Source of the DNA: Microbacterium halimionae
Lineage (GTDB): Bacteria; Actinomycetota; Actinomycetes; Actinomycetales; Microbacteriaceae
Direction: 5' to 3'
Assembly (NCBI RefSeq): GCF_011761265.1
Contig: NZ_JAAOZB010000001.1
Span: forward strand, 1,054,001 to 1,118,000
Length of the DNA stretch: 64,000 bases
Positions 1 through 64,000 of the stretch are shown one piece after another. The notes under the pieces were generated by a model, which saw nothing but the letters and a program-made list of their open reading frames with translations, did no database searches and was not told the DNA's origin. Both the position numbers and the translations under genes were made by a program. Every line of letters begins with the position of its first letter. The first letter of the stretch is position 1.

Positions 1-978
1 GGGCGTGGACAGATCGTGGCACTCGACAGTGAGAATTAGCGGTTCTGAATAGATTGCCGTTGTCGCCTCGAGCCGCTCGACCTTTAGTGCGAATTCGGGA
101 CGAACACTGGTTTCACAATCGAGGCCAGAGCCGGGTGGAACGATCGCTATGACGCGGCCGTCGTCGTGGGAGGATGCTTGAGCCGAGCCGACAAGGTAGT
201 CTTCGACGGCGTCAAAAAGTGCATCTTGGATAGTTCGGGCGTAGCTCGAACCCCGTCCGACACGCACCACGGTGAAATTCTCGATCGAGAAAACGACGGC
301 GCTCGATCCCTCGGGAGAACCATCGGAAATACCGGGTTGCGTGGACGTGGGAGAAAGCGCACGCAGCAGTCGCACAACGCCGATCGTCACGAAAATAAAA
401 ACGACAATTCCGGCGATGGTGAGCCGGCGAGTGGCAAACAGGTCGGCGCCGTCAGCGCCGCGGAACACCTCTATGACGAGGCGAAGCCCGAGCAGCATCG
501 CGAAGGTGACGGCGGTGAATGCAATCATCCTGGTTCCTGGGAGGGCCGACAGTGGAGTCTGTCTCGCCTCGAAGAACACCGCGATAGAAAACCCAGCCAT
601 CGCCAACAGCTTCACCGCAGCGGCCGGCGGTAGTGGAATGAGCAGTCCCAGCACGTAAACGGTGAGTGGCAGTGTCACCGCGAGCAACAGGCCACTCCAT
701 GCGCGCACGTTTACGATGCGTAATGCGACCCAGATCAGCCCTGGCGCCAGCACCATTAAGGCATCGCCGAGGGCGATCGCGAGGTCGGTATCAGTGAAGA
801 AGTTCAGCGCGTAAAACACTGTCGACATCAACCACGCGACACCGGCGAGCGCAGTGTATTCGGCCACAGTGCGGCGCTCTGATGCCGTGCCTCGAACGCG
901 TCGAACCGTGATGAGAATCACGCCGGCCGTCGCCGCGAGTGCGATGAAGCCAGAAAACAGGGGGGTGAGCAGGTGCAG
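1..978 (-). CDS. Polytopic membrane protein of unknown function, C-terminus cut by window edge
   Basis: Reading the minus strand from about 1050 down to base 1 gives one open frame of over 320 codons without a stop, so the gene runs off the left edge. The N-terminal 200 or so residues hold about six hydrophobic helices. The rest is a soluble region that I do not recognise. The start is uncertain. There is no ATG or GTG near the first helix; a CTG at 978 lies six bases after GGAGG and gives a protein starting with a hydrophobic stretch, while the frame stays open upstream to about 1080. The gene is divergent from the glycosyltransferase at 1155, so the two may share a promoter region and a role in envelope polysaccharide, but that is only positional inference. 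Confidence 0.6.
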   Translation of the reverse strand, partial: MHLLTPLFSGFIALAATAGVILITVRRVRGTASERRTVAEYTALAGVAWLMSTVFYALNFFTDTDLAIALGDALMVLAPGLIWVALRIVNVRAWSGLLLAVTLPLTVYVLGLLIPLPPAAAVKLLAMAGFSIAVFFEARQTPLSALPGTRMIAFTAVTFAMLLGLRLVIEVFRGADGADLFATRRLTIAGIVVFIFVTIGVVRLLRALSPTSTQPGISDGSPEGSSAVVFSIENFTVVRVGRGSSYARTIQDALFDAVEDYLVGSAQASSHDDGRVIAIVPPGSGLDCETSVRPEFALKVERLEATTAIYSEPLILTVECHDLSTP

Positions 979-1154
979 GGTGTCCTCCGACGGGTAATCG
1001 GGAGTGTCAATCTTGCGGGAAAATTGCGCTTTCGTGCAGTCAAGCCTGCGCCATCGCTGCGGGGAGTGTAGCAGTCTGTTTCTTGCCGGACGATTTGGTC
1101 TTCGGCACGGGACATCAGAGCGGTGTTACCGCTTGTATGCGAGGTGAAGAATCC

Positions 1155-2639
1155 ATGTCGAATGTGCGCAACCGCATCGAAGCCCCGGCTAGGTCGTATG
1201 AAGCCCCATTGCACGCTCAAGAAATCGTCGGATCGCCGTTCGAAGGCGAGTTTCCCGAAGACTTCGCGGCTGTGCTTGAGAACTCCACGGGGCACCGGTC
1301 AACTATCGGATGCGTCATCCCCGCGTACAACGAGGAAGAGTCGATCGCCGATGTCATCGAGGCGTTGCTGAAGCAGACTCGTGTTCCCGACGTCATCCAC
1401 GTTGTTGTCAACAACACTTCTGACAACACCGTGAAGATCGCATCGGAGTTCGCTGGCCCTCACGAACTCAAGAGTGACGAGGGAGACCAGTTCACCGAGG
1501 TGTTCGTGCACGACATTGGTAAAAACCCCGACAAGAAGGTCGGCGCACTGAACTACGGCTACTCGCTCGTCGAGGGATGCGATTACCTCCTCGGTGTCGA
1601 CGGTGACACCATCGCAAACTCACGTGCCGTCGAGTACCTCGAGACAGAAGCCGTGGGAGATTCTCGAATCGGTGGCATCTCCGCGATCTTCACGATCGAC
1701 GATCGCCCTATCAAAGGCGGAGTCGGCAAGTTCTTGATTGCCGGACAGCGCACGCAGTTCGCCGCATTCAACCTGCAAAACCTGCTCCGTGGTCGCAATA
1801 TGGCTGTTCTCGGTGGGCAATTCTCGATCTTCTCGACAAACGCGTTGCGTGACGCGATGAAGCAAAATCACCAGACAACACCGTGGGTGAAAGACAGCGA
1901 AGTGGAAGACTCGCTGCTGTCACTGCAGATCAAGAGCGCCGGGTACCTCACCAAGATCAGCCCGTATGCTCGCGCCAACGTCGGCGGCATGACCACTTTG
2001 AAAGGCTATGACGCACAGCAGGTCAAGTGGACCTACGGTGCCATCGAGTTGATGTGGCCCGGACAGCGCGGCGACACTAAGGGACAGCCTTTCCACCCCA
2101 ACCTGCGTCTGCGGTGGTTTGAAAACTTCGGCATGCTCACCAACCTCTTCGTGCGAGTTGCCTTCGTGATTCTGCTGGCAGGCTCGCTCTCGATCGATGC
2201 ATTCATCTTCTCAGCGTGGTGGTTGATTCCACCGCTCGTGGCAATGGCGCTCAACCTTCGTATTGCGCGAACAATGACGCACTGCGATAACCGAGATGTG
2301 CTGTTCGCTGTTCTGCTGTTTCCTGCCGAGATGTTCATGTGGGTGCGGCTTGGCCACTTTCTTCGGTCCTGGTCACGCTTTCTTTCGAAGAAGAAGGTCG
2401 ATAACTGGGCTGCCCAGGCGAAAGCCGAAAGCGGTGGCGGATCGCTCGGCCACTGGGCGCCCCTCCTGCTTCTTGCCGCGGTTCTCGTTGCCATGGCCGT
2501 CGTATGGACCCTCATCGGTCCGGTAGCGCAATCGACAATCCTCTGGATTGGATGGCCGATCGTCGGCGTCGTCACAGTGCTTCAGACAGTGGGCATGTTT
2601 GCGAAGCTGCTGCGTCGCCACCACGGTTACAAGGTCTAG
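1155..2639 (+). CDS. Processive family 2 glycosyltransferase (BcsA/NdvC-like), membrane-bound
   Basis: 494 residues. A GT-A domain spans about residues 50-300: a nucleotide-sugar-binding start (CVIPAYNEEES), a DGD triad at 149-151 for metal/UDP binding, the catalytic-base region SEVEDS around 248-253, and QQVKW at 288-292, a Lys variant of the QxxRW acceptor-site signature of processive synthases. Four or so membrane helices follow (about 325-370, 382-402, 433-483), as in beta-glucan and poly-GlcNAc synthases. No N-terminal helix or PilZ domain is visible. The start at 1155 has GAGGTGAAG just upstream; an in-frame ATG at 1083 lacks one. It converges on a response regulator with only 13 bases between stops, and a GH6 glucanase lies beyond, which suggests a beta-glucan product. 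The exact polymer cannot be read from sequence. Confidence 0.85.
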   Translation: MSNVRNRIEAPARSYEAPLHAQEIVGSPFEGEFPEDFAAVLENSTGHRSTIGCVIPAYNEEESIADVIEALLKQTRVPDVIHVVVNNTSDNTVKIASEFAGPHELKSDEGDQFTEVFVHDIGKNPDKKVGALNYGYSLVEGCDYLLGVDGDTIANSRAVEYLETEAVGDSRIGGISAIFTIDDRPIKGGVGKFLIAGQRTQFAAFNLQNLLRGRNMAVLGGQFSIFSTNALRDAMKQNHQTTPWVKDSEVEDSLLSLQIKSAGYLTKISPYARANVGGMTTLKGYDAQQVKWTYGAIELMWPGQRGDTKGQPFHPNLRLRWFENFGMLTNLFVRVAFVILLAGSLSIDAFIFSAWWLIPPLVAMALNLRIARTMTHCDNRDVLFAVLLFPAEMFMWVRLGHFLRSWSRFLSKKKVDNWAAQAKAESGGGSLGHWAPLLLLAAVLVAMAVVWTLIGPVAQSTILWIGWPIVGVVTVLQTVGMFAKLLRRHHGYKV

Positions 2640-2652
2640 AACTGCTTCAGAG

Positions 2653-3660
2653 CTAGACGCCCGATATAACCTCGGCAGTGAGCCGGTATCCGACACCCCG
2701 GACGGTTTCGATGTACCGCGGGTTGGCGGGGCTATCGCCGAGTTTGCGCCGAAGGTTCGTCATGTGCGCCTCGACCGCGCGTTTGTCAGCTTCGCCAACG
2801 AAGTACGACGTGACGTACGACTCTCCGCGCAGCACCAGAGTGAGGTCTGCTTTGCTGCGCACACGTCGCTTCGACTCCATCAGCGTCGCGAGCAGATCGA
2901 ACTCGGTGCGAGTGAGTTCGACTTCTTCATTGCCGACAACAGCAATCCGTGTTTCCGGGTTCACCTTCAGGTCGCGATGCGACATCCAGGACCCACGGTG
3001 CGGGTGCGTATGTGCGACTTCGGCCTCGGCCCCGGTATTGACCGGCTGTGCATGCTGGACGACAGCGGAGCCAGCGACGGGCTGTGCGATCGGGAAGGTT
3101 TGTGGAACCTGCTGCGTCGGCGGGATCTCGTACAGTGTCTGGTCGTATTGTTCGGCGCTGACGGCTTCGCTGGGTTGGGGCAGCGTCGCTGCTGGCGCCT
3201 GCGGGGGAGACTGCGGTCGAGCTCCTGGAAATGACGGGCCCACGCTATCTTGTCGTGGCGCCTGTGACGTCTGCGTCGGGCGAGGGCGACGCATGAGCGC
3301 TTCGACGCGAGCACGGAATTCGCGCGGACGGAATGGCTTGATGATGTACTCGTCGGCGCCCGCGCCAAGTCCGAGGACGACGTCGGCCTCATCGGTGAGC
3401 CCAGTGAGCATGATGATGAAAGTGTCGCTCTTCGCGCGAATACGGCGGGCGGCTTCGAAGCCATCGATACCTGGCATATTGACATCAAGCGTTGTCAAGA
3501 ACGGCTGGTATGCAATTACCGCGCGGACGCCGTCGATTCCGTTGCCCACTGAAACTGTCGAGAAACCTGCGGCCTCCAATACTTCAACAAGCAGGTGGCG
3601 CACATCGGGATCGTCTTCGACTATCACCGCCGTTTTTTGCACCGCTGCGTCGTCGGTCAT
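2653..3660 (-). CDS. OmpR/PhoB-type response regulator with long Pro/Gln-rich linker
   Basis: 335 residues. The N-terminal receiver domain (about 9-125) has the acidic pair D16/D17, phospho-acceptor D59 in TLDVNMPG, the switch residue T86 and K108 in the IIKPF motif. A linker of about 100 residues rich in Pro, Gln, Ala and His follows, which is much longer than usual for OmpR proteins. A winged-helix DNA-binding domain closes the protein (about 235-332, with ELTRTEFDLLATLMES and YIETVRGVGYRL). The start at 3660 follows AGGTGAGG; an in-frame GTG 72 bases upstream has no ribosome site. It lies 77 bases after the GH6 glucanase on the same strand, so the two are probably co-transcribed. No cognate kinase is adjacent; the nearest are at 10.3-14 kb. 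Confidence 0.9.
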   Translation of the reverse strand: MTDDAAVQKTAVIVEDDPDVRHLLVEVLEAAGFSTVSVGNGIDGVRAVIAYQPFLTTLDVNMPGIDGFEAARRIRAKSDTFIIMLTGLTDEADVVLGLGAGADEYIIKPFRPREFRARVEALMRRPRPTQTSQAPRQDSVGPSFPGARPQSPPQAPAATLPQPSEAVSAEQYDQTLYEIPPTQQVPQTFPIAQPVAGSAVVQHAQPVNTGAEAEVAHTHPHRGSWMSHRDLKVNPETRIAVVGNEEVELTRTEFDLLATLMESKRRVRSKADLTLVLRGESYVTSYFVGEADKRAVEAHMTNLRRKLGDSPANPRYIETVRGVGYRLTAEVISGV

Positions 3661-3737
3661 CTGGGCCTCACCTAAGGTCGATTGATCTTCGTCATTGTTC
3701 CATACCGGCGGAGTAGACCGGTGCTCTGCCACGAGTG

Positions 3738-4835
3738 TTACTGCACCACGTTCGTCGTCAACTCGACCGCGCTTTCAGGCCACCATGCTCCCGCGACTGG
3801 ACCGCCGTTGCACTCGCCGTCGCTTTCCCCCGGGGGCTTCACCCAGAGATTTGTGTCGACGACGTCGTCACCGTAGGCGCCGCCGGCAGCTCCGATCAGC
3901 TGCCCTGACGGATTGCACCAATCCGATTCGGCCTGATCCGCGCCGTTTCTGGATGTGTCAACGATGGCGTGGCTACCGCCGAGCGCATCCGAGATCTGGT
4001 GCGCATATTCGAACTCAGCGTAGGTGGGCTGATAGTTGGACACGTTCGTTGCAAAACCGCGGATAGCGTCAGAAACGTCGACCTGCTGGATGAGGCTTGC
4101 CATTTCGGAGGCGGGGAGCCAATTTGAGTGTCCGCCGTCGAGGTAGATCCACGTGTTTGTTCCAGCGAGCCGATCGACGGCGTCGTGGAGCTGCGTCATC
4201 CGTGCATTGACGTTGTCGCACTGCGGAGCGAGAGCCAAGCTGTCGGGCTCAAGGATGATGATCTTCTGAATGTCTGCTGCGCCAGCACTCGAGAGCGCGG
4301 AACCGATTTCAGTTGTCCACGTGTCGTAGTCGGCATCGTCGAGTCCACCCGCGGAGTATTGCCCGCAGTCGCGCTCGGGGAGTCCGTAGATGACCACGGC
4401 AAGCGCTGCGTCTTGATCACGTGCTTCGTTGGCCAGATTGAGGACGCGTGCACCGACATCACCGATGGGATCGAGCTCTGGCGTGAGCCAATAAGCGGTG
4501 GGAGCTGCTGCGAGGTACGCCGCGGCGGCGAATTCTTCCGTGCCCTCAGATGCGGACTCTGCCGCGAGGGAAGCTTTTGACTCCGCCGGGGCGACGATGG
4601 TCGTTCCGACCCCGGGAGGCTCTGCGTTCAAGAGGCTGAGTCCTGTGGTCACTGTCCATCCGATCGCGGCGATCACGGCGAGAATAATGACGAGTGCTGC
4701 TGCGACGATACTGATCCACACCCAGCGCGGGAGACTGCGTCGGCGTCGCGACGCGGCGGGTGCAGTGGTCACTGTGAGACTCGATCCGGGGAGGCCGTAA
4801 ACAGGGGAGGCTTTGAGGATAGGATAGCTCCCCAC
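3738..4835 (-). CDS. Glycoside hydrolase family 6 (endoglucanase/cellobiohydrolase type), N-terminally membrane-anchored
   Basis: 365 residues from a GTG start. A basic stretch and one membrane helix (about 37-66) act as signal anchor, leaving the catalytic domain outside. GH6 signatures are clear and in order: YGLPERDCGQYSAGG (150-164), ILEPDSLA (194-201), YLDGGHSNWL (231-240), DTSRNG (293-298) and LWVKPPGESDG (330-340). D156, D198 and D339 correspond to the three key aspartates of fungal and bacterial Cel6 enzymes, so activity on beta-1,4-glucan is plausible. Start uncertain: no strong ribosome site at 4835, and a GTG at residue 22 is an alternative. A single GH6 beside a GT2 synthase resembles the processing glucanases found in cellulose-synthesis loci rather than a scavenging cellulase; that is inference. 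Confidence 0.9.
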   Translation of the reverse strand: MGSYPILKASPVYGLPGSSLTVTTAPAASRRRRSLPRWVWISIVAAALVIILAVIAAIGWTVTTGLSLLNAEPPGVGTTIVAPAESKASLAAESASEGTEEFAAAAYLAAAPTAYWLTPELDPIGDVGARVLNLANEARDQDAALAVVIYGLPERDCGQYSAGGLDDADYDTWTTEIGSALSSAGAADIQKIIILEPDSLALAPQCDNVNARMTQLHDAVDRLAGTNTWIYLDGGHSNWLPASEMASLIQQVDVSDAIRGFATNVSNYQPTYAEFEYAHQISDALGGSHAIVDTSRNGADQAESDWCNPSGQLIGAAGGAYGDDVVDTNLWVKPPGESDGECNGGPVAGAWWPESAVELTTNVVQ

Positions 4836-4876
4836 GATCGTGCTGGCTCAGCACGGTGGGCGAGACCGGGAGTCCG

Positions 4877-5308
4877 ATGAACGCGAACCCGACCCCGCGG
4901 CATGGGAAAACAGCATCGGTCTGGCTGGCGTTCTACCTCGCCGCGCTGACCGCAATCGCTATCTGGCCTGTTCCGGTGGACTCCGGCGCGGGGCCCTTGC
5001 TGAGGTTTGTGCAGCGCCACGTGCCCTGGGCGACATATAGCCGGGTAGAAGTTGGTGCGAATGTGCTGCTCTTCGTGCCGCTCGGGCTGCTCCTGATGTT
5101 GATCTTGCGGCAATCTCGCTACCTGGTCCTGCCGTTATGCATTCTTGCGACAGTGACCATCGAGTCCGTGCAGGCTCTCGTGCTCGACCAGCGGGTCGCG
5201 AGCCTGATGGACATCGTGGCGAACACCGCGGGAGCCTGCCTGGGGATGCTCCTGATTGCCCTGGGCGAGGGGATACGCACCCGGAGGACCCGAAACGCGT
5301 CGAGTTAG
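4877..5308 (+). CDS. VanZ-like family membrane protein
   Basis: 143 residues with four hydrophobic segments and the VanZ-family pattern: a first helix followed by a short loop (WPVPVDSGAG), then ANVLLFVPLGLLLML, and a final segment with ESVQALV and DIVANTAGACLG, which are the conserved stretches of this fold. VanZ of enterococci gives low-level teicoplanin resistance; most family members have no known role. The start at 4877 follows GGGAG at a usual spacing; an upstream GTG in the same frame is less likely. It is divergent from the GH6 gene and is followed by a strong inverted repeat, so it is probably a single-gene transcript. Confidence 0.8.
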   Translation: MNANPTPRHGKTASVWLAFYLAALTAIAIWPVPVDSGAGPLLRFVQRHVPWATYSRVEVGANVLLFVPLGLLLMLILRQSRYLVLPLCILATVTIESVQALVLDQRVASLMDIVANTAGACLGMLLIALGEGIRTRRTRNASS

Positions 5309-5312
5309 CAGA

Positions 5313-5356
5313 GCGACCCCCTCAAGCTATAGAAGGGGGTGGCTTGAGGGGGTCGC
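5313..5356 (+). terminator. Perfect 15-bp inverted repeat after the VanZ-like gene
   Basis: GCGACCCCCTCAAGC at 5313-5327 is repeated in inverted form at 5342-5356 with a 14-base loop, starting four bases after the stop codon. There is no T-tract, which is common for actinobacterial terminators. The loop also contains AGGGGG, which can pair alternatively with the left arm. Confidence 0.7.
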
Positions 5357-5418
5357 GAGCATGCGGTGCGGATCGTGGGTTGCGCAAGGGGGTGCAGGGC
5401 CAACCTCTCGCCCAACGT

Positions 5419-5440
5419 GGGATCGTCGGGCAACGATCCC
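5419..5440. promoter_or_regulatory. 8-bp inverted repeat upstream of the universal stress protein gene
   Basis: GGGATCGT and ACGATCCC flank a 6-base spacer about 105 bases before the uspA-like start. The dyad could be an operator or a small hairpin in the region between 5357 and 5543, which otherwise holds no gene that I can support. Confidence 0.3.
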
Positions 5441-5543
5441 TCGGCAACGGCATGCAGGGTAAAGAATAGGGGTTGTCGCTCAGGGCGCGCAACGCCGTAC
5501 GCTGATGTCGACAGCGCGCCCCTCGAGAAAAGGAACCCCGTAC

Positions 5544-6389
5544 ATGAGCGAGACAATCATCGTCGGTGTGACGGAGGCGGCCGCCTCTCAACGTGCCCTC
5601 GACTGGGCTGCGCACCGCGCTGCCGCCGATGGTGCTGATCTGTTGCTCTCATGCATCGTCGGAGGTGCTGTCGGCGCCGTCGGCGAAGACGAGGTCTTGG
5701 CGCGCGCAATGGATGCCGCAGCTGTGCTGCTGGATGCTGAAATCACCCGCATATCGGCGCTTATTCCAGGGCTGTCTATCTCGACCCACGTCGGAAGCGG
5801 CAATCCCACAGAAGAGCTCATCGAGGGATCGGCTGACGCCACGCTCCTCGTGATCGGCATCGAACCAGGCGCGCGTGGTCGCGCGGGTCATCATGGTGCC
5901 CGCATCGCCGCCGGTGCGCACTGCCCCGTCGTCGTCGTGCCCAGTGCGACGGTAGGAGAGCAAGGCACGCGTCGCGGTGTCGTTGTCGGCGTCGACGGCT
6001 CAGATGTCGCGCTCACCGCTTTGCAGTTCGCAGCCGCTGAAGCAACACGCCTGGATGAACCTCTCATCGCTGTCTCGGCCTGGATGCCGGTGTTCGTTTC
6101 GGGTGACTTTGGAATGTACCCCGACATGTATACGACTGACTTGCAGGGTATTACCGAGGCGCTCGTCGGCGACATGGTCGAGAAAGTGCGTGAATCTCAT
6201 CCCGATCTCGTCGTAGAGACGCGCATCGAGGAGGGTGACCCGGCGACGGTCATCAATGCCGCCGCAGAGAGTGCGCTCATGACCGTGATTGGCACGCATG
6301 GGCGCTCCGGGATCGCGCGCTTCCTGCTCGGATCCGTCAGCGAAGAAGTGATCTCACATTTGAAAGCGCCCACAGCGGTCGTCCGCTGA
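5544..6389 (+). CDS. Tandem-domain universal stress protein (UspA family)
   Basis: 281 residues with two Usp domains (about 1-138 and 145-281). The second carries an intact ATP-binding motif of the G-2x-G-9x-GS form in GTHGRSGIARFLLGS; the first has only a degenerate version (GIEPGARGRAGHHG), so perhaps one nucleotide is bound per chain. The start at 5544 has AAAGGAA nine bases upstream; an in-frame GTG at 5505 is less suitable. Tandem Usp proteins are abundant in actinobacteria and are often induced by hypoxia or stationary phase. The gene stands alone and shares a terminator with the convergent amidase gene. Confidence 0.9.
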   Translation: MSETIIVGVTEAAASQRALDWAAHRAAADGADLLLSCIVGGAVGAVGEDEVLARAMDAAAVLLDAEITRISALIPGLSISTHVGSGNPTEELIEGSADATLLVIGIEPGARGRAGHHGARIAAGAHCPVVVVPSATVGEQGTRRGVVVGVDGSDVALTALQFAAAEATRLDEPLIAVSAWMPVFVSGDFGMYPDMYTTDLQGITEALVGDMVEKVRESHPDLVVETRIEEGDPATVINAAAESALMTVIGTHGRSGIARFLLGSVSEEVISHLKAPTAVVR

Positions 6390-6411
6390 CACGTTAGGCG
6401 TAACGCACTTG

Positions 6412-6439
6412 GGGGCCCGAGTCGGGTGGCTCGGGCCCC
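6412..6439. terminator. Bidirectional terminator between usp and the amidase gene
   Basis: GGGGCCCGAG at 6412-6421 pairs with CTCGGGCCCC at 6430-6439 across an 8-base loop. It lies in the 70-base gap between two convergent genes and can serve both. Confidence 0.75.
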
Positions 6440-6459
6440 ACAGGTTTATACGGGGCTCG

Positions 6460-8337
6460 TTACTGCGTGAGTGCCGGGTAGAGCACAGGTGTGGTGCGGG
6501 CGTGGGTTGCCTGCTCGAATGAGTAGGTCAGACCCAACAGCGTGCCCTCGTCGAAGTCGCGCCCGAGGAACTCGAGGTTGACGCCGGCGCCGGTGGTGGT
6601 GGCATCCGCTTCAATCGCCTGGCCCATCGGGACGGTGACCGATGGCATGCCCGTGTTGGGGCTCAAACGCAGGTTGGTGCTCTGGGTGCCATAGGGCGTA
6701 CCGCTCGGGTAGATGAGCGAGTCAAGGTCGTTGTCGTTGAGCAGCGCTGTCACGAGTTCTTTACCCTTGGCGAGCTGGACTGTGTGGGTACCCTCGGCAC
6801 CCGCCCAGTTCTGGTACGTCTCTTCGGTGACCGCTTCGCGGCTCTGGTACGTGCTCTTGCGGGAAATCACGTAGTTGCCGGTTTCAAGGATGCCGGTAAT
6901 CGATCGTGCCGTGACGTTTTCAGCGAGGTGAGTCTCGATGTACGAGGCGAGGTCGTGCTTGAACTCGTTGGTGCTACCGCTGCCCTCGCCCAGCACCGCG
7001 CTGAAGCCTGTCGGGGCTGCGACCTCGACGACAGTGGCTCCCTGTGCTTCGAGGGTTGCCTTCGCCTCAGCGAACAAGCGTGCCGTGGTCCTGTTGCCCC
7101 CGACCATCGACGCGACGTAGCCGATGCGTGCGCCTTCGAGAGCGTTTGAATCGAGGTACTCGGTGTAAGACGCCGGTACGAGCCCTTCTTGTGCGCTCGT
7201 GACGGGGTCTGCCTCATCGACGCCGACAACAGCATCAAGTGCCACAGTCGCGTCGAGGACGCTACGAGCCATGGGGCCACCGGTGTCTTGCGAGAGCGCG
7301 AGCGGAATGATGCCGTCGCGGCTCGTCAGGCCAACGGTGGGACGGATGCCGACGAGCTGGTTGTAGCTGGACGGCACTCGAATCGAGCCACCCGTGTCGG
7401 TGCCGAAACCGATCCCCGCGAGGTTCGCTGAGATCGCGGCCCCAGTGCCGCCCGACGAGCCACCGGCCGTCTTCGAGGTGTTGTAGGGGCTTGCGACCAA
7501 CAGTGTGGAGCCGGGCTGCTGGAAGGATGAGAATTCCGAAGCGAAGCCGTACGCGAATTCGTCGAGGCTTGCCTTGGCGAGGATCACGGCGCCCTCGGCG
7601 CGAAGACCTTCGACCATGGCGGCATCCGAGTCGGTCTGGTTTTCGTTCCAGCAACCACAGCCACCGGTGGTGACCATGTCGATCGTGTCGTAGTTGTCTT
7701 TTACCGCGATCGGCACACCGAGCAGCATGCTCGTCATGCCGTTTGTTGCGCGCTCGGCATCGGCGGCAGCGGCAGCGGTGAGGGCTACATCGCTGACCGT
7801 GATGATGGAGTTCAGCGGACGTTCGCCTTCGGCAACCGCGGTACGGTCATAGGCCGCGATGCGGTCCATGTAGCTCTGCGTGATTTCGACCGACGTCGTG
7901 ACGCCCGCGTTCATAGCTGCCTGCATGTCGATGACGGATGCCTCGATCAGCTCGAAGGGGCCGTCGTCGTAGATCATGCGCTGTGAGAGGGCCGCGATGT
8001 CGGCAACGGTGATGACGCTGTCGGCGTCGGTGTCGATCGCGGCAATGGCTGCCCAACCGGCGACTGTTGACGTTGTGCCGAGAGCGGCAGCGGCGACACT
8101 CAAGTCGTCGGTTGTGACCTGCTCGTCACCGGTGAGGTCAAGCTCCGTGTAGTAGGGCGTGAGGATAGGGGCGGTTGCATCGGGTTCTGCCGCGACGGCC
8201 GGTATAGCGATGAAGCTTGCCGCTACCGTGCCGACGATCGCCAAGCCGGCGAGGGCGCGCCGAGAGGGGGATGTCAACGAAGTTCTCCTGTTCGAAGGAA
8301 GAGTGCTCGAGAGTGGGGTGAGGGGCGTGTTGTTCAT
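6460..8337 (-). CDS. Secreted amidase-signature hydrolase with N-terminal dockerin module
   Basis: 625 residues. A signal peptide ends near residue 50 (AIPAVAA then EPDA). Residues about 63-122 form a type I dockerin-like module: two F-hand repeats, each with a 12-residue calcium loop (D67-T69-D71-Q73-D78 and D102-D104-D106-V108-D113) followed by a Leu/Ile-rich helix. An amidase-signature domain follows from about 135. Its catalytic triad is present: K213 in AVKDN, the cis-Ser pair in GGSSGG (292-297) and nucleophile S318 in GTDTGGSIR. Substrate unknown; the family hydrolyses many amides and esters. The start codon overlaps the stop of the upstream cohesin gene by ATGA, so the two are translationally coupled, and the dockerin very probably binds that cohesin. 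Confidence 0.9.
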   Translation of the reverse strand: MNNTPLTPLSSTLPSNRRTSLTSPSRRALAGLAIVGTVAASFIAIPAVAAEPDATAPILTPYYTELDLTGDEQVTTDDLSVAAAALGTTSTVAGWAAIAAIDTDADSVITVADIAALSQRMIYDDGPFELIEASVIDMQAAMNAGVTTSVEITQSYMDRIAAYDRTAVAEGERPLNSIITVSDVALTAAAAADAERATNGMTSMLLGVPIAVKDNYDTIDMVTTGGCGCWNENQTDSDAAMVEGLRAEGAVILAKASLDEFAYGFASEFSSFQQPGSTLLVASPYNTSKTAGGSSGGTGAAISANLAGIGFGTDTGGSIRVPSSYNQLVGIRPTVGLTSRDGIIPLALSQDTGGPMARSVLDATVALDAVVGVDEADPVTSAQEGLVPASYTEYLDSNALEGARIGYVASMVGGNRTTARLFAEAKATLEAQGATVVEVAAPTGFSAVLGEGSGSTNEFKHDLASYIETHLAENVTARSITGILETGNYVISRKSTYQSREAVTEETYQNWAGAEGTHTVQLAKGKELVTALLNDNDLDSLIYPSGTPYGTQSTNLRLSPNTGMPSVTVPMGQAIEADATTTGAGVNLEFLGRDFDEGTLLGLTYSFEQATHARTTPVLYPALTQ

Positions 8338-9071
8338 TCGGTCACCGCCCGGCGACGGATGAGCAGTACGACTCCAAGAGCGATGACAGCAACGGCGACG
8401 CCGCCGACAACAATCCACGGCATCGCGTCAGCGCCCGTGGTCGCAAGTGGGTCGGCGTCGGAGGCCACGGCGGCCGGAGTTGCACTCACGGTCGGCTCGG
8501 CTTCGGGAGCTGATGCCGAGGGAGCGGGTGTCGCCGAGGGAACGGGAGCTGCTGCGATAGCGACGGTTGTCGCCGCGACGTCGGCGACTGTGACGCTATC
8601 GCTCGTCGAGCTGACAAAGGTTGCGGCGCTGAGCGAGAGGTCAGCGGAAGTCGCGCTCAGGGCCGTGAACTCGAACGACACAAGCGTGAGGTCGGTGTCG
8701 GTCAGCCCGGGCGATGTACCGAGGCGTGTGTAAGTGAATGAGACAGACCCGGTTCCTTCGGTGACGGAAGAGAACCCGCCGTCCGCGAACGTGGCCGAAA
8801 CGTAGTCGAGAGCCGCCGGGTCAAACGTCAGCGTGAGGGTCGAGGCGTAGAGGTCTTCCACGGTGGCAGCCATGATGGTTCCCGTCACAGCGTCGCCGAC
8901 GGTGGCAGATGCAGGCGCGGTAATAGTGATCGTGTCGGTGACGGGTGGAGCGGCGTTGGCCGCGGGTGCCAGGATCAGCGAGGTGCTGATCGCGGCGGCA
9001 AGCGCGAGAACCAGGGCGGCGCCGCGCGCGCGAGCGCGCCGCATTCGTCCTCGGGGCTGTGTTTCGGGCAT
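8334..9071 (-). CDS. Wall-anchored cohesin-domain protein
   Basis: 245 residues. A signal peptide ends near residue 40 (PAANA then APP). Residues 45-172 match the cohesin fold: a start like ITAPASATVGDAVTGTI, then TLTLTFDPAALDYVSATF and LTLVSFEFTAL, the usual order of strands in type I-like cohesins. A low-complexity Ala/Pro/Ser/Thr stretch (175-207) follows, then LATTG at 209-213, one membrane helix and the basic tail RRRAVTE, a sorting signal of the LAxTG type handled by class E sortases. It has only one cohesin, no catalytic domain and no carbohydrate-binding module, so it looks like a minimal docking receptor. The start has AGAGGA upstream. It is the first gene of a coupled pair with the dockerin amidase. 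Confidence 0.88.
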   Translation of the reverse strand: MPETQPRGRMRRARARGAALVLALAAAISTSLILAPAANAAPPVTDTITITAPASATVGDAVTGTIMAATVEDLYASTLTLTFDPAALDYVSATFADGGFSSVTEGTGSVSFTYTRLGTSPGLTDTDLTLVSFEFTALSATSADLSLSAATFVSSTSDSVTVADVAATTVAIAAAPVPSATPAPSASAPEAEPTVSATPAAVASDADPLATTGADAMPWIVVGGVAVAVIALGVVLLIRRRAVTE

Positions 9072-9318
9072 GGGTGCGGGTCCTCTCGATGGGGCGGACA
9101 GGAGGTCGCGCGAGCGCGACGATTACCCCGTTGCGGCTCGTGCTGTCTTGCCGCCACGGGGGCAGGGAACACACCGTTTTATGCGGCTGGAAGTGGGGGA
9201 TGAATCGCTGGTGTGCTTGCTGCGAATGTAGCGGGTCGCGAGGCGTGAATCAGTCGGTTCAATCAGATAGAAATCTGCCGAAACAGAGATTTAACGTAAG
9301 ACATGGTGAGGTAGGAGT

Positions 9319-10329
9319 ATGGCTCGATCTCTCGCTGCATTGCCGAAGGCTGAACTTCACATTCACGTGGAGGGAACCCTTGAACCGGACCTCGCGTTCG
9401 AGATCGCGCAGCGAAACGGTATCTCGCTCCCGTACGACAGCCCCGACGCGCTGCGGGCCGCCTACGACTTCGTCGACCTCCAGAGCTTTCTCGACGTGTA
9501 CTTCATTGCGGGCGGTGCACTTCTTACGCTCGCGGACTTCAGTGATCTTGCGCTGGCCTATCTCGAACGTGCCCATCAGGATGCTGTTGCGCACGTCGAA
9601 CTGTTCTTTGACCCGCAGGCACACGTCTCGCGCGGTGTTCCGCTCAGTGACATCGTCGGGGGGCTCTCGGAAGCGCTCGCCGAAGCTCACACGCGGTGGG
9701 GCATGAGCGGAAGTCTCATCGCCTGCTTCTTGCGAGATCGCCCGGCGGCGGAAGCGATGGCAGTGCTGGATGATCTCATTGCTCTCAACTCACCTGACCT
9801 TGTCGGTGTCGGGCTCGACTCGACTGAGGTGGGCTATCCGCCGGCGCTGTTTCGCGATGTCTTTGCCCGTGCTGCGGACGCGGGGCTTCACCGGGTATCG
9901 CACGCGGGCGAGGAAGCACCTCATACATACATCACCGAGGCGCTCGAGGCATTGGGCGTTGAGCGAGTGGACCACGGTGTGCGCGCCATCGATTCTCCGG
10001 AACTCGTCCAACGCCTCGCGCGTGAGGGCATCGCGCTAACGATGTGTCCGCTGTCGAACAAGCGACTGCAGGTGACCCCGGATCTGAAAGATCATCCGCT
10101 TCTCGTACTCGTTGAGCAGGGTGTGAAAGTGACGATCAACTCTGATGACCCCTCATATTTTGGTGGCTACATCGCTGACAACTATGAGGTTGTCCGCGAA
10201 GTGCTGGGACTAACAGATGAGCAAGCTGCCGACTTCGCGCGCACGTCGATCGAGGTGTCTTTCGCATCGCCATCACGAAAAGCTGAACTGCACACTCTCG
10301 TCGACGAGTGGCTCGCTGAGGAGGATTAG
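9319..10329 (+). CDS. Adenine deaminase (adenosine deaminase superfamily, eukaryote-like AAH type)
   Basis: 336 residues, the usual length. Zinc and substrate motifs of the superfamily are all present: HIHVEGTLEP near residue 14, SHAGEE, DHGVR and NSDDPSYFGGY. The Glu in HVEGTLEP (adenosine deaminases usually have HLDGA) and the LDSTEVGYPP segment favour adenine over adenosine as substrate. The reaction is adenine to hypoxanthine plus ammonia in purine salvage. GGTAGGAG precedes the ATG. The stop overlaps the convergent kinase stop by four bases. Confidence 0.85.
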   Translation: MARSLAALPKAELHIHVEGTLEPDLAFEIAQRNGISLPYDSPDALRAAYDFVDLQSFLDVYFIAGGALLTLADFSDLALAYLERAHQDAVAHVELFFDPQAHVSRGVPLSDIVGGLSEALAEAHTRWGMSGSLIACFLRDRPAAEAMAVLDDLIALNSPDLVGVGLDSTEVGYPPALFRDVFARAADAGLHRVSHAGEEAPHTYITEALEALGVERVDHGVRAIDSPELVQRLAREGIALTMCPLSNKRLQVTPDLKDHPLLVLVEQGVKVTINSDDPSYFGGYIADNYEVVREVLGLTDEQAADFARTSIEVSFASPSRKAELHTLVDEWLAEED

Positions 10330-11987
10330 ATTCGCACCGGCACTTCGAGGGTCGCTGTCGTTCCGGAGCCCTTTCGGCCGCTGATGCGGATTAGTCCGCC
10401 GTGCGCTGAAAGTATGGCGCGTGCCGCGGGCAGCCCGAGCCCGAAGCCCTGAATGGCATTTTTGTGCGCGTGCTCTGTGCGATAGAACCGCTCGAAAACT
10501 CGTTCTCGATCCGATACTCGGATGCCGGGACCTCCATCGTGGACGGATATCTCGACGATCCCCGCCACCGTGCGGCACTCCACGTCAACGAACCCGTTGT
10601 CGGGCGAGAACTTGATGGCGTTGTCGATCACATGACCGATTGCTTCAGCGAGCTGAGACTCGTCAACCGAGGCGACAGCCGATTCAGGTAGCTCAAGCGA
10701 AATGTCAATGCCTCGGCTCGCCGCTTTCGGGACGTGGCCGGCAGCAGCACGAGCGACGACATCAGCGATGTCGGCGGGTGCGAGAGCGAGACTCGGCTCA
10801 ACATCGGAGGCGTGGAGGAGTTCCGTGACTCGATCGACGAGGCGCTCAACGCTCTCTTGCACGATACTCAAGCGTTCTTTCGCTGGCACCGAAAGGGAGT
10901 CTTTCGTTTCTTCGGACAGGAGATCGAGATGCCCGACGAGCGGAGTGAGCGGACCGCGTAGTTCGTGCGATGCGATGCGGAGGAAATCATCACGCAATCG
11001 ACGAGAACGAACGATGTCGCTCACGTCGTGCGCCACGACGAGTACACCCAGCAGTGAGCCGTCCGGTCGGCGCACGTGCCGCGAGAATGCAAGGTATGCA
11101 GATTGCTGGTCGTCAGCGCCGACCCACGTGATGTGGGGTGCGAGCTCATGGCCACGCCACGCAGCCAGCAGGACTCGCTCGGACTCGGCGAGCGGTTCAT
11201 GTGCGCGCTCATCGAGCACCATTGCATTCGGATCGAGGTGAGGGTTTCGAAGATCGATGATCTGACGCTCAGCAAATGTCTGCGCATTCCCATTGGCGAA
11301 AACGAGGTTTTGCTGGTGGTCGTAAAAGACGACTGCTGAGTCGATCACGCTCAGGATGGTGCTGTGGATAGTACTGTCGTCGCGCTGGAGGCGATGGGCC
11401 ATATCGCGCTCTCGCCGAAGGAGTTCGTTGTCGGACCGCTGGCGATCGCGCACTCGGGCCCCGAGCCGCGTCGCGAGAACGACGAGCATGATGGCGCCTA
11501 CTGGCAAGAGGGAGTCGAGGAGGTTGGCGAGCGTGGACGGCCACAGGTCTGTCACCGCGAGCGGAATCGCCCATACGGCGAGCGTGCTGACAGCTGCAGT
11601 GACTACGCCGTAGCTGAAATTCGCCGCGATGAGCACCGCAGGCAGGGTGACGAACACTGTCGTCGAAGGGAGATCGGTGACGGTGGCGGTGCGGAGAGCA
11701 ACTATCGCGGCGATGTCGGTCGCAAGTACCGCAACCGCCCACTTCGGCTCGAGGCTCTGGCGCTGTGCGGTAATCGAAACAACGCCCGCTAAAACGAACA
11801 ACGCCGTGGTTGCGACGACGACCGCGACTATCGCGGATTCCGCTCCGAGCGTGCACATTGCCACTGCGACCAAAAGGCTGCCGGTCGCGATGATGAATTG
11901 GGTGGCTGAAAGTGCGGGTCCTGGGAGCCTCGAGTAGAGGGCGTCCCGCGCAACATCCGCGGCGGGGCGGTCCGTCGCAATGCTCAC
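10326..11987 (-). CDS. Membrane sensor histidine kinase with PAS-like domain
   Basis: 553 residues from a GTG start. Five or six membrane helices span about 27-175, a short coiled region follows, then a PAS-like domain (about 205-325, VVFYDHQQNLVFANGNA). HisKA has H341 in ASHELRGP and HATPase_c has N456 in DNAIKF, DGGPGI (484-489) and GFGLGLP (514-520). It lies nine bases after the MASE1 kinase on the same strand and so is probably its operon partner. The PAS and kinase parts resemble the kinase at 21292, including AIQGFG before the last glycine box, so the two look like paralogues. The signal is unknown. Confidence 0.9.
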   Translation of the reverse strand: MSIATDRPAADVARDALYSRLPGPALSATQFIIATGSLLVAVAMCTLGAESAIVAVVVATTALFVLAGVVSITAQRQSLEPKWAVAVLATDIAAIVALRTATVTDLPSTTVFVTLPAVLIAANFSYGVVTAAVSTLAVWAIPLAVTDLWPSTLANLLDSLLPVGAIMLVVLATRLGARVRDRQRSDNELLRRERDMAHRLQRDDSTIHSTILSVIDSAVVFYDHQQNLVFANGNAQTFAERQIIDLRNPHLDPNAMVLDERAHEPLAESERVLLAAWRGHELAPHITWVGADDQQSAYLAFSRHVRRPDGSLLGVLVVAHDVSDIVRSRRLRDDFLRIASHELRGPLTPLVGHLDLLSEETKDSLSVPAKERLSIVQESVERLVDRVTELLHASDVEPSLALAPADIADVVARAAAGHVPKAASRGIDISLELPESAVASVDESQLAEAIGHVIDNAIKFSPDNGFVDVECRTVAGIVEISVHDGGPGIRVSDRERVFERFYRTEHAHKNAIQGFGLGLPAARAILSAHGGLIRISGRKGSGTTATLEVPVRI

Positions 11988-11996
11988 GTGCCGATG

Positions 11997-14000
11997 TTAC
12001 CGGTGACGTGCGGCGGCGGGAAAACGCAGGGTCGCCGTCACCCCGGCGCCCGGCACAGAGTCGACAGTAACGGTGCCACCATTTCGGCGGGCGAGTTCGG
12101 CGGTGATGGACAGCCCGAGACCGGTGCCGGGAGTGCTGCTTCTTTCGGCATCGGGCGCGCGATAAAAACGTTCGAAGATGTGAGCCATGGCATCTTCCGA
12201 AATGCCCGGCCCCGTGTCGGTGACGGTGATTGTGGTTTCGGCATCCGCTGTTCCAGTGATGACACGAACGGTGCCATCGGCCGGCGTGAACTTTACAGCG
12301 TTCGACACGAGGTTTGCGATGGCTCGATTCACATCGTGCGCGACGCCGTAGACCACGCAGTCTTCGGCGCCCTCTTCGACCTCGATGCTGAGAGTGACAT
12401 TTTTGATGTCTGCGAGTGGGCAGTGCATCGACACAACATCTTCGACGAGCGCGCATGCAGGCAGGAGATCGGGCGGCGAGTGCAGTTCTGGCGCTGCTGA
12501 CGCACGACCGAGCGTCAGCAGGCTTTCGACGAGTGCCGTGAGTCGGTCGGCGTTTCGCGCGATGGCACGCAGCCAGCCGCTCTCGGGCGCGCGCAGAAGT
12601 GACGACTCCTCAAGTAGCTCCGCGTAGCCGGCGATGCTCATGATCGGAGTTCTTAGCTCGTGACTGGTCGTTGCGATGAAATCATCACGCTGTCGCTCGA
12701 GTTCGAGGCGTGTCGCGAGGGCTCTGGCGTGCTCGCGTTCAGCTTCAAGCCGCTTCTCAGCGCCGAGAACCGACGCCGTAACGTCGACGATCTGAACCGC
12801 GACGCGCTTTTCGCTGTTGCCGACGTGGTTCGCGACGACATTGACAGTCGCGCCCGAACCGAGGACGCAGTGTGAAACGGCGCCATCCAATTCGAGTGCT
12901 GCTCGTGCCTCAGTAGCCAGTTGGCCCTGCCAGCGTCCGTCTGCGGACACCTCCGTAGCGATGAACTCACGTGCCGTGCGGTTAGCCCAACGAATTGTCC
13001 ACGTGTCGTCATCGTCATGGTCGGTCAGAATAAGGCCGACCTGCGAATCGATAAAACCACTCGAAAGGATCTTTGCTGACTCCGTTGCCGCACGGGAAGA
13101 GATATTTACTTCGTTTTGAGCGGTAACGAGCAGGACCGTCGCCATCGCTAGGGCAAGCAGAAAGCTGGAAAGGATCGTGACTTGAGTGTCAAGGGTCAGA
13201 GTGGTGGCAGCGTACGGTCCAAGCCCCGCCAGGGTGAACAGAAGCGCTGCGGTGCCAGTCGCGATGGACTGGATGAGAGCGATGTAGACCGGAAATCGGA
13301 AAGCCGCCCAGCCGAGCAAGGTCAGCGGGACAAAGGCGAGCGGCACATACCCGGCGGCGCCGAATATGGTGACGATCGCGACGATGAGGAGCACGGATTG
13401 GAAGGCAATCTCCGCCACTCTCGGCGCTTCTTTCATCGGCGGAGGCAGCGCGGCGAAGGGTGCGATGAGGACTATTGCGCTCGCGTGCGACGCCGCGGTA
13501 TGCACCGCGAGCGCAAGAAACGTCTCGCCAGTGATTGTGGAGATGAGTAGGCCCAGGAACAGTCCGGTTACAGCGCTCGCCGCGATGGCTGCAACGATGA
13601 GACGGGTTGCATCGCGAACAGTGCGTAAGACAAACGTGTGCTGTCGCCCCTCCAGCAGGAGGAGGAAGCTCAAGACCTCGATGGCATCGGTAATGCCGAT
13701 AGTCAGGGCAAGATTCAACTGATCGATGCCGACGAGCGTGCCGAGCGTGATCGCGGCGGCGACGAGGACGACAGCCGCCGCCCGCCGCTTTCGAGCTGTC
13801 GCGAGAACGAACCAGGCTGACGCGCCCGCCGCAGGCCACCAGGCCGCCGCGTTGGTGTCACCGAAACGAAAGACGGCGCCGAGAGCCGAAAGTGCGAAGA
13901 TCATTAGGCCGGAGAGCACCCAGATAACCCAGGTGTGCGTAGATGATGTTCGAAAACGCGTACGGCTCGTCTGCGCGCGTGGTGCGCCAGCGGAGTTCAT
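11997..14000 (-). CDS. MASE1-domain sensor histidine kinase
   Basis: 667 residues. Residues about 25-295 form a multi-helix MASE1-type membrane sensor, ending with the characteristic LLGWAAFRFPVY element. A PAS-like segment (about 305-410) and a coiled-coil stretch rich in Glu/Arg (412-440) lead to HisKA with H447 in TTSHELRTP. The HATPase domain has SNAVKF, TDTGPGI and GTGLGLSI. All catalytic boxes look intact. The start is divergent from the single-domain regulator at 14073 with 72 bases between, and the second kinase follows downstream, so the three form a likely signalling unit. MASE1 ligands are not established in general. Confidence 0.9.
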   Translation of the reverse strand: MNSAGAPRAQTSRTRFRTSSTHTWVIWVLSGLMIFALSALGAVFRFGDTNAAAWWPAAGASAWFVLATARKRRAAAVVLVAAAITLGTLVGIDQLNLALTIGITDAIEVLSFLLLLEGRQHTFVLRTVRDATRLIVAAIAASAVTGLFLGLLISTITGETFLALAVHTAASHASAIVLIAPFAALPPPMKEAPRVAEIAFQSVLLIVAIVTIFGAAGYVPLAFVPLTLLGWAAFRFPVYIALIQSIATGTAALLFTLAGLGPYAATTLTLDTQVTILSSFLLALAMATVLLVTAQNEVNISSRAATESAKILSSGFIDSQVGLILTDHDDDDTWTIRWANRTAREFIATEVSADGRWQGQLATEARAALELDGAVSHCVLGSGATVNVVANHVGNSEKRVAVQIVDVTASVLGAEKRLEAEREHARALATRLELERQRDDFIATTSHELRTPIMSIAGYAELLEESSLLRAPESGWLRAIARNADRLTALVESLLTLGRASAAPELHSPPDLLPACALVEDVVSMHCPLADIKNVTLSIEVEEGAEDCVVYGVAHDVNRAIANLVSNAVKFTPADGTVRVITGTADAETTITVTDTGPGISEDAMAHIFERFYRAPDAERSSTPGTGLGLSITAELARRNGGTVTVDSVPGAGVTATLRFPAAARHR

Positions 14001-14072
14001 AATGTGAACTTAAGCGCATTTAGTGAAAGATGGCGCTAATGCGGTGCACGATGTGCAGGCCCAAGGAGCGAA

Positions 14073-14435
14073 ATGGCAGCGATTCTGGTCGTCGAGGATG
14101 ATGTGGACGTCGCTCATCTGTTGCGCGCTCGCCTCGAGAAGTCGGGGCACGGCGTCGTCATGGCGGCCGACGGTGTGCTGGGACTCGCCGCCGCACACGC
14201 GCACACCCCCGATGTGATCGTGCTCGACTGGATGATGCCAAATAAGAATGGCATCGACGTATGTATCGAACTCCGTGCTGATGCTGAGTTCGTTCGCACC
14301 AAGATCTTGATGCTGAGCGCGCGCGCGGCGCCCGCCGATCGCGAACAGGCGTTCGCCGCCGGCGCCGACGATTACGTGACGAAGCCGTTTTCGCCGCGCG
14401 CCCTCGTCGGACGCGTCGAATCTCTTATTGCGTAG
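14073..14435 (+). CDS. Single-domain response regulator (CheY-like)
   Basis: 120 residues, a receiver domain only. The acidic pair D9/D10, phospho-acceptor D52 in VLDWMMPN, S82 as the switch residue and K104 in TKPF are all present. CAAGGAGCG precedes the ATG. There is no output domain, so it must act by protein contact, as a phosphate sink, or by passing phosphate on. It is divergent from two adjacent kinases, the likely phosphate donors. Its stop overlaps the convergent SdhL-type gene by 11 bases. Confidence 0.88.
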   Translation: MAAILVVEDDVDVAHLLRARLEKSGHGVVMAADGVLGLAAAHAHTPDVIVLDWMMPNKNGIDVCIELRADAEFVRTKILMLSARAAPADREQAFAAGADDYVTKPFSPRALVGRVESLIA

Positions 14436-15243
14436 CTCGCGAGAAAGCGGATGCCTCGGCTACGTGTTCAGCGGTCAGCGATACGCCGGTGTAGCGCTCG
14501 AACTGGCGTGCTGCCTGTAATGCGATGACTTCGGCTCCCGTGATCACGGGCAGATCCTGTTTACGCGCAGCGTGGATAAGGGGTGTCTCAGACGGAAACG
14601 CGACGACGTCGAATACAACGGCGGCCTCCGCGACATGGGCTGCTGAGAACGCGAGCGCGTCGGCATCCGAACCGTTCATTCCAAGTGGAGTGACGTTCAC
14701 GAGGATGCCGTGGCCTGGGGCCGGGTCACGGGTGACGTGGCGATAGCCGTATGCATCGGCCAAGGCGCTGCCTTTTTCGGCGTTTCTGGCAAGAACGGTG
14801 AGATCCTCGAACCCGGCGCCGTGGAACGCGGCAACGACTGCTTTTGCCATTCCCCCCGAGCCGCGGACGAGTACTGGCAGCGCGTGATCAACGGCGTGAG
14901 ATTCGAGCAGGGTCGCGACAGCTTCGTAGTCGGTGTTGGACGCGGTCAGCACCCCGTCGCTATTCACGATGGTGTTCACCGACTCGATTGCGGCGGCGGA
15001 CGGCTCCATCTCGTCGATAAGCGGAATGACGGCTTCTTTGAACGGCATCGAGACGGAGCATCCGCGGATACCAAGACCTCGGACACCCGCGATCGCGGCT
15101 GTTATGTCGTCGGTTGTGAACGCCTTGTACACGAAGTTGAGACCGAGCGCGTCGTAAAGGTAGTTGTGGAAACGGGTGCCGATATTGGATGGGCGTCCCG
15201 AAAGTGAGATGCACAGCGACATGTCTTTGTTGAGGATCGGCAT
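14425..15243 (-). CDS. Shikimate dehydrogenase-like oxidoreductase, HI0607/SdhL type
   Basis: 272 residues. The sequence closely follows the Haemophilus HI0607 (SdhL) group rather than AroE: SLSGRPSNIGTRFHNYLYD (13-31), GIRGCSVSMPFKE with catalytic-type K69, SNTDY with D105, and the dinucleotide-binding loop RGSGGMAKAV (127-136). This group uses NADP and reduces shikimate poorly in the Haemophilus protein; its true substrate is unsettled. It probably is not the main aroE. The start at 15243 gives MPILNKDM, which aligns with the family start; an in-frame upstream start would overlap the neighbouring ZIP gene. It lies 32 bases after the ZIP-type transporter and may be co-transcribed with it. 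Confidence 0.85.
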   Translation of the reverse strand: MPILNKDMSLCISLSGRPSNIGTRFHNYLYDALGLNFVYKAFTTDDITAAIAGVRGLGIRGCSVSMPFKEAVIPLIDEMEPSAAAIESVNTIVNSDGVLTASNTDYEAVATLLESHAVDHALPVLVRGSGGMAKAVVAAFHGAGFEDLTVLARNAEKGSALADAYGYRHVTRDPAPGHGILVNVTPLGMNGSDADALAFSAAHVAEAAVVFDVVAFPSETPLIHAARKQDLPVITGAEVIALQAARQFERYTGVSLTAEHVAEASAFSRATQ

Positions 15244-15275
15244 GGTTCTATTCTCGCGCGGCGTACGAGCTGGCT

Positions 15276-16016
15276 TCATCCCCCCAGCACGTGGAGTGCG
15301 TATCCGGTGAAGAACCCGCACACTGCGATCAGACCGGTGAACGCTTTTGTCGTGCCGAATGCCTCGGGCAGCATCGTGTCGGCAATCATGGCGAGGATAG
15401 CGCCGGCGGCGATGGCAGTGACGAAGCTCGTTGTGCTTTCGGGTGCGCTGCCGAGAAGAGCAAAGCCGCCGATGGCTGAAAGTGTGCAGATGACAGCGAT
15501 CGAGCCCCAGATGCCGAAGACGTAGGCGGCGCTCTTCCCGTTTTGCTTCATGTCGGAGGTGCTGGAGAGCCCCTCCGGAAAATTGGAGATGATGACAGCT
15601 GCGACGATGGCTAGCGACAGCGATCCGGTCGCGGCGAGGCCGAGGCCTTGAACAGCGGTTTCGGGTACGCCGTCGAGGAGTGAGCCAAGAGCAATGCCAA
15701 GCCCCGTGCCGGATGATGCCGCCTTGCTGCGTGCCCGCTTCTTGCGAGATCCGACGCGCTCAAGCAAAATGTCGAGCCCCACGTAGACGATTGCACCGGT
15801 GAAAAATCCTGCCATCGCAGAAGTGAATGAGCCGGTTTGCGTAGCTTCTTCGACGAGGTCGAAGGCGAGAGCTGAGATCAGGACCCCGGCACCGAAAGCC
15901 ATGATCGTGGCAACGAGCCAACGGGGGACCGTCACGAACCAGGCGACCGCGGCGCCGACAACCAAAGAAAGTCCGGATGCCAAACCTGCGATTCCTGCGA
16001 GGACGACGGGTGCCAT
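15276..16016 (-). CDS. ZIP-family metal transporter
   Basis: 246 residues with about eight membrane helices and a short basic cytoplasmic loop (SRKKRARSK) after helix three. The metal-path helices carry LGSLLDGVPETAVQG and ISNFPEGLSS, which match the helix IV and V signatures of ZIP permeases, although the first His of HNxPEG is Ser/Asn here. The likely substrate is zinc or another divalent cation, moving inward or, in some bacterial members, outward. The ATG at 16016 follows GGTGGG; a GTG nine bases upstream is an alternative. It may share a transcript with the downstream SdhL-type gene. Confidence 0.82.
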   Translation of the reverse strand: MAPVVLAGIAGLASGLSLVVGAAVAWFVTVPRWLVATIMAFGAGVLISALAFDLVEEATQTGSFTSAMAGFFTGAIVYVGLDILLERVGSRKKRARSKAASSGTGLGIALGSLLDGVPETAVQGLGLAATGSLSLAIVAAVIISNFPEGLSSTSDMKQNGKSAAYVFGIWGSIAVICTLSAIGGFALLGSAPESTTSFVTAIAAGAILAMIADTMLPEAFGTTKAFTGLIAVCGFFTGYALHVLGG

Positions 16017-16101
16017 GCGGCCCACCTTAGCGAGGCCGGAAGCCCCGTAACGGGTTGGTTACATCGGCGACACTGTCGAGAAACGAGCAGCAGCGCATAC
16101 T

Positions 16102-16130
16102 GGGGGTGCAGCGTGAGCCGCTGCACCCCC
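16102..16130. terminator. 12-bp hairpin in a divergent intergenic region
   Basis: GGGGGTGCAGCG and CGCTGCACCCCC flank a 5-base loop. It looks like a strong intrinsic terminator but lies between two divergent genes (ZIP, starting at 16016, and flavin reductase, starting at 16289), where none is needed. It may insulate one gene or be part of a leader. No gene is visible in 16017-16288. Confidence 0.5.
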
Positions 16131-16288
16131 ATCCGAGACACAAAACCTCGGGGGCATCCTCAGCCCGGCGACCATCGCGGCCTAGGCGCCTCTTGTGAAG
16201 TCTCGTATTTTTGCAGTGTGCTTGTGTCTCGACCTCCGGGTTCCAGTGCCGTCATCTGACGGCGAACCACGGAAGGGGCACGCCCGCA

Positions 16289-16849
16289 ATGAGCGCCACA
16301 ACTACAATTTTTCCTCCGAAGCCCCAGATGGCGTCGGACTCGTCACGATCACTCGCGCCGGTGAGCGACGAACCTGCCCACGTGCGCGGAGCATTCGGCC
16401 GATTCCCGTCGGGGGTCGCGGCCCTTTGCGCGACAGTTGACGGCGAGAAGGTCGGACTCGTCGCAACATCCTTTTCGGTTGGCGTCTCGTACAGCCCGGC
16501 CATGGTGATGTTTTCGGTGCAGAATTCTTCGACGACCTGGCCCGTGCTTGCGTCCGCTGATCGTATTGGTGTGAGCGTGCTTGGTAGCGCGCATGCCGAT
16601 GCGTGCATGCAATTGGCTTCCCGTCACGGCGATCGCTTTGCGGGTCTTGATGTGACAGCGACGGATGCTGGCGCTCTCTTCATCGGGGGTTCGACGATGT
16701 GGCTCGACTGCGAGGTCGTCTCGACGACACCGGCGGGCGACCACCACATCGTCGTCATGCAGGTGCACGGCATGAGCGTCGACCACGAGACCGACCCGCT
16801 CGTTTACCAGCAGCAGCGCTTTCATCACCTTGCGGCCAATGCGAATTGA
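16289..16849 (+). CDS. Flavin reductase-like, FMN-binding protein
   Basis: 186 residues. After a variable N-terminus, the flavin reductase domain starts near residue 38 (HVRGAFGRFPSGVAALCA) and includes VGLVATSFSVGVSYSPAMVMFSV, which forms the FMN site, then IGVSVLG and a C-terminal Phe/His segment. Proteins of this type supply reduced flavin to two-component monooxygenases. No monooxygenase partner lies next to it; the nearest flavoprotein is the ArsO-like protein at 53.8 kb, which is not expected to need one. GGAAGGGG lies ten bases before the start at 16289. Confidence 0.85.
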   Translation: MSATTTIFPPKPQMASDSSRSLAPVSDEPAHVRGAFGRFPSGVAALCATVDGEKVGLVATSFSVGVSYSPAMVMFSVQNSSTTWPVLASADRIGVSVLGSAHADACMQLASRHGDRFAGLDVTATDAGALFIGGSTMWLDCEVVSTTPAGDHHIVVMQVHGMSVDHETDPLVYQQQRFHHLAANAN

Positions 16850-16863
16850 GTAGTCGCTGTGAG

Positions 16864-16953
16864 ATGACCCCGTCGGAATCGGAAGCCGTGGCAGCGTATT
16901 CTGCATTCATCAGTGAACTCGGGGCGAGCGTACGTCGCGAGGCAGCACGTTGA
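16864..16953 (+). CDS. Possible 29-residue small protein before the LuxR-type regulator
   Basis: An ATG at 16864 opens a 29-codon frame (MTPSESEAVAAYSAFISELG and nine more residues, ending in RREAAR) that stops 15 bases before the next start. The peptide looks like one amphipathic helix. The ribosome site is weak (GTGAG). It fills the gap between two co-directional genes, so it may be a small gene or upstream ORF; chance cannot be excluded. Confidence 0.35.
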   Translation: MTPSESEAVAAYSAFISELGASVRREAAR

Positions 16954-16968
16954 TTCGGAGGATGCTGA

Positions 16969-19524
16969 GTGGGGCTTTCTGGTGTGCCACGACTCTCTCC
17001 GCGCCTTGTGCGTCGTGAGCGAATTTCTGAGCTATTTGAAGGCGACAACCCACTCGTTGTTGCACACGCACCGATGGGCTACGGAAAAACCGTGGCGCTG
17101 GCGCACTGGGCCGCGACGACTGGCCGTGACGGGGTGTGGTTGCGGGTGCGTGACGAGGTCGCTGATCCCGTGACGTTTGTGCAGTATCTCGCCACAGAAC
17201 TCGATGACTTCGGTTTTCTCGATGAGGGAAACCCGTTGCTCATGGCGAGCGATGCGCTCAGGATTGCGTCGGATCCTTGGGACCTTCTCCGCCGTGGACT
17301 GCGACGTTTGCCGGGAGCCCTGACGATCGCGATTGACGACAGCGACGGCCTCTCGAACGAGACAGCTCAGGGACTCTTGGCGCTCACAACTGATCTCTCG
17401 ATGCTCTCCGTGCGGGCGGCTACACGGGGCACAAACCTACTGACGGAGTCAGCGCTGGCTGTGCTGCTCGACGCCGTTATTGTCCCCACTTCCTCCTTCG
17501 CGCTGACGGCGAGCGAGGCGAGAAAGGTGCTTGCTGACAGCGGCGACGAGAGTCGATGCGAAGAACTACTCGCTCACGGGGGCGCGCCGGTGCTCGCGCG
17601 AATGATTGCGCTGGGCGCTCAGACGCAGACTTCTGAGCCGAGATCCGTTATTCATGCCGTCGAGTCGCTCCTGCGTGTGCGGATGACGCACGGAGACCAT
17701 CGCTTCGTCTCATTCTTGGAGCGGACGGCACTGACCGATTCCATAGATATTGAGTTTGCGGTCGAGCTCACCGGCTACCACGATGCCGGGGCGATGTTTG
17801 ACCTTGCTGAACGCGAGGGACTCGGGTATTGGGCTGCGCCAGGGGTAAGGGGCCGCTCCTCACGCTTTTTTTACTCACCCTTTCTCCAGGTTGCTGCGGA
17901 GGCAAATATTCGCCGCGAACAGCCAAAAGAGGTGCTGCAGCAGCTCGAAATGCGGATCGCGCGCTGGGACCTGGCCAACGGGCGGCCTTTACCCGCGTTG
18001 CGGCGCGCTATTTTCTACCGCGACTATGCCTTCGCGAGCGACGTCGTGCGCGAACACTGGTTCGAAGTGCTCAAGTCGGGCAAGCAACTGAATGAGATCT
18101 TCCGCGGCGTGCCCATGCTCGCATTGCGTGCATGGCCGCTTTTGAGCATGCTGCTAGCGCTCAGCGCCAATGCGGTTGGTGCACATCGGCTTCGAGCGCT
18201 GGAGTATTTCGCGCTGGCAACGTACGGTGCGAAAGCGCATCGTGCCAAGGCATCCCCGGCCGAACGTGCACTCCTGCGTGTGATTGAAGCCGCGGCGTAT
18301 CGCGTGGGGTCACGCTCTGCGGCAGCGCTCGCCGCCGCAGATGACGCGTACAGCATGATGCTCGAGATGAGCGCTGCAGACCGTGACCTCCTCGGCACAA
18401 ACAAGTCCGTGATGTACAACCAGATCGGCACGACGCTTTTTTATGCCGGACGCACTGATGATGCTATCGACTGCTTCGAACGCTCTATCGCTGCGGGTGA
18501 GGCGCGCGGTCTGAAGAGCGGTCTGCAGGGCATGGCCTTGAAGGCGGGTGTACTTGCGGTGTCGGGCGATATACCGGAGGCGCGTCGTGCGATTACCCAG
18601 GCAGAACATCAAAACTGGCCCGATCGTTGGCTTTTGGGGTACCCAGGCAGTTTTTATCAGCTTGCTCGAGTCATGGTCGCACTGGAAAACGGCGATGCAG
18701 AGGGTGCGGACACTGCCCTACGCACGCTTGATCCGCATCGAGAGACTATCGAGCACTGGCCGTTGCTTACTCATGCTGAAGTACTCATCGGACTCTTGCG
18801 TCGTCGACCCGACGAGATGTCGAACTTTTTGCAGCGGGTGTTGCATCAACAACACAGGCGAAAAGCTGTCAGCGAACTGACGAAAAACCGGCTCCGCCAT
18901 ACTCGCGTGCTCATCGAGTTGGCGCGCGGCGACATGACTGCGGCCGATCACGCGCTGGGGAAAGTGTCTGACGGAGCCCGCACTTCGGTCAGCCGCGCTC
19001 GAATCGCGTTGGCCCGCGGAGACGCCGACGGCGCCATGCGTGCGTTGCATGCCGAAGATCCAGATGATTGGTCTGCCCGCGCGCGTGCGGAATATTCCGC
19101 CCTGGCCGCGGCCGCAGCTGCCATTCATGATCCTGACAGCCCGCGTACGCGTGAGCTCATGTCGCGGATCGAACGCAGCTTGCAGGATCGACAGCAGTGG
19201 CTTGCGCTGGCCTTTGTGCCTGTCGCCGGCCTAGACGCGATGTTGGTGGCTTCGCCCCCGGAATCGTTCGAGCAGAAGCTGCGGCGGGCTCGAGAGCTCG
19301 CCATCATTCCGGCTGCGGCGGCGCGGCCGAAGTTGACGGAGCGCGAGCTTGCTGTGGTTCGTCAACTTGCGCGGTCAGAGAGCGTCGCGGAGATCGCAGC
19401 GGCACTTGTCGTGTCGCCAAACACGGTGAAGTCGCAGTTGCGGTCGATCTACCGAAAGCTGGGTGTGAACTCGCGAGCGCACGCACTCGCAGCGCTGTCG
19501 ACGCTCAACCTCTCTGAGAAGTAG
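16969..19524 (+). CDS. Large LuxR-family (MalT/LAL-like) ATP-binding transcriptional regulator
   Basis: 851 residues from a GTG with GGAGG seven bases upstream. The N-terminal STAND-type NTPase has a Walker A (APMGYGKT, residues 34-41) and a Walker B-like LTIAIDDSD. A long helical, TPR-like middle part follows (tetratricopeptide-style pairs around 440-700). The C-terminal LuxR helix-turn-helix (about 785-845) has LTERELAVVRQLARSESVAEIA and SPNTVKSQLRSIYRKLGVNS. Such proteins sense small inducers through the middle region and activate transcription. The gene overlaps the convergent MFS transporter by 20 bases, and that transporter is a candidate target, though not shown. Confidence 0.88.
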   Translation: MGLSGVPRLSPRLVRRERISELFEGDNPLVVAHAPMGYGKTVALAHWAATTGRDGVWLRVRDEVADPVTFVQYLATELDDFGFLDEGNPLLMASDALRIASDPWDLLRRGLRRLPGALTIAIDDSDGLSNETAQGLLALTTDLSMLSVRAATRGTNLLTESALAVLLDAVIVPTSSFALTASEARKVLADSGDESRCEELLAHGGAPVLARMIALGAQTQTSEPRSVIHAVESLLRVRMTHGDHRFVSFLERTALTDSIDIEFAVELTGYHDAGAMFDLAEREGLGYWAAPGVRGRSSRFFYSPFLQVAAEANIRREQPKEVLQQLEMRIARWDLANGRPLPALRRAIFYRDYAFASDVVREHWFEVLKSGKQLNEIFRGVPMLALRAWPLLSMLLALSANAVGAHRLRALEYFALATYGAKAHRAKASPAERALLRVIEAAAYRVGSRSAAALAAADDAYSMMLEMSAADRDLLGTNKSVMYNQIGTTLFYAGRTDDAIDCFERSIAAGEARGLKSGLQGMALKAGVLAVSGDIPEARRAITQAEHQNWPDRWLLGYPGSFYQLARVMVALENGDAEGADTALRTLDPHRETIEHWPLLTHAEVLIGLLRRRPDEMSNFLQRVLHQQHRRKAVSELTKNRLRHTRVLIELARGDMTAADHALGKVSDGARTSVSRARIALARGDADGAMRALHAEDPDDWSARARAEYSALAAAAAAIHDPDSPRTRELMSRIERSLQDRQQWLALAFVPVAGLDAMLVASPPESFEQKLRRARELAIIPAAAARPKLTERELAVVRQLARSESVAEIAAALVVSPNTVKSQLRSIYRKLGVNSRAHALAALSTLNLSEK

Positions 19525-20854
19525 GTCTCTGAGAAATCGCGTCCTGCTGGGCTGCTGTTCTGGCTGCGATTCGGCGCACCGCGGGGAGGAAGCACGCAGC
19601 GATGAGAGCCATCACGGCCGCTGACAAATACAGTGCGAAATAGTTGTCAGCGCCACCCGAGAAGGGATCGGCGCCACCGATCGTGAGTAGTGGCACGGCG
19701 GCAAGCGGAACAACAATCTGTGGCACTGTCTCGGTGATGTTCAAGACCCCGAGATAGGTGCCTGCCTTCGCCCGTGGAATGGTGCGGAGCGCCAGCGCGA
19801 GATCGACAGCGGTGAAGGTTCCGATCGCGAGCCCACCGATCGCGGCACTTACCCAGAGGAGAACAGAATCGGTTGCAAACGCTCGGAGGATCGCGGCCCC
19901 GGCGAGGCCACCAATTGCGAACGCCAGGAAGGGAAAGTAGTTGGAACGGCGCGCGGCCCAGAACCCAGCGACAGTGGCTGCAATGACCACAGCCGCGCCG
20001 CCGAGGGCAGTGTTTGCTGACGTGATCGGTGTTGCGTCAACTTCGGTCGTGTTCATGCGGTCTACGACGAAATAGAGCGTGAAGGCGAGAAGCAGAGCCA
20101 TGGACGTTTGAGCGAACAGGCGTTGCAGCCACACTTGCGCGAAACCGGGGGCATCTCGGAGTGAGAACGCACGAGGCGGGTTGGCGCTTGCTCGCGCGGC
20201 TGTGCCGGCGAAAGCTGTGCCGACAAAGGCTGCGGGCTCTCGAACCCAAATAACAGTGGCGACGGCTGCGAATATCGCGACCGCCGGCATAACGAGAGTA
20301 ATGATGCCCAGATGATCGGGAAAGAACGCCGCGAGCGCGAGTACGGGAATTGTTCCGAGGTACGCTGCCGCCGAGAACACGCCAGCCGCGGCCGGCCGTT
20401 GCTGATCCGGCACGGTGTCGGCAAGTAGGGCCGTGACCGCTGCAAAGGTTGCGTTGTACAGGAGCTGCATCGCCACCCATGCCGCGGTGAGAATGTACAA
20501 CGATTGCGCCTGCACGAGAACCACGGACGCGACTGCACCGCCGAGGGCCCCAAACACTATCCAAGGATGCCGGCGGCCGAACGGCCCTCTTGTCCTATCG
20601 GAGAGATAGCCGAAGAGGGGGTTTGCCACCACCGCCGACAGTGCGCCGACGGCCAAGATGACCGCGAGAGCTGCAGTGTGTTCGTCTGCGGGGACAAGAT
20701 CCGCGATTCGTCGGGGCAGCCCGATGATGACGGGGGCCGTCAAAGATCCCAGGGTCGCGAAATTGACCGCGGTAAGAAAGAAGACATGCCGAATGCCTTG
20801 GAGGCCTGGTCGTCTGGAGGATCCGTCTTCGAGGGATCTTTGTGTGTCGAGCAC
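19505..20854 (-). CDS. MFS transporter, sugar-type
   Basis: 449 residues with twelve predicted helices. The motif FGYLSDRTRGPFGRRHPWIV between helices 2 and 3 is a long form of the MFS D-R-x-G-R-R/K signature typical of the sucrose/SLC45-like and GPH-related sugar symporters. Substrate not identifiable. The start is taken as GTG at 20854, which has CTGGAGC upstream; a GTG at 20908 would add 18 residues with no ribosome site and would cover a palindromic operator-like site. It converges with the LuxR-type regulator with a 20-base overlap. Confidence 0.82.
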   Translation of the reverse strand: MLDTQRSLEDGSSRRPGLQGIRHVFFLTAVNFATLGSLTAPVIIGLPRRIADLVPADEHTAALAVILAVGALSAVVANPLFGYLSDRTRGPFGRRHPWIVFGALGGAVASVVLVQAQSLYILTAAWVAMQLLYNATFAAVTALLADTVPDQQRPAAAGVFSAAAYLGTIPVLALAAFFPDHLGIITLVMPAVAIFAAVATVIWVREPAAFVGTAFAGTAARASANPPRAFSLRDAPGFAQVWLQRLFAQTSMALLLAFTLYFVVDRMNTTEVDATPITSANTALGGAAVVIAATVAGFWAARRSNYFPFLAFAIGGLAGAAILRAFATDSVLLWVSAAIGGLAIGTFTAVDLALALRTIPRAKAGTYLGVLNITETVPQIVVPLAAVPLLTIGGADPFSGGADNYFALYLSAAVMALIAACFLPAVRRIAARTAAQQDAISQRPTSQRG

Positions 20855-20869
20855 GCTCCAGATTAGCAA

Positions 20870-20884
20870 TTGCTCGCAGAGCAA
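20870..20884. promoter_or_regulatory. Operator-like palindrome upstream of the MFS gene
   Basis: TTGCTC and GAGCAA flank a 3-base centre, 16 bases before the likely MFS start at 20854. The position suits a repressor site. Which regulator binds is unknown. Confidence 0.35.
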
Positions 20885-21008
20885 TGTCTCGTCTCGCGTC
20901 GACTTCACCGGGGTGATTTTGAGGGTGAAGGTGGGCGGCGAGGGCTAAGCGTGCCCGCTGTGGCTTTTACGCTCGCGCTAGCGCCCCGACTGTTTGAAAG
21001 AGCTCAAG

Positions 21009-21158
21009 ATGACCCAGAAGAAAATCATCGCTATCGCGATGATGGTGGTGGTTGCGACAGCGGCGGTGTTCTCCCTCATCGGATTTGTTCGCGGAGCGAT
21101 GTTGGTAGATGCTGCGAGCGCGGTTTTTGCGAACGTCATAGGCGGAGGATTCCTCTAG
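21009..21158 (+). CDS. 49-residue membrane peptide of unknown function
   Basis: An ATG at 21009 opens a 49-codon frame (begins MTQKKIIAIAMMVV, ends NVIGGGFL) with one clear membrane helix (about residues 6-28) after a Lys pair and a short hydrophobic tail. AAAGAG lies just upstream. It is divergent from the MFS gene and followed by two small hairpins, then a histidine kinase. Such tiny helices can be kinase modulators, but nothing in the sequence proves it. Confidence 0.5.
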   Translation: MTQKKIIAIAMMVVVATAAVFSLIGFVRGAMLVDAASAVFANVIGGGFL

Positions 21159-21179
21159 CGGGGCACATGAGAGTGCAAT

Positions 21180-21226
21180 AACGCTGGAGAGCGTTTGGCG
21201 GCCTTTCGCGTCCGGAGCGCCGAAAG
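21180..21226 (+). terminator. Two short hairpins after the 49-residue gene
   Basis: AACGCT/AGCGTT with a 4-base loop (21180-21195) is followed by CTTTCG/CGAAAG (21203-21208 and 21221-21226). Together they may end the small-gene transcript or form a leader for the downstream kinase. Confidence 0.35.
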
Positions 21227-21291
21227 CGCATATGCTCAAACTGGCACGACGCTGTGTCGTTTTCACACGTGCCGGGGGGAGAGCGCATCTC

Positions 21292-22929
21292 ATGCCAATG
21301 TTCGAGCTTGAGCTGACCCCTCAGGGGCGGCGCAGGGTTTTTCTGCGCGGCCAGTTCCCGTTTTTTATCGGCGCAGTCTTCGTCGCTGTGGTTATCGCTG
21401 TCGCCTACCCGGAGGCATACGAATCCTGGCTTGTGATCGTCGCCTACGTTCTCATCGTGTCATCGACCCTCGTCGCGTACTTCGTGCCGTGGGAGCGCTT
21501 CAACCCGATGTGGATGATGCCGCTGCCGATAATCGACCTGATCGCGGTGGGACTCCTGCGCGCGGAGTTGTACCAGGTGCTGGCGGCGGCCGCGATTTTG
21601 GCGATTTTTCCGATTCTCTGGTTGGCATACGGGTTCTTCAAGTACGCCGTCTGGACGGCGGCGCTCGGAGCCGCTTTCATCACGTCATTCACCTACATCT
21701 ACAACCAGACGTTGCCCGCGACGCCGCTGGAGTGGGCGAACGTCATCACGCTCCCCGTGCTGATCGTCGTGATGGCACGTGTCGTGCAGGTAGCAGCCCG
21801 TCAGCTTCGAAGGCGAGGTGAACAGCTCACTAAGGCCAATGCAAAGCAGGCAGAGGCACTGCGCGAAGCGTTGGATAACCAGATTCTTGCGCGCAGCATC
21901 CTGAACACTGTCAACGCCGGAGTGGCTTTCTATGACTCGAACGGTCAACTGAGGCTTGCGAACGAGCTCGCGTCGCAGATGACCGAGTCTGTGGGGTTCT
22001 CCATCGACACTCCGCCCTATGCGGGGGAGCAGGTACGCGCGGCTGACCGTGTGACACCTATTCCATTCGACCAGCAGATCATTCCTCGAGCCCTGCGGGG
22101 CGAAGAGATGGCCGAGCACATGGAATGGCTGGGCCCGCCCGATCAGCAGGCTGCAATTATCGCCTCGACGCGACGGGTGCTTCGCGAAGATGGCGAACTG
22201 CTCGGAACCGTCATCGTCGCCTACGACGTGACGGATCTTGCGACCGCAATCGATGTGCGCGAGCAGTTCCTCAAAACGGTTTCGCATGAGCTGCGCACAC
22301 CGATGACCAGCATCATGGGCTTTCTCGATCTCATCGATGATGCGGTCGATCCTGGTGAAAAGAAGATTCACGAATACCTCGCCGTGGTGAGCCGCAAGTC
22401 GCAGGACCTGATGGAGCGCATCGGTGAGCTTCTGGCTGCGGCCGACCGGGAGGATCCGCTGCAGATCGTGTCGACAGACGTCGACCGCGTCATCGAGTTG
22501 GCCGTTGAGGCAGTGCGCGAGCGAGCTGCCGCGCGCGGCATCACCGTCGAACGCATAGGTCACCGAGACATCCATGCGCGGGTCGACGGTAGACGAATTC
22601 GGCAGGTCATTCGTGAACTGCTGGTCAACGCGATCAAATTCGGCCGTGAGCATTCGGCGATCACTGTCGCTCAAGAGCTTCGCGGCGACCGGGTGAGAAT
22701 TTCAGTGACGAATCGCGGGGCTGGCCTCGGGCGCGGCGAACAGGGGCTTATTTTCGACCGCTTCTATCGCACCGATGATGCGCGCCGGCGCGCAATTCAA
22801 GGCTTTGGGATCGGCTTGACGTTCGTCAAGAACGCTGTTGCGGCGCACGAAGGTCGGGTGTTTATCGACAGCGATGTCGACAACGGCTCCGAAGGGCTAA
22901 CGAGCTTTACGATCGACCTTCCGGTCTGA
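21292..22929 (+). CDS. Membrane sensor histidine kinase with PAS-like domain
   Basis: 545 residues. Five to six membrane helices (about 20-170), a coiled linker rich in Gln/Ala/Arg, a PAS-like domain (VAFYDSNGQLRLANELA) and a kinase core with H332 in VSHELRTP, the N box VNAIKF, and GFGIGLTF. The G1 box is unusual: NRGAGLG replaces the normal DxGxG, so the first Asp is Asn, which may lower ATP binding. The start at 21292 follows GGGGGAG; an ATG at 21232 lacks one. It resembles the kinase at 10326 and, like it, has no adjacent cognate regulator. Its 3' end overlaps the convergent membrane-protein gene by 33 bases. Confidence 0.87.
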   Translation: MPMFELELTPQGRRRVFLRGQFPFFIGAVFVAVVIAVAYPEAYESWLVIVAYVLIVSSTLVAYFVPWERFNPMWMMPLPIIDLIAVGLLRAELYQVLAAAAILAIFPILWLAYGFFKYAVWTAALGAAFITSFTYIYNQTLPATPLEWANVITLPVLIVVMARVVQVAARQLRRRGEQLTKANAKQAEALREALDNQILARSILNTVNAGVAFYDSNGQLRLANELASQMTESVGFSIDTPPYAGEQVRAADRVTPIPFDQQIIPRALRGEEMAEHMEWLGPPDQQAAIIASTRRVLREDGELLGTVIVAYDVTDLATAIDVREQFLKTVSHELRTPMTSIMGFLDLIDDAVDPGEKKIHEYLAVVSRKSQDLMERIGELLAAADREDPLQIVSTDVDRVIELAVEAVRERAAARGITVERIGHRDIHARVDGRRIRQVIRELLVNAIKFGREHSAITVAQELRGDRVRISVTNRGAGLGRGEQGLIFDRFYRTDDARRRAIQGFGIGLTFVKNAVAAHEGRVFIDSDVDNGSEGLTSFTIDLPV

Positions 22930-23415
22930 TCGCGGCGCCTGCGGCGGCTTCGGGTAGGCCTCGCGCAGATAGTCGCTCTGTAGATAGTCGGAGATTCCGA
23001 TGAGCAGGATGGCGAAGACAATTTGCTCTGTTATCACCCATAAGGGGTAGAGGCCCGGAATTGCTGCGAGCACGAGCGCAATGATCGGAAAAATGCGACT
23101 GAACAGTTGGAGGCGGCGGAACGCCCAATACCAACCGAGGCGAGCGCGCCACAGAAAGTAGAAGAGCGTCGTGGTAATTCCGAGCACAACAAGGCACCGC
23201 ATCCAGACGGCAAATCCCACGGGGCTGCTGTTGAGTGTGAGTACGACTGACGCGACGACGGTGCCAGTACCGAGAACGAAACACGCAATCAGCAGCCAGG
23301 TAATGACTCGAAACGCGCGTGCGACTCGACGATCTGTGGATGGCTCCACCCGGTGATGGGCAATACTGCCGCCGGCGATCTTGTCGAGTTTTCGGAGCAT
23401 CGTTTCGACTGTCAC
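22897..23415 (-). CDS. Four-helix membrane protein of unknown function
   Basis: 172 residues from a GTG with AAGG seven bases upstream; an ATG at 23400 is an alternative. Four hydrophobic segments (about 38-62, 70-90, 108-125, 128-145) with a basic C-terminal tail (PRSDRKVDRKAR). The layout resembles small DUF2975-type actinobacterial membrane proteins, but I cannot assign a family firmly. The 3' end overlaps the convergent kinase by 33 bases, and the start is divergent from the beta-helix protein gene at 23447. Confidence 0.7.
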   Translation of the reverse strand: MTVETMLRKLDKIAGGSIAHHRVEPSTDRRVARAFRVITWLLIACFVLGTGTVVASVVLTLNSSPVGFAVWMRCLVVLGITTTLFYFLWRARLGWYWAFRRLQLFSRIFPIIALVLAAIPGLYPLWVITEQIVFAILLIGISDYLQSDYLREAYPKPPQAPRSDRKVDRKAR

Positions 23416-23446
23416 GCACACACCTTAGCTCGCGTAGCGTTGAGGC

Positions 23447-24100
23447 GTGGCAAAACCGAAACGGCCAGCTCCGCCTCGACTGAGCGCACCCGACCTGCCT
23501 GAGGTACTCGAAATCGGGGCGCTCCGTGCGCGTTCATCAACGTTCGCGGCACGCGTTGAGTCGCTTTCTGGCGATGTGGATGCCTCGCACGCCCACATCA
23601 ATGAGTCGCTGATCGTCGACGCCAATGTCGGCTCTTTTCGCCTCACCGGCGCGGATCTCACCGACGTCGACATTCTAGATGTGCGGGCAATCGAGATGAC
23701 AGCTCGCGCGGGGCGCTGGCGAAACGTTCGCATCGTGGGCGGGCGGATTGGGACTCTTGACCTGTCAGGTAGTGACATCGATAGCGTCGAACTGCGAGGG
23801 CTCCGCATCGACTACCTCACGCTTGCGGGGGCGACGGCATCCGATCTGATGCTTTCTGACTGTGTGATCGGCACCCTCGACATGCCCCAGGCAAGGGTGA
23901 AGCGCGCAGCTTTTGAGGGCTGCCGCGCCCACGATGTTGACAACCGTCTGTGGCGCATAGAGAACGTCGACCTGCGCGGGCTGGATGCCGCCGGCTATCT
24001 CGACCCGACAGCTCTTCGGGGCGCCACGATGAGTCCGGGTCAGGTCAACGTTCTCGCGGCCGATTTCGCCCGTGCGCTGGGCATCGACGTACAGGACTGA
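23447..24100 (+). CDS. Pentapeptide-repeat-like beta-helix protein
   Basis: 217 residues from a GTG with GAGG upstream. From about 50 to 185 the chain is a run of short strands with a five-residue beat (FRLTGADLTDVDIL, LDLSGSDIDSVELRGLRI, LTLAGATASDLMLSDC), which suggests a right-handed quadrilateral beta-helix. Repeats are looser than in MfpA/Qnr proteins. No signal peptide. Some pentapeptide proteins protect DNA gyrase; there is no direct support for that here. The stop is three bases from the convergent stress-protein stop. Confidence 0.75.
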   Translation: MAKPKRPAPPRLSAPDLPEVLEIGALRARSSTFAARVESLSGDVDASHAHINESLIVDANVGSFRLTGADLTDVDILDVRAIEMTARAGRWRNVRIVGGRIGTLDLSGSDIDSVELRGLRIDYLTLAGATASDLMLSDCVIGTLDMPQARVKRAAFEGCRAHDVDNRLWRIENVDLRGLDAAGYLDPTALRGATMSPGQVNVLAADFARALGIDVQD

Positions 24101-24103
24101 GGG

Positions 24104-24565
24104 TTACAGCTCGACCTTTTCGTTCGTACCGTCGGGGCGGGTACCTGCGAGGAGCTTGGCCGCGCGGACGATTGAGCTTCCTTCGCTCGTCCAGTACTCG
24201 GCGCCCTCGGCGTTGAACTTCAAGAGCGTGATGTTCGGGTCTTCCGGGCCGCCCGGGAACCATGCTTCGGTAGAAGAGGTCCAGAGTTCCTTGAGCTTTG
24301 CGTCGTCGTCGACGAGGGTGGCCGTGCCGGTCAGCGAGACCCACGTGTCTTTGGAGCTGAGTGAGACACCGGCCTGCGAGTTGATGTGAAGGTGCGAGGC
24401 CACGGGCGAGTCTTTTGCGACGATGAACCAAAGGTCGCCGTCAAATTCGCTTTCTTGCACGGTGAGAGGGTGGGCGACGAGCGAGCCGTCAGCCTGAACG
24501 CTTGTGAGCATTGCGAAGCGGAAGCCGTCGATGAGCTTTGCGAGAGTCTTCTGATCGTCTGACAT
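24104..24565 (-). CDS. Pyridoxamine 5'-phosphate oxidase-like general stress protein
   Basis: 153 residues. The split-barrel flavin/F420-binding fold of the general stress protein 26 group is visible: LIDGFRFAMLTSVQADGSLVAHPL, then FDGDLWFIVAKDSP, HLHINSQAGVSLSSKDTWVSLTGTA, and the C-terminal ITLLKFNAEGAEYWT. Members bind FMN or F420, but few have a known substrate. AGAGGAG precedes the start at 24565. An upstream ATG in frame at 24616 lacks a site. Confidence 0.88.
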   Translation of the reverse strand: MSDDQKTLAKLIDGFRFAMLTSVQADGSLVAHPLTVQESEFDGDLWFIVAKDSPVASHLHINSQAGVSLSSKDTWVSLTGTATLVDDDAKLKELWTSSTEAWFPGGPEDPNITLLKFNAEGAEYWTSEGSSIVRAAKLLAGTRPDGTNEKVEL

Positions 24566-24679
24566 CGTGATCTCCTCTGTCGTTGGGCTGGCTTCATGCG
24601 CCAGGAAAACAAGCATTTCAGGCCGCTGGCGACGCGCCAGGAGGGTTGCGTGTGGCGCGAGGATGTGTCACGCGCAGCG

Positions 24680-26062
24680 CTAGCTCGTCCAGCGCGCAGG
24701 ATCGATACCCCACGCGCGGCCCACAGTGGGGTATCGATCGGGCAGTTCTGGCTGAGTGAAGACGGATGCCGCGCACTCGAGGTCACCCGACGTCGTTTCT
24801 GCGTGGACGGTGTGATCTGTGGGAGGCCCGGTATCTTCGCCGACAGCAGTTGTGCCTGCGGCCAGGAGCTCCTGCGCTATTCGCGCGAGGCTCACATTGA
24901 TGCCGCCGCCGGCACCTGAGCACGCGCGGCGCCGCAAAGCGGACATGATGCCGGAGGCAAGAAGATAGCCCGCTGTGTGGTCGAGCGCCTGTGCGGGTAG
25001 CGCCCCGGGCCGGGCTCCGTGATGTGAGCCTTCAGGTGAACTGATGGCGGCGATGCCGGAGACGGTCTGCACGATGCTGTCGAAGCCGCGCCGGTGTGCC
25101 CACGGCCCGCGTGTTCCCCAGGCGCTGATCCGTCCACGGATGAGGCCCGGGTGGCTTGCTGCGAGTACGTCGTCGTCGAGTCCAAAACGGGTGAGCGCGT
25201 CGGGCCGGTATCCCGTGACAACAACGTCGGCTCCGGCCAACAGTTCGTGGAAAGTGCGGAGATCGTCAGCCGCTGCGAAGTCGAGGAGACCCGAGTGTTT
25301 TCCCTGCCCGGTGTCGAGGTGCTGCCAGGCGATCTCGGGGCGGCGGGGGTTATCGATGCGGAGGACATCGGCGCCGAGGAGAGCGAGGGTGCGGGTGGCA
25401 ACGGGGCCTGCGATAACGCGCGTGAGATCGAGCACCCTGATGCCTTGAAGCGGGGCGGGGAATCCCGTCGAGATCGGCTGTGGGTGCTGGCTGGTGCCGA
25501 CGGTGTCGGTTGTGACCTCGATGAGTGGGGCAGCCGCGACGGCTTTCGCCTGAGGGTGTTTCGCCCAGGTGTCGGCGCTCCGGTAGGCGCCGACAATCGC
25601 TCCGACCTCGGCGGCGCGGGTTTCTAGCTCCACCCCCGACCACTCGGAGAGCGCACGCGCGAGATCTTCTGGCGTGGCATCGCTCTCAAGCCCGAGAAGG
25701 GTTCGAAGCGCGCTGTCGTGGTGCGGGTAGTTGGCGTGCGTTCGCACCCATCCGTCGGCTGTGGCAAAAAAGCCGGAGCGTGGTGCCCAAGCCGCGGGCG
25801 GTTCACCGTTCAGGCGGAACAGCTGATCGCTTCGGTAAGACGCCGCGATTCGGCGCGGTGACAGCACCGCATCCGGAATCTCTGTTGTTCCGAGAGCGAG
25901 CGCCATGAGCGTTGCGGTTGCGACGGCGTCGTGCGCGAGCGCGCCGACAGCCAATGGGGACGCGAGCGGCACGGCCTGACGTTGGTCGCTGACATGCAAC
26001 GCGAGTGCTTCGTCTTCGCCGAGCGCGCGCAGCATGGCAGGCAGAAACGCGCCGGATGCCAC
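24680..26062 (-). CDS. Class III CoA-transferase-like protein, circularly permuted, catalytic Asp not found
   Basis: 460 residues from a GTG. The normal N-terminal CaiB/BaiF start (PLQGIRVLDLTRVIAGPVATRTLALLGADVLRID) appears only near residue 213, and the segment before it (FFATADGWVRTHANYP, AYRSADTWAKHPQ) resembles the C-terminal part of family members. So the domain order is permuted. The helix that normally carries the catalytic Asp in a VSxxD context reads INVSLARIAQE, with Arg at the Asp position. Activity is therefore doubtful, or another residue serves. The start lies two bases after the stop of the 65-residue gene upstream, so the two are probably coupled. Substrate unknown. Confidence 0.75.
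   Translation of the reverse strand: MASGAFLPAMLRALGEDEALALHVSDQRQAVPLASPLAVGALAHDAVATATLMALALGTTEIPDAVLSPRRIAASYRSDQLFRLNGEPPAAWAPRSGFFATADGWVRTHANYPHHDSALRTLLGLESDATPEDLARALSEWSGVELETRAAEVGAIVGAYRSADTWAKHPQAKAVAAAPLIEVTTDTVGTSQHPQPISTGFPAPLQGIRVLDLTRVIAGPVATRTLALLGADVLRIDNPRRPEIAWQHLDTGQGKHSGLLDFAAADDLRTFHELLAGADVVVTGYRPDALTRFGLDDDVLAASHPGLIRGRISAWGTRGPWAHRRGFDSIVQTVSGIAAISSPEGSHHGARPGALPAQALDHTAGYLLASGIMSALRRRACSGAGGGINVSLARIAQELLAAGTTAVGEDTGPPTDHTVHAETTSGDLECAASVFTQPELPDRYPTVGRAWGIDPARWTS
24700..24739. repeat. Perfect 14-bp inverted repeat inside the 3' end of the CoA-transferase gene
   Basis: GATCGATACCCCAC at 24700-24713 pairs with GTGGGGTATCGATC at 24726-24739 across 12 bases. It lies 20-60 bases before the stop codon, within coding sequence, and may act as an in-gene terminator or attenuator for the minus-strand transcript, or as a protein-binding dyad. 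Confidence 0.6.
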
Positions 26063-26064
26063 CG

Positions 26065-26262
26065 CTAGAAGCCGCCCATTCGCATCCAGGAGTTTTGCCC
26101 TTCGGCGCGAAGCGCTGCGTCATCGGCGGAGGTCGAGTCGGATTTGCCGGCGCGCATCATGTCGTTGCGAGGTGCGCGCTTTCGTGGGTGCGCTTTTCGT
26201 CGCCAGCGCACTCCGAGCCCCGCAAGCACCGCGAACACGGCGATCGGGATGAGGATGAGCAC
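26065..26262 (-). CDS. 65-residue single-pass membrane protein
   Basis: Starts at a GTG. One membrane helix (about 2-19) is followed by a strongly basic stretch (RWRRKAHPRKRAPRN) and a polar tail, so the tail should lie in the cytoplasm. The stop is two bases before the GTG of the CoA-transferase gene, an arrangement typical of translational coupling. No family recognised. Confidence 0.5.
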   Translation of the reverse strand: MLILIPIAVFAVLAGLGVRWRRKAHPRKRAPRNDMMRAGKSDSTSADDAALRAEGQNSWMRMGGF

Positions 26263-26287
26263 GGCGCTGAGTCTACGACCGGTACGG

Positions 26288-26328
26288 CAACAGGGCGCCG
26301 TCTCCGGAAAAGAGACGACACCCTGTTG
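26288..26328 (-). terminator. Terminator after the wall-anchored hydrolase gene
   Basis: CAACAGGG with a further CGTCTC pairs with GAGACG and CCCTGTTG around a 7-base loop; two small mismatched positions interrupt the stem. It starts 18 bases past the stop of the minus-strand gene ending at 26346. Confidence 0.7.
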
Positions 26329-26345
26329 TTGGAGCGTGAGACTGG

Positions 26346-29300
26346 TTAGCTCTCGGTGTGCTCGACGGCGAGTTCTGCAGCACGGCGCTGGCGCGCGTAG
26401 AGCAGGGTTCCGCCGGTGATCATGAGGAGCGCGGTCAGCATGAGTGACCAGCCGAACCCGTCGGATCCGGTGACAGCGAGCGCGCCCGTTGCCGTTCCGG
26501 TGGGTGAGCCGTCGGTGACTGAACCGCCGGTGCCCTCACCCGAGCCGTCGCCGCCGTCCGAACCGTCGCCCTCTCCGCTATCGACCGGAGCTGCGGCCAC
26601 GACGATCGTGACTGCTGCCGAGGTCGATTCGCTGGCGACACCGGTGCGTGCGAAGTTCGCCACGACCGAGTAGGTGCCAGCGGGGAGTCCGTCGGCGAGG
26701 GTGAGTGTTGCCACGCCCCCGACAACATCAGCGGTCCCGATGATTCCGCCGGCAACCGCTGTGCGCGCTGTGCCGCCGGTTGAGCCGGAGCTCGTCGCAG
26801 GACCATCTGTGAAGGTGACAGTGCCATCGGTTGCCTGGCCGTCAATGGATGCCGTCAGGGTGATTGCGTCGCCCTCGGTGTACTCCCTGTCTTCGATTTC
26901 GAGTGCCGTCTCGGTGGGAGCAAGCACCGGCACGCTGCTGGTGAGCACTCGTACCGAACCTGCGCCAACCGCTGTTGTCTCCGAAGCGCCAAGTTCAGCG
27001 TCTTCAGCGATCTCGATCGATGTCGTCGCAACACCGTCGGCATCGGCGATGACCGCTTCGAACGTGTCTTCGCCGCGGACGAAGACGACAGCTTCACCGG
27101 CGCGGAAGCCCGACCCGGTGAGGTCGAGGGTGCCGCCGGGGGCGACATACTCTTCTGTCGAGGTCAGCTCTCCGGGTGTGACGGATGCCGCAAGCTCAGC
27201 GCAGACGTCGCCTTGCGCGCCGACGGGCAATGCCTCGACAGCGGGTGCGGTGACACCGTCGTCTTCGCGCACCGTGAGGCGTGTGAAGGCGTTTGCTCCC
27301 ATGACGACGTCGGTCGTGTTGGTGACGCTCACCTTGAACCATGCCGACGGCGATGCCGAAGGCGCATCGTTGCCGAGAGTGGGCACTGTGACTGACGTGC
27401 ACACCTCGCCGGGGGCGAATGTCACTTTCTGCATTCCGATTCCGACGGTGCCTGTTGCCGAGCCGAGCACGCTGACGTATCCAGTGACAGTCGACGTTTC
27501 GGCGCGGTTGAGGTAGACAGCGATGTTCGCCGTGCTGGGGCCGTTCCCCTCATCGACGGTGGTGGGTGCCACGTTGATGCTGGTGCGGGTTTGCACTGTT
27601 GCGGTTCCGACGGTGGGGGTGTCGAAGGCCAGGTCGGACAGGTATACCCCGCCGGTTCCGGTGCCGTCGGCGCCCACGCCCGAGGTGATGCGTACTTCGC
27701 GCACGTCGCTCAGGTTGATGCCGGTCATGCTGGCGGTGGGGATCGTGAGTTGCTGCAGCACGATCTTGTTCAGCGTGGTGTTGGAGCCTCCCGGCATCCG
27801 GTTGATGGCGAGTGGGTTGATTTCTGATGCCAGCACATTGAATGTGTTGTTGCTTCCGTCGACGACCGTGATTGTGAAGTCGGTACCCGACTGCACAGTT
27901 TCGGTGGGTGCCGTCTTCAGTGTGAGCTGGCTACGGTTCGATACGTCGCGCTTACCCGCGGGGATCGAGATACGCAGTTCTGCGTTGCTCGGTACCGTCG
28001 CGTCGCTTGACGATCCGCCGTTCCAGAGGAACTGCGTCGCGGGGAATGTTGGCACGTTGGGTGCAAACGATCCGGGCGTCCAGTGCGGCACCTGCGATGA
28101 GGCCTTGGTCGTGGCGCAGTACGGCTGCGACTGCGGCAGTGTGCGGCCGGTGAGGTTGGTGCACACAGCTGCCGTACCACTTCCGTTGACGCGAACCAGT
28201 GCGGAGTTCTCGGCGAAGTCCGTGATGAGAGTCGTTGCGCTGGTCGGCTGTGCGGCCATGACGCGAACGTCGGCGTATTCGGTTGCTGTCGTTGAGGGCT
28301 TGACCGATCCGTCGAACATCTGCTGGAACTGGGTTTCGCCCCCCATCGTGAGGCGGAAGAAGCCCGTCATGTACGACACGCCCACCTGGTACTGCTCGGC
28401 GGCAGTCATGCGGGTGTCGTCACGTGTGGAACAGGTCGATGTCGTGTCGCTGGTGCGCCAGTCATCACCTGTTGCGGCCGGGTAGAGGCCCGGCGTCCAC
28501 ACAGTGTTGAAGAAGTTGTGGTTTGCACCCATGACCCACACCGCGGAGCGGAGCACGTCGTCGCCGTACGCGTGACGCGAGTCGTCGATGAAGTGCTGAC
28601 CCTGCTGGTTAGAGACGTCACCGTCGCAGTAGGGAAGGAACACTGCGGTGGGCACGTCGGGCATTGTCATGCGTCCGAAGTCGACGGGCGCCAGCGGAAG
28701 TACCGAGACGATGCCGAACGGAGACTCGAGTGCCTGGTTGAGGGTGGCCGCCGAAACGACGCCCTCACCGCCGCGGGAGTGCCCCATGATGCCGACCTGT
28801 CTGAGATCGAATCGACCCTTGAGCGACGCAGCTGTGACGCTCGAAGCGGCGGCGGGCTGGTCTGTGCGGGTCGTGGCGAGAGCGAGTGCGTCGTCAAGCG
28901 TGCGTGTCGTGGTGACGCCCGGGTCGGATTCGGTCGCCCAGGTGGTGTCGTCGTAGGAGACGGCCTCGCCGGCGCTGGCCTTACGGAGCATGTCGAGAGT
29001 GTCGAGGATGAGCTGACCGCGAGCCTGTGCGCCGTAGTCGAGTGCGAGCTGGTTGTCGTTGGAGTTAACGGCGTTGGCAGCGATCGACAGCACGTTGTAG
29101 CCGTGCGACGCGAGAGCACGAGCTGTGCTTTCGTAGCCGAGGTACGAGCGGATGTTCATCTGTGTGGGTCCGCAGGGCCAACGAAGCGGGTTTGAGCCTG
29201 ACCCCGAGCACGACGTGTGGCGACCGTGAAGCAGCACGACGGTGGGCCGTGCACCCTCGGCGCTGGTGAGGTACATCTTGCCGGTCATTTCACCGCGGAT

Positions 29301-29843
29301 GCCGCCGATGGCTGCCAACGGAACGGCACGGTCACCGAAGTCGTACTCAGCTTCGGTGACGGTGTACGCGCCGAGATCGGAGGGGTCTTCGACGGCCGCG
29401 AGGGGCTCGAGCGCGTCGAGTTGACGCATGAGCGCGTCGTTTTCGGTGTCGACCGATTCTTCTTGCGGAGCAGCATCCTCGGATGCTTTCTCGTCGTCGC
29501 CGGAGGACCATCCCTTTTCGACGGTCTCGGCCGCGGCGATGTCGGGGTCGACGGTGGTCACCGACAGCGACATGCCGTCGGCAGATTCAGTGGCGAGCCC
29601 CATCGGTACGCCGTCGACGATGAGCGTCGGTGCGTCGTTGACGATGGGTAGCGGCTCATCGAGGTTGTAGGTCAGTTCGTATCCACCGGGGGTGGTGGTG
29701 ACTGACCAGTTCTCGCCCTGCGCGACGATGGGGTCGTCTGCGGGGGAAGCGATCGCGGGCGCTGAGCTGACCGCGATGATAGGGACGACAAGTGCAGCCA
29801 CGAGGGCAGCAGCGCGCGCCCGTGAGGACATACGAGTGCTCAC
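26346..29843 (-). CDS. Secreted, wall-anchored alpha/beta hydrolase with C-terminal adhesive modules
   Basis: 1165 residues from a GTG eight bases after GGAG. Signal peptide (ends near SAPAIA). The alpha/beta hydrolase part (about 150-500) has VVLLHGRHTSC, the nucleophile elbow GHSRGGEGV with S356, an acid candidate D407 in PYCDGD and H442 in ANHNFF. A beta-rich part follows, then a Calx-beta-like module (about 770-870, SINVAPTTVDEG and LTVREDD), two Ig-like modules (about 895-1080), a Gly/Asp/Ser linker and the sorting signal LAVTG, a membrane helix and a basic tail. The likely role is a surface esterase or peptidase; the substrate is not readable. It is a single gene with its own terminator. 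Confidence 0.85.
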   Translation of the reverse strand: MSTRMSSRARAAALVAALVVPIIAVSSAPAIASPADDPIVAQGENWSVTTTPGGYELTYNLDEPLPIVNDAPTLIVDGVPMGLATESADGMSLSVTTVDPDIAAAETVEKGWSSGDDEKASEDAAPQEESVDTENDALMRQLDALEPLAAVEDPSDLGAYTVTEAEYDFGDRAVPLAAIGGIRGEMTGKMYLTSAEGARPTVVLLHGRHTSCSGSGSNPLRWPCGPTQMNIRSYLGYESTARALASHGYNVLSIAANAVNSNDNQLALDYGAQARGQLILDTLDMLRKASAGEAVSYDDTTWATESDPGVTTTRTLDDALALATTRTDQPAAASSVTAASLKGRFDLRQVGIMGHSRGGEGVVSAATLNQALESPFGIVSVLPLAPVDFGRMTMPDVPTAVFLPYCDGDVSNQQGQHFIDDSRHAYGDDVLRSAVWVMGANHNFFNTVWTPGLYPAATGDDWRTSDTTSTCSTRDDTRMTAAEQYQVGVSYMTGFFRLTMGGETQFQQMFDGSVKPSTTATEYADVRVMAAQPTSATTLITDFAENSALVRVNGSGTAAVCTNLTGRTLPQSQPYCATTKASSQVPHWTPGSFAPNVPTFPATQFLWNGGSSSDATVPSNAELRISIPAGKRDVSNRSQLTLKTAPTETVQSGTDFTITVVDGSNNTFNVLASEINPLAINRMPGGSNTTLNKIVLQQLTIPTASMTGINLSDVREVRITSGVGADGTGTGGVYLSDLAFDTPTVGTATVQTRTSINVAPTTVDEGNGPSTANIAVYLNRAETSTVTGYVSVLGSATGTVGIGMQKVTFAPGEVCTSVTVPTLGNDAPSASPSAWFKVSVTNTTDVVMGANAFTRLTVREDDGVTAPAVEALPVGAQGDVCAELAASVTPGELTSTEEYVAPGGTLDLTGSGFRAGEAVVFVRGEDTFEAVIADADGVATTSIEIAEDAELGASETTAVGAGSVRVLTSSVPVLAPTETALEIEDREYTEGDAITLTASIDGQATDGTVTFTDGPATSSGSTGGTARTAVAGGIIGTADVVGGVATLTLADGLPAGTYSVVANFARTGVASESTSAAVTIVVAAAPVDSGEGDGSDGGDGSGEGTGGSVTDGSPTGTATGALAVTGSDGFGWSLMLTALLMITGGTLLYARQRRAAELAVEHTES

Positions 29844-30015
29844 AGTTCTCCGAACATTGGGGGGTGATTTTGGGGAGGTGAAGACCCGAGGAGCTGGTCC
29901 CAATGAGGAGGCTATGTCTCACATGTGCGTTGCCTGAATCGTTTAACAATGCGGTAACACGAACTTAACTGACCGATTCATTTCGAGGTCTGGCAGGCGA
30001 CGACAAGGGGTCGCC

Positions 30016-30066
30016 AGTGCCAGCCGAACAGCAGTGCCAGCCGAACAGCAGTGCTAGCTGAACAGC
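30016..30066. repeat. Three tandem 17-bp repeats
   Basis: Three head-to-tail copies of AGTGCCAGCCGAACAGC (30016-30032, 30033-30049, 30050-30066); the first two are identical and the third differs at two positions. They lie between the 43-residue gene and the hydrolase gene, both on the minus strand. The surrounding 29844-30104 holds no other gene that I can support. Confidence 0.8.
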
Positions 30067-30104
30067 AGCGTGAGACTGAACACCACGTTGAGTCGGTTGC
30101 GGTC

Positions 30105-30236
30105 TTAGCGCATCGCGGCGGCGTACTGCAGGAACGCTGCGATGCACAGCACCACGACACCGGTGGCGAGCATCGCGACGCCGACGTAGATCATCCAGTG
30201 CGTACCGCGGTTCGGATCTTTCAACTCAGCGCCCAT
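30105..30236 (-). CDS. 43-residue membrane peptide
   Basis: ATG at 30236 opens a short frame: a polar N-terminus (MGAELKDPNRGTHW), one membrane helix (about 15-40) and a short end (AAAMR). The ribosome site is poor. The polar-then-helix layout is common among small actinobacterial proteins of unknown role. No family recognised. Confidence 0.5.
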   Translation of the reverse strand: MGAELKDPNRGTHWMIYVGVAMLATGVVVLCIAAFLQYAAAMR

Positions 30237-30293
30237 GGCACCACAGGTTACCGGAATCGTTGGCCGGGTGAACGACACACGTTGCCAGAAACG

Positions 30294-30342
30294 GTGGGGC
30301 GCCTGTCCCCCGCATCGGAGAACGAGGGGACAGGCGCCCCAC
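30294..30342. terminator. Perfect 17-bp inverted repeat between divergent genes
   Basis: GTGGGGCGCCTGTCCCC at 30294-30310 pairs with GGGGACAGGCGCCCCAC at 30326-30342 over a 15-base loop. It is the strongest hairpin in the window, yet it lies between a minus-strand and a plus-strand gene that point away from each other. It may block read-through in both directions or be a remnant of a mobile end. Confidence 0.65.
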
Positions 30343-30569
30343 CAAGAGTTCCGCACAGCGCAGCTCGACTCTCGCGACCTCTCACTTTTGCTCGTGGCGG
30401 CCGCAACAAACATCATGACGGGAGGCGAGGGCTCTGCTGCTTTTCGTGCGTAATTACACCCCGTCTTTCACCCTCGCTGTCGACGGCCCCGCTGAGCGGA
30501 AGAGATTCTGTCTTGCGAAACCGAGGGTACCTTCGTCTCTAACCGAACTGCTCACGACGAAAGCTCCCT
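30343..30569. other. Intergenic stretch without a supported gene
   Basis: Between the 17-bp inverted repeat and the amidase pseudogene I see no credible coding frame, repeat or RNA gene. It presumably holds the former promoter of the amidase. Confidence 0.5.
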
Positions 30570-31881
30570 ATGACAGACGCGTTTACTGCAATGGATGCCA
30601 CAGCAATGCGGGCGCTTCTCGTTGCGCGAGAGATATCTGCCAGCCAGCTCTGGCAAGCTCATCAGCTTCGCTTGGAGCAGTGCGGTGAGCGGTACGGTGC
30701 GATCGTCGATACCGATCTCGAGGGCGCTGCGGTAACCGCGGCAGCAATCGATGCCCGCTACGCGCGGGGTGAGGCGATTGGCGCGCTCGCCGGTGTGCCG
30801 ATGACGATAAAGGATTCGTTCGACGTTGTCGGTTTGCGTACGAGTCACGGGCGCCTTTTGGATTCGCATACCGCCACGAGGGATGCCCCTGCGGTGGCAC
30901 GTGCGCGGGCCGCGGACGCCGTGATCTTCGGGTGGGGCAGCTGTCGCTGTCGCGACGGGCCTCAGCGCAATCGAGCTTGGCAGTGATCTTGCGGGCTCAA
31001 TCCGGGTGCCAGCGGCGTGGAACGGGATTTTTGGGCACCGGCCGAGCAACGGTGTTGTCTCAAAACGCGGGCATTTGCCGTGGCGTGTGGATAGCCGCAT
31101 TGAGCCTCCGGTCTCGGTATCGGGGCCGCTTGCTCGTTCAGCGCGTGACCTTGAGTCGGTGTTTAGGGTGGTCGCGGGTGCCGCGGACCCTGATTCGGTG
31201 GGGTGGCGTCTCGACTTGCCTCGCCCCGCCTGGAACAATCTCACCGGTATTCGTGTGGGTATCTGGACGGAGAGCGCCAGCGCTCCCATCGACGACGAAA
31301 TGCGATCGGCGATCAGCGCTCTGACTGCTGATCTGACGAACGCCGGATGCCACGTGGTTGACATCATCGATCCGCCCGGGGCAGACGCGGCCGGTCTTGA
31401 GCTTTTCGCTCGCCTGCAGCAGGGGGAGATTTCGCACAGCGTTGGCCAAGAGACGTTCGACGCCGCGGTCGATGTCGAAGGCGACCTGGCTCAGCGGGTG
31501 TACAACGCGTGGCGTGATGCTGAGGATCAGCGTGCCATCCGTGACGCGTGGAACGAGCGCGTGTTCACGGAGGTCGACGTGGTGATTGCTCCGGCTGTGC
31601 CCGGGGCTGCGCCCGTCTATGACGAGCAGCCCGAGGAGCTGCGCGCTCTAGAAATCTCGGGACGTGTCTACCCTGCTGCAGAGGCGGTTGCCGCGTGGAG
31701 CTGTATGGCTAACCTCGCGATGCTGCCGTGCACCGTCATTCCGCTGAAGCGTGGTGCGAGGTCGCGCTTGCCGCTCGGCGCTCAGATCATCGCTCCCTAC
31801 CTGCACGATCTCACCGCGTTGCGCTTTGCGTGCCTCCTCGAGAGCGCCCAGATCGTGGGTTTTGTCGCGCCACCGGCCTGA
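30570..31881 (+). pseudogene. Amidase-signature enzyme inactivated by an internal deletion and frameshift
   Basis: The first 112 or so codons from the ATG at 30570 encode a normal amidase start with catalytic-type Lys in VPMTIKDSFD and continue to ARAADAVIFG near 30930. The frame then changes. In the next frame the family sequence resumes at once as GAAVAVATGLSAIELGSDLAGSIRVP (from about 30934) and runs to the stop at 31881. Roughly 40 residues that normally lie between these blocks, including the GGSSGG cis-Ser loop, are absent. So the enzyme lacks part of its Ser-Ser-Lys triad, even if frameshifting occurred. Downstream sequence looks undamaged, which suggests a recent event. A sequencing error would explain a frameshift but not the missing block. 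Confidence 0.88.
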
Positions 31882-31889
31882 CGCACGCC

Positions 31890-31904
31890 GGGGCCGATGG
31901 CCCC
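31890..31904 (+). terminator. Small GC hairpin after the amidase pseudogene
   Basis: GGGGCC and GGCCCC flank a 3-base loop, eight bases after the stop. Confidence 0.45.
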
Positions 31905-32156
31905 AGTTCAGGGGTGAAGCCGCGGGGTGAAAGTGAGGGTGAAAACCCGCCTCAACGGCAAATCGCTCGACGCTGCCTAGATAACTTGCATGAGCAGGAG
32001 TTATGGCTGCGCACACCCAACGCAGCCATGTTGACTCGCCCCTGGCGTCCCCCAGGTAGGCGATAACTGGCGCGCCGAAAACATCCGTATTCGGCGTGCC
32101 GGAAAGTCTCGGCGATGCCACGCCGTTTGCTCCTGGTCCGACTACTGAGGAGCATC
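31905..32156 (+). promoter_or_regulatory. Structured upstream region of the giant DUF11 gene
   Basis: No gene is visible here, but dyads cluster. ATGGCTGCG/CGCAGCCAT with a 9-base loop lies at 32003-32029; GCGCGCCGAA/TTCGGCGTGC (one mismatch, 10-base loop) at 32070-32099; CCTGG/CCAGG near 32041-32056; and GCGGG/CCCGC around 31921-31949. The last part carries GAGGAG eight bases before the GTG start. It may be a 5' leader with regulatory hairpins. I could not match it to a known riboswitch. Confidence 0.4.
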
Positions 32157-35100
32157 GTGCATCACCCATCTGTCACCACAGCACCGACGAGGCGAGCCAC
32201 ACGCGCAAGCCGCAAGCGCGGCCATGGCTTCTTGCGCGGACCGTCGCGCCTGACGAGTCTTTTGCTGATCCCCTCACTTGTGGTGGCGACGTTGACGGGT
32301 GCAGCGTTCTGGGGTGCGTCCGCGGCCAGCGCCGCCGCGATTCCCGACCCGCAGGCATCCATTTCGCTTGAGCCGACTGGCTCGAGCGACGCTCAGAAGC
32401 CTTTCATTCTCGCGGGCGAAGATGCGACGTTCGACATCTCGCTGACGAACTCGTCGACGACGCCGGGCTACAACACATCGTTCACGCTGTTGGTGCCGAA
32501 CGGCATCGATTTCGTCTCTTCGGCCGCAATGGGTGCCCCGAACGTTTACGCGAGCGGTCAGACGCTTCCGAACAGTGCAAAGAGGCAGGCGAGTTCTCCG
32601 CTCGCGTCGGTTCCGGCAGGCTTCCAGCTGTGGGTCTTCCAAGATGTCGCTGACCTTCCCGCGTCGGCGTCGTACTCATCAACAATCACCGTTCGCCCGG
32701 ATGCTTCGATATTCCCCGTCGGTACGTCTCCCGACTTCGCGCTGACGGGATATGTGTCGAGCGCTCCCGCCACCCTCCCGGTCTTTGACGGTTCGACGGG
32801 AGTCGCGGGAACCTCTGGCGCAACCGACACCTCGTCAGATGGCGACTCGGCGGACGCCCCCATCTCCGCGCTTCGGCTGACCAAGCAAGAGCCGAGTCCC
32901 GAAATCGAGCTCCTCCGCGGTGTGCACGACCACCAGACCATTTACACGCTGACCGTCGAAAACACCCCCCAGGGCGCAACCGATGGAGTAACGCTCGTTG
33001 ACTACCTGCCGGCAGGTCTTGAATTTCTCGCGTGCGCAACTGTCGACAACACGCAGGCCTCGGGTCTGCTCTACGACGGCGCGGGGGCTCTCGGGGGAAC
33101 GCAAGAGCACCCGGGCTCGGGCGACGTTACCGGTGCGAACCCCGGTGCCGATTGCCTCACACCTGCGGCGGTCGAGACTGTCAGTTCCGATCTTCCTGCC
33201 TCGCTCGACGCGGGCGTCTACACGAAGGTCACGTGGAACCTGCCGGCGCTGACCGGCACTACACCGCAAGCGACCGACTTGAGTAGCGCGGGCGTCGCAG
33301 GCAACTACGTCATCACGTATGCCGCCGCTGTGCCGCTGTTCGAAAACACGATGGACTTCGTGACGACGGCGGGCACCGGAACTCCGGATGCTGCAGGCCT
33401 CGGCCAAGCATCGAATTTGAACAACAACAACGGTGCGTCGACTCGTCAGGGCCAGGGCGCCGGATTCGGCGATGGCATCCTCTATGACAACCTCGCAACG
33501 GTCGCTGGTACGTTCGCCGGCCCCGTAGCGCCCTCGACATCAACGGCTGTCACTGACAGTGACACCGAACAGATTCAGGCGATGGACCTGCGGATACTCA
33601 AGAGCGTCTCGACATCGCTTGGTACCGACTTCGTGACGGGCGAGCTCGCCACCTACACGCTTGATCTCGCCACGAGCGAGTACACGAGCGCCGACCAGAT
33701 GGAGATCGTCGACACTTTCGCCAACGGGCTCTGCCCGGCCCTCCCCGGCAGCGGAGCAACGCTCACGGGAGATCCTCTGCCGACCGACTGCGCGTATCCC
33801 TCGACCGAGGGCGGTGCGACTCTCACCGGTGCGACAGTTTCGGCAATCGACTACAACTCGGCGACGGGTGAGTTCACGGTCACCTACCTGTCGGATCCCA
33901 CAGCATACGAAGCAAACGACTCCCACGAAATCGTGTACACGGGCCTCATGCGCAACGCGTACGACACTGACGACCCGTGGTTCGGTCCTACGACCTCGGG
34001 TGACGAGATGACGAACAACGTCGTAGTTACCGGGTGGACGACATCAACGGATGAACTCGATGGTGTCAACAACGGTTCGGGTGTACCCGCGTTCGGCACA
34101 GAAGACGTGACCGACAACTCGTCGGCCATGCTGGAGTCGCGCTACTCCGGAATCTCGAAGCAGGTGCTGCCACGCGACGCTGTGATTTCGACCGCCCCTG
34201 CTGCCGCCTCGGCCGCCGCATCGTGTGATGTTGCACCGGGCAGCGCGTGGTCGCAGAACCAGACGGATGCCGCGGACGCACCATTCCACGCGGGTGATTA
34301 CGTCTGCTACCAACTGACGGTTGACTTCGCAGAAGCGATCGATGTGCGTAACCCCGTCGTCACCGACTTCTTGCCGCGGGACATGACCTATGTCGATTCG
34401 GCCGTTTACACGGGAACCGGCGGTACATCAGCCGACGTCGACATCGATTCAACCTCCGTCGAGGGTCAGCGCCTGACGTGGAACGTCGGAACGCCCGGCG
34501 AAGGCGGCGACCGTTACGTGCCCCTTGACTCCGTGCTCGTTCTGCATGTCCTTGCGCTCGTTACGTCGAATACGCCCGCAGATGCGTCAGCGCTCGACAA
34601 GCCCGAAAACCTCATGAAGTACCAGCAGAACGACGTGCTCGCAGACATCTACTACCTGCGTGACGCCTCGGCGATTCAGTTGGGGCAGGGACCGACTCTC
34701 CTCAAGGGCGTTCTCGACGTCGACGGAGATTCGACTTTGCCAGCTCGGTCGCAGAACGATTCTGACGGCACGGTCTTTGACTCGAACCGCGATGGCATCG
34801 AGGTCGTGCAAGATGACGTCGTGACGTACCGCGTCGACCTGTCGGGTGGCGATTTCGCCGCCGAAAACATGACGGTGTGGGATGCTTTGCCCGACGGCAT
34901 CACGAAGTCCGAAGTCTCCGCGATCAGCGACGGTGGCACGGCCCTCAACCCGGGCGACGCAGGCTACCCCGCAAACATCGCGGGATCGGCATCCGGTCAT
35001 TCGGTCATCGTCTGGAACGGTCTCGACGTCGGGGTGAAGCCGGCTACGAATACGCTCACCTACGACGTCACGGTTCCCACCGACGTTCTCGTCGACACCT

Positions 35101-38100
35101 CTTTCACGAACACCGCTTCGATCACCCAGTTCGATGTGGAGACCAACGCAGGAACCGCCGAGACCCAGTACCCGACTGGTTCGCTCGACGCCACGACGCG
35201 TTCAGATGACTCCACTGTTCCGGGTGACGATATGCGCGACGACTCGCTCATTTTCACACCGGCACCCACGATCGCGAAGACGCTCGATTCCACCGAGATC
35301 GCGCCGACCGGCACGACTGTCACCGACCCCAACAACGCTGTCAACCAGGCGACACAGGGCGAGCTCATCACGTGGAGCTACGACGTCGTGATTCCCGCAC
35401 ACACAAGTGTCGCGAACGGTGTGCTGTCTGACCGCGGAACGCTGAGTCCCGGAAACGTGTCGTACACCGTCGAGGGCGTGCCCACCTGGGATGCCACGGC
35501 TCTCACGGGCGCGGTTGCCTCTGACTTCGCGCTGTCGGGCGACGGCGAACTCGCCTTCCCCGATCTCTACACGAACAGCTCTGGCGACGATCAGACGTTC
35601 ACCGTCACGATGACGGTGTACCTCGGTGATGCCGGAAACAACGGCACCAGACTCACCAACCGTGCACTATTCACGAGCGACTCGTGGGACGGCAACGCCG
35701 ACGCATCGGTGACGTACATCGAGCCCAACCTGACGATCAACAAGACGGCATCCCCGGCGAACGACGTTTCGACGAACGACACGATCACCTACACGCTGAC
35801 GGTGGCGAACAACTCGAACCGACCCGTCTCGTACGACAACACCGTTGTCGATACGGTTCCCGATGGCATCATCGTCGACGGTACGACAATCTCGGGCGGT
35901 GGAACGCTTACCGGTGCTGACCCGATTGACGGCGATGGCGGAACCATTACATGGGACATCGCACGGGTTGCTCCGACAACCGTGCTGACGTATGAGGCGA
36001 AGATCGACCCCGAGACCGGTGGCGGACAAAGCTACGTCAACACGGCTGAGGTGACCGGATACACGCTGCCCGACACAATCGATTCCGGTCATGTGCGCGG
36101 CGGTGAACGCGACGATGACGATGACGCGACTGTGAAGGCGATCACAGCAGACATCGCAAAGGGTGTGCGCGAGGCGGGATCAACGGATGCCTTTTCGAAC
36201 ACCGTTTCAGAACCGGCCGGTCAGACGGTTGAGTACGAAGTGCAGGTGGCGCTGCAGCCCAGCATCAACTATTTCGACTCGATCATCACCGATCAGCTGC
36301 CCGCAGGCGTTGTGCTGCAGGATGCAACGATCAGCGGCCCGATCGCGACACCGTCGACCGGTATCGCTGGAACGTGGGATTACGCGCTCGATTCCAGCAC
36401 GAACACGGCAACGTGGACCTATAACGATGGTGCGGGTAACGACATCGCCTCGTTCTCTGAGGAGCGAATCCTGACGATGACGTACGAGGTGCTGCTTGAT
36501 GGTGCCGGTATTGATTCCGCGGTGAGCGATCTCGACAACACGGCGACGTTCACGTGGAATTCGCTGAACGGTGACACCTCGACGCGCCAGACGATCACCG
36601 ATGACGCTGAGGTCGATCTGCTCGACCCCGTGCTCGCGATTGCGAAGAACGTATCGAACGAGACACCGAACCCGGGTGACACGTTCTCGTACGACGTCAC
36701 CGTGACGAACACGGGCAACACTCCCGCGTACAACATGGACATCACCGATGTTGTACCCGCAGGTGTAGTGGTAGACCCCGCAACTATTTCGGATGGGGGC
36801 GCTTTGACCGGCGCCGACGCTGAACTCGGCGGTGGAACGATCACGTGGGATGCCGCAGACCTTCCGGGTCCGCTCTATCCCGCCGGTTCTGCCGAGAGCC
36901 CCATGTCTCTCGTCTTCACCTATGACGCGACGTTGACAGCGAGTGCCAACATCGACGGCTCCGACGTGTTTACCAACACGGCATCCGTCGAGCACTTCGA
37001 GTCGTTCCCGACTGATGGCCGGGAATACGACCCGACCGATGTTGACGACACGGCGGCCGTCGACCCGCCGTTCCCGACCGTGGCGCTTGCCAAGTCGGTC
37101 ACCTCGACTGACATCGCCTACGCGGATGTTCCGTTGAGCTGGACGCTGACGGCGACCAACAACGGTGACGGGCCGGCGCAAACTGTGACGCTCACCGACG
37201 CGCTTCCGACCAACTGGACGTACACGGCCGTCACAAGTGTGACCGTTGCGGGAGCCGCGTGGAGCGGGACGACTACGCCCACCGTGACAGGTTCGGGTGC
37301 TCCGGGATCTGAGCAGAGTCTCGAGTGGAGCTTCGGCACCGCGGCTCCGAATGCCGTGCTCTTGCAACCGGGCCAGTCGATCGAGATCGTCTTCACCGCG
37401 ACTCCCAACGAGGACGCTCTGACAGATCCGGGTACGACGGAAGACGGTGGCACGCGCGTGCCCCACACCAACACGGTTTCGGGAGAGACCACGGACACGT
37501 CGGGCGCGACCGAGAACGGCGATGGCCCGTACACGGGACCCGATGCTGATGACAGTGCATTCATCGAGCGTGCAGACCTGAACCTCATCAAAGACGCGAT
37601 CGGTGGCAACGCTGACGGTGACTGGATTTCTGGTGTCGTCGCCGGTGCCGACTATGACCAGCCGCAGTGGCAGATCACAGTGACGAACCAGGGGCCGGAT
37701 GCCTCGGTGGGTCCATTCCGATTCGTTGACACGACGACGCTGCCGGACGACGTGACGACGGGCGCGTTCACAGCGCGCTACTTCGCCGATGCCGGCGACG
37801 CGACCGGTACCGCGCTGGCACTGACGGGAGCGGGTACGGAGGCTGATCCGTTCGTCGTCGGCGAGGGGTCAACGAGCCTTGCAGCTGATGGTTCTGACCG
37901 GATCGTCTTGACCGCTGATGTGACGGTGGGTGCTGCGGCAACCGGCACCGCCGAAAACGACGCGAGCGTTGTGGGCACGACGTGGGAGACCCCCGACGAC
38001 GTGACGAAAGACAACAGTGACGACGCTGAGAAGCCGCTGTCGCCCGAGGCCGACCTGCAGATCACGAAGACGGCAACGACCGTCTCGCCGAATGCCGGTG

Positions 38101-41000
38101 GAACTCTCACGTGGGAACTGGCGGTGCGAAACAACGGACCGTCTGGCTCCGCCAGCACGACAGCTGACCCGATCACGGTGACTGACACGGTGCCGGATGG
38201 CATCTCGAACGTCGCGGACCCGTCGAACGCAGCATGGACAGCATCGGCATCCGATGGTTTCCCAGCGAACGCGGGAGATGAGATCACGTGGACCTTCGTT
38301 GAGTCGTCGTTCCCGGTGGGCCCATCGACAGCGATTGTGCTCACCGGCACCATCGATGCTTCGTGGGCGGCCGACACCGACATCGTCAACACGGCCGAGG
38401 TTCAGCCGGGCACGACTCCCGATCCTGACCCCGACAACAACGACGACGACGAGACCGTCACACCCGGTATCGACACGACGCTCGCGATCGACAAGACGCG
38501 CCTCGTCTTCAACGGAACCGACTGGGTTGCGGCGACCGCCACTGACCTGGCGACCCCGGGTGAAAACGTGACGTACCTCGTGGATGTCACGAACACCGGC
38601 ACCGCGGATGCGCGGAACGTCGAGGTGCTCGACACTGTTGAGCCTTACTTCACGTACGAGTCGTTTGAGTCGGTAGATGGCACCTGGGCACGCACATCGA
38701 CGACGGCTGCTGCCGGCGACGATCAGACGTTTGCTCTTGACGGTGACCTAGTGGCCGGCGATTCGGCTTCGTTCCGAATCACGCTGCTGCTCGATGCGGC
38801 CCACGAGACTGGCGCGACGGTGGACAACACCGTCAGGGCATCGGCCGACAACTCAACGAACCAGCCGACTGACACGGACTCGACCACTGACTCGGAGCGT
38901 TCCGCCGATCTCACGATCGAGAAGACACACGCCGGTGATGCGATTGCAGGTTCGACGCTTGATTACACGATGACAGTGACGAACCTCGGTCCTTCGGTTT
39001 CTTCGGGTCCGATCGAGATCATCGACACATTGCCGACAGGATTCAGCTACGACGAGGGAACCGCCACGGTTGCTGTCGCTGGTGGCCAGCCGGTCGCGAT
39101 CGAGCCGACGATTGTCGACCAGACGTTGACCTGGTCGGTGGACGGAGACTCGTTCACACTCGCGAAGGATGCGACGATCGTCGTTTCGTTCACGTCGAAC
39201 CTTGCCGCTGACCTCTTGGCCGGTGGCTACATCAACCAGGCTGACGTCGATGGTCCCGATGACGACAACCCGCTCAACAACCATGACGATGACCCGACGG
39301 CCGTCACAACGATGACGAACCTGTCGATCGTGAAGGATGTCGCGGCGGGCCCGTATGTTGCTGGCACGAGCGTTGACTACACCCTCACGGTCAAGAACGA
39401 GGGGCCGTCGGTTGCTCGTGACGTTGTGGTGATCGACACGCCTCCCGGAGGTATGACGTTGACCGCGATGTCGGGCGACGGATGGACCTGCGGCGTTGAC
39501 ACGCTGACATGTGGCCGTGACGACTTTGCTGTGGGTACGTCGACAATCAATGTGACAGCGATGATTGCGGCATCCGTTGCTGACGGCACCGAGCTTGTGA
39601 ACGTCGCAACCGTTGCGACATCGACGCCGGAAACGACGACGACCGACAACGAGTCAGACGTGACGATCACTGATGTGGCCGAGGCTGATCTCGGAATCGT
39701 GAAGACTGCGGTTGACGAGCTGGGTGCTGAGATCACAACGGTCGATGCCGGTACGCAGGTGCGTTACCTGCTCGAGGTTCACAACTATGGGCCGTCGGAT
39801 GCCGTGGGGCCGCTGACAATCTCGGATGTGCTTCCGGCCGGGCTCTCGTTCGTCTCGGCTGAGTCTGAGGGCTCCGCTTGGGTGTGTGCGGCGGATGCGA
39901 CCAATGCGCAGCTCGCGAACTGCGAGATGCCGGGCGGGCTTGCCGTAGACGCCGATGCGACGGATCTCGTGATGGTGGTAGCCGTTGACCCGGCTCAGAC
40001 GACGGGAAGCATCGTCAATACCGCGACGGTGACATCTTCCACGACCGAGCCCACGCCGGACCCGCACTCGAACACTGATGACGCTGTCGTTGATGTGACG
40101 CGCAACGTGAACGTGTCGATCGTGAAGACCCACAGTGCGGAGAACGTGCGCATCGGTGACGATCTGACGTTCGATCTGGCTGTGCACAACGACGGACCAG
40201 CAACGGCGACAGGCGTCACGGTTGTTGACACGATTCCGGCAGGGCTGACATACGTCGATGCTGCGGCAAGTGACGCGGCCTGGACGATTGTCGCGGATGC
40301 CATGGCCGAGGACGGCACGACGGCGGTGACGGCGACCCTCGAAGGTGCACTCGCGCCGACTGCGGATGCCCCGCGACTCGCGGTGACTGTTGCCGTGACG
40401 GCAGAGGCGTACGACACAGTCGTGAACACGGCGACGGTGTCGACGACCGAGCCTGAGACGGATCCGACCGACAATACGAGCGATGACACGGTGATTGTTC
40501 CGGCGCTGTCAACGCTCGTAGTGACGAAGGATCTTGCATCGCCGCTGAAGGTCGGCGGGAAAGCCACCTACGGCATCACCGTCACAAACACCGGGCCGAC
40601 GGAAGACCCGGGACCCATCGTTCTGACTGATGTGTTGCCCAACGGGTTGACGTTCGTTTCGGCATCCGGTGATGGGGCGACGTGCGATGCCGACGGATCT
40701 ACCGTGACGTGCACGCTCGATGGCGCACTCGGTGTTGAGCAGACCCGCACGATTGCGCTGACGGTATCGGTTGCGATCGCGGCCTACCCTGAAGTGACGA
40801 ACGTCGTCACAGTGACAACGCCGACCGAACAGGGTGTCGGTGGAAGCCTCACGGCTTCGACGACAGACCCGGTGGCGCAAGACCCGCTTGCGGTAACGGG
40901 CGCGCCAGCCGCGTGGTGGTTTGCCTTCATCGGAATTCCGTTGCTGCTTGCAGGCATCGTGTTGATGCTCCTTCGCCGTCGTCGGCATCAGGACGCGTGA
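32157..41000 (+). CDS. Giant wall-anchored surface protein of tandem DUF11 repeats
   Basis: 2947 residues. The GTG at 32157 has GAGGAG eight bases upstream; an ATG at 32115 is in frame but has no ribosome site. A long basic N-terminus (about 45 residues) precedes the signal helix, with cleavage near SAASA. By eye about 17 DUF11 (conserved repeat) units follow. Each starts with a strand like LTIxKTxS, then YTLTVTNxGP, and a DxLPAGL element; later copies (from about residue 1950) are more alike than early ones. The end is LAVTG, a membrane helix and RRRRHQDA. DUF11 units form Ig-like rods and can carry intramolecular isopeptide bonds, so a fibrous adhesin or stalk is likely. Monocistronic, with its own terminator. 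Confidence 0.9.
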   Translation: MHHPSVTTAPTRRATRASRKRGHGFLRGPSRLTSLLLIPSLVVATLTGAAFWGASAASAAAIPDPQASISLEPTGSSDAQKPFILAGEDATFDISLTNSSTTPGYNTSFTLLVPNGIDFVSSAAMGAPNVYASGQTLPNSAKRQASSPLASVPAGFQLWVFQDVADLPASASYSSTITVRPDASIFPVGTSPDFALTGYVSSAPATLPVFDGSTGVAGTSGATDTSSDGDSADAPISALRLTKQEPSPEIELLRGVHDHQTIYTLTVENTPQGATDGVTLVDYLPAGLEFLACATVDNTQASGLLYDGAGALGGTQEHPGSGDVTGANPGADCLTPAAVETVSSDLPASLDAGVYTKVTWNLPALTGTTPQATDLSSAGVAGNYVITYAAAVPLFENTMDFVTTAGTGTPDAAGLGQASNLNNNNGASTRQGQGAGFGDGILYDNLATVAGTFAGPVAPSTSTAVTDSDTEQIQAMDLRILKSVSTSLGTDFVTGELATYTLDLATSEYTSADQMEIVDTFANGLCPALPGSGATLTGDPLPTDCAYPSTEGGATLTGATVSAIDYNSATGEFTVTYLSDPTAYEANDSHEIVYTGLMRNAYDTDDPWFGPTTSGDEMTNNVVVTGWTTSTDELDGVNNGSGVPAFGTEDVTDNSSAMLESRYSGISKQVLPRDAVISTAPAAASAAASCDVAPGSAWSQNQTDAADAPFHAGDYVCYQLTVDFAEAIDVRNPVVTDFLPRDMTYVDSAVYTGTGGTSADVDIDSTSVEGQRLTWNVGTPGEGGDRYVPLDSVLVLHVLALVTSNTPADASALDKPENLMKYQQNDVLADIYYLRDASAIQLGQGPTLLKGVLDVDGDSTLPARSQNDSDGTVFDSNRDGIEVVQDDVVTYRVDLSGGDFAAENMTVWDALPDGITKSEVSAISDGGTALNPGDAGYPANIAGSASGHSVIVWNGLDVGVKPATNTLTYDVTVPTDVLVDTSFTNTASITQFDVETNAGTAETQYPTGSLDATTRSDDSTVPGDDMRDDSLIFTPAPTIAKTLDSTEIAPTGTTVTDPNNAVNQATQGELITWSYDVVIPAHTSVANGVLSDRGTLSPGNVSYTVEGVPTWDATALTGAVASDFALSGDGELAFPDLYTNSSGDDQTFTVTMTVYLGDAGNNGTRLTNRALFTSDSWDGNADASVTYIEPNLTINKTASPANDVSTNDTITYTLTVANNSNRPVSYDNTVVDTVPDGIIVDGTTISGGGTLTGADPIDGDGGTITWDIARVAPTTVLTYEAKIDPETGGGQSYVNTAEVTGYTLPDTIDSGHVRGGERDDDDDATVKAITADIAKGVREAGSTDAFSNTVSEPAGQTVEYEVQVALQPSINYFDSIITDQLPAGVVLQDATISGPIATPSTGIAGTWDYALDSSTNTATWTYNDGAGNDIASFSEERILTMTYEVLLDGAGIDSAVSDLDNTATFTWNSLNGDTSTRQTITDDAEVDLLDPVLAIAKNVSNETPNPGDTFSYDVTVTNTGNTPAYNMDITDVVPAGVVVDPATISDGGALTGADAELGGGTITWDAADLPGPLYPAGSAESPMSLVFTYDATLTASANIDGSDVFTNTASVEHFESFPTDGREYDPTDVDDTAAVDPPFPTVALAKSVTSTDIAYADVPLSWTLTATNNGDGPAQTVTLTDALPTNWTYTAVTSVTVAGAAWSGTTTPTVTGSGAPGSEQSLEWSFGTAAPNAVLLQPGQSIEIVFTATPNEDALTDPGTTEDGGTRVPHTNTVSGETTDTSGATENGDGPYTGPDADDSAFIERADLNLIKDAIGGNADGDWISGVVAGADYDQPQWQITVTNQGPDASVGPFRFVDTTTLPDDVTTGAFTARYFADAGDATGTALALTGAGTEADPFVVGEGSTSLAADGSDRIVLTADVTVGAAATGTAENDASVVGTTWETPDDVTKDNSDDAEKPLSPEADLQITKTATTVSPNAGGTLTWELAVRNNGPSGSASTTADPITVTDTVPDGISNVADPSNAAWTASASDGFPANAGDEITWTFVESSFPVGPSTAIVLTGTIDASWAADTDIVNTAEVQPGTTPDPDPDNNDDDETVTPGIDTTLAIDKTRLVFNGTDWVAATATDLATPGENVTYLVDVTNTGTADARNVEVLDTVEPYFTYESFESVDGTWARTSTTAAAGDDQTFALDGDLVAGDSASFRITLLLDAAHETGATVDNTVRASADNSTNQPTDTDSTTDSERSADLTIEKTHAGDAIAGSTLDYTMTVTNLGPSVSSGPIEIIDTLPTGFSYDEGTATVAVAGGQPVAIEPTIVDQTLTWSVDGDSFTLAKDATIVVSFTSNLAADLLAGGYINQADVDGPDDDNPLNNHDDDPTAVTTMTNLSIVKDVAAGPYVAGTSVDYTLTVKNEGPSVARDVVVIDTPPGGMTLTAMSGDGWTCGVDTLTCGRDDFAVGTSTINVTAMIAASVADGTELVNVATVATSTPETTTTDNESDVTITDVAEADLGIVKTAVDELGAEITTVDAGTQVRYLLEVHNYGPSDAVGPLTISDVLPAGLSFVSAESEGSAWVCAADATNAQLANCEMPGGLAVDADATDLVMVVAVDPAQTTGSIVNTATVTSSTTEPTPDPHSNTDDAVVDVTRNVNVSIVKTHSAENVRIGDDLTFDLAVHNDGPATATGVTVVDTIPAGLTYVDAAASDAAWTIVADAMAEDGTTAVTATLEGALAPTADAPRLAVTVAVTAEAYDTVVNTATVSTTEPETDPTDNTSDDTVIVPALSTLVVTKDLASPLKVGGKATYGITVTNTGPTEDPGPIVLTDVLPNGLTFVSASGDGATCDADGSTVTCTLDGALGVEQTRTIALTVSVAIAAYPEVTNVVTVTTPTEQGVGGSLTASTTDPVAQDPLAVTGAPAAWWFAFIGIPLLLAGIVLMLLRRRRHQDA

Positions 41001-41031
41001 TGTGCAGGTTGAGCTGACGCGAGTGAGCTAA

Positions 41032-41069
41032 CGAGGGGCCCGGTCTGGTAACTCAGGCCGGGCCCCTCG
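41032..41069 (+). terminator. Terminator of the giant DUF11 gene
   Basis: CGAGGGGCCCGG at 41032-41043 pairs perfectly with CCGGGCCCCTCG at 41058-41069 over 14 bases, 32 bases after the stop and followed by TTGCTGTTG. Confidence 0.8.
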
Positions 41070-41223
41070 TTGCTGTTGAGCCACTGGTGTTGAGCCCCTG
41101 TTCAGGTCGATGTCATTGGGTTTTCATAGCGAACGGACAGCCTGGGCGTACCCCTCCTCGTAGGTTCGACGATTCGCCGAACGCCCAGATTCTGGTGAAC
41201 GTCCTCGACAGAAAACCGGAGAT

Positions 41224-43635
41224 ATGCTCACTCGACGATCCAAGATCGCCACAACAGTTATGGGTGCCGCGCTCTGCGTTGCCCTCGCCACACCGCTACT
41301 TCCTGCCGCCGCGTTTGGGATGACGACGCCATCTGACGCCGCCGCAATGAAGGCGCTACCGGCAACCGCCACTGATCCGAGTGGCACGTTGCCGCTCCTG
41401 AGCGATCCGTACCTGCAGATGCCGGGTGCGGATGACGTCTATGTCGTGTGGAACACCGAGTTTGCGGGCACGCAGAACGTTGCGCTCGTGGGCTCGGGCG
41501 TTGCTGCGCTGAGCGATGAAGACGCGATGCGCGCTGCGGCGGGCGCGACATTCGCGAACGTGGAGCTTTTTGCCGCCGAGTCGATGGCGTACTCACGGAT
41601 GGCTGAAGACAGTGGTTCGCGCCTTGATGAGAAGCCCGCGGCAGAGGACGGCATCGTCACGCGCGATGTGTGGCGTCACGAGGCGCACGTGACGGGGCTC
41701 GCTGCTGGTGAGAGGGTGGCGTACCGCGTGGTGTCGGCTGAGAGCACGACGGATGCCGCAATCTCGGGCACGTTCTCGCTCGCACCAGTGCCGAGAGCAG
41801 GCGATAGTCTTCGGGTGCTGCTGACGAGTGATCACCAGGCGATGGCGAACACTCCGGCGAACCTTCAGAAGGCTGCCGAGACAATTGGCGACATCGACGC
41901 GGTATTTCTCGCGGGGGACCTCGTAAATCAGCCAGACCGTGCGTCGGAATGGTTCGACGACACCCGCGGCAGCGCTTTCTTCGCGACGCTGCAGGGTAAC
42001 GGTGGCCGCATCGACAACAACGGTGTGGCGGAATATTACGGCGGCGAAATTGTGCAGAACGCGCCGCTGTTTCCTGCGGTGGGAAACCATGAGGTGCAGG
42101 GCCGGATCGATGGCATGACGAGCATCGGATCAAGCTTCGGTGCGCCGGTGCCGGTCCCGATTGCGGAGCAGGAGTACGAAAAGGTTGCAGCGGTCGTCAA
42201 CCCGGCAGGCGATGCAACGGTGAAGGCGAAGTGGATCGAAGACAACTCCTTCAGCACGAGAACGTATGAAGAGGTGTTCACTCTGCCGGATTCTTCTCCC
42301 GGCGGTGAGACGTACTACGCGACGAGCTTCGGCGACATCCGTTTGATTTCGTTGTACTCGACGCGTATTTGGCGCGGCACGACGGCGCAGGCCGACCCGG
42401 CCGCGCGCACATCGAACAGCCGATATCAAGAAGCTGTCGGCAGCCTCGACGATCCGTTGGCGCAGGGCTACGGTGAGCACGTGTTCGAGTCACTTGCCGT
42501 GGGGAGCGAGCAGTACGAGTGGTTGCAGGAAGAACTTGAGAGCGACGACTTTCACGACGCGCGCTTTCGCATCGTGATGTTGCACGAGGGGCCGCAGGGC
42601 CTCGGTGACAATGTGATGCCCTTGTTTGCCGACCCCGTGCGCATAGAAGAGAAGAACGCTGATGGTGACGTGATTGGTGTGCGCTACGAGTACCCGGCCG
42701 AAGGCAACATGCTTCTCAACGATCTCTCGCCTCTGCTCGAAGATGCGGATGTTGACCTTGTGCACAACGGGCATTCGCACCTGTGGAACCGTTTCGTTTC
42801 TGAGAACGGCGTCAATTACATGGAGACGTCGAACACGGGAAACTCATACGGCGCGTTTCATGAGCTGAGTGGGCGGTCGCGTCCGCTGCCGCCTGAGCCG
42901 TGGGATGCCTCGAACTACATGGCGCAGGGAAACCCCGGTGGGCTTGAGCCGATCGTGCCGAACGTGAAGCCGTTCGAAAACGAAGATGGTGTCGCGCTGC
43001 CGTTCGTGCAGAGCAACGATTTGGCCGTGTTTACGATGCTTGACACCGGTGCGAACGAGGTTGTGTCATATGCCTATGACGTGCGGACACCCGAGGTTGA
43101 ACCGTGGGTGATTGATCGCTTCGCTATTGGGCGGGAACTCACAGAGCCCAGCAACCCGGAGGAGCCCGGCGAGCCCGGCAACCCGGAAGAGCCAGGCGAG
43201 CCGGGTAACCCGGAAGAGCCCGGCGAACAGGCGCCTGACCTGACGGACGCTGCTGTGAAGCTCTCGGCTTCGACAGTTGTCGCGGGCGGTTCGCTTTCGG
43301 TGACAGGCACCGGCTTCACCGCCGGTGAGACAGTGCGCGTCGAGCTGCACTCGACGCCGGTGATGTTGGGGACTGCGGTTGCTGATGCGTCGGGAGCGAT
43401 CTCGGTGGGTGTGAAGATTCCGGAGTCGACCACGGCTGGGCGTCACGAAATCGTGTTGGTAACGGCATCCGGTGAACGTGCCTCAGGTGTCGTGACGGTG
43501 ACGTCGGCGGGACCTCTCGCGGTGACGGGCGCGGATGCTGGGCGCACCTGGAGCATCGCTCTCGTTGCGTCGTTGGCTCTCGCCCTCGGCGGAGCCCTCC
43601 TGTGGTGGCGCACGGTGCGGCGCAGCGCCGCGTAA
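41224..43635 (+). CDS. Secreted, wall-anchored metallophosphoesterase
   Basis: 803 residues; CCGGAGAT lies before the ATG. Signal peptide to about residue 32. A purple-acid-phosphatase-like N-terminal beta domain leads into a calcineurin-type metal site with motifs in order: LLTSDHQ, FLAGDLVNQ, AVGNHE, MLHEGPQG and HNGHSHLWN. These supply the two-metal ligands. A linker of three near-identical EEPGEPGNP units (43155-43225) follows, then a small Ig-like domain (SVTGTGFTAGETVRVEL to GRHEIVLVTASGE), LAVTG, a membrane helix and a basic tail. The likely role is phosphate release from organic esters at the cell surface. Substrate unknown. It ends at a terminator shared with the convergent HNH gene. 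Confidence 0.9.
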   Translation: MLTRRSKIATTVMGAALCVALATPLLPAAAFGMTTPSDAAAMKALPATATDPSGTLPLLSDPYLQMPGADDVYVVWNTEFAGTQNVALVGSGVAALSDEDAMRAAAGATFANVELFAAESMAYSRMAEDSGSRLDEKPAAEDGIVTRDVWRHEAHVTGLAAGERVAYRVVSAESTTDAAISGTFSLAPVPRAGDSLRVLLTSDHQAMANTPANLQKAAETIGDIDAVFLAGDLVNQPDRASEWFDDTRGSAFFATLQGNGGRIDNNGVAEYYGGEIVQNAPLFPAVGNHEVQGRIDGMTSIGSSFGAPVPVPIAEQEYEKVAAVVNPAGDATVKAKWIEDNSFSTRTYEEVFTLPDSSPGGETYYATSFGDIRLISLYSTRIWRGTTAQADPAARTSNSRYQEAVGSLDDPLAQGYGEHVFESLAVGSEQYEWLQEELESDDFHDARFRIVMLHEGPQGLGDNVMPLFADPVRIEEKNADGDVIGVRYEYPAEGNMLLNDLSPLLEDADVDLVHNGHSHLWNRFVSENGVNYMETSNTGNSYGAFHELSGRSRPLPPEPWDASNYMAQGNPGGLEPIVPNVKPFENEDGVALPFVQSNDLAVFTMLDTGANEVVSYAYDVRTPEVEPWVIDRFAIGRELTEPSNPEEPGEPGNPEEPGEPGNPEEPGEQAPDLTDAAVKLSASTVVAGGSLSVTGTGFTAGETVRVELHSTPVMLGTAVADASGAISVGVKIPESTTAGRHEIVLVTASGERASGVVTVTSAGPLAVTGADAGRTWSIALVASLALALGGALLWWRTVRRSAA

Positions 43636-43660
43636 GCCAAACGCAGCGAGACCTGCGCTG

Positions 43661-43705
43661 CCAGAGGTGCGGAGATGCCGGATTCCCGGCGCTCCGCACC
43701 TCTGG
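43661..43705. terminator. Terminator between the phosphoesterase and HNH genes
   Basis: CCAGAGGTGCGGAG at 43661-43674 pairs with CTCCGCACCTCTGG at 43692-43705. It lies in the gap between two convergent genes. Confidence 0.8.
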
Positions 43706-43722
43706 TGCTTCGATCCTCCACG

Positions 43723-45096
43723 TCAGAACGGCGCAGGTTCGATGTGCTGCATCGGTGCGTGTACCGTGCCCGTCGCGTCTGGCGGATCGTTGAGCCCTAG
43801 TGGATCGGGTTCGAACGCGACCCCGGGCGGCTTGTCCGTGTACCTTCGCCCGGTCGGCGACGTCCACTCCAAAACCCCATCACCGCGCTGCTTCACCGAC
43901 CACTTGCTTGCATGTTTCAAACTGTGGTGCCTTCGACACAGATGCGCCAGGTTGTGCTGATGAGTCGGGCCCCCGAGGGCAGCATCCACGGTGTGATCAA
44001 TGTCGCAGCGGTGGGTGGGCATGCGGCATCCGACGAACCGGCAGTGTTGATCTCGTGCCCGAAGCTGCCGTTTGAGTTGATCAGTGGGTCGATACCTGTC
44101 GACCGCGACGACGGTGCCCGTGACGGGCCGGGTGAACACTCGATCCCAGCCCGGTGCAGTACCCGCGAGGCGCCGTGCACTCTCGGGGTCAACGAGACTC
44201 AAGCCCGACAGATCCGCGGGTGTCGATGAGGTTCCGGCGAGCGTCGTGGCAGGCACTGTGACCTGCACAATCGCCTTGATCGCACCGAGCCCACCACAGT
44301 CGTCGCCCGCCAACGGGTCGAGGCTCGGCACCGAGGTGAGCAGCATGTCGGAGAACAGATCGGCGCGGATCTGATCCGTCGTCCGATGATCGTCCACAGG
44401 CTGCTCATGTTCGCGCGTGCCGTAATCCGATCGCCCCGCCCGGAAGTCTTTCAACGCTCGGGCTTGCTGCGTGAGTCGGTTGAAAATCCCGTGCGCCTGC
44501 ACCGACGGCAGTACCGCGTTGATAGAACTCATCCCATCCGCCAGGTCGAACAGTCGCACCGTGCGGGTCGCGTTGGCGTCTTCAAAACGTTCCTCGAGCG
44601 TCCGCGGCTGCGCCTTCTTCGCCAGAGCTGCAGCAAACCCTCGCAACCGTCCCGGTGTCTCGGCCTCAGCGACCTCGACCACTTCGTGGTCGTATCGGGC
44701 CTTGGCTGCGGCATCCGTGAGGTTTATGCCTGCCCGCAGTATTTCTTGCACATGCCGTTCTGAGATGCGCCCTGCGCTCCACGATGCGAACGTCTCGGGG
44801 TAGTGTTCGGTGACGTCCATCGCCTCGTCGATGCGATTTTGCGTGGTGCGATCCGACATCCGCAATGCCGCCGCGAGTTCTGCAGCCATGGAGCGCATCG
44901 GAATCTCTCGTTCCCGCGAGTCGCGCGACGGAGTGAGACGCATCTCAGCGAGCGCCATACGCCCGCCTTCGGCCAAATCTTCTGCCAACCCCGCCTGCAG
45001 CTGCGCGATCTGCGCCAGGCGGGATTCTGCCGACAACACAACCTCAGCGCGGGTGCGTTTCCCGGCCGAGTGTTGTGTGGTCGTGTTCTCTGACAT
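43723..45096 (-). CDS. DUF222/13E12-type HNH endonuclease, copy 1
   Basis: 457 residues. The DUF222 region spans about 15-330 and the HNH domain lies near 370-415: CRFVGCRMPTHRCDIDHTVD, then THQHNLAHLCRRHHSLKH, with paired Cys and the His-Asn-His core. This family corresponds to the mycobacterial REP13E12 proteins; its members are multi-copy in actinobacteria and their biological role is unsettled. It is nearly identical over about 290 residues to the copy at 57662, while the first 60 residues differ. The upstream 85 bases also match the other copy. The start at 45096 gives MSENTTTQ, like MSENETEQ in copy 2. Confidence 0.9.
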   Translation of the reverse strand: MSENTTTQHSAGKRTRAEVVLSAESRLAQIAQLQAGLAEDLAEGGRMALAEMRLTPSRDSREREIPMRSMAAELAAALRMSDRTTQNRIDEAMDVTEHYPETFASWSAGRISERHVQEILRAGINLTDAAAKARYDHEVVEVAEAETPGRLRGFAAALAKKAQPRTLEERFEDANATRTVRLFDLADGMSSINAVLPSVQAHGIFNRLTQQARALKDFRAGRSDYGTREHEQPVDDHRTTDQIRADLFSDMLLTSVPSLDPLAGDDCGGLGAIKAIVQVTVPATTLAGTSSTPADLSGLSLVDPESARRLAGTAPGWDRVFTRPVTGTVVAVDRYRPTDQLKRQLRARDQHCRFVGCRMPTHRCDIDHTVDAALGGPTHQHNLAHLCRRHHSLKHASKWSVKQRGDGVLEWTSPTGRRYTDKPPGVAFEPDPLGLNDPPDATGTVHAPMQHIEPAPF

Positions 45097-45181
45097 GACT
45101 CAAGTATCGAACATACCTCCGACATTGACCCCACTTAGCCAGCCCACTGTGAATAACTTGCCTTGAAGAACTTTGGGGAGA
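45097..45181 (-). promoter_or_regulatory. Shared upstream element of HNH copy 1 (SOS-box-like and DnaA-box-like motifs)
   Basis: Read on the minus strand, three blocks match the region before HNH copy 2: TCTCCCCAAAGTT, TTATTCACA (45148-45156, fits the TTATNCACA DnaA-box consensus) and TCGGAGGTATGTTCGA (45107-45122), which agrees with 10 of 12 fixed positions of the mycobacterial LexA box TCGAAC-N4-GTTCGA. Conservation between copies is seen; the regulators are inferred. Confidence 0.5.
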
Positions 45182-45206
45182 ATGTGGGCGGTGAAAAGCC
45201 CCGTGA

Positions 45207-46037
45207 CTACACGTCGAGGTTGTGGCGTCGCAGCGAGAACAGTTCGCCCGTGCGCACGATTCGGAGCACGGTGACGAGCAGCAGTCCGCCGAGAAGGTTG
45301 AGCCCAAGAACCGGGAGGAACCACAGCAACCAGTCTAGGTAGGTGATGTCTGCGCCGCTCAAGATCGCACCGAACGCGAAGAGCGAATCGAGGATCGAGT
45401 GAAAGAGCTGGAAGCCAGCAAGCACGAAGCCGCCGGCGATGGCCGCGACGATCTTGGCAGGTTCGGAGTCGGTGCCCTCCTGCATCCGGGTCATGAGGGT
45501 GATGACGGCGCCACCGAGAAGCGCGAGTGCAACGAGCTGCCACGACATCGGGGTGTCGATGAAGTGGTGGGCTGTCTCGGAAAGGAGCTCATGCCAATCG
45601 GGGAATGCAAGGACGATGATGCCCATCATGAGCCAGCCGCCGGCGAGGTTGGCAATGAGCGTTCCGCCCCACAGTCTTGCTAGCTGCCCGAGGGAGCCTT
45701 CGCGCGCGATGAGAGCCGCGATCGGCATGAGAAAGTTCTCGGTGAAAAGTTCGCTGTGCGCCATGAGAAGCGCGATGAGACCGATACTGAACGCGAGCCC
45801 CGCGAGCAGATGGCTATCCGTTGCGTAGAGAACTCCGACGTAAGCGAGTACGCCGACGCCCACCTCGATGCCGCCGAGGAACCCCGTGACGAGAGTGCCG
45901 CGGAACGTGCGGTGCAGGCGCTCGGCGCCCTCGCCGACGATGTCTTCGAACTCGGCTTCGAACTCTTCCTCGACGGGGCCGTCGTTATCGCCGTCGGCGC
46001 GGCGTTCGTCAGCGCGGCTTTCGTGGTCATCTCTCAT
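45207..46037 (-). CDS. FNT-family (formate/nitrite) channel, YfdC-like
   Basis: 276 residues. An acidic N-terminus of about 40 residues rich in Asp/Glu precedes six membrane helices. The family pore regions are seen in ELFTENFLMPIAAL and the following WGGTLIANLAGGWL, plus the second half-helix AGFQLFHSILDSLFAFGA. It is closer in appearance to the YfdC/YijK branch than to FocA or NirC, so the substrate is not clear. The start overlaps the MFS gene stop by ATGA, so the two are coupled in one operon. Confidence 0.85.
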   Translation of the reverse strand: MRDDHESRADERRADGDNDGPVEEEFEAEFEDIVGEGAERLHRTFRGTLVTGFLGGIEVGVGVLAYVGVLYATDSHLLAGLAFSIGLIALLMAHSELFTENFLMPIAALIAREGSLGQLARLWGGTLIANLAGGWLMMGIIVLAFPDWHELLSETAHHFIDTPMSWQLVALALLGGAVITLMTRMQEGTDSEPAKIVAAIAGGFVLAGFQLFHSILDSLFAFGAILSGADITYLDWLLWFLPVLGLNLLGGLLLVTVLRIVRTGELFSLRRHNLDV

Positions 46038-47254
46038 TTCATGATCTTCGCAGACGTGGTCGTCGGTCGGGCCAGGATCCCGCTCAGTGCGATAATCAGC
46101 ACCGCCACGACCGCTGTGCCGATGATCGCCGTTGGTACGCCGCCCTGCTGAATGAGTATTCCGGCGGTGGCGCTGCCGGCAGCACCCCCGAGGTTGTGGC
46201 TCGTGTTTACCCAGGTTGTCGCCGCGTTCTGTTGCCGCTCGCCACCCGCGGCGTGAGCTGCGACGTACGCCACGATCATGACGGGTGAGAAGAACAGCCC
46301 CGCGATGGCGAGAACGATACTCACGGCGACAGCGTCCGAAACGACGGCAACGAATGAGGATGCCACGAGCAACCCCGCCGAGAGCACCACAAGCTGTCGG
46401 GCGAGTGACCCGGGCACCTTGAGCGCGCCGTAGAGGAGTCCTCCGAGTGCGCTGCCGCCGGCGAAAAGTCCGAGGGCGACACCGGCGGCTGCGGGGCCGC
46501 CGTTGCCCTCGAGCGATGCGGGTACTGCCACGCTGAGCGTGCCGGATATGGCACCCGCGACGAGCGCGGGTAGTAAGACGCCGACGAACCGTCGATCGAG
46601 AAGAAGCGACCTGCTCTTCGCATGAACATCGGTCGCGAGCACTCGGTGTGACATGTCGCCGACGGCTGAAGTGGCGACGAACCAGAGCCCACCGACGGTG
46701 ACGAGCGCGGCAGGAACGTAGAGCGCGAGCCCGGGCGCGATGAACGCGAGCGCGATGCCGGCGAGAGCCGGCCCCGCAAGGTAGAGCAACTCTTCCGTCA
46801 CGGCATCAAGGCTGAGGGCTTTCCGAAGATGAGCGCTGCTCGGCGTGAGTGCGCCCCACGCGACGCGCATTGTCGGCCCGAGCGGCGGCGCGACAGTGCC
46901 CGCTAGGCCGGCGAGCACGATGAGAGTTGCCCCGCCACTGCCGACAAGGGATGCTGTCGCGATCGCTGCCAGTGCTCCACCGAACAGAATCGTGAGGAGT
47001 GCGAGCACCGGTCGTGCGCCGAATCGATCGATCGACCAGGCACGAACCGGGGAGAGAAAACTGGCCGTGGCGCCATACACCGCAACGGCTGCACCGCCGA
47101 GCGCAATTGATCCGGTGGCGTCGGTGACGGCATAGAGGAGCGGAAGAAAAACGAGCGCGTACGCGGCACGGCCAATGACCGCTGCGCCGAACGTGAAGGG
47201 CACTCGAGGGAGGGTGAGCACGTCAATATAACGTGCCGTCGGTGAAGACTGCAT
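46034..47254 (-). CDS. MFS transporter
   Basis: 406 residues, about twelve helices. The loop between helices 2 and 3 reads SPVRAWSIDRFGARPVLAL, a variant of the MFS signature. The pattern (short loops, Ala/Gly-rich helices, GTVAPPLGPTMR in helix 4-5) is typical of drug-efflux-like MFS proteins of actinobacteria, but no substrate can be named. It is the first gene of a coupled pair with the FNT channel. Confidence 0.82.
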   Translation of the reverse strand: MQSSPTARYIDVLTLPRVPFTFGAAVIGRAAYALVFLPLLYAVTDATGSIALGGAAVAVYGATASFLSPVRAWSIDRFGARPVLALLTILFGGALAAIATASLVGSGGATLIVLAGLAGTVAPPLGPTMRVAWGALTPSSAHLRKALSLDAVTEELLYLAGPALAGIALAFIAPGLALYVPAALVTVGGLWFVATSAVGDMSHRVLATDVHAKSRSLLLDRRFVGVLLPALVAGAISGTLSVAVPASLEGNGGPAAAGVALGLFAGGSALGGLLYGALKVPGSLARQLVVLSAGLLVASSFVAVVSDAVAVSIVLAIAGLFFSPVMIVAYVAAHAAGGERQQNAATTWVNTSHNLGGAAGSATAGILIQQGGVPTAIIGTAVVAVLIIALSGILARPTTTSAKIMK

Positions 47255-47307
47255 GCTGCGAAAACTCCAGGTTAAAGCGCACGCCGGGTGGCGTGCGGGA
47301 GAGAAAT

Positions 47308-47348
47308 GATCAGTGCGAAGTCGCGCAGAAACGGCGCGATCGCTGATC
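47308..47348 (-). terminator. Imperfect hairpin after the lysozyme-like gene
   Basis: GATCAG...GTCGCGC pairs with GCGCGAT...CTGATC around AGAAACG, with a few unpaired bases. It lies between the minus-strand stop at 47377 and the next minus-strand start at 47254. Confidence 0.55.
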
Positions 47349-47376
47349 AGTCACAGGCGTGGAGCATGCTCAAATC

Positions 47377-48135
47377 TTATGCGGCGCATGCCGGGATGCC
47401 GTCAAGGCTGTCGCCGTCGGCGGGGGAGCCGCCGAGAGCTGCCGTCACGCGGGTTGCTGCATCCCAATAGCGGGCGTAGTGATTCGCGTCGAGGTTGATC
47501 TGGGTGCGGTGCGCGATCATCGTCGGGTCGATGCCTTCGCGGTCGGGAACGCGTGCTGCCATCGCCCGATAAAACAGCGTCGCGGCGGCGTAGGGGTCGA
47601 GGCGTTCATCTCGGCTGCCCCAGTTGTCTTGCTGCTGGAACAGGCCGATCGACGTCGTTCGGCTGCCGTCGGGGTTGGTGACGCCGCTCGTTTCCCAGTC
47701 GCCGTAGTCGATATTGCGGAGTGAGGATTCGCCCATGGCGGTCATGACAGCAATGGTTTGGTCGCGACCGTCGAAGCCCAAGTCGCTGCCCGCGGCGATG
47801 ATCGTGCAGGCATTGCCGAGTTGCTCCACTCCGTACCCGGCGACGTTCGGTGGAGCTTCGATACTCGGCGCCGATTCGAAAGCGAACGAGTCGTCATTGA
47901 ACGAGGTCGAGAACGCGTTGACGGCAAAGACTATGAGCAGGCTGAAGCCTCCGAAAGCGAGCAAGGGCAACGCGACGAGTGTCGAGATGAGCCACGCGCG
48001 TCGCACCCGTGCCTGCTTGCGCCGCCGTTCTGCGGCCGTCGGCTTTCGCCGGCGAGCGGATGCCGCGGGTCGCCGCTGCGCGCGAGACTGCGCGCGCGGC
48101 TTTGTGCGCGGCTTTGCGGGCGGGCGGGCATTCAT
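47377..48135 (-). CDS. Membrane-anchored lysozyme/transglycosylase-like protein
   Basis: 252 residues. A 45-residue N-terminus rich in Arg, Lys, Pro and Ala is followed by one membrane helix (47-73), so the rest is extracytoplasmic. The C-terminal domain looks lysozyme-like: AVMTAMGESSLRNIDYGDW with E136 as candidate catalytic Glu, TSIGLFQQQDNWG, and LDPYAAATLFYRAM, the same order as in actinobacterial muramidase/transglycosylase domains. The probable role is cutting peptidoglycan during growth. There is no LysM or other wall-binding module. Divergent from the lamin-tail protein gene. Confidence 0.8.
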   Translation of the reverse strand: MNARPPAKPRTKPRAQSRAQRRPAASARRRKPTAAERRRKQARVRRAWLISTLVALPLLAFGGFSLLIVFAVNAFSTSFNDDSFAFESAPSIEAPPNVAGYGVEQLGNACTIIAAGSDLGFDGRDQTIAVMTAMGESSLRNIDYGDWETSGVTNPDGSRTTSIGLFQQQDNWGSRDERLDPYAAATLFYRAMAARVPDREGIDPTMIAHRTQINLDANHYARYWDAATRVTAALGGSPADGDSLDGIPACAA

Positions 48136-48150
48136 CTGCTAAATCGTAGG

Positions 48151-48188
48151 CGTCGAGGCCGAGCGTTGACCGTGCACGAGCCTCGACG
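48151..48188. repeat. 9-bp inverted repeat between divergent genes
   Basis: CGTCGAGGC at 48151-48159 and GCCTCGACG at 48180-48188 flank 20 bases. It lies between the divergent lysozyme-like and lamin-tail genes and could be a shared operator or a weak hairpin. Confidence 0.4.
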
Positions 48189-48305
48189 GCCGCAGTTTCA
48201 CCACGGGTCAGGAGCCGTTTACCGGAACGACACCGGCAGGCCATACGACGTCTTCTCGTGCCCGATGGTGTGAGGGCACCCGCGCCAATTCTCCTTAGGA
48301 GCTCC

Positions 48306-51300
48306 ATGTCTCGCTTGTTCTCTGGGCTCGCTGCAACGGTGGTGTGCGCCCTTGGTGCAGCCGTTGTCGTTGCCGTGCCCACCGCCGCAATCGCTGCCGA
48401 TTCCGGCATCCGTATCAACGAAGTCGAGTCGTCTGGCGGAACGCCCGGTGACTGGGTTGAGCTCTACAACCCGACCGGTGCGGCTATCGCGCTCGATGGC
48501 TACCAGTTGAAAGACTCCGACGACGCTCACGTGTACACGCTGCCGGTGGGTACGACGGTTGAGCCCGGTGCGTACCTTGTGCTCAACGAGGTGAACGGCG
48601 GGGTCGGTGACTTCGACTTCGGTCTCGGCAAAGCTGACTCGGCGCGCCTCTTCGACGCGTCGAGCAACCTTGTCGACGGGTACGAATGGTCAGCACACGC
48701 CGACGTCACCTGGGGCATCAACGCGTCGGGTGAGTGGGCGCAGACACTTGAGGCAACGAAGGGTGCGGCGAACGTTTTCGACGCACCGCCCGAGCCGAGA
48801 GAACCCGGCGAGATCGTGATCAACGAGATCGACTCGCAGCCGGCCGACTGGGTGGAGTTCTACAACCCCAGCACCGAAGTGCTCGATATCTCGGGTTACG
48901 AGATCCGTGACAACTCTGATGATCACCGCTGGGAGTTTCCGGCCGGTTCGAGCATCGCGGCCGGCGAGTACCTCGTTGTCGATGAAGCAACGATGGGGCT
49001 GTCGGGTGGCGTCGAGAGCCGCTTCAGTGCAGCAATCGGTATTGGTAGTGCCGACCGCATCCGTCTGTACAACGCTGAGCTCACCATGATCGACGACTCG
49101 CTGCCATGGTCGGGTCACGCGGCAATTGATGGGGATGCCGCGGCGGCAACGCTCGCGCGATGCCCCGATGGTGAGGGCGACTTTGTGCTCGCCTACCCAA
49201 CGCCCGGCGCATCGAACTCGTGCGTGCTGCCTGACGTCGTGATCAACGAGGTTGAGTCGAACGGTGACGCGACGGACTGGGTCGAGATCATCAACATGGG
49301 TGCGACGACGGTCGATCTGTCGGGCTGGAGCGTTATGGACAGCGACCCGGTTAAGCACGCGTCGGAGACCACACCGTTGCCGGCGGGCACGACGCTTGCG
49401 CCGGGTGCGCTGTTCGTCTTCGATCAGCCGACGAACTTCACCTTCGGTCTCGGTAACGGTGACACAGCGACCGTGCGAAACGCACAGGGTGCGACGGTCG
49501 ACGAGTACGCCTACGCGGCTCACGCCGGTGGCGTGTGGGCGCGCTGCGCCGACGGCACGGGCGACTTCATCGACGTTGCGGTGTCGACGAAGGGACTTCG
49601 GAACGCCTGCGGCAACCCGGTGCGCATCAACGAGGTCGACTCTGACGGTGGCGACCCGGGAGACTGGGTTGAGCTCGTCAACCCCACGGCGTCGAGCATC
49701 AACGTGAGTGGCCTCATCGTGAAAGACGACGATGACACGCACGCCTACGTGATTCCTGAGGGCACCACGATGGCGGCCGGTGCTTATCTCGTGATCGAGG
49801 GCGATCAGCTCGGCTTCGGACTCGGCAAGGCCGACAGCGTGCGCCTCTTCGAGGGCGACGCGCTGCGGGATTCCACCACGTGGGGCCCCGCTCACGCCGC
49901 CACCACATGGGGCCGGTGCCCCGATGCATCCGGAACGTTCGCTGTGACCGCGGAATCGACCAAGGGTGCGGCGAACATCTGCGTCGGCGAAATCGCCGTG
50001 AGCGAATGGCCTGGTTCGGCGGAGGTAACAGTCGTCGATGAGACCGCGATGTTCCTCAGCGACAGCTCGGGCCTCGACACGCAGGTGACAGACGAGGGCA
50101 CGTTCCTTTGGGCAGTCGACAACGGCACAGGCACGTTCTGGAAGCTCGACGTTGCCGCAGACGGAAAGACGACGTTTGCCGACGGCTGGGAGAACGGCAA
50201 GCGCGCGCGTTTTCAGAAGGATGCCGCAGACGCCTCCGCCGCTGGCCCCGACACCGAGGGCATCACCGTTGACGGTGACGGCTGGGTATACGTCGCATCG
50301 GAGCGTGACAACAGCGCGAAGGGCGTGAACCAGAACAAGGTGCTGAAGCTTGACCCGAACGCGGCCGGCCCGGATGTCGTGGCGACCCAAGAGTGGGACC
50401 TCACCTCGTTGCTGCCCGCTGTGGGCGCGAACCTCGGCGCTGAAGCTGTCGAATGGGTTGCCGACGCAGACCTTACGGGTCTCGTCGATGACAACACCGG
50501 CACGGCATATGACCCGGCGAGCTACCCGGGGCACGGTGACGGTCTGTTCTTCGTTGCTCTCGAAGACAACGGTCACGTCTACGCGTTCTCGTTGAACGCT
50601 GACGGGTCGGCTCAGATCGTGTCGGAGATCGATGCAGGGCTACCCGCGGCGATGTCACTCGACTACGACACGGTGCTTAATGTGCTGTGGGTCGTCTGCG
50701 ACAACGGATGCGACGGCAAATCTGCGCAGGTGACGTTCAACGGCACGGCGGACCCGACGGTGGCGCACTTTGCGCGGGCGGCGGGCTTGCCGAACGACAA
50801 CAATGAGGGCTTTGCGACGTCGCCGATGGCGCTTGCCGACGGTTCGGGTCGCCCCGTGTGGTGGTTCACCGACGGTGTGACCACAGGTGCGATGCACCAG
50901 GGCACGCTGCCCGGCGGCACGGTTGCGCCTACCGACCCGACTGACCCTACCGACCCGACCGACCCGACCGACCCGACGCCGACAGTTCCGGAGTTGCCGA
51001 CGACGGGGTCTGGCGCGTTCACGCCGCTCGCCGGTGATGCGCTCGTTGAGAGCAACCGCGGCACGGTGACGGCTCCGGCATCCGCTCAGCCCGGAAGCGC
51101 TGTGACGATCAATGTGGGCGTGCAGCACGCTGGCACCGGAGTGAAGGTGTGGATGTATTCGACGCCGCAGCAGATCGGTGCGGGAACGCTCGATGCGCTC
51201 GGCAATATCACTGTGAGGATTCCGGCGGATGCTCCGATCGGAATGCACCGTCTCGCGGTGTATTCGAACGACGGTGAGCTGCTCGGCTGGACGAGCATCA

Positions 51301-51437
51301 ACATCGTCGCGGCCGGTCAGCTTGCCGTGACAGGTGCCGACAGTGCAGCGCTTGCGGGTCTCGGTGGCCTCGCGGCGATGATGCTGGTCGCTGGCGCGGT
51401 GCTGCTGGTTGCGCGGCGCCGGGCTCGTATCGAGTAG
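48306..51437 (+). CDS. Wall-anchored protein with four lamin-tail domains and a propeller-like domain
   Basis: 1043 residues; AGGAG lies six bases before the ATG. After a signal peptide (ends near AAIAA) four lamin-tail domains follow, each starting INEVxSxGG/xxDWVELxNP and ending before an ATKGAAN-like motif (about 35-175, 180-310, 315-440, 445-570). Next is a phytase-like or SdiA-regulated-like beta-propeller (about 570-850; LWAVDNGTGTFWKLD, DTEGITVDGDGWVYVASE). A run of six TDP triplets, a small Ig-like domain, LAVTG, a membrane helix and RRRARIE complete it. Bacterial lamin-tail domains may bind DNA or carbohydrate; extracellular phosphate or nucleic-acid handling is possible but unproven. 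Confidence 0.88.
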   Translation: MSRLFSGLAATVVCALGAAVVVAVPTAAIAADSGIRINEVESSGGTPGDWVELYNPTGAAIALDGYQLKDSDDAHVYTLPVGTTVEPGAYLVLNEVNGGVGDFDFGLGKADSARLFDASSNLVDGYEWSAHADVTWGINASGEWAQTLEATKGAANVFDAPPEPREPGEIVINEIDSQPADWVEFYNPSTEVLDISGYEIRDNSDDHRWEFPAGSSIAAGEYLVVDEATMGLSGGVESRFSAAIGIGSADRIRLYNAELTMIDDSLPWSGHAAIDGDAAAATLARCPDGEGDFVLAYPTPGASNSCVLPDVVINEVESNGDATDWVEIINMGATTVDLSGWSVMDSDPVKHASETTPLPAGTTLAPGALFVFDQPTNFTFGLGNGDTATVRNAQGATVDEYAYAAHAGGVWARCADGTGDFIDVAVSTKGLRNACGNPVRINEVDSDGGDPGDWVELVNPTASSINVSGLIVKDDDDTHAYVIPEGTTMAAGAYLVIEGDQLGFGLGKADSVRLFEGDALRDSTTWGPAHAATTWGRCPDASGTFAVTAESTKGAANICVGEIAVSEWPGSAEVTVVDETAMFLSDSSGLDTQVTDEGTFLWAVDNGTGTFWKLDVAADGKTTFADGWENGKRARFQKDAADASAAGPDTEGITVDGDGWVYVASERDNSAKGVNQNKVLKLDPNAAGPDVVATQEWDLTSLLPAVGANLGAEAVEWVADADLTGLVDDNTGTAYDPASYPGHGDGLFFVALEDNGHVYAFSLNADGSAQIVSEIDAGLPAAMSLDYDTVLNVLWVVCDNGCDGKSAQVTFNGTADPTVAHFARAAGLPNDNNEGFATSPMALADGSGRPVWWFTDGVTTGAMHQGTLPGGTVAPTDPTDPTDPTDPTDPTPTVPELPTTGSGAFTPLAGDALVESNRGTVTAPASAQPGSAVTINVGVQHAGTGVKVWMYSTPQQIGAGTLDALGNITVRIPADAPIGMHRLAVYSNDGELLGWTSINIVAAGQLAVTGADSAALAGLGGLAAMMLVAGAVLLVARRRARIE

Positions 51438-51457
51438 CTCTCGCAGCAAATAGCCAA

Positions 51458-51501
51458 CGAGTGCGCCACGCGCGGGGGAGACCCGCTACGTGGCGCACTC
51501 G
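51458..51501 (+). terminator. Terminator of the lamin-tail protein gene
   Basis: CGAGTGCGCCACG at 51458-51470 pairs perfectly with CGTGGCGCACTCG at 51489-51501 across 18 bases, 20 bases after the stop. Confidence 0.78.
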
Positions 51502-51530
51502 CATTTCGATGTGGTTTAAAACTATGGGCA

Positions 51531-51546
51531 GTAGGTTTAGGCCTAC
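51531..51546. promoter_or_regulatory. Operator-like dyad upstream of the TetR gene
   Basis: GTAGG and CCTAC flank TTTAGG, 18 bases before the TetR-type start, with a related GTTAGG copy beyond. The position fits autoregulation, as is usual for TetR proteins. Confidence 0.4.
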
Positions 51547-51564
51547 GCGTGTTAGGTTGAAGAA

Positions 51565-52164
51565 ATGAGGACATCAACGTTGTCGGCGGCCGCGGTCATC
51601 GACCGTGGCGCTGAATTAGCGGATGAGAAAGGTTTTGCGACCCTCACCCTCGCTGAGGTTGCTCGCTCCCTGAAGATTCAAGCCCCAAGTCTTTATACGC
51701 ACGTTGAGAGCCTCGAAGCGCTGCGGGATGGCATAGCGATTCTCGCGTTGCGAGAGCTGTCTGAGCGGATCACAGAGGCGATCATGGGGCGCTCCAGCAC
51801 GTCGGCGCTCGCCGGCTTCGCGAATGCGCACCGTGAGTACGCGCGGCTGCGGCCCGGATGCTGGGAGTCGCTGCAGCGGCCGCAGGGCGAACAGGTTGCA
51901 AGAGCCGACGCTGCGCGCCGACTCGTGCAGGCAACCAACGCGGTCTTGCACGGATATGGCATCACGGCGCCCGCTGACCACGTGCACGCGACGCGGATCA
52001 TGGGTAGCGCAATCAACGGCTTCGTGCACTTGGAACGGGTGGGCAGCTTCTCGTACAGCGAGCCCGAGCCTGATTCCACGTGGCCTGAGCTCATCGATGC
52101 ACTCGACACGATTCTTCGGAGCTGGGCGACGGGGCGCGCCGAACCGACGGGAGAGATTTCATGA
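51565..52164 (+). CDS. TetR-family regulator with WHG-type C-terminal domain
   Basis: 199 residues. The N-terminal helix-turn-helix reads FATLTLAEVARSLKIQAPSLYTHVES (about 24-49). The C-terminal part with AHREYARLRPGCWESLQRP and IMGSAINGFVHLE matches the WHG/TetR_C_33 group. The stop overlaps the start of the SGNH hydrolase gene by ATGA, so the regulator and enzyme are one operon, and the hydrolase or its substrate may be linked to the effector. ATG at 51565 follows GTTGAAG. Confidence 0.88.
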   Translation: MRTSTLSAAAVIDRGAELADEKGFATLTLAEVARSLKIQAPSLYTHVESLEALRDGIAILALRELSERITEAIMGRSSTSALAGFANAHREYARLRPGCWESLQRPQGEQVARADAARRLVQATNAVLHGYGITAPADHVHATRIMGSAINGFVHLERVGSFSYSEPEPDSTWPELIDALDTILRSWATGRAEPTGEIS

Positions 52165-53309
52165 TCACTACACAGATCACCGCCGAGCTCATTCATGGAA
52201 CAGCTGAGCTCGAAAAGACGGCGCGTGGTGTGAGGCCCCACCGATTGCCGCTGTCTGTGCGGGAACGCGACGCCGATGCGCAACTCGCGATGGTCGAAGC
52301 GCAGCCGTCGGGCGTGCGGCTCGAGTTCGTGACTGAAGCGCGTTCGATTGTTATCGGGGTGCACTCCACGCGTATGTCTTACGTGGGAGTGGACCGTGCG
52401 CGAGGTGCCGTGGACGTCGTTGTGAACGGTGCCGCATGGTCGTCGCACGTGCTTGCGGCAGGTGACAGCATCGAAATCGACATGCAGTCGGGCAACTCCG
52501 CACTTGTGGCTGGCGACACCGACCGGATCGTCATCGATGGTCTCGCCGGTGGAGAAAAGCTCGTCGAAGTGTGGTTGCCGCACAACGAGACAGTCGAGCT
52601 GGTGTCGCTCGAGTCGGACCTGCCGCTTATGCCACGCGACAAAAATCGACGCGTGTGGTTGCACCACGGCAGCTCGATCAGCCACGGCTCGAACGCGACG
52701 AGCCCCACGCGCATCTGGCCGGCAGTTGCTGCGCGCCGCGCCGACGTCAGTCTGCACAATCTCGGGTTCGGCGGCAGCGCGTTGGTGGACCCGGTTATGG
52801 CACGAGTCATCCGCGATACGCCGGCCGACATCATCAGCCTCAAGCTCGGAATCAACGTGGTGAATTTCGACGCAATGAGGCTTCGGAGCTTTGTGCCCGC
52901 GGTGCACGGCTTTCTCGACACGATTCGTGACGGTCACCCGACGACGCCGATTCTCTTGGTGTCGCCGATCTACTGCGGAATTCACGAAGACACTCCGGGG
53001 CCGGGTGTCATCGATCCCGCGTCGTTCGCCTCGGGCAATATGCGGTTCGTCGCCGCCGGCCAGGCCGGCGACACCGCACAGGGACGGCTGACGTTGCAGG
53101 TGATCAGGGCAGCGCTGGCCGAGATCGTCGCGGCGCGCTCTGATGACGCTCACCTGTCGTACCTCGACGGCTTGGAGCTTTACGGTGAAGGGGATGCCGA
53201 GACGCTTCCCCTGCCGGACGCGCTCCACCCCGACACTGAAACCCATGAGCTCATCGGCGAGCGTTTTACCGCGGCCGCTTTCGGCGCGAGCGGTGCTTTC
53301 AGCGGCTGA
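52161..53309 (+). CDS. SGNH/GDSL-type hydrolase with N-terminal beta domain
   Basis: 382 residues, cytoplasmic by the lack of a signal peptide. The first 165 or so residues form a beta-rich domain (as in two-domain carbohydrate esterases of the CE2 type). The catalytic SGNH blocks follow: LHHGSSISHG (block I Ser), NLGFGGSA (block II Gly), LKLGINVVN (block III Asn) and DALHPDTETHELIG (block V Asp/His). A deacetylase or esterase acting on a small glycoside is plausible. The start overlaps the TetR stop, and the end overlaps the convergent acetyltransferase by 11 bases. Confidence 0.87.
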   Translation: MITTQITAELIHGTAELEKTARGVRPHRLPLSVRERDADAQLAMVEAQPSGVRLEFVTEARSIVIGVHSTRMSYVGVDRARGAVDVVVNGAAWSSHVLAAGDSIEIDMQSGNSALVAGDTDRIVIDGLAGGEKLVEVWLPHNETVELVSLESDLPLMPRDKNRRVWLHHGSSISHGSNATSPTRIWPAVAARRADVSLHNLGFGGSALVDPVMARVIRDTPADIISLKLGINVVNFDAMRLRSFVPAVHGFLDTIRDGHPTTPILLVSPIYCGIHEDTPGPGVIDPASFASGNMRFVAAGQAGDTAQGRLTLQVIRAALAEIVAARSDDAHLSYLDGLELYGEGDAETLPLPDALHPDTETHELIGERFTAAAFGASGAFSG

Positions 53310-53823
53310 GGGAGCGGCGCTCGATCAAGACAGTGTCGCGCCACTGGCCGGCACGTGGGCCAAGTTCGGAGCGCGCGATGCGCTCTCGTGTGCCGACGAT
53401 GCGAAAGCCAACAGCCTGGTGTAAACGGATGCTGGCGGCATTCTCCGGAAAAATGCTCGATTGAATTGTCCAGAAACCGGCGTTTTCGGCAGCCGCGATC
53501 AACGCCTCGAGCAGGAGGCGTCCGATGCCCTCGCCGTGCCGACCAGAATCGACATACACAGAGTGGTCGATCACACCCCGGTACGCGGCTCTGGCTGAGA
53601 CTCGTGACGCGGCTGCCCACCCGAGGACGATCTCGGTGGCGGAGTCCTCTGTGACGGCAACGATGCGAGGTTTCTCAATCTTGCCCACATCGAATTGCTG
53701 CCATGTGGGTGTTGTCGTCTCGAACGTCGCTTCGCCACCCGCAATCCCGGCAGCAAAAATGCGCTCCACCTGCGGCCAGTCTGCGCGGGTCATTTGACGA
53801 ATGCTGATCGGGGGTGGGCTCAT
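53299..53823 (-). CDS. arsN1: GNAT acetyltransferase, phosphinothricin/arsinothricin N-acetyltransferase type (ArsN1-like)
   Basis: 174 residues. The GNAT fold is clear: IRQMTRADWPQVERIFAAGI at the start, ATFETTTPTW, the acetyl-CoA loop RHGEGIGRLLLEALI, and FPENAASIRLHQAVGFRIVG. The FETTTPTW-type element and overall length place it with phosphinothricin acetyltransferase. Members next to arsR genes (ArsN1) acetylate the natural arsenical antibiotic arsinothricin. The start overlaps the stop of the ArsO-like gene by ATGA, so both belong to one arsenic-type operon. Specificity for arsinothricin, phosphinothricin or methionine sulfoximine cannot be told from sequence alone. Confidence 0.75.
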   Translation of the reverse strand: MSPPPISIRQMTRADWPQVERIFAAGIAGGEATFETTTPTWQQFDVGKIEKPRIVAVTEDSATEIVLGWAAASRVSARAAYRGVIDHSVYVDSGRHGEGIGRLLLEALIAAAENAGFWTIQSSIFPENAASIRLHQAVGFRIVGTRERIARSELGPRAGQWRDTVLIERRSLSR

Positions 53824-55136
53824 GAGCAGCAGGAGTTTTCGATCGTGAGGTTGGTTGAGCATACGCCCGTCGCTGGCAACGTCAGCTGGACCTTGGTTGC
53901 CGCGAGCATATCGCCCGCAAGCCACGCGGCTATCGAGCGCACCTGCTCGTACCCCGTCGCGAGCAGGAACGTGGGTGCGCGTCCGTAAGACTTCATGCCG
54001 ACGAGAAAGAACCCCGGATCGGGATGCGTGAGTTCCCGAAATCCGTGGGGCTCTACAGTGCCACATGAGTGCATATTCGGGTCGATGAGGGGGGCCAGGA
54101 GCCGTGGAGCTTCAACGACGTCGTCGAGGTCGAGCCGTATTTCGCGCAGGATGTCGAGGTCGGGGCGAAAGCCGGTCGCGTTGACGACAAGGTCGGTGTC
54201 GTGTCGGGCAGGCGTGCCATTGCGGGTGCCGCGAAGGCTGATTGCGGCGCCGTCGGGCGCGACGGACGAGATTTCAAAACCGTCGATGAGTTCGATACGT
54301 CCTTCTGCCGCCAGATTGTCGACATGCGAACCGAGGCGTGCGCGTGCGGAAAGCTGATCGTTCGAAGACGAGGTCACCCGCACCGCAGACGCATTGCGAA
54401 TCAGCCACGTGACGCGTGTGTCGGGTTCTTGTTCGGCGAGTTGCGTCAGTGCGATGAGGGTGTTCGCGGCGGAGTGACCTGCCCCAACGACGGTCGTGTG
54501 GCGCCCGACGAAGCGTGCGCGATCGGCGCCGAGCACGTCGGGAAGAGCATGCAGGATGCGGTCGGCTACGGCATCCGAACCGATCGGTGGCAGTCCCGAC
54601 GAACCGAGCGGGTTGGGTGTTGCGTAGGTGCCCGATGCGTCGATGACAGATCTGGCGGTGAACTCCTCGACAGCGCCGTCGGTGCGTTGGGTGCGCAGGA
54701 GGAAGGGCATGGCGGCGCGACCGGCGCTGCGGGTTCTGTCCATGCGTTCCCGCGAGACCGCGACGACTCGGGTGTCCAGTTGGATGCGTGATGCGATCTC
54801 GCCGAGGCTCGCGAGCGGCTCGAGGTACTGCTGGACGAACTCCAGGCCCGTGGGGGTAGCGTCTTGATCTGGTGTCGTCCACCCCGCGTTTTCGAGAAGA
54901 CGGGCCGCAGCTGGATCGATGAGGTGCCGCCATGGCGTGAACAAACGAATGTGGCCCCAGAGCCGGATCGATGCCGCGATCATCGAGCCCGCCTCGAGAA
55001 CCACGAAGTCGATGTCACGTTCGGTGAGTTCTGCTGCCGCGGCGAGACCGACCGGACCTGAGCCGATGATTGCGACGGGGAGTTGGGTAAGCCGCTCGGT
55101 TGTTGTTGGGCGGGGGGAGAGGTCGAGCATCGTCAT
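53820..55136 (-). CDS. arsO: ArsO-like FAD/NADPH monooxygenase
   Basis: 438 residues. An FAD-binding GxGxxG motif (IIGSGPVGLAAAAEL, about 23-38) and an NADPH site (VVGAGHSAANT) identify a class B flavin monooxygenase-like protein. ATGFRPDLDIL is the ATG-type signature near the end of such proteins. The C-terminus carries Cys residues (GVCSTNL and SCCS), which could bind trivalent arsenicals. Proteins of this kind, called ArsO, occur in actinobacterial ars operons; the exact reaction is unknown. GGAGATC precedes the ATG. Divergent from arsR, and translationally coupled to the ArsN-like gene. Confidence 0.78.
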   Translation of the reverse strand: MTMLDLSPRPTTTERLTQLPVAIIGSGPVGLAAAAELTERDIDFVVLEAGSMIAASIRLWGHIRLFTPWRHLIDPAAARLLENAGWTTPDQDATPTGLEFVQQYLEPLASLGEIASRIQLDTRVVAVSRERMDRTRSAGRAAMPFLLRTQRTDGAVEEFTARSVIDASGTYATPNPLGSSGLPPIGSDAVADRILHALPDVLGADRARFVGRHTTVVGAGHSAANTLIALTQLAEQEPDTRVTWLIRNASAVRVTSSSNDQLSARARLGSHVDNLAAEGRIELIDGFEISSVAPDGAAISLRGTRNGTPARHDTDLVVNATGFRPDLDILREIRLDLDDVVEAPRLLAPLIDPNMHSCGTVEPHGFRELTHPDPGFFLVGMKSYGRAPTFLLATGYEQVRSIAAWLAGDMLAATKVQLTLPATGVCSTNLTIENSCCS

Positions 55137-55150
55137 GGCTGATCTCCAAA

Positions 55151-55219
55151 TATCGATGAGTGTCGATGTTTAGTATTCGCGCATATATCGATGCCTGTCA
55201 ATATCGAGTATCGTCGATG
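55151..55219. promoter_or_regulatory. Divergent arsO/arsR control region with paired 18-bp repeats
   Basis: TATCGATGAGTGTCGATG at 55151-55168 and TATCGAGTATCGTCGATG at 55202-55219 agree at 14 of 18 positions. Each holds two TCGA half-sites one helical turn apart, and each lies next to one of the two divergent starts (55136 and 55221). A further ATATCGATG lies between at 55185-55193. These are strong candidates for ArsR operators. Confidence 0.6.
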
Positions 55220-55220
55220 T

Positions 55221-55589
55221 ATGGGCGCGGCAATCGACACAGCAACGGAAACATCGATCGCAGGCGGGGTGTGCTGCCAGCCGTTGGCAGAGGATCCGCT
55301 CGGTCAGCCGGATGCCGAGCGGCTCGCTCAAACGCTGAAAGCGCTCGCCGACCCCGCTCGGCTTCGGCTGCTGTCAATCGTTGCCGCGAGCGCAGACCGA
55401 GAAGCCTGCGTGTGCGATCTGACCGATCCGGTGGGGCTATCGCAGCCGACGGTGTCGCACCATTTGAAGGTGCTCACAGATGCGGGGTTTCTCAGCCGTT
55501 CAAAGCGCGGAACATGGGCCTACTACCGGCTGCAGTCCGGAGCACTCAACGAGATTGCGTCGTTTCTTGCAACGCACTCTGAGCGCTGA
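55221..55589 (+). CDS. arsR: ArsR-family arsenite-type repressor
   Basis: 122 residues. A winged-helix ArsR fold with LKALADPARLRLLSIV, and a recognition helix in LSQPTVSHHLKVLTDAG (73-89). Cysteines C63 and C65 in EACVCDLTDP form the classic ELCVCDL-type As(III)/Sb(III) site, and C18-C19 near the N-terminus could supply a third ligand, as in the actinobacterial types. The start at 55221 has no clear ribosome site; translation may be leaderless, or an in-frame ATG at 55191 may be used. It is divergent from the arsO/arsN genes with a repeat-rich region between. No arsB/acr3 or arsC lies nearby. Confidence 0.85.
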   Translation: MGAAIDTATETSIAGGVCCQPLAEDPLGQPDAERLAQTLKALADPARLRLLSIVAASADREACVCDLTDPVGLSQPTVSHHLKVLTDAGFLSRSKRGTWAYYRLQSGALNEIASFLATHSER

Positions 55590-55627
55590 GCGGCAAATCT
55601 CGTGCCTGGCAAGGGGGGTCGGACGCT

Positions 55628-57361
55628 CTAGCCGATTCCGAAGATGAACATGAAGCCGTCGATGGCCTCGGCGTTGGCGACGTCTTCGCCGACGGTGACG
55701 ACCGCGGTGAGGCTCTTCGGGTCGAACATGACGCGGGTCTCGGTGTCGCCGCCGACGGCGCCTGCGAAGTGCTTCAGGCCCGGGAGGGGAGAGTCGCCGA
55801 CGAAAGCGTCGAAGGTGGTGGGTTCGAGCTCTTGCCAGTCGGCGCCGCCGATCCACCAGTTGTTGGCGCCGACGTTGTGGCCCTGGCCGAAGCAGATCGG
55901 AATGTCGGATGCCGGAAGGCTCCCGCCTTGCGGTGAGAGATCGCCGCAGTAGGCAAAGTTGAGGTCGCCGGGGGTTGTCGAGGCGCCGGTGCCGGCTCCG
56001 ATCATGGCGCCCGACGGCGTCACCTGGTCGTCGAACCATGATGCGACCGCGGCGCTGTTGTCGCGACCGGCGGTGGCGTTGAGGGTCATGTTGTTGAGGG
56101 GGTAGCCGTTGAGCGCGATCTTCCACGCTTCACTTTCGTAGGTGTCGGTGGTGTGCACGCCACCCCAGACTTGCCCAGATGTGATCGACGAGTTGTCGCT
56201 CGTGGCGCAGTAGTCGTCGCACGTGAACTCCCAACTGGTGGGCGTTGTGATGGTGCCGTCGGTCGGGAGAGCGTCGACGGCATCCTGCAGAATCCTTTCT
56301 TTCGCCGGCGACATCGTGCTGTTGCTCTGCAGCCATGCGAGCAGGTCGTCGCCGAGCTGTTGCGGGTCGACGGGAACGTCGAATGCTTCGTTGGGGCTGT
56401 AGAGCGAGAAGTAGTTGGGGGATGTGCCGCCGTCATTGATTTCGAACTCGCTGACGCCGGTGCCTTCGAGGCACGCCACGAGGCTACTGCCGACACTATT
56501 GGTGGCGCTCGGGTCGATGAAGCAAGCGTTGCCGTCGTTGTCTACGTAGTCGGCTCCGCCGCCCCACCAGTTGTTGTTGAGGCCGTCGGAGCCCTGCCCA
56601 AAGCAGCTGTCAGTGCTTGCTGAGTCAGCGCTTTCCGAGGTGAAGTCGGCGAAGGCGAGCGTGCCACAGAACGCGTAGTGCAGTTCGGAGGGTTCGTCGG
56701 TGCTGGCTTCGGCGGTGTGGCTGGCGAAGTAGTTTGTCCACTGCGCGAAATCGGATGCCGGGAGCGTGCTGTTGTCGTGGGTTCCCTTGACAGCGATCGA
56801 GAGCGTGGGGGAGTTCCACTCGCTGTCGACGAACGAGAACGAATCGCCGCTCGAGGTGCCGTTGTACGAGAACGCAATCTCGCCAGTATCGGTGGGATAC
56901 AGCACCAGTTCGTCGTCGTGGATGGTGCTGCTTTCACCGTCGGAATCTTCTGGCGACGGCTTGGGCGTGTGCGTGGGGGGCGGGGTTGAGGGCGCTGCGG
57001 GTGCGGTGGCTGAGTCGGTGGCGCTTGGCGCTTGGTTGCGCGCGGGAGCGACGTAGGGCTGCGTTGGCGCCGAAGCGTCGGGGCTCTCAGGGGTCGCGGG
57101 TGTCTCGGGCGCGCTCGGCTTGCTCGGCGTGGTGGGAGGCTCGGTCGGCAGTGGCATGGGTGACGCGCTGGGGGCGGCGGGTGCGTTTGTCGGAGGCTTG
57201 CCGGTGGCCTCAACCTCGGCAGAATCGGATGCCTCGGCGTCTGGTTCTGGGGCAGATACAGTGCACCCGGTGAGCAGCAGGAGTGCGGCGATACCGGCGG
57301 CCGCGATACCAGAGACAGTGAAGCCGCGGAACGCTCGTCGTGGCGTCGGCTGGGTGTGCAC
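55628..57361 (-). CDS. Lipoprotein with two copies of an unnamed Cys/Trp-rich domain
   Basis: 577 residues from a GTG with AAGGAG seven bases upstream. The signal ends in a lipobox LTGC with lipidated C33. A long Pro/Ala/Ser/Thr linker (about 40-140) carries the rest away from the membrane. Two similar domains follow: each has a strand with L(H/N)(F/Y)A(F/Y)CG, then CFGQG, and NNWW-x-GGAD (first near 253-271, second near 490-508), with further paired Cys that suggest disulphides. I do not recognise the family. The gene is convergent with arsR (38-base gap) but has no evident link to arsenic. Confidence 0.8.
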   Translation of the reverse strand: MHTQPTPRRAFRGFTVSGIAAAGIAALLLLTGCTVSAPEPDAEASDSAEVEATGKPPTNAPAAPSASPMPLPTEPPTTPSKPSAPETPATPESPDASAPTQPYVAPARNQAPSATDSATAPAAPSTPPPTHTPKPSPEDSDGESSTIHDDELVLYPTDTGEIAFSYNGTSSGDSFSFVDSEWNSPTLSIAVKGTHDNSTLPASDFAQWTNYFASHTAEASTDEPSELHYAFCGTLAFADFTSESADSASTDSCFGQGSDGLNNNWWGGGADYVDNDGNACFIDPSATNSVGSSLVACLEGTGVSEFEINDGGTSPNYFSLYSPNEAFDVPVDPQQLGDDLLAWLQSNSTMSPAKERILQDAVDALPTDGTITTPTSWEFTCDDYCATSDNSSITSGQVWGGVHTTDTYESEAWKIALNGYPLNNMTLNATAGRDNSAAVASWFDDQVTPSGAMIGAGTGASTTPGDLNFAYCGDLSPQGGSLPASDIPICFGQGHNVGANNWWIGGADWQELEPTTFDAFVGDSPLPGLKHFAGAVGGDTETRVMFDPKSLTAVVTVGEDVANAEAIDGFMFIFGIG

Positions 57362-57550
57362 GGTCGTCTCCTTACGCAGGCCCTTCTTGCGTCCGTGCAA
57401 GAAGGCGGTAGCTCGGCGGTGGCGATGGGTTTCGGGTTCCTGCGTCAAACCGTGCTGCTCCACCTACCGTAGCGGCCGCGCGTCGGCGCCTCGCTATGGA
57501 GTTGCTGAACGTGCGGTGGCATCGACTGATTGTTTGGGATGCCGGCACCT

Positions 57551-57678
57551 CAGAGCGGTGTTGCCATAGAACGGTGCTGCTTCAGAACGGTGCTGCGTCA
57601 GAACAGTGCTGCTTCAGAACGGTGCTGCTTCAGAACGGTGCTGCTTCAGAACAGTGCTGCTTCAGAACGGTGGCGATG
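57551..57678. repeat. Array of eight 16-bp tandem repeats at the end of HNH copy 2
   Basis: Eight head-to-tail units close to CAGAACGGTGCTGCTT. The first and last are the most divergent, and the inner six differ at one or two positions (GAACGG or GAACAG). The last unit contains the stop codon of HNH copy 2 (57662-57664). No spacers are present, so it is not a CRISPR. The stretch 57362-57550 before it holds no gene that I can support. Confidence 0.9.
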
Positions 57679-59032
57679 CGTCCGGTGGCGCGGCGGAGGC
57701 AGACTGCTCCCTTGGAACCGAACTACCCTCTGGGTCGGGTTCGAACGCGACCCAGGGCGGCTTGTCGGTGTAACTTCGCCCGGTCGGTGACGTCCACTCC
57801 AAAACCCCGTCGCCCTTTTGCTTCACCGTCCACTTACTCGCATGTTTCAGACTGTGATGTCGCCGGCACAGATGCGCGAGGTTGTGCTGATGCGTCGGAC
57901 CGCCAAGCGCTGCATCCACCGTGTGATCAATGTCGCAGCGGTGGGTGGGCATGCGGCATCCCACGAACCGGCAGTGCTGATCTCGTGCCCGAAGCTGCCG
58001 TTTGAGTTGGTCGCTGGGTCGGTATCGATCAACCGCGACCACAGTTCCGGTGACGGGCCGAGTGAACACTCGATCCCACCCCGGCGCGGTACCCGCGAGC
58101 CGTCGTGCACTCTCGGGGTCAACCAAGCTGAGCCCCGACAGATCCGCTGGCGTCGACGACGTGCCCGCGAGCGTCGTGGCAGGCACCGTGACCTGCACGA
58201 TCGCTTTGATCGCGCCGAGCCCACCACAGTCGTCGCCCGCGAGCGGGTCGAGACTGGGCACCGACGTCAGCAGCACGTCCGAGAACAGGTCGGCGCGGAT
58301 CTGATCCGTCGTCCGCCGATCATCCACCGGCTCATCCTCAGTGCGAAGCTTCGTGCCGTAGTCCGATCGCCCGGCCCGGAAGTCCTTCAACGCCCGCGCT
58401 TGCTGCGTCAGCCGGTTGAAGATCCCATGGGCCTGCACCGACGGCAACACCGCATTGAGTGAACTCATCCCATCAGCGAGGTCGAACAGTCGCACCGTCC
58501 GCGTCGCGTTCGCGTCTTCGAAGCGTTCCTGCAGCGTCCGCGGCTGTGCTTTCTCCGCCAACGCTGCAGCAAACCCCCGCAACCTGCCCGGTGTCTCAGC
58601 CTCAGCGACCGCGACCACGTCCCGGTCGTACTGCGCCTTGGCTGCGGCATCCGTCAGGTTCACGCCCGCCCGCAAGATCTCTTGCACATGCCGTTCCGAG
58701 ATGTGACCCGCGTTCCACGACGTGAACATTTCCGGATACGACTCAGTCACTTCGATCGCATCATCGATACGTATTTGCGCCGTGCGATCCGACAGTCGCA
58801 GTGCGGCCCCAACTTCTGCCGCGACCGCCCGCATCGGAATCTCACGATCCCGGGAATCACGCGATGTCATCCGCCGCATTTGCGCAAGAGCGATCCGCCC
58901 CATGTTTGCAAGAACCGCAGCGCGTGCCGCCTGGATGTGCGCGATCTGTTGATCGAAAGAAATCAACGTCGCCACAGACTCAGACAGCTCGGAGGCTTCT
59001 GCTTCTTGTTGCTCGGTTTCGTTCTCTGACAT
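57662..59032 (-). CDS. DUF222/13E12-type HNH endonuclease, copy 2
   Basis: 456 residues. Same design as the copy at 43723: DUF222 region then HNH (CRFVGCRMPTHRCDIDHTVD and NLAHLCRRHHSLKH). From about residue 130 to the end of the HNH domain the two are almost identical; the first 60 residues and the last 25 differ. The start at 59032 is MSENETEQ; an ATG at 59068 is also in frame and gives MLNVGGTFDTWG, reading through the SOS-like element. The stop lies inside the 16-bp repeat array. Function unsettled for the family. Confidence 0.9.
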   Translation of the reverse strand: MSENETEQQEAEASELSESVATLISFDQQIAHIQAARAAVLANMGRIALAQMRRMTSRDSRDREIPMRAVAAEVGAALRLSDRTAQIRIDDAIEVTESYPEMFTSWNAGHISERHVQEILRAGVNLTDAAAKAQYDRDVVAVAEAETPGRLRGFAAALAEKAQPRTLQERFEDANATRTVRLFDLADGMSSLNAVLPSVQAHGIFNRLTQQARALKDFRAGRSDYGTKLRTEDEPVDDRRTTDQIRADLFSDVLLTSVPSLDPLAGDDCGGLGAIKAIVQVTVPATTLAGTSSTPADLSGLSLVDPESARRLAGTAPGWDRVFTRPVTGTVVAVDRYRPSDQLKRQLRARDQHCRFVGCRMPTHRCDIDHTVDAALGGPTHQHNLAHLCRRHHSLKHASKWTVKQKGDGVLEWTSPTGRSYTDKPPWVAFEPDPEGSSVPREQSASAAPPDASPPF

Positions 59033-59127
59033 GCCCCAAGTATCGAACGTACCTCCGACATTGAGCATCCCAAAACAGCCTAAAAAGCCCCGGTGTGGAT
59101 AACTTTCTCAAAAAACTTTTGGGGAGA
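59033..59127 (-). promoter_or_regulatory. Shared upstream element of HNH copy 2
   Basis: On the minus strand: TCTCCCCAAAAGTT (59114-59127), a perfect DnaA-box sequence TTATCCACA (59094-59102) and TCGGAGGTACGTTCGA (59043-59058), which fits 10 of 12 fixed positions of the mycobacterial LexA box. The same blocks in the same order precede HNH copy 1, while the bases between differ. Confidence 0.5.
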
Positions 59128-59144
59128 ACTGGATGGTTTCGCTC

Positions 59145-59174
59145 GCGCCATCAAGCGCCATCAAGCGCCATCAA
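59145..59174. repeat. Three tandem 10-bp repeats
   Basis: GCGCCATCAA repeated three times without mismatch, just past the stop of the KDPG-type aldolase gene. Confidence 0.8.
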
Positions 59175-59180
59175 GTACCG

Positions 59181-59816
59181 TTATGGAGTGGCTGACACCT
59201 GCTGCGAGACGGCGCGGGTGGTGAGATCGGTGATGGTGTTCCAGTCGCCCTGGGCGATTGCGGTGCGGGGCAACATCCATGAGCCACCGACTGCCGCAAC
59301 GCACGGCTCGGCGAGGTAGTCGCTCGCGGTATCAGTGCCGATACCGCCGGTCGGCACGAACGAGACGTCGCCGAAGGGAGCAGCAAGCGCGCGGACCGCA
59401 GCGATGCCGCCAGAAGATTCAGCGGGGAAGAACTTGAGGGTCGTGAATCCGAGTGCGATTGCGTTTTGCACCTCGGTGGCGGTGACAGCGCCGGGGATAA
59501 GGGGGATGCCGTGCTCTCGGGCGCGTTCGGCGACGGCCATTGATAGTCCGGGCGAAACAAGAAAGCGTGCGCCGACGGCCGCGGCGATATCTACGTGCTC
59601 TGGAGTGGTGACGGTGCCGGCGCCCACGAGCACTTCGCCCCGTTTGACCAGGGCCGCCATGACGTCAGCGGCGACGGGCGTCCGAAAGGTGACTTCGGCG
59701 ATCGGGAGGCCTCCGGCGGCAAGCGCAGAACCAATGCCGATACCCTCGCTGAGGGAGTTGGCGACAACGACCGGGACGATGCGGTGTGGGCGGAAAATTT
59801 CGACGACGTTGTTCAT
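59181..59816 (-). CDS. eda: KDPG/KHG-type aldolase
   Basis: 211 residues, normal length. Class I aldolase motifs are present: EVTFRTP (41-47), GAGTV, FLVSPG, IPGAVTATEV and the Schiff-base Lys128 in TLKFFPAE, then PTGGI. The reaction is cleavage of 2-keto-3-deoxy-6-phosphogluconate to pyruvate and glyceraldehyde 3-phosphate, or of a related 2-keto-3-deoxy acid. It is divergent from the FGGY kinase gene, and both face a shared AT-rich control region. No 6-phosphogluconate dehydratase is in the window, so the source of its substrate is open. Confidence 0.88.
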   Translation of the reverse strand: MNNVVEIFRPHRIVPVVVANSLSEGIGIGSALAAGGLPIAEVTFRTPVAADVMAALVKRGEVLVGAGTVTTPEHVDIAAAVGARFLVSPGLSMAVAERAREHGIPLIPGAVTATEVQNAIALGFTTLKFFPAESSGGIAAVRALAAPFGDVSFVPTGGIGTDTASDYLAEPCVAAVGGSWMLPRTAIAQGDWNTITDLTTRAVSQQVSATP

Positions 59817-59841
59817 TTTTGCTCCATCCGTGACACGATTG

Positions 59842-59857
59842 AATAAATCATATTATT
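59842..59857. promoter_or_regulatory. AT-rich dyad between eda and the FGGY kinase gene
   Basis: AATAAATCATATTATT is an imperfect palindrome in the 91-base divergent region, standing out from the GC-rich surroundings. A similar AATAAATACGATTTT occurs near 63026-63040 by the GntR gene, so both may be sites for that regulator. Confidence 0.35.
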
Positions 59858-59907
59858 GAGTGCGAGGCGAGCGATGCCTCGAAAGTCACAGATGACGGAC
59901 CTAGATC

Positions 59908-61344
59908 ATGATTATTCTCGCGTTGGAATCAAGTACCACTTCGGCCAAAACGCTGCTCTTCGACTCGGAAACGGGTGACACGAGCGTTCGCGATCGGCGC
60001 TTCGAAGTCTCGGGACCGGACGCATCGGTGCGAGACGCCGATGCCATCTATACGCAGCTCATGGCGCTCGGGCGTGAAGCCGCAGCGGGTGTGAAAGTCG
60101 ATCTCATTGTGCTCAGCGGCACATGGCACGGGCTCACCCTGGTCGATGAAGACCTGAGAACTGTCACGAAGGTGCGGGAGTGGCCCGACACCAGTGCGCA
60201 AGACCTGTGCGCGCGTGAGCGTGCCAACGAAGATTTCACCTGGTGGTTTTACGAACGCACCGGGTGCATGGTGAACGCGGTCTACCCTGCGTTCAAGTTG
60301 GCGTGGTTGCAGGAACAGGGGCTTTCGCTTGCTGGAAAGCTGGCGCTCGACCAACCCACGATCAACTTCGCGCGCCTCACCGGCGAAGCGGCAACAAACG
60401 CCTCGCTGGCGTCGGGCACGGGACTCCTCGGTGCTGAAAGCCTCGAGTGGGATGCCGAGATCGTCAACCACCTCGGCATTGGCACTGTGCGGCTGCCCGA
60501 ACTTCGTGAGTCGACCTATACGGCGCCGCTGACGCGCGACGCGGCGATCTTGCTCGGCCTCACGCCTGGAATTCCCGTGCTCACCCCGGGCCCCGATGGT
60601 GGCCTCAGCCAGGTGGGCGATCGCGCGACCGAGCCGGGCGACATGACTTTTTCGATGGGAACGAGTGGTGCGCTGCGGTTTGCGACGCGGCATCCGTCGT
60701 TTTCTCAAGCGATGAGTACATGGTCGTACCGTTCGCCGCTGGGCGCGCTGAGCGGCGCGGCAACGTCGGGGTGCGGCAACTGTGTGGATTGGGCGCGCGA
60801 GCGTCTGTTTGGTCTCACAACCGACTACTCCGAAATCGAACCGCTGCTGTCGGCCGACAAGACAGATCTGCCGGTGTTTTTGCCGTTTCTTTTCGGCGAG
60901 CGAAGCCCCGGTTGGCAAGACCAGCGTCGCGGTGGCTTTCTCGATCTGAAGCCCAATCACGGTCGCGCCGACATGTATCAGGGCGTGCTCGAGGGCATCG
61001 TCTTTTCGCTTTATCACTGCTTCAAAGAGCTCACGGCGCTCAACGGGATGCCTCGGCGCATTGTCTTGTCGGGTGGAGTGTTGTCGTCGCCGTTTTGGAC
61101 GCAGCTCGTCGCTGATGTGTTCGGCACCCAGATGGAAGTGTCGACACTGCAGCACAGCTCGGTGGTCGGGGCTGCCCGCATGGGGCTGCTCGCGAGTGGT
61201 CTGCCGAGTGCGCACCCCGCTTTTGACGGTGGCACGCCGAGGCTTGTGCAGCCGCGCACCGAGCGCAAGACGCACTACGACGGCGAGTTCGCGCGCTACC
61301 TCGAGCATTATTCGCAGACGCGACCCGAGGCGGTGAGCTCGTGA
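59908..61344 (+). CDS. FGGY-family sugar or sugar-acid kinase
   Basis: 478 residues. The two actin-like lobes of FGGY kinases are visible: LALESSTTSAKTLLFD at the start (phosphate-1 loop), GTWHGLTLVD with the Gly-Thr loop, VLTPGPDGGLSQVGD with the probable catalytic Asp, FSMGTSGALRF, and RRIVLSGGVLSSPFW in the adenosine site. The starting motif ESST replaces the more common DxGTT. Given the neighbours (KDPG-type aldolase, 2-hydroxyacid dehydrogenase, GntP permease), a gluconate-like acid is the most likely substrate. Its stop overlaps the next start as TGATG, so the two are coupled. Confidence 0.85.
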   Translation: MIILALESSTTSAKTLLFDSETGDTSVRDRRFEVSGPDASVRDADAIYTQLMALGREAAAGVKVDLIVLSGTWHGLTLVDEDLRTVTKVREWPDTSAQDLCARERANEDFTWWFYERTGCMVNAVYPAFKLAWLQEQGLSLAGKLALDQPTINFARLTGEAATNASLASGTGLLGAESLEWDAEIVNHLGIGTVRLPELRESTYTAPLTRDAAILLGLTPGIPVLTPGPDGGLSQVGDRATEPGDMTFSMGTSGALRFATRHPSFSQAMSTWSYRSPLGALSGAATSGCGNCVDWARERLFGLTTDYSEIEPLLSADKTDLPVFLPFLFGERSPGWQDQRRGGFLDLKPNHGRADMYQGVLEGIVFSLYHCFKELTALNGMPRRIVLSGGVLSSPFWTQLVADVFGTQMEVSTLQHSSVVGAARMGLLASGLPSAHPAFDGGTPRLVQPRTERKTHYDGEFARYLEHYSQTRPEAVSS

Positions 61345-62321
61345 TGGATACGCGCGCAATGAAGGTGCTCGTGACGCCGACGTCGCTCTGTCAAAATCCC
61401 GACGGCCCGGCGCTGCGGGCGCTTCGGGCCGAGGTGGGCGAGGTCGTGCTCAACCCCTTCCAGCGCCCGATGACTGAAGCAGAGCTCGCAGAACTTCTCC
61501 CCGGCGTCGACGGTGTCGTTGCGGGCCTCGATGCGTACAGCGAGACCGCGCTCGCCGCCGCCGACCAGCTCAAAGTGATCGCTCGCTACGGCGTGGGCGT
61601 CGACCGGGTAGATCTGGATGCCGCAGCAGCACGCGGCATCACAGTGACGCGCACGCCCGGGGCCAACTCCCTCTCGGTCGCTGAGCTTGCAATCGGGCTC
61701 ACCTTCGCTGTGGCTCGTGGCATCGCGTATGCCGATGCGGGAGTGAGAGCGGGGCAGTGGCCCCGTATCGATGGGCGTGAGCTCACCGGTGCTGTGTTTG
61801 GTGTGGTCGGCTTTGGCGCGATTGGGCGGCTTGTCGCCGAGCGCGCTCGCGGTGTCGGCATGACGCCGATCGCATACGATCCGTTTTTGCCCGATGAGGT
61901 CTTTGCCGCTGCCGGAGTTGAGCGGGTCGATGTCGATGAGCTGTGTCGGCGGTCGGATGTCGTGAGCCTGCACGTGCCGCTCACGCCCGAGACGCGTCAC
62001 CTGATCGATGATCGGCGGCTCCGGATGCTGCCGCCCGACGCCATTGTGATCAACACCGCTCGTGGGGGTCTGCTCGACGAAGGTGCCGCTCGCCACGCGC
62101 TCGATGACGGAACGCTCTTTGGCGTCGCTGTTGACGCGTACGAAACGGAGCCGCCGTCGGCGTCGCCGCTCGTGGGGCACCCTCGTGTCGTGTCGACCCC
62201 GCACAGTGGTGGGCACACGCGTGAAGCTGTGCAGCGGATGACCGAGCAGTCGATCGCTGATTTGCTGACGGTGCTGCGGGGCGACATCTCGCCGAACGCA
62301 GTTAGCGAGACACGCAACTAG
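61344..62321 (+). CDS. D-2-hydroxyacid dehydrogenase (phosphoglycerate dehydrogenase-like)
   Basis: 325 residues. The Rossmann loop is VVGFGAIGRLVAERARG; catalytic residues are the Arg in INTARGGLLDE, the Glu in AYETEPP and the His in TPHSGGHT. There is no C-terminal ACT domain, so it is not a full SerA. Within a sugar-acid cluster it could interconvert a 2-keto and 2-hydroxy acid using NAD(P). The start at 61344 overlaps the kinase stop; an ATG at 61359 is an alternative. The 3' end overlaps the convergent GntR gene by four bases. Confidence 0.85.
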   Translation: MDTRAMKVLVTPTSLCQNPDGPALRALRAEVGEVVLNPFQRPMTEAELAELLPGVDGVVAGLDAYSETALAAADQLKVIARYGVGVDRVDLDAAAARGITVTRTPGANSLSVAELAIGLTFAVARGIAYADAGVRAGQWPRIDGRELTGAVFGVVGFGAIGRLVAERARGVGMTPIAYDPFLPDEVFAAAGVERVDVDELCRRSDVVSLHVPLTPETRHLIDDRRLRMLPPDAIVINTARGGLLDEGAARHALDDGTLFGVAVDAYETEPPSASPLVGHPRVVSTPHSGGHTREAVQRMTEQSIADLLTVLRGDISPNAVSETRN

Positions 62322-63016
62322 TTGGACGAGCCTCGGACTTCGCCGAGGACGGCGTCGACGTAGCGACGGGTGTGGAGCTCCGCGGCTTCGGCGTCGCCGC
62401 GCGCAATCGCGGCAGCTGTGAGCATGTGGTTGTGCAGTGCTTCGTGTACCGGCACCGACGGGGTGAGGCCGACGCGTGAGCGCCCAGCGATGACTTCGGC
62501 GATGGGGCGCTTGACGGCGGCGAGCATGAGGTTGCCGCTCGCGTCGAGGATGAGGTCGTGAAAAGCGATGTCGGCGGCGAGGTATTCGTCGCTGTCGCCG
62601 AGGCCCTGTTCGCCGAGCTTTTCGAGGACGCCCGAGAGGCGCAGGATTTCGGAGCGCTGCAGGTCGGTGGCGCGGGTGGCGGCAAGACGCGCGGCGATCG
62701 GTTCGATGCCGGCACGCAGCTCGGTCACGACGACGAGCTGTTGCGCGCGGCGGGGGCCGGCGAGCTGCCACGCGATGAGGCGTGTGTCGAGAGCACTCCA
62801 CGAAGCTGCGGGTTGCACGGTGACTCCGACGCGGCGCCGGGAGGCGAGCATGCCCATGGCTTCGAGCACGCGGACGGCTTCGCGGATGACGGTGCGTGAA
62901 ACGCCGTAGTCAGCTTCGAGGCCCGCGGCAGTCAGTACCTGGCCCGCGGTGAGGTCGCCCGAAGCGATGCGGACGCCGAGGTCGTCGAGCACGTTGGTGT
63001 GCGAGGCTTTTGCCAA
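62318..63016 (-). CDS. GntR/FCD-family regulator of the sugar-acid cluster
   Basis: 232 residues from a TTG start with GGAG eight bases upstream. The N-terminal winged helix carries LEADYGVSRTVIREAVRVLEAMGML (about 33-57). The C-terminal FCD domain shows the metal or ligand pattern DIAFHDLILDASGN, and VHEALHNHMLTAAAIARGD with the usual His residues. Such proteins repress sugar-acid genes and respond to the acid or its metabolite. It lies between the catabolic genes and the divergent GntP permease and should control both. Confidence 0.87.
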   Translation of the reverse strand: MAKASHTNVLDDLGVRIASGDLTAGQVLTAAGLEADYGVSRTVIREAVRVLEAMGMLASRRRVGVTVQPAASWSALDTRLIAWQLAGPRRAQQLVVVTELRAGIEPIAARLAATRATDLQRSEILRLSGVLEKLGEQGLGDSDEYLAADIAFHDLILDASGNLMLAAVKRPIAEVIAGRSRVGLTPSVPVHEALHNHMLTAAAIARGDAEAAELHTRRYVDAVLGEVRGSSN

Positions 63017-63049
63017 GGCGACTCCAATAAATACGATTTTCTAATGGCA

Positions 63050-63074
63050 CAAATACGATCTTTGTGTAAAGATC
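63050..63074. promoter_or_regulatory. Operator-like dyads between the GntR gene and gntP
   Basis: GATCTTT and AAAGATC flank GTGT at 63057-63074, and the overlapping ACAAA/TTTGT flank TACGATC at 63050-63066. They lie between the divergent regulator and permease starts in an AT-richer stretch, as expected for a GntR site. Confidence 0.5.
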
Positions 63075-63174
63075 GGTTGTCTCCCCACTGTAGGCCGGGG
63101 AGACATACGCATAGTACGCGCGGACATCGCGGCGAAGCCGCCGGTGCCCTCGGCACATCAATGGAGATATACCG

Positions 63175-64000
63175 ATGGAAGATTGGTCTCAGACCCTAGG
63201 GACGGTTCCGCTTCTGCTCATTGCAGTAGGCGCGATTGCCCTCATCTTGTTGCTCATCATCGTCTTTAAGGTGCACGCCTTTTTGACGCTGATTATCGTC
63301 TCGCTGCTCACGGCTTTTGCCGCGCAGATCCCGGTCAGCGCTATCGCGTCGACTCTCACCGGGGGATTGGGAGGGACGCTCGGCACAGTCGCCCTGCTTG
63401 TCGCGCTCGGAGCGATGCTCGGGCGTTTGATTGAGCATTCCGGTGGTGCGAAAGCGCTCGCCGACAAGTTCGTCGACATTTTCGGCGAGAAGCGTGCGCC
63501 GTTTGCTCTCGGCATTGCGTCGCTGATTCTCGGGTTCCCGATGTTCTTCGACGCCGGGCTCGTCATGATGCTCCCGATCGTTTTCGCCGTGGCGCGTCGC
63601 GTTTCGAAGAACAACGTGCTGCTGTTCGGAATCCCCGCCGCTGCCGCCTTCTCGGTGATGCACGTCTTCTTGCCGCCGCACCCCGGCCCCGTCACCGCGA
63701 CGGAGCTCTACGGCGCAAACCTCGGCATCGTGCTGATCGTGGGTCTCATCATCGTCTTCCCGACGTGGTACCTCTCGGGTTACCTCTGGGGCAAGTTCGT
63801 TGCAAAGCGCATTCCGTTGCCAGTGCCGACCCTCTTCGGCGAGATCGACGACGACCAGCCCACCAACCCGCCGAAGCCCGGCACCATCGTTGCGCTGTTG
63901 TTGCTGCCGATGTTCCTCATCTTCATGAACACCGGGCTCACCACTCTGACGAGCATCGGCGCTGTGAACGGCGACGACCTCTGGGTGCAGGTGCTCGTGC
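63175..64000 (+). CDS. GntP-family gluconate:H+ symporter, C-terminus cut by window edge
   Basis: At least 275 residues with many membrane helices; the frame is open to the last base. GntP features are seen: GGLGGTLGTVALLVALGAMLG, LIEHSGGAKALAD, LILGFPMFFDAGLVMMLPIVFAVARR and VMHVFLPPHPGPVTA, all in the family order. The substrate is gluconate or a related hexonate or keto acid. GGAG lies about ten bases before the ATG at 63175. It is divergent from the GntR-type regulator. Confidence 0.9.
   Translation, partial: MEDWSQTLGTVPLLLIAVGAIALILLLIIVFKVHAFLTLIIVSLLTAFAAQIPVSAIASTLTGGLGGTLGTVALLVALGAMLGRLIEHSGGAKALADKFVDIFGEKRAPFALGIASLILGFPMFFDAGLVMMLPIVFAVARRVSKNNVLLFGIPAAAAFSVMHVFLPPHPGPVTATELYGANLGIVLIVGLIIVFPTWYLSGYLWGKFVAKRIPLPVPTLFGEIDDDQPTNPPKPGTIVALLLLPMFLIFMNTGLTTLTSIGAVNGDDLWVQVLV

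Follow-up and report, generated by a model that had tools for sequence, protein, structure and literature searches.

A cohesin gene overlapping a dockerin-amidase gene in Microbacterium halimionae: a predicted case of enzyme anchoring in trans

In the window, i.e., the whole stretch of 64,000 nucleotides of Microbacterium halimionae DNA that was analysed, two overlapping genes on the minus strand raise the question of whether one cohesin and one dockerin could hold an amidase at the surface of an actinobacterium. The sequence-only reading had placed a gene for a wall-anchored cohesin receptor and a downstream gene for a secreted amidase with a dockerin at 6460-9071, and both were found there, as gene A (8334-9071) and gene B (from 8337 down to 6460). 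The features of the locus are as follows.

8334..9071, minus strand: gene A, predicted wall-anchored cohesin receptor, 245 aa (open reading frame; PF00963 over its cut-off)
8952..9071, minus strand: putative signal peptide of gene A, about aa 1-40 (from the sequence: basic N-terminus, hydrophobic core, AANA-A at the end)
8568..8927, minus strand: cohesin domain of gene A, aa 49-168 (PF00963, profile positions 4-133 of 139)
8709..8726, minus strand: RLGTSP motif in the cohesin, aa 116-121 (most conserved stretch among 22 cohesins)
8337..8447, minus strand: sorting signal of gene A, with LATTG (8433-8447), a hydrophobic stretch and an RRR tail (TIGR01167, 18.4 bits, cut-off 15.9)
8334..8337, minus strand: ATGA overlap of the gene A stop and the gene B start (sequence; overlap kept in 21/21 cohesin-first loci, this locus included)
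6460..8337, minus strand: gene B, predicted secreted dockerin-amidase, 625 aa, ATG at 8337 (open reading frame; profile matches)
8188..8337, minus strand: putative signal peptide of gene B, about the first 50 aa (read from the sequence)
7954..8169, minus strand: putative dockerin module of gene B, 72 aa (family alignment; PF00404 in 21/23 members, not this one)
8104..8139, minus strand: calcium loop 1, DLTGDEQVTTDD (sequence; family loop comparison)
7999..8034, minus strand: calcium loop 2, DTDADSVITVAD (sequence; family loop comparison)
6535..7887, minus strand: amidase-signature domain of gene B (PF01425, 253.7 bits; nearest solved relative 1m21; K214/S295/S319 invariant in 15/15)

The single cohesin proposed for gene A was confirmed with PF00963 (31.3 bits, cut-off 24.1; E 2.7e-7), and it was the sole cohesin found by profile searches of the 2.94 Mb genome. 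When the gene A sequence by itself was searched against solved structures, nothing significant was obtained (best E 0.16). In gene B, the signal peptide is followed by the 72-residue module, whose two calcium-loop repeats are spaced 35 residues apart, and then by a complete amidase domain, with almost nothing after it; this protein gave the one match of our dockerin profile in the genome. AlphaFold2 without an alignment, applied to fragments from the window, gave a mean pLDDT of 44.4 for the cohesin (128 aa) and 46.2 for the dockerin (78 aa), both too low for the models to be of use. With one cohesin match and one dockerin match, the genome shows neither a multi-cohesin scaffoldin nor several dockerin enzymes, as a cellulosome would. 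The earlier statement that there is no cellulase is true of the operon but not of the neighbourhood, since a GH6-family gene (PF01341, 184.9 bits) is located at 3738-4835, 1.6 kb from the operon.

The same gene pair was sought in related genomes, as had been proposed, in a family sample of 299 genomes from 85 genera, drawn from a larger group. A scan with PF00963 found a cohesin in 16 genomes, and a dockerin profile built from the first 15 pairs gave 23 clear matches. Seven dockerin genomes were without PF00963 in the genome scan, and six of them (G098, G160, G185, G210, G282 and G298) have a cohesin adjacent to the dockerin-amidase. Three of these six adjacent cohesins passed PF00963 when scanned directly, indicating that the first look of the genome scan, which scores only some candidates, was lossy. 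A cohesin profile from the 22 cohesins then known recovered the same 22, with no additional clear match among the 299 genomes. Both modules occur in 22 of the 299 genomes and 14 of the 85 genera, and are adjacent in 21; in G155 the pair is divided over two contig ends, with the cohesin on one, and the sorting-signal tail and the amidase on the other. The 23rd dockerin-amidase (G056) lies at a contig edge, with 156 bases of contig ahead of its dockerin match. Every one of the 22 cohesin genomes has a dockerin-amidase, adjacent wherever the contig allows, and no clear unpaired cohesin or dockerin was found in the 299 genomes, G056 at its contig edge aside.

The ATGA coupling noticed earlier, which lies at 8334-8337, is a regular property of the pair. 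The genes overlap in all 21 cohesin-first loci, through ATGA in 18, GTGA in one and TGATG in two (stop/start), and the 22nd pair (G149) has the reverse order with the amidase upstream. Such overlapping genes would favour joint production of the two proteins by one cell. Pairwise identity among the receptors correlates with that among the amidases (Spearman 0.65; 0 of 2000 permutations as high), as is expected from joint inheritance of both genes. Among neighbouring reading frames of at least 120 aa, none of the clusters occurred in more than four of the 14 genera (21 loci), so the two genes are the whole module. To judge by sequence, one of the two neighbour clusters that reach four genera resembles a peptide-transporter ATPase, and it may be there by chance. 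The distribution is patchy, as judged from the presence of the pair in one of six sampled genomes of the host genus. In an empty-site comparison with the five genus mates, the flanking universal stress gene was unmatched, and the adenosine deaminase was matched in one of the five.

Across 396 genomes sampled from the whole phylum, this genome alone was matched by the dockerin profile, and PF00963 matched only three others, all from a single genus that belongs to another family and in reading frames longer than 2,100 residues. Within the family sample, two low-scoring matches of each profile were rejected as chance. The two dockerin matches (G022, 18.5 bits; G283, 20 bits) span no more than positions 28-67 and 8-52 of the 72, in proteins that look unrelated. 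The two cohesin matches (G059, 19.4 bits; G014, 17.3 bits) cover positions 74-126 and 99-145 of 147; as read from sequence, the G059 protein resembles a CBS-domain membrane protein and the G014 protein resembles a protein kinase. Three Plantibacter loci matched only residues 170-242 of gene A, i.e., the linker and the sorting tail, and there the amidase and dockerin profiles found nothing and the cohesin profile gave scattered low scores. On viral contigs, six distant amidases were found, at 31% identity. Among 72,556 plasmid records, 15 matched gene B, all at less than 60% identity and all starting at or after residue 112, while the dockerin module corresponds to about residues 58-129.

The cohesins of the pairs are a divergent group. 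PF00963 matched 15 of the 15 cohesins in the first set, with one (G132, 18.3 bits) below the cut-off, a count that is circular because those cohesins were picked by PF00963. For the seven cohesins found otherwise or at a contig end, four were over the cut-off, one was under it and two had no match. The L065 and L066 cohesins showed no Pfam cohesin match at E ≤ 10, and they are assigned solely by the family alignment, which gives 160.5 and 96.4 bits, respectively. The solved cohesins nearest to the cohesin profile were the NagJ modules of Clostridium perfringens (E 2.7e-11), which we take to be a non-cellulosomal case. The mean identity among pairs is 40% for the cohesins and 67% for the amidases. 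The cohesins diverge fast, yet an RLG-SP stretch is retained; in the RLGTSP motif, L, G and S are invariant across the 22 cohesins, and R and P are kept in at least 90%. The motif was placed with the contact residues of the C. thermocellum CipA cohesin, as we assume them to be. Its G falls opposite Gly89 of CipA in two of three MAFFT alignments and not in the third, which is only a hint that RLGTSP may lie on the dockerin-binding face. As a point against the docking reading, hhalign of the cohesin alignment against the CipA cohesin gave a probability of 1.5% over 35 columns.

For the two-repeat dockerin of gene B, the earlier claim stood in part. Both loops are present, and PF00404 (Dockerin_1) matches 21 of the 23 dockerin-amidases at E ≤ 10, but it does not match the gene B protein itself at E ≤ 1 or E ≤ 10. 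The suggested HMM search of the modules was therefore positive for the cohesin at this locus, and for the dockerin in the orthologues and not in gene B. The 21 matches comprise 13 of the 15 first-set members (best E 2.6e-9) and all eight further members (E 8.4e-7 to 0.02), five of which are over the 22.9-bit cut-off. The aligned orthologous modules are 40-68% identical to that of gene B. In all 23 members, the ligand positions of both loops are D/E at position 1, T/D/N at 3, D/N at 5 and D at 12. The gene B module is taken as a divergent dockerin by orthology, because its orthologues, rather than its own sequence, match PF00404.

An alternative is that the module is an ordinary EF-hand pair, by which calcium stabilises or regulates the amidase, and that the cohesin-fold protein binds a glycan or another protein, so that the two products would be co-transcribed with no mutual docking. 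Against the PDB, the 60 matches listed of the 240 obtained with the dockerin-module profile are all calmodulins or calmodulin fusions; given these matches and the failure of PF00404 on gene B, the most that can be read from sequence is "paired EF-hand loops". Several members also give low scores with EF-hand models, i.e., EF-hand_5 in one of the 15 first-set members (E 0.21) and EF-hand models in six of the further eight, and in L063 EF-hand_1 (E 0.012) is slightly ahead of Dockerin_1 (E 0.02). On the other hand, Dockerin_1 recognises 21 of the 23 members and outranks every EF-hand model in seven of the eight that were scanned singly, and the partner gene encodes a cohesin, a known ligand fold, in 22 of 22 pairs. 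A simple EF-hand pair also leaves it unexplained that the dockerin-amidases are just those without an anchor, as described below. We consider this alternative unlikely.

The sorting signal that had been read in gene A has the LATTG, the hydrophobic stretch and the RRR tail in order; it is over the cut-off of TIGR01167 and under that of PF00746 (12 bits, cut-off 20). In the family, 20 of the 22 receptors end in LxxTG, a membrane stretch and a basic tail, with LAXTG in 16 of these, and the two receptors of genus g69 have a membrane tail alone. One sortase was found in the genome (PF04203), and NCBIfam assigns it to class E (228.8 bits, cut-off 160). According to PMC5148588, class E sortases take LAXTG signals in Actinobacteria. 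A LATTG receptor in a genome with a class E sortase fits this specificity; gene A has the sequence features of a class E sortase substrate, and its attachment to the wall is predicted.

The product of gene B had been called an amidase, and PF01425 bears this out (253.7 bits). The nearest solved relative of this domain is 1m21 (E 5e-69; the match is limited to the amidase domain), which we take to be the peptide amidase from Stenotrophomonas maltophilia. Residues K214, S295 and S319 (P0001 numbering) do not vary among the 15 aligned amidases and presumably form the Ser-Ser-Lys triad, with roles as in the amidase signature family. Because 1m21, the closest relative with a known structure, is a peptide amidase, our guess for the substrate is that it may be peptide or small-molecule amides.

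How the related amidases are held at the surface was examined by searching 289 genomes with the amidase domain by itself (E ≤ 1e-60). All full-length relatives with at least 45% identity were dockerin-amidases. The next full-length relatives were 37-44% identical, besides one partial match at 46%, and the non-dockerin relatives amounted to 21 matches, 20 of which have a readable C-terminus. A C-terminal anchor was found in all 20 of these and in none of the 23 dockerin-amidases, which stop no more than four residues from where the enzyme alignment ends. The anchors are of the LxxTG type in 15 and a membrane tail in five; these five (L138-L142) are from one genus and lack LxxTG, but have a hydrophobic stretch and RRR at the tail. 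Fourteen relatives matched our LxxTG rule, and L136 was added by reading; its tail (LAATG, a hydrophobic stretch and RMRDRRRR) is outside the rule because it has too few basic residues in the last ten. The surface-anchored amidases of the same family (e.g., in G060, G274 and G116) differ from gene B, at 37-44% identity over the full-length amidase domain, in having no dockerin and an LxxTG or membrane tail of their own; the eight examined have a signal-peptide-like start.

In an unrooted tree of the amidase domain, from which the dockerin was excluded, the 23 dockerin-amidases are on one side of a branch with support of 100/99. Two anchored rows (L144 and L149) are on very long branches in this tree. 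The active-site stretch reads G[TS]DTGGS in 23 of 23 members of the dockerin clade, and contains cysteine (e.g., GTDSCGS) in 18 of the 21 others. Three genomes (G021, G026 and G122) have one amidase of each kind. From these sequence comparisons, the dockerin and the same-chain anchor look like alternatives. The exchange between them was perhaps one event, since the anchor types differ across one branch of the tree. Anchors on the nearest non-dockerin amidases are what docking of the dockerin-amidases predicts.

Our main reading, in which the comparisons support the interpretation first made from sequence, is anchoring in trans, i.e., calcium-dependent docking of one amidase on one wall receptor, to which we give a probability of about 0.83; we infer the binding, the role of calcium, the export and the anchoring from the features above. 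The receptor encoded by gene A would be secreted, and the class E sortase would attach it to the wall at LATTG, with its single cohesin displayed outside the cell. Gene B would be translated next by way of the overlapping start, and the amidase would be exported with no anchor in its own chain. The two-loop dockerin at its N-terminus would then fold with calcium and bind the cohesin, thereby holding the amidase at the surface, one enzyme per receptor. The pair would stand in for the same-chain C-terminal anchor of the nearest amidase relatives.

The modules might also bind each other with a main role other than display on the cell's own wall, for example the capture of amidase shed by kin or the release of a soluble complex, and docking in trans would in principle permit exchange between cells. 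However, the receptor has a sorting signal in 20 of the 22 pairs and a membrane tail in the other two, the overlapping genes favour joint production in one cell, and the relatives are anchored in cis, all of which make this role very improbable. That the likeness arose by chance, with no true cohesin or dockerin in either protein, is suggested by the low identity and by the weak or absent matches of this single member, but is hardly credible given PF00963 over its cut-off here, PF00404 in 21 of 23 members and pairing across 14 genera.

Docking of the amidase on its receptor can be compared with two known kinds of system. A single cohesin outside a cellulosome, as here, is also found in C. perfringens NagJ (PDB 2o4e, 2jh2 and 2ozn, the last of which we take to be a complex with a dockerin). 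In C. perfringens, however, the cohesin is from an enzyme itself, the O-GlcNAcase NagJ, whereas here it is on a separate anchored receptor, encoded in the same operon as the amidase. In the cellulosomes of Ruminococcus, a cohesin receptor is fixed to the wall by sortase (PMC11557425). The sortase-anchored scaffoldins of Ruminococcus share with our proposal a wall-fixed cohesin receptor, but they carry scaffoldins and numerous dockerin enzymes that act on plant fibre, in contrast to the one cohesin and one dockerin in this genome. Neither "Actinobacteri" nor "Actinomyc" is mentioned in the main text of PMC11557425. In its title, a 2009 survey in the reference list of PMC2930009 reports non-cellulosomal cohesin and dockerin modules in all three domains. 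Non-cellulosomal pairs and sortase-anchored cohesins are, in short, already known kinds.

A pair of the present sort was not described, in the titles or abstract openings of the matches listed, in the open-licence literature on cohesin or dockerin with sortase, Actinobacteria, wall-anchored amidase or noncellulosomal. In the accessible portions of open-licence full texts, no link of cohesin and dockerin with Microbacteriaceae was found, and "dockerin" and "cohesin" were absent among the matches listed in the open-licence literature on four genera of the family. The pair is likely new in print, and this is not put more firmly because the search covers open-licence papers only.

If the docking is true, the 22 natural pairs, with cohesins of 40% mean identity, would be a ready set for studying the co-evolution of specificity, and the small monovalent pair may serve as a tool for protein display. 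The anchored and docked sister amidases would allow us to ask what reversible display is good for. We think it rather probable, with less confidence than in the docking as such, that in one lineage of surface amidases the enzyme docks in a reversible, calcium-gated manner on a receptor co-translated with it, in place of carrying a sortase signal of its own, with no polysaccharide-degrading partner, as a self-contained two-gene unit of one bacterial family. Cohesin-dockerin docking would then extend beyond cellulose degradation and beyond clostridia, and would be a plain alternative to sortase anchoring for one enzyme.

A GH6-family gene is located 1.6 kb from the cohesin-dockerin operon in the window.

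3738-4835, minus strand, GH6-family protein (PF01341, 184.9 bits)

This protein has a membrane stretch at its N-terminus and carries no dockerin; the gene near the cohesin gene possibly encodes a cellulase-type enzyme.

The order of the two genes was inverted in the pair of genome G149, in which the amidase comes first and the signal is LSGTG. The receptors of genus g69 were longer, with an additional region of no assigned family, and their tails were of the membrane type without LxxTG. Their cohesins scored below the Pfam cut-off or gave no match.

L020, 6056-8782, inverted pair of G149
L034, 7862-9457, receptor of genus g69
L066, 7211-8416, receptor of genus g69

The cohesin domain was also observed in another family (f40) of the same phylum, in three genomes of one genus (g174; L060, L061 and L062), where it is held in open frames of more than 2,100 residues.

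Within the family of the operon's host, a set of amidase-signature enzymes (L129-L149) is directly anchored, with identities of 37-44%. In the active-site stretch, 18 of these 21 enzymes have a cysteine, whereas the dockerin clade has a glycine. Docked and directly anchored amidases were found together in the genomes G021, G026 and G122, which offer a natural comparison between the two modes of display.
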